9,795 bases of DNA from a bacterium (GTDB lineage: Bacteria; Blakebacterota; Blakebacteria; Blakebacterales; Blakebacteraceae): the NCBI GenBank assembly GCA_025774615.1, contig JALGVQ010000106.1:1-9795 (forward strand), in the 5' to 3' direction. Below the pieces are notes generated by a model, which had not been told where the DNA came from, made no database searches, and saw nothing but the letters and a program-made list of their open reading frames with translations. A program made the translations under genes and the position numbers. Positions 1-9,795 of this stretch are shown here, in pieces. How positions within the stretch are numbered: position 1 is the first letter of the stretch; every line of letters starts with the position of its first letter.

Positions 1-37
1 GGTCTGCATCAACGATGGAAGAGTGGAAATCAAGTAG
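1..37 (+). CDS. recF: RecF C-terminus (partial, 5' end outside window)
   Basis: The frame starting at base 2 is open and reads VCINDGRVEIK, then stops at TAG 35-37. RecF proteins usually end in a short strand of the type 'F.v..G.i', which this tail resembles, and recF commonly precedes dciA/gyrB in bacterial chromosomes. RecF is the SMC-like ATPase that helps load RecA at single-strand gaps. Only 11 residues are visible, so the identification rests mainly on gene order. The stop lies 2 nt before the dciA ATG, which suggests translational coupling. A second stop, TAA at 38-40 in the same frame, directly follows and overlaps the dciA start codon. Confidence 0.5.
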   Translation, partial: VCINDGRVEIK

Positions 38-39
38 TA

Positions 40-2321
<2,282 letters not shown>

Positions 2322-2323
<2 letters not shown>

Positions 2324-5000
2324 GGCATCACTGATCAGACAGCGAATCGTGCCGATCAACATCGAAGAGGAGATGAAGTCCTCCTATATGGACTATTCGA
2401 TGTCGGTGATAGTCGCCAGGGCTCTCCCGGATGTACGGGATGGTCTCAAGCCAGTACATCGCCGGATTCTGTATGGCATGCGTGAACTGGGGCTCCTGCC
2501 CAATCGCGCCCACCGAAAGAGCGCCCGCCTCGTGGGGGATGTGCTCGGAAAGTACCACCCCCACGGTGATTCGGCTGTCTATGACTCGATGGTCCGGATG
2601 GCGCAGGAATTCTCCCTGCGTTATCCCCTGGTGGACGGGCAGGGGAACTTCGGGAGCGTTGACGGCGACTCTGCGGCCGCGATGCGGTATACCGAATGTC
2701 GGATGGCGCCGATAGCCGGCGAGATGCTGCAGGATCTGGACAAGGACACAGTTTCCTGGGCGCCCAATTTCGATGACACGCTGGAGGAGCCGGAAGTACT
2801 CCCGACCAAGCTCCCGAACCTGCTTATCAATGGTGCTTCCGGGATCGCAGTCGGGATGGCGACCAATATCCCGCCGCACAACCTCACTGAGGTGGTGAAC
2901 GGTCTACTGCACCTGGTAGACAACCCCGATGCATTGATAGAGGATCTCACTGAATTCATCCATGGTCCCGACTTCCCGACCGGAGGCATCATCTACGGAC
3001 GGCAGGGCATCCGTGATGCTTTCCGGACCGGCAGGGGCAAGATCACCGTCCGGGGCAGAGTCTATATCGAGGATGCAAAAGACCGGGAACGGATCATCAT
3101 CACCGAGATTCCATTCCAGGTGAATAAATCAAGACTCATTGAAAACATCGCCAATCTGGTCCGTGAGAAAAGGGTAGAGGGGATCAGCGACCTGAGAGAT
3201 GAATCAGACCGGGATGGGATGCGGATCGTTCTGGAGCTCAAACGGGATGCCTATGCGGAAGTCATCCTCAACACGCTGTACAAACACACGCAGCTTCAGA
3301 CAACCTTCGGCGTGATAAACCTCGCGCTGGTGGGTGGAGTCCCGAAGGAACTGAACCTGAAGGAAACCCTGCAGGAATTCATCACCTTCCGCCACGATGT
3401 CGTTGAAAGACGCACACGATTCGATCTTGACCAGGCCGAGGCCCGTGCCCACATCCTTGAAGGACTGCGGATCTGTTCCGACAACATCGATGAGATAGTT
3501 GCCCTGATCAAGAAAGCCAGTGACCCTGCCGCGGCGAAAAAGGAACTGATAAAGAGATTCAAGCTGAGTGACATCCAGGCCCAGGCGATCCTCGACATGC
3601 GCCTTGCCCGACTGACCGGACTGGAACGGAAGAAGATCGAGGAGGAGTACCGGGACCTCATCGAGATGATAGCGCACTACCGGGAGGTTCTGGCAAACAG
3701 GGGCCTCAGGATGGCGATCGTTCGGGAGGAGTTCACCGAGATCCAGGAGAAGTACGGAGATGAACGGCGGACGGAGATCGTGGCGGACACCGGCGACTTC
3801 TCCATCGAGGACCTGATCGCCCAGGAAGACATGGTGATCACCATCTCCCACCAGGGGTATGCCAAGCGTATCCCGGTTTCCACCTACCGGCGCCAGGGAC
3901 GCGGAGGGAAGGGGATCAGCGGAGCGGGAACGAAGGAAGAGGACTTCAGCGAGCACCTCTTCGTGGCCTCGACCCACTCATATATCCTCTTCTTTACCGA
4001 CCGGGGAAAGTGTTACTGGCTCAAGGTCTACGATATACCGCAGGCAGGGCGCCTGGCGAAGGGACGCCCGATCATCAACCTGCTTCAGATCGAGAAGGAT
4101 GAAACGGTACAGGCGGTGGTACCGGTTAAAAATTTCAATGAGGGCCGGAACATCATCTTTGTCACCGAGCACGGACTGGTGAAGAAAACTGCTCTCACCG
4201 ATTACGGCAATCCGAGACGCGACGGCATCATCGCCATCGACATCGTTAAGGGAGACTCTCTGATAGACGCCCAGATCACTGAGGGCACATGTGACATCAT
4301 ACTGGGCACCCGAAAGGGTATGGCGATCAGATTCCGAGAGGACGATGTTCGACGCACAGGTCGAAACACCCGCGGCGTAAAGGGGATCACCCTGGCGAAA
4401 AAGGGTGACGCAGTCGTCGGTATGGTGGTGGTCCGCCGGGAGGGATTCATCCTCGCTGTCGCCGAGAACGGATATGGAAAGCGCACGAAGATCAGCGATT
4501 ACAACGTCCAGCATCGTGGCGGGAGAGGGGTCATAACCATCAAGTGTTCTGACCGGAACGGAGACGTGCTGACGCTCCAGGAGGTTGTGGACAGCGACGA
4601 GCTGATGCTGGTCACCCATAACGGCCTGATCATCCGGCAGGGTGCGCATGAGATATCGATCATGGGTCGGAACACTCAGGGTGTCAGGCTCATGAACATG
4701 GGTGAAGGTGATGTGGTGGTGGATATCGCACGGGTTGCCGAAGAAGAGATCAACGGCGGGGAAGAGAATGACATGGTGCCTTCAGATCTTGAGGCGCCGG
4801 AAGAAAAAATCCCTGCCGAGGCAATGGCCGCCGAAGAGGAACCAACCGTTCCTGAATCCCCTGCGGCAGCAAAGAAAGCGGCTGCGAAGAGGGGTGCCAC
4901 AAAGAAGGCGGTTGCGAAGAAGACAACAGCAAAGAAGACGACATCAAAGAAGGCCACCACAAAGAAAACCGCGGTAAAGAAGACCAGCGACTCGGGATGA
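2322..5000 (+). CDS. gyrA: DNA gyrase subunit A with histone-H1-like lysine-rich tail
   Basis: This 892-residue DNA breakage-reunion subunit of gyrase begins with the winged-helix domain ([30 protein letters not shown]). The catalytic tyrosine is Y123 in AAMRYTE. The quinolone-contact positions are S84 and D88 ([10 protein letters not shown]), the same residues as in susceptible E. coli GyrA. Coiled-coil and tower segments follow, then the six-bladed beta-pinwheel, which opens with the GyrA-box QGRGGKG (525-531); this marks it as GyrA rather than ParC. After the pinwheel comes an acidic linker (about 807-847) and then a strongly basic tail (851-892) of K-rich pentapeptides, which is unusual. 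No good Shine-Dalgarno sequence precedes the ATG, only GGACG about 12 nt upstream inside the 21-bp repeat, so coupling to gyrB is likely. Its TGA overlaps the rex ATG. Confidence 0.98.
4872..4997 (+). repeat. Degenerate 15-bp / pentapeptide KKxxx repeat in the gyrA 3' end
   Basis: GyrA residues 851-892 parse as eight consecutive pentapeptides: [40 protein letters not shown], then SG. At DNA level this is a 15-bp period built on AAG-AAG/AAA. The composition (Lys, Ala, Thr) matches histone-H1-like and HU-tail DNA-binding extensions known in other bacterial proteins. It follows directly on an acidic stretch rich in Glu. Confidence 0.9.
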
Positions 5001-5680
5001 TCCCACCGGGTGAACAGGAAGATCGGTCGAGTGGGTGGAAGAGGGATCAGATAAGCTATTCGACCATCCGCCGGCTCTCCCGTTACTACCGGGTGCTGGA
5101 ATCGGTTGCCGAAGAAGAACTGACACATATTTCAAGTGACCAGCTGGCTCAGAGAAATGGAGTTACCAGCGCACAGGTGCGCAAGGACCTTTCCTGTTTC
5201 GGCACCTTTGGGAAGCGAGGGCTGGGATATCCCGTAAAAGAACTCCGAAACGAAATTCTGCGCATACTCGGCATGGACCACCAGTGGCCGGTGGTCCTGG
5301 TGGGAGCCGGGAACATCGGCCGGGCGATGATCGACTATGTGGAATTCAGGCGACGGGGATTCTTCATCGTTGCCGGCTTCGATGTGGATCCCAAAAAGAT
5401 CGGTATCACCTATAAAGGCGTTCCGATTTTCCCGATGTTCAGGTTGCCCGGTGTGATGGAAACTCATGAGGTCGAAATCGGTATTGTGGCGGTGCCCGCA
5501 CTTGCGGCTCAGCGGGTATGCAACCAGCTTGCCGAAAGTGGTGTGAAGGGCATCCTCAATTTTGCTCACACCCGACTGATCGTTCCGTCTGGAATCAAGG
5601 TACGGACGGTGGATATGAGTATTGAAATGGAGACACTGGTGTACGTCGTGAAGAATGACGGATCCTTTCCTCTCGACTGA
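4997..5680 (+). CDS. rex: Redox-sensing transcriptional repressor Rex
   Basis: The 227-residue Rex protein senses the NADH/NAD+ ratio and represses fermentation and respiration genes when NADH is low. The N-terminal winged-helix domain runs from about 20 to 95: [13 protein letters not shown], then [20 protein letters not shown], then the hallmark [16 protein letters not shown]. The Rossmann domain has GAGNIG at 103-108 and the acidic strand end FDVDP at 128-132. The C-terminal [10 protein letters not shown] segment and the swap helix are also family-typical. The N-terminus is about 15 residues longer than most Rex proteins, but the frame offers no alternative start after the ATG at 4997. That ATG overlaps the gyrA stop (ATGA), so translation is probably coupled to gyrA. 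A terminator-like hairpin lies about 100 bp downstream. I could not find a convincing palindromic Rex operator in the window. Confidence 0.95.
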
Positions 5681-5771
5681 AGTTGTTGACACTGCTGTGG
5701 ATGTATCTCTTGTATTCTCCCTATCATGGTAACTGTCAATACATTACACTGGATATATATTTACTGAACAA

Positions 5772-5780
5772 TGTGGATAA
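5772..5780 (-). promoter_or_regulatory. Perfect DnaA box
   Basis: The plus strand reads TGTGGATAA, the exact reverse complement of the canonical DnaA box TTATCCACA. It lies next to the AT-rich run 5751-5763 and in a chromosomal neighbourhood (recF-dciA-gyrB-gyrA) that is usually origin-proximal. A single 9-mer can occur by chance; the second near-match 21 bp away strengthens the call. Confidence 0.5.
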
Positions 5781-5782
5781 TT

Positions 5783-5828
5783 ACCTGTCCCTGGTGGATA
5801 AAAGGCGAAACAGGGCACCAGGTTTTTC
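5783..5828 (+). terminator. Probable rho-independent terminator of the gyrase-rex operon
   Basis: ACCTG (5783-5787) and CCCTG (5789-5793) can pair with CAGGT (5819-5823) and CAGGG (5811-5815), leaving a small internal loop and a roughly 17-nt apical loop. The stem is followed by T at 5823-5827. An alternative 7-bp stem CCTGGTG/CACCAGG (5790-5796/5816-5822) also abuts the T-run. The large loop makes it less than ideal, but the position, about 100 bp past the rex stop, is right. Confidence 0.55.
5793..5801 (-). promoter_or_regulatory. Near-consensus DnaA box (8 of 9)
   Basis: GGTGGATAA differs from the reverse-complement DnaA box TGTGGATAA only at its first base. It has the same orientation as the perfect box and starts exactly 21 bp after it, two helical turns, so both would face the same side of the DNA. 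It lies within the terminator-like hairpin, so the two interpretations overlap. Confidence 0.35.
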
Positions 5829-5852
5829 ATTATGGGCACAATCCGATACAAT
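5824..5852 (+). promoter_or_regulatory. Candidate sigma70-type promoter 1
   Basis: A TTTTCA -35 (5824-5829, 4 of 6) is separated by 17 bp from a TACAAT -10 (5847-5852, 5 of 6). The -35 overlaps the terminator T-run. It would drive the envelope operon beginning at 6100. Confidence 0.4.
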
Positions 5853-5861
5853 CGTGTACTC

Positions 5862-5889
5862 TTGACACACTCCGGGTATCTGATATGTT
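5862..5889 (+). promoter_or_regulatory. Candidate sigma70-type promoter 2 with extended -10
   Basis: A perfect TTGACA -35 (5862-5867) is followed after 16 bp by TATGTT (5884-5889, 4 of 6). TGA immediately precedes the hexamer, giving an extended -10 (TGnTATGTT). The expected start near 5896 leaves a leader of about 200 nt before the ATG at 6100. Confidence 0.5.
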
Positions 5890-5899
5890 TCACTTTGAC

Positions 5900-5935
5900 G
5901 ACATCAGGAATGTCTGTCGCACGCCCTGATATCAG
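5900..5935. promoter_or_regulatory. Inverted repeats just downstream of promoter 2 (possible operator)
   Basis: GACAT-N5-ATGTC occupies 5900-5914, and the 10-bp palindrome CTGATATCAG occupies 5926-5935. ATCAGG at 5903-5908 can also pair with CCTGAT at 5925-5930. They would fall at about +4 to +40 of a transcript from promoter 2, a common place for a repressor site. No regulator can be named. Confidence 0.25.
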
Positions 5936-6040
5936 TCAACAAACGCCTTCGTCGCATAAACAGAGGGGTTCCGCGAGCAAGGCCCCACTACGTTTTATTG
6001 GCATGAAAGGTGCTTGTTTCTCTCTGTGCCTGTAGATACT

Positions 6041-6075
6041 CCCCAATTTCGGGGGGCGTGAGCGCGGAGAGCGCT
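6041..6075 (+). ncRNA. Two GC-rich hairpins in the leader of the Omp85-like gene
   Basis: CCCC (6041-6044) can pair with GGGG (6051-6054) across a 6-nt loop, and AGCGC (6061-6065) with GCGCT (6071-6075) around the loop GGAGA. They end 12 nt before the Shine-Dalgarno sequence. I recognise no known riboswitch class; this is a structured-leader candidate only. Confidence 0.25.
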
Positions 6076-6099
6076 GCTGAGGCGTGTAAGGAGAATCAC

Positions 6100-7815
6100 A
6101 TGAACTACACACGTATGGCGATGACGGTTCTTGCGGTGGCACTCGTCATTCCTGTGCACCCCGCAGCGGGCAACACCCCGACAGAGAATAGTCGGAGAGT
6201 ACTGCCTGCCGGCACTGAGGTTGAACGACAGGAACCCCGCCGGATCGAGGGTGACTACACCATCGGCCGGAATGAATTCATCGAGGAGGATCTCGTTGTC
6301 GAACGGGGAAATCTCACTGTCGATGGAGAGATCCGGGGTACCATCGTGGTTGCCTACGGGGACGCGATCATACGGGGAACGGTGGACGGCCTCGTTGTCG
6401 TGGTCCACGGTGATGTGATCGTCATGGATGAGGGGCTCGTGCAGGGTGATGCGGTCAGTATCGAGGGGAGTGTGAATCTCAGGGGTTCGGGAGTCGTGAC
6501 AGGGAGCAATGTGACCACGACCCGTGAAGGTCTGCGGCGGCAGGGAAGAAGTGTCGAGTGGGCGCGGGCCGTCCGCATGGCCAGGGTCCTGGACGATGAG
6601 ACAGTGGAAGAGGATCGCTGGGACCGGAGAGATCGGGATTTCAACCGGGACTACTACCGCAGGTACACACACCACAATTTCCTGGAAACCGGCAGATTCC
6701 CGCTCGGGGGACTCGTCTACAACCGGGTCGACGGGCTCACCCTTCAGGGAGAGATATTCAACAACAGCTTCGACTGGGACAGTGCCTCGTCGAGCTTCTA
6801 TGGCGGTGCGGGATACGGTTTCAAGAGCAAACGGCTCTATTACCGTCTCGGGTTGAACCGGTTCTGGCTTCCGCGGACCCCGATCGAGATCGGGATAGGA
6901 GCATACAAGCAGCTCGAGAGTGAAGACACCTGGTATATCAACCCGAATGAGAACGATTTTCACGCATTCTTCGTCAACTACGACTGGTATGACTATTACC
7001 AGGTCGAGGGATTCGGTGGTCTGGTCAGGTTCTCACCGCAGCGCTGGGTCTCGCTGGGAGCCAGATATGTCCAGGAAACAGAGAGTGTCGTCGAGAAAAC
7101 CACAGATTGGTCCCTGTTCGGCGGTGAACGGCACTTCCGGGAGAATGAATGGCTGACCACCTGGGATCCCGATCCGGATTTCCGCGTCTATAACCCTGCG
7201 GATGAGGGTGACCTGAAGCGATGGATCTACTTCCTTCACGTCGATGTGACCTCGTGGGGGCGGAGTCGTCCCGGAAAGGGACTCATTCTCGATGCGTCCC
7301 TCGAGCAGGTGGAGCATGAGTCGGTCGGGGGAGCATTCAACTACGAGCGGCTCCAGGCGCAATTGCAGGCCTACCTGAGCCTGAGCAGGATCGACCATAT
7401 CGCGCTTCGGGTCCGCATGGGATCGACGAAGGCCGATGATGGCTTCGAGGACATGATCCCGATCCAGCACCGCTACTATCTGGGGGGATTGGGAAGCCTG
7501 CGCGGATATGCGTTCAAGCAGTTCACCGGGAACAGATTTTTCCTGGCTACAGCCGAGTACACACTGGGAGCCGACAGCTGGACACCGTTCTTCAGTGACC
7601 TGGCGCTCACGGTCTTCTTCGATTACGGCCTGGCCTGGGACGCCGACCCGATGACTGATCTCTATGATGAACTCTACCCCGAGAAGGGGAATCGCGCCGT
7701 CGGAGTGGCTATTGCACCCTTTGGCTGGGATGGATTCAGATTCGAGGCAGCGCGACCTCTGGACGCGGATGACAAGGAATTCACCTACTACATCCGAATG
7801 GAGTTCGACTTTTGA
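6100..7815 (+). CDS. Outer-membrane Omp85-family barrel with N-terminal bactofilin-like beta-helix
   Basis: The 571-residue exported protein starts at the ATG at 6100, which has AAGGAG at 6088-6093; the same frame is open further upstream but without a ribosome-binding site. A signal peptide spans about 1-23 (MAMTVLAVALVIPVHPAA, cleavage probably A23/G24). Residues 52-140 form regular rungs of about 17 residues (71-87, 88-104, 105-123) with the alternating hydrophobic and V-G pattern of bactofilin or polymer-forming beta-helices, such as LTVDGEIRGTIVVAYGD and IIRGTVDGLVVVVHGD. A charged linker (142-180) follows. Residues 180-571 are amphipathic strands rich in aromatics, about the size of a 16-stranded Omp85 barrel. 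They include LGSLRGY (464-470), matching the conserved loop-6 RGY/RGF motif, and the terminal beta-signal YYIRMEFDF ending in Phe. No POTRA domain is visible. The role is unknown: perhaps protein or lipid export, or envelope assembly. The barrel call is firm; the beta-helix assignment is by pattern. Confidence 0.82.
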   Translation: MNYTRMAMTVLAVALVIPVHPAAGNTPTENSRRVLPAGTEVERQEPRRIEGDYTIGRNEFIEEDLVVERGNLTVDGEIRGTIVVAYGDAIIRGTVDGLVVVVHGDVIVMDEGLVQGDAVSIEGSVNLRGSGVVTGSNVTTTREGLRRQGRSVEWARAVRMARVLDDETVEEDRWDRRDRDFNRDYYRRYTHHNFLETGRFPLGGLVYNRVDGLTLQGEIFNNSFDWDSASSSFYGGAGYGFKSKRLYYRLGLNRFWLPRTPIEIGIGAYKQLESEDTWYINPNENDFHAFFVNYDWYDYYQVEGFGGLVRFSPQRWVSLGARYVQETESVVEKTTDWSLFGGERHFRENEWLTTWDPDPDFRVYNPADEGDLKRWIYFLHVDVTSWGRSRPGKGLILDASLEQVEHESVGGAFNYERLQAQLQAYLSLSRIDHIALRVRMGSTKADDGFEDMIPIQHRYYLGGLGSLRGYAFKQFTGNRFFLATAEYTLGADSWTPFFSDLALTVFFDYGLAWDADPMTDLYDELYPEKGNRAVGVAIAPFGWDGFRFEAARPLDADDKEFTYYIRMEFDF

Positions 7816-7884
7816 GTTCCTCACCCTGCATCGACGCCCGAGTGACGGCGCAATCGCGGAACGGTGTACCGAAGGAGTACAGTG

Positions 7885-8754
7885 ATGAACACAACTGAGA
7901 AGCAGGCTTTGAAGACCATCGGACTCACCCTGTTCTTTCTGCTGACGGCCACTACTCTGCTGTTCGCCGGCATTCAGGAGAAGGTGATCACGAAGGTGTT
8001 TACTCCCGATCGCTCCCGTCCGCTTCTGGTCAAGGTACGTGGAGATGGGGCCGAGGTGGCTATTGCGGCGGTCGAACGGGGACGGGAAGGACGGGCCCGG
8101 TACCGGTATGACGAGGGGCACTTCTCAGGTTTCATGGAATGGGATTCCGAGCAGAACCAGCTTGAGACCATTCTGGATATGGAAGGTCTCGACTTCGATA
8201 CTGACAATGACCAGGAATCCAGCCTGGACATCATGCTGCCGACAGGTGTTCCGATCGATCTTGATTTCACACTCAAGGCCGGTTCGGTTGATCTGGATGC
8301 GGATGGACTCGAATTCAGCGGGTTGGAGATCTCCCTGTGGGCAGGGGAACTGCATGTGAATTTCCCAACGCCTTCCCGGAGCGTGATCAGACGTGTAAAT
8401 GTGGATGTCAAGATGGGAGAAACCGTAATCGAGGGGCTCGGCAACCTGGCCATCGAAATGCTGGACGTGAACGGGTTCGCAGGAGTCTGCACCCTCGATC
8501 TGACCGGTTCGGTCAAGATGCGGCGACAGGTCAGGGTCGATATGGAGATGGGGGAGATCACGGTGATCGTTCCCGAGGGAGCAACGGTGGAAGCCAGAAT
8601 AACCAAGCTTGGATTCCTGGCTGATGTCGATCTGCCCCGAAGTTGGGACCGTGATGGCCGATACGCCTTCTCACCGGGCGCGCACAGAGGTGAAGCAGAT
8701 ATCAAACTGGACATACGTGGCGGGATAGGTCAGATAACAATACTGGAGCGCTGA
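7885..8754 (+). CDS. Exported beta-rich protein, toast_rack/LiaF/DUF4097-like
   Basis: The 289-residue protein starts at the ATG at 7885, with AAGGAG at 7872-7877; an upstream in-frame GTG at 7864 lacks a ribosome-binding site. A hydrophobic segment (about 11-27, GLTLFFLLTATTLLFA) looks like a signal peptide cleaved near A28/G29. Without an obvious lipobox Cys it is more likely periplasmic or surface-exposed than a lipoprotein. The second half is a series of short strands with recurrent 'G-E-x-x-V' turns: LWAGELHVNF, VKMGETVIEG and DMEMGEITVIVPEGATVEARI. These resemble the solenoid-like repeats of DUF4097, LiaF C-terminal and toast_rack domains. Those families are linked to envelope-stress modules in other bacteria, but their biochemical role is poorly defined. 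It lies 69 bp after the Omp85-like gene with no terminator between, so it probably shares the operon. I cannot assign a specific function. Confidence 0.75.
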   Translation: MNTTEKQALKTIGLTLFFLLTATTLLFAGIQEKVITKVFTPDRSRPLLVKVRGDGAEVAIAAVERGREGRARYRYDEGHFSGFMEWDSEQNQLETILDMEGLDFDTDNDQESSLDIMLPTGVPIDLDFTLKAGSVDLDADGLEFSGLEISLWAGELHVNFPTPSRSVIRRVNVDVKMGETVIEGLGNLAIEMLDVNGFAGVCTLDLTGSVKMRRQVRVDMEMGEITVIVPEGATVEARITKLGFLADVDLPRSWDRDGRYAFSPGAHRGEADIKLDIRGGIGQITILER

Positions 8755-8787
8755 TGTAATCCTGCCTCGACGCATGTGGGGAGTCGA

Positions 8788-9468
8788 GTGGCACGAACTT
8801 ATTCATATATCCTGATCGCCTCTCTTCTGGCACCGGTAACGGTTTTGGCCCAGGAGGAGGAGACCGTGATCACCGTGGGTGAGGTATGGCTTGAAGAGAA
8901 CGGGCTCTACTTCTCGGTGGAAACGGTCAACCTGCTTGAGGAGGACGCCCGGGAGACCATCCAGGAGGGCGGCACCGCCGCTGTAGACTATACCTTCGAA
9001 CTCTATCGTCAGCGCAAAGGATGGTTCGATTCCCTGATCGATAGTGACCAGTTGCAGTTCAGGATCAGTTTCGATGCCTTCGAACGCCAGTACCGCGTTA
9101 TCAGTCCGGACATGCGTCTCAAAACCGATGAATTCTCCAGGGTCATCGCTCAGTGTACCGATCTCAACACGGTGTCGTTCGGTACCACTGATGGTTCCCG
9201 TCTCGACCCGCAGGGAACCTACTACATCGTCGTACGCGTCCGCTATCAGCCGATGTCGGTGGAAACGATCGATGATCTCCGTGACTGGGTGAGTGGATCA
9301 GGTAGTGAGGAACAGAGCCCCACCAGGTCCCGCGGTGAAGGATTCGGATCACGCATCGCGCGGGTATTGATGAGTGCCGCCGGGTTCGGTGAGGAAGATC
9401 TCCAGGGGGAGAGCAGCCGGTTCCGGCCCTCTGAACTCGAGACCCGCATACCTCCGGAGATCGACTGA
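8788..9468 (+). CDS. Exported DUF4390-like protein
   Basis: The 226-residue protein has a clear signal peptide, TYSYILIASLLAPVTVLA, cleaved before QEEE (A21/Q22). I chose the GTG at 8788 because GGGGAG at 8778-8783 precedes it. A GTG at 8776 would add four residues but has no ribosome-binding site, so the start is uncertain. The mature part (GEVWLEENGLYFSVETVNLL, FELYRQRKGWFDSL, QFRISFDAFERQYRV, YYIVVRVRYQPMS) looks like DUF4390, a family of exported all-beta proteins. In proteobacteria that family is often encoded directly before an NtrY-type sensor kinase, and here too the next gene looks like one. The last 55 or so residues are Ser/Gly/Arg-rich and probably disordered. The stop overlaps the next ATG by one base (TGATG). 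A role as a periplasmic partner of the sensor is inference. Confidence 0.72.
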   Translation: MARTYSYILIASLLAPVTVLAQEEETVITVGEVWLEENGLYFSVETVNLLEEDARETIQEGGTAAVDYTFELYRQRKGWFDSLIDSDQLQFRISFDAFERQYRVISPDMRLKTDEFSRVIAQCTDLNTVSFGTTDGSRLDPQGTYYIVVRVRYQPMSVETIDDLRDWVSGSGSEEQSPTRSRGEGFGSRIARVLMSAAGFGEEDLQGESSRFRPSELETRIPPEID

Positions 9469-9795
9469 TGGGCGGAAGCAACCTCCCCCCTGTATACACC
9501 TTTATCGCCTGGGTGGTTTTCCTCGGTTTTATCATCGCCGCCACGGTTTTCTACCGCTGGCGCCGTCCCGAGCGTTACAGCAGATACCAGCTCAAACTCA
9601 CCGTCACGTTCATCCTGTTCCTGCTCGTACCTTCCGTGCCGCTTGTGTTTGTAGCGGGTACTGCCGTCGATCAGTTACGTACCCTTGTAGTGGCCCTTCC
9701 TGTGGATGACGCCCTCGACCGGGGACTCGATGTGCTGAGAGAGGCACTCACTGACGAGGAGAGCAGACTCACCACGTGGCATGAGCAGCTCCTCG
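9468..9795 (+). CDS. N-terminus of a membrane sensor protein, probably NtrY-like histidine kinase (3' end outside window)
   Basis: The frame from the ATG at 9468 is open to the window edge (109 codons). GGAGA at 9456-9460 gives a good ribosome-binding site, and the ATG overlaps the preceding stop as TGATG. Two transmembrane segments are visible: TFIAWVVFLGFIIAATVF (about 11-28), followed by a basic stretch RWRRPERYSRYQLK, then LTVTFILFLLVPSVPLVFVAG (about 43-63). After that comes a helical, acidic region (DDALDRGLDVLREALTDEES) that would be extracytoplasmic. The LKLT...FLLVPSVPL pattern and this layout resemble the sensor part of NtrY-family kinases. HAMP, PAS and catalytic domains would lie beyond the window, so the kinase identity is inferred from the N-terminus and from the DUF4390 neighbour. 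Confidence 0.6.
   Translation, partial: MGGSNLPPVYTFIAWVVFLGFIIAATVFYRWRRPERYSRYQLKLTVTFILFLLVPSVPLVFVAGTAVDQLRTLVVALPVDDALDRGLDVLREALTDEESRLTTWHEQLL

Follow-up and report, generated by a model that had tools for sequence, protein, structure and literature searches.

The accessible portion of the 2014 census of Heinz and Lithgow describes ten Omp85/TpsB subfamilies, several of them without POTRA domains, under a barrel-based definition that does not require a POTRA domain, though at least one is typical (PMC4104836). Three of these subfamilies, WD40-Omp85, "Metallo" and "noNterm", have in common with the protein described here a barrel joined to a non-POTRA N-terminus, and the same portion of the census names neither a bactofilin or beta-helix arm nor a pairing with a toastrack protein (PMC4104836). 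The DUF5686 family (PF18939) has a related barrel region, and DUF5686-like relatives carry other N-terminal regions. A second group relevant to this work is composed of the bactofilins (PF04519; BacA, TtBac, and CcmA), which are built from beta-helices with 17-residue rungs and which, unlike the protein described here, are cytoplasmic and carry no export signal. Two additional systems invite comparison, namely two-partner secretion (FhaC/FHA), in which the gene of an Omp85 barrel likewise lies beside that of an exported protein of the beta-helix family, and the Toastrack/LiaF-LiaG proteins, whose toastrack domains were considered intracellular in a dedicated survey (PMC11237479).

Here we describe a gene, located in a window of 9,795 nucleotides (the whole stretch of DNA that was analyzed), whose product joins an exported bactofilin-fold arm to an Omp85 barrel, a new architecture within a known superfamily. 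The first-pass annotation had proposed that, in an uncharacterized protein, a bactofilin-like helix precedes an Omp85 barrel where POTRA domains would normally stand, and this proposal is upheld in that profile and fold comparisons agree and no description of such a protein was found. Specifically, the open-access literature, to which the search was directed, yielded no paper combining bactofilin with Omp85, none combining polymer-forming cytoskeletal proteins with either BamA or Omp85, and none mentioning DUF5686. Set beside the ten subfamilies described in the accessible portion of the 2014 census, the bactofilin arm represents an added architecture, and shows an exported protein making use of the bactofilin fold.

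The gene encoding the 571-residue fusion protein occupies positions 6100..7815 of the forward strand, on which all features given below are also found. Its reading frame, corroborated by homologs (58-81% identity within the same family), opens with an ATG at 6100, 6 nt downstream of a directly read Shine-Dalgarno-like AAGGAG (6088..6093), and closes with a stop codon at 7813-7815. A putative signal peptide of about residues 1-24 (MNYTRMAMTVLAVALVIPVHPAAG; 6100..6171) was read from the sequence and overlaps a modelled helix at residues 2-16; hydrophobic N-termini were read in homologs as well. The signal peptide is followed by the bactofilin-fold beta-helix (residues 46-141; 6235..6522), delimited using AlphaFold2, VIA-align, and hhalign, by a linker (residues 142-203; 6523..6708) identified by composition and low pLDDT, and by the Omp85 beta-barrel (residues 204-571; 6709..7812), assigned by PF01103 and VIA-align and ending in Phe 571. 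The linker is highly charged (D/E/K/R at 28 of 62 positions), has a pLDDT below 50 in residues 166-202, and varies in length from 22 to 207 aa among homologs. Reading frame, start, and domain order are therefore as previously described for this locus (signal peptide, beta-helix, charged linker, full-length barrel), and the LRGY loop-6 motif and terminal Phe reported at the same time are both present. A broken gene was considered and rejected for the window, the sole interrupted copy being that of the relative in G001, possibly an assembly error; an assembly chimera was likewise rejected, as the fusion is found in many genomes including G141 and G425, each a single contig of 5 Mb. Viral relatives of the fusion protein were searched for and none were found.

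Several lines of evidence identify the arm as a member of the bactofilin fold. Firstly, the isolated domain is predicted by AlphaFold2 with a pLDDT of 97, and when this model is compared by VIA-align, the three solved bactofilins rank first (6rib, Z 14.0; 6ria, 12.9; 2n3d, 11.8; next match, 9.9), with 6rib superposing at 1.3 A over 86 residues. Secondly, a profile of the rungs aligns with that of 13 canonical bactofilins with a probability of 94 and an E-value of 1.4e-7 (hhalign), and retrieves the Thermus bactofilin as its best match among PDB sequences (E 0.0072). Additionally, when the window protein and its nearest relative are left out of the family profile, residues 46-146 still obtain 75.2 bits (E 6e-22), while the 4,981 shuffled sequences scored reach at most 12.0, a result by which chance periodicity or low complexity of the arm was rejected. 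The Pfam Bactofilin model (PF04519) matches 12 of 16 homologs (best 1.8e-5), the window protein not being among them, and its cut-off is exceeded in the KSB1 relatives G047 (28.9 bits) and L169, the latter displaying three Bactofilin stretches (41.8 bits) in one open reading frame with Omp85 (46.8 bits). Because the window sequence alone compares only marginally with canonical bactofilins (11.7 bits, equalled by 3 of 4,986 shuffles), the bactofilin label rests on the family profile together with the fold.

The plain 17-residue self-identity of the arm is weak, being equalled by 383 of 20,000 shuffles, and phmmer returned nothing useful when the window protein was compared with the PDB, where matches required profiles. 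Foldseek of the short arm placed unrelated solenoids first by E-value, with 6rib having the top probability (0.69) among the rows shown, and the relationship of the arm to bactofilins was settled by VIA-align; VIA-align of the full-length model lists barrels only and is for that reason uninformative on the arm. An extra rung of 17 residues, at about residues 71-87 (6310..6360, the exact borders depending on the alignment), is found in the window protein and its family relative, the other 14 rows of alignment A2 having a 17-column gap. Taken together, the structure prediction and the profile comparison that had been proposed for this protein both favor the bactofilin-like beta-helix of the first-pass annotation, with neither a POTRA fold nor disorder at residues 46-141. 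POTRA domains at this position were rejected on the basis of the beta-helix model, the structural matches to bactofilins, and the Pfam search, in which the fusion protein has no POTRA match and none of the POTRA matches of its genome lies on the window contig. The same genome also contains, directly after an M23-peptidase-like gene, a canonical signal-less bactofilin (L072 1465-1899; G000:C11:7249-7539), and a patatin-like-POTRA-Omp85 gene of the PlpD type (L026) lies about 2.6 kb beyond it.

Placement of the C-terminal part within the Omp85 superfamily is supported by the profile check suggested earlier, PF01103 matching the window protein at 57.2 bits (E 2.6e-15; curated cut-off 24), while DUF5686 (PF18939) scores 29.4 bits, under its cut-off of 39.2. 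The full-length AlphaFold2 model, computed from 16 sequences, has a mean pLDDT of 74.5 (about 80 in the barrel) and predicts 16 strands within residues 204-567. By both Foldseek and VIA-align, residues 201-571 match BamA, Sam50, and TamA (Z 21-23; 22.9 to BamA 8xnb and 22.8 to Sam50 in 7vku), and a profile of the barrel retrieves BamA and TamA from PDB sequences. The loop-6 motif LRGY, which fits the superfamily pattern (V/L)RG(F/Y), occupies residues 467-470 (7498..7509), of which L467, R468, and G469 are invariant in a 6-row alignment, and the Omp85 hallmark residues, including those of loop 6, are kept among distant members of the barrel family.

That the nearest neighbors of the barrel in both sequence and fold are BamA, Sam50, and TamA lends some substance to the idea of an assembly factor of the BamA/TamA type, in which the arm would pass nascent outer membrane proteins to the barrel as POTRA domains do, and Sam50 is known to function without its POTRA (reviewed in PMC4104836, accessible portion). 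We nonetheless hold this to be decidedly unlikely. The genome encodes other Omp85 proteins that do have POTRA domains, so that the fusion protein is unlikely to be its BamA and other candidates for the task are available; moreover, the rungs of a beta-helix are closed and leave little strand edge exposed, and the specific link to a toastrack protein detailed below would be left unexplained. A passive role, in which a barrel devoid of insertase or transport activity merely anchors or provides a pore for a periplasmic solenoid, for example for envelope contact, accords with the free exchange of N-termini in the barrel family; conservation of the Omp85 hallmarks in distant members suggests, however, a working barrel, and renders such a role improbable.

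The first-pass annotation had also envisioned the arm as a self-assembling element that could form a scaffold or an envelope-spanning fibre. Bactofilins form polymers through a C-to-C interface occupied by Phe in T. thermophilus (F105) and Caulobacter (F130) (PMC12364344, PMC12448750) and, in H. pylori CcmA, by Leu (PMC12364344); charged replacements at this position abolish filaments (PMC12364344, PMC12448750). Of the 13 canonical bactofilins aligned, 11 have Phe here and the other 2 have Leu, while in the arm family, which differs from bactofilins in lacking the Phe as well as in being exported and barrel-fused, it is Val133 in the window protein and Ile, Val, or Leu in aligned relatives. 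The last rung of the arm family no longer has the FxGxC motif, and the C-terminal face of the arm is tethered to the membrane barrel. Since a beta-helix rises roughly 0.48 nm per turn, the approximately six turns of the arm module would extend about 3 nm, far shorter than the periplasm. With the motif lost, the C-terminal face leading into the barrel, and a module of such length, an envelope-spanning fibre is not supported. As for a periplasmic scaffold, in which bactofilin modules would polymerize and link barrels into a lattice or fibre, the close fold, the presence of up to three tandem modules in some relatives, and an interface residue that is aliphatic rather than charged, and as such may be compatible with assembly, all speak in its favor; set against the missing Phe and FxGxC, the tethered face, and the limited reach of a single module, they leave a scaffold of this kind improbable as well.

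The gene context of the fusion was missed in the first-pass annotation. Upstream of the fusion gene lie dciA (PF05258), two gyrase genes, named as such from their translations, and a Rex-type repressor gene. Downstream, after a gap of 69 nt and on the same strand, is a gene for a 289-aa toastrack (LiaF/LiaG-like) protein (7885..8754), apparently exported and a candidate partner, followed by genes for a DUF4390 protein (8776..9468; PF14334, 3e-15) and for an NtrY-type sensor kinase, of which only the 5' end is contained before the window ends (9468..9795), and which clusters with the kinase of locus L036, where an NtrY-type HisKA/HATPase_c kinase precedes a sigma-54 response regulator. The toastrack assignment derives from the family, all 8 members of which match LiaF-like_C (best 2e-9) and 3 of which match Toast_rack_N (best 7e-15); taken alone, the window protein falls below the Pfam cut-off (21.9 vs 29). 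Signal-like N-termini were read in the window protein and its relatives, so that this family would differ from described Toastrack/LiaF-LiaG proteins in being exported, and also in being paired with an outer membrane barrel rather than with LiaFSR/PspC membrane domains. As observed here, exported-looking toastracks beside an outer membrane barrel conflict with the published intracellular view (PMC11237479).

Pairing of the two genes is widespread. The toastrack gene adjoins the barrel gene, co-directionally, in the window and in G003, G001, G004, G053, and G280, and a toastrack profile (A3) finds its sole match in the genome of the window in the gene adjoining the barrel; of the 7 toastrack-bearing genomes examined, 6 have a single match to this profile, beside the barrel. 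Among KSB1 loci, 35 could be read downstream of the barrel; counted from locus listings, 25 of these have a co-directional toastrack gene near the barrel (three of the 25 having one gene in between), including 14 of 19 loci without an arm and 11 of 16 with one. In loci L049 and L137, the barrel has no arm and a separate small rung protein is encoded between barrel and toastrack, for which reason barrel, arm, and toastrack are considered a linked set. The L049 rung protein (6208-6879), stand-alone and bactofilin-like, has a lipoprotein-like N-terminus and no Pfam match. Because many arm-less barrels retain their toastrack neighbor and several KSB1 clades lack the arm, the arm would be dispensable for the pair, and the barrel and toastrack appear to be the core of the system with the arm as a variable accessory. 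The toastrack gene is absent, or apart from the barrel, in fusion-bearing G141, G425, and G136, which indicates that it is not the sole partner.

The remaining neighbors recur as well. NtrY/NtrC and DUF4390 genes are found in the family of the window and in L054, L068, and L213, with DUF4390 beside either barrel or toastrack, and NtrC also neighbors arm-less KSB1 barrels. A scan for promoters and terminators revealed no more than expected by chance; from strand and spacing, the barrel, toastrack, and neighboring genes may be presumed to form an operon. A second toastrack-type gene was observed in L143 (7182-8189; DUF4097, 1.4e-19), directly after the first. In L038 (2706-4796), two secreted DUF4097-like repeat proteins, rich in GGD/GGI, are encoded beside two bactofilin-armed barrels of a single locus.

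An Omp85 barrel with an LRGY loop 6, adjacent to the gene of an exported protein of the beta-helix family found in one copy in most of the genomes examined, resembles a TpsB/TpsA pair, and could be taken for an exporter akin to two-partner secretion that delivers the toastrack to the cell surface after recognition by the arm, as by the POTRA domains of FhaC/TpsB. TpsB proteins, however, depend on POTRA domains for recognition and none is present here; the ShlB/FhaC model (PF03865) is weakly matched, in 2 of 16 members (best E 0.0029), the toastrack is short, with no TPS secretion domain detected by Pfam, and the pair persists where the arm is missing. Surface export by this route is consequently regarded as unlikely.

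What the tools applied here return or predict is the fold and order of the domains, how they are conserved, and the pairing with the toastrack gene; from this we infer a cellular location and a tentative mode of action. The signal peptide and barrel point to the outer membrane, and the reading that we favor, while rating it at somewhat less than an even chance, is that of an Omp85 outer membrane protein that uses its bactofilin arm to dock partners in the periplasm, of which the toastrack is the most probable, in the service of envelope upkeep. Following export, the barrel would be inserted by BAM, leaving the arm, zero to three modules long, to stand in the periplasm as a rigid solenoid that may capture a partner via its sheet faces or free N-terminal end. 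This toastrack protein, exported and encoded alongside, also belongs to a beta-helix family, and might thereby be retained at the outer membrane or built into it. It would then form part of a module for envelope maintenance, possibly regulated in several lineages by an NtrY/NtrC-type two-component system. The intracellular placement of toastracks in the published survey (PMC11237479) counts against docking, despite the signal-like N-termini observed here. A more specific version, in which the arm recognizes the toastrack solenoid-to-solenoid and a new kind of two-part outer membrane system then assembles or exports it, is doubtful. Were this version to prove correct, a cytoskeletal fold would serve as a receptor in the periplasm, taking over from POTRA domains. 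The specific partner and possible regulator now indicated make testable both what can replace a POTRA domain and what exported toastrack proteins do.

Several little-known bacterial phyla have conserved this design, and its gene is often accompanied by that of this one specific exported protein. A domain-architecture search, as the first-pass annotation had advised, recovered the same fusion in the family of the window, in 43 of 82 KSB1 genomes (arm-through-barrel matches counted from the match list), and in other lineages. Relatives of the barrel are present in 77 of the 82 KSB1 genomes, and strong relatives were found in 44 of 386 broadly sampled genomes, several bearing the arm. N-termini in the barrel family are correspondingly diverse, and include none at all, one to three bactofilin modules, CBM48 repeats, coiled coils, carboxypeptidase-regulatory/DUF5686-like regions, and POTRA-like regions; variation in module number was, like the toastrack and NtrY/NtrC-DUF4390 neighbors, absent from the earlier description. 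In a barrel tree of 68 rows, arm-bearing and arm-less relatives fall within one supported set of 56 rows, which suggests that the arm was lost or gained several times, the root being uncertain. One early origin of the arm followed by several losses would fit this tree, a tentative reading given the uncertainty of the root and of the long branches. Two tree labels are to be read with care: the "arm-less" label of L037 stems solely from an interruption of its gene, and what is counted as "two modules" in the window is one module plus the extra rung.

Individual members of the barrel family illustrate the range of these arrangements. Three tandem bactofilin modules precede the barrel in the KSB1 loci L169 (5078-7366), L170 (5064-7298), and L171 (4382-6616). 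In L054 (2726-5503) and L068 (4971-7520), two bactofilin modules are accompanied, N-terminal of the barrel, by CBM48/AMPK-type glycogen-binding repeats, of which L054 has three. Lastly, the rung module also stands in a different setting in L029 (880-2343; G003:C102), L033, and L018, whose proteins combine a coiled-coil-like N-terminus with a bactofilin-like module followed by hydrophobic transmembrane-like segments.
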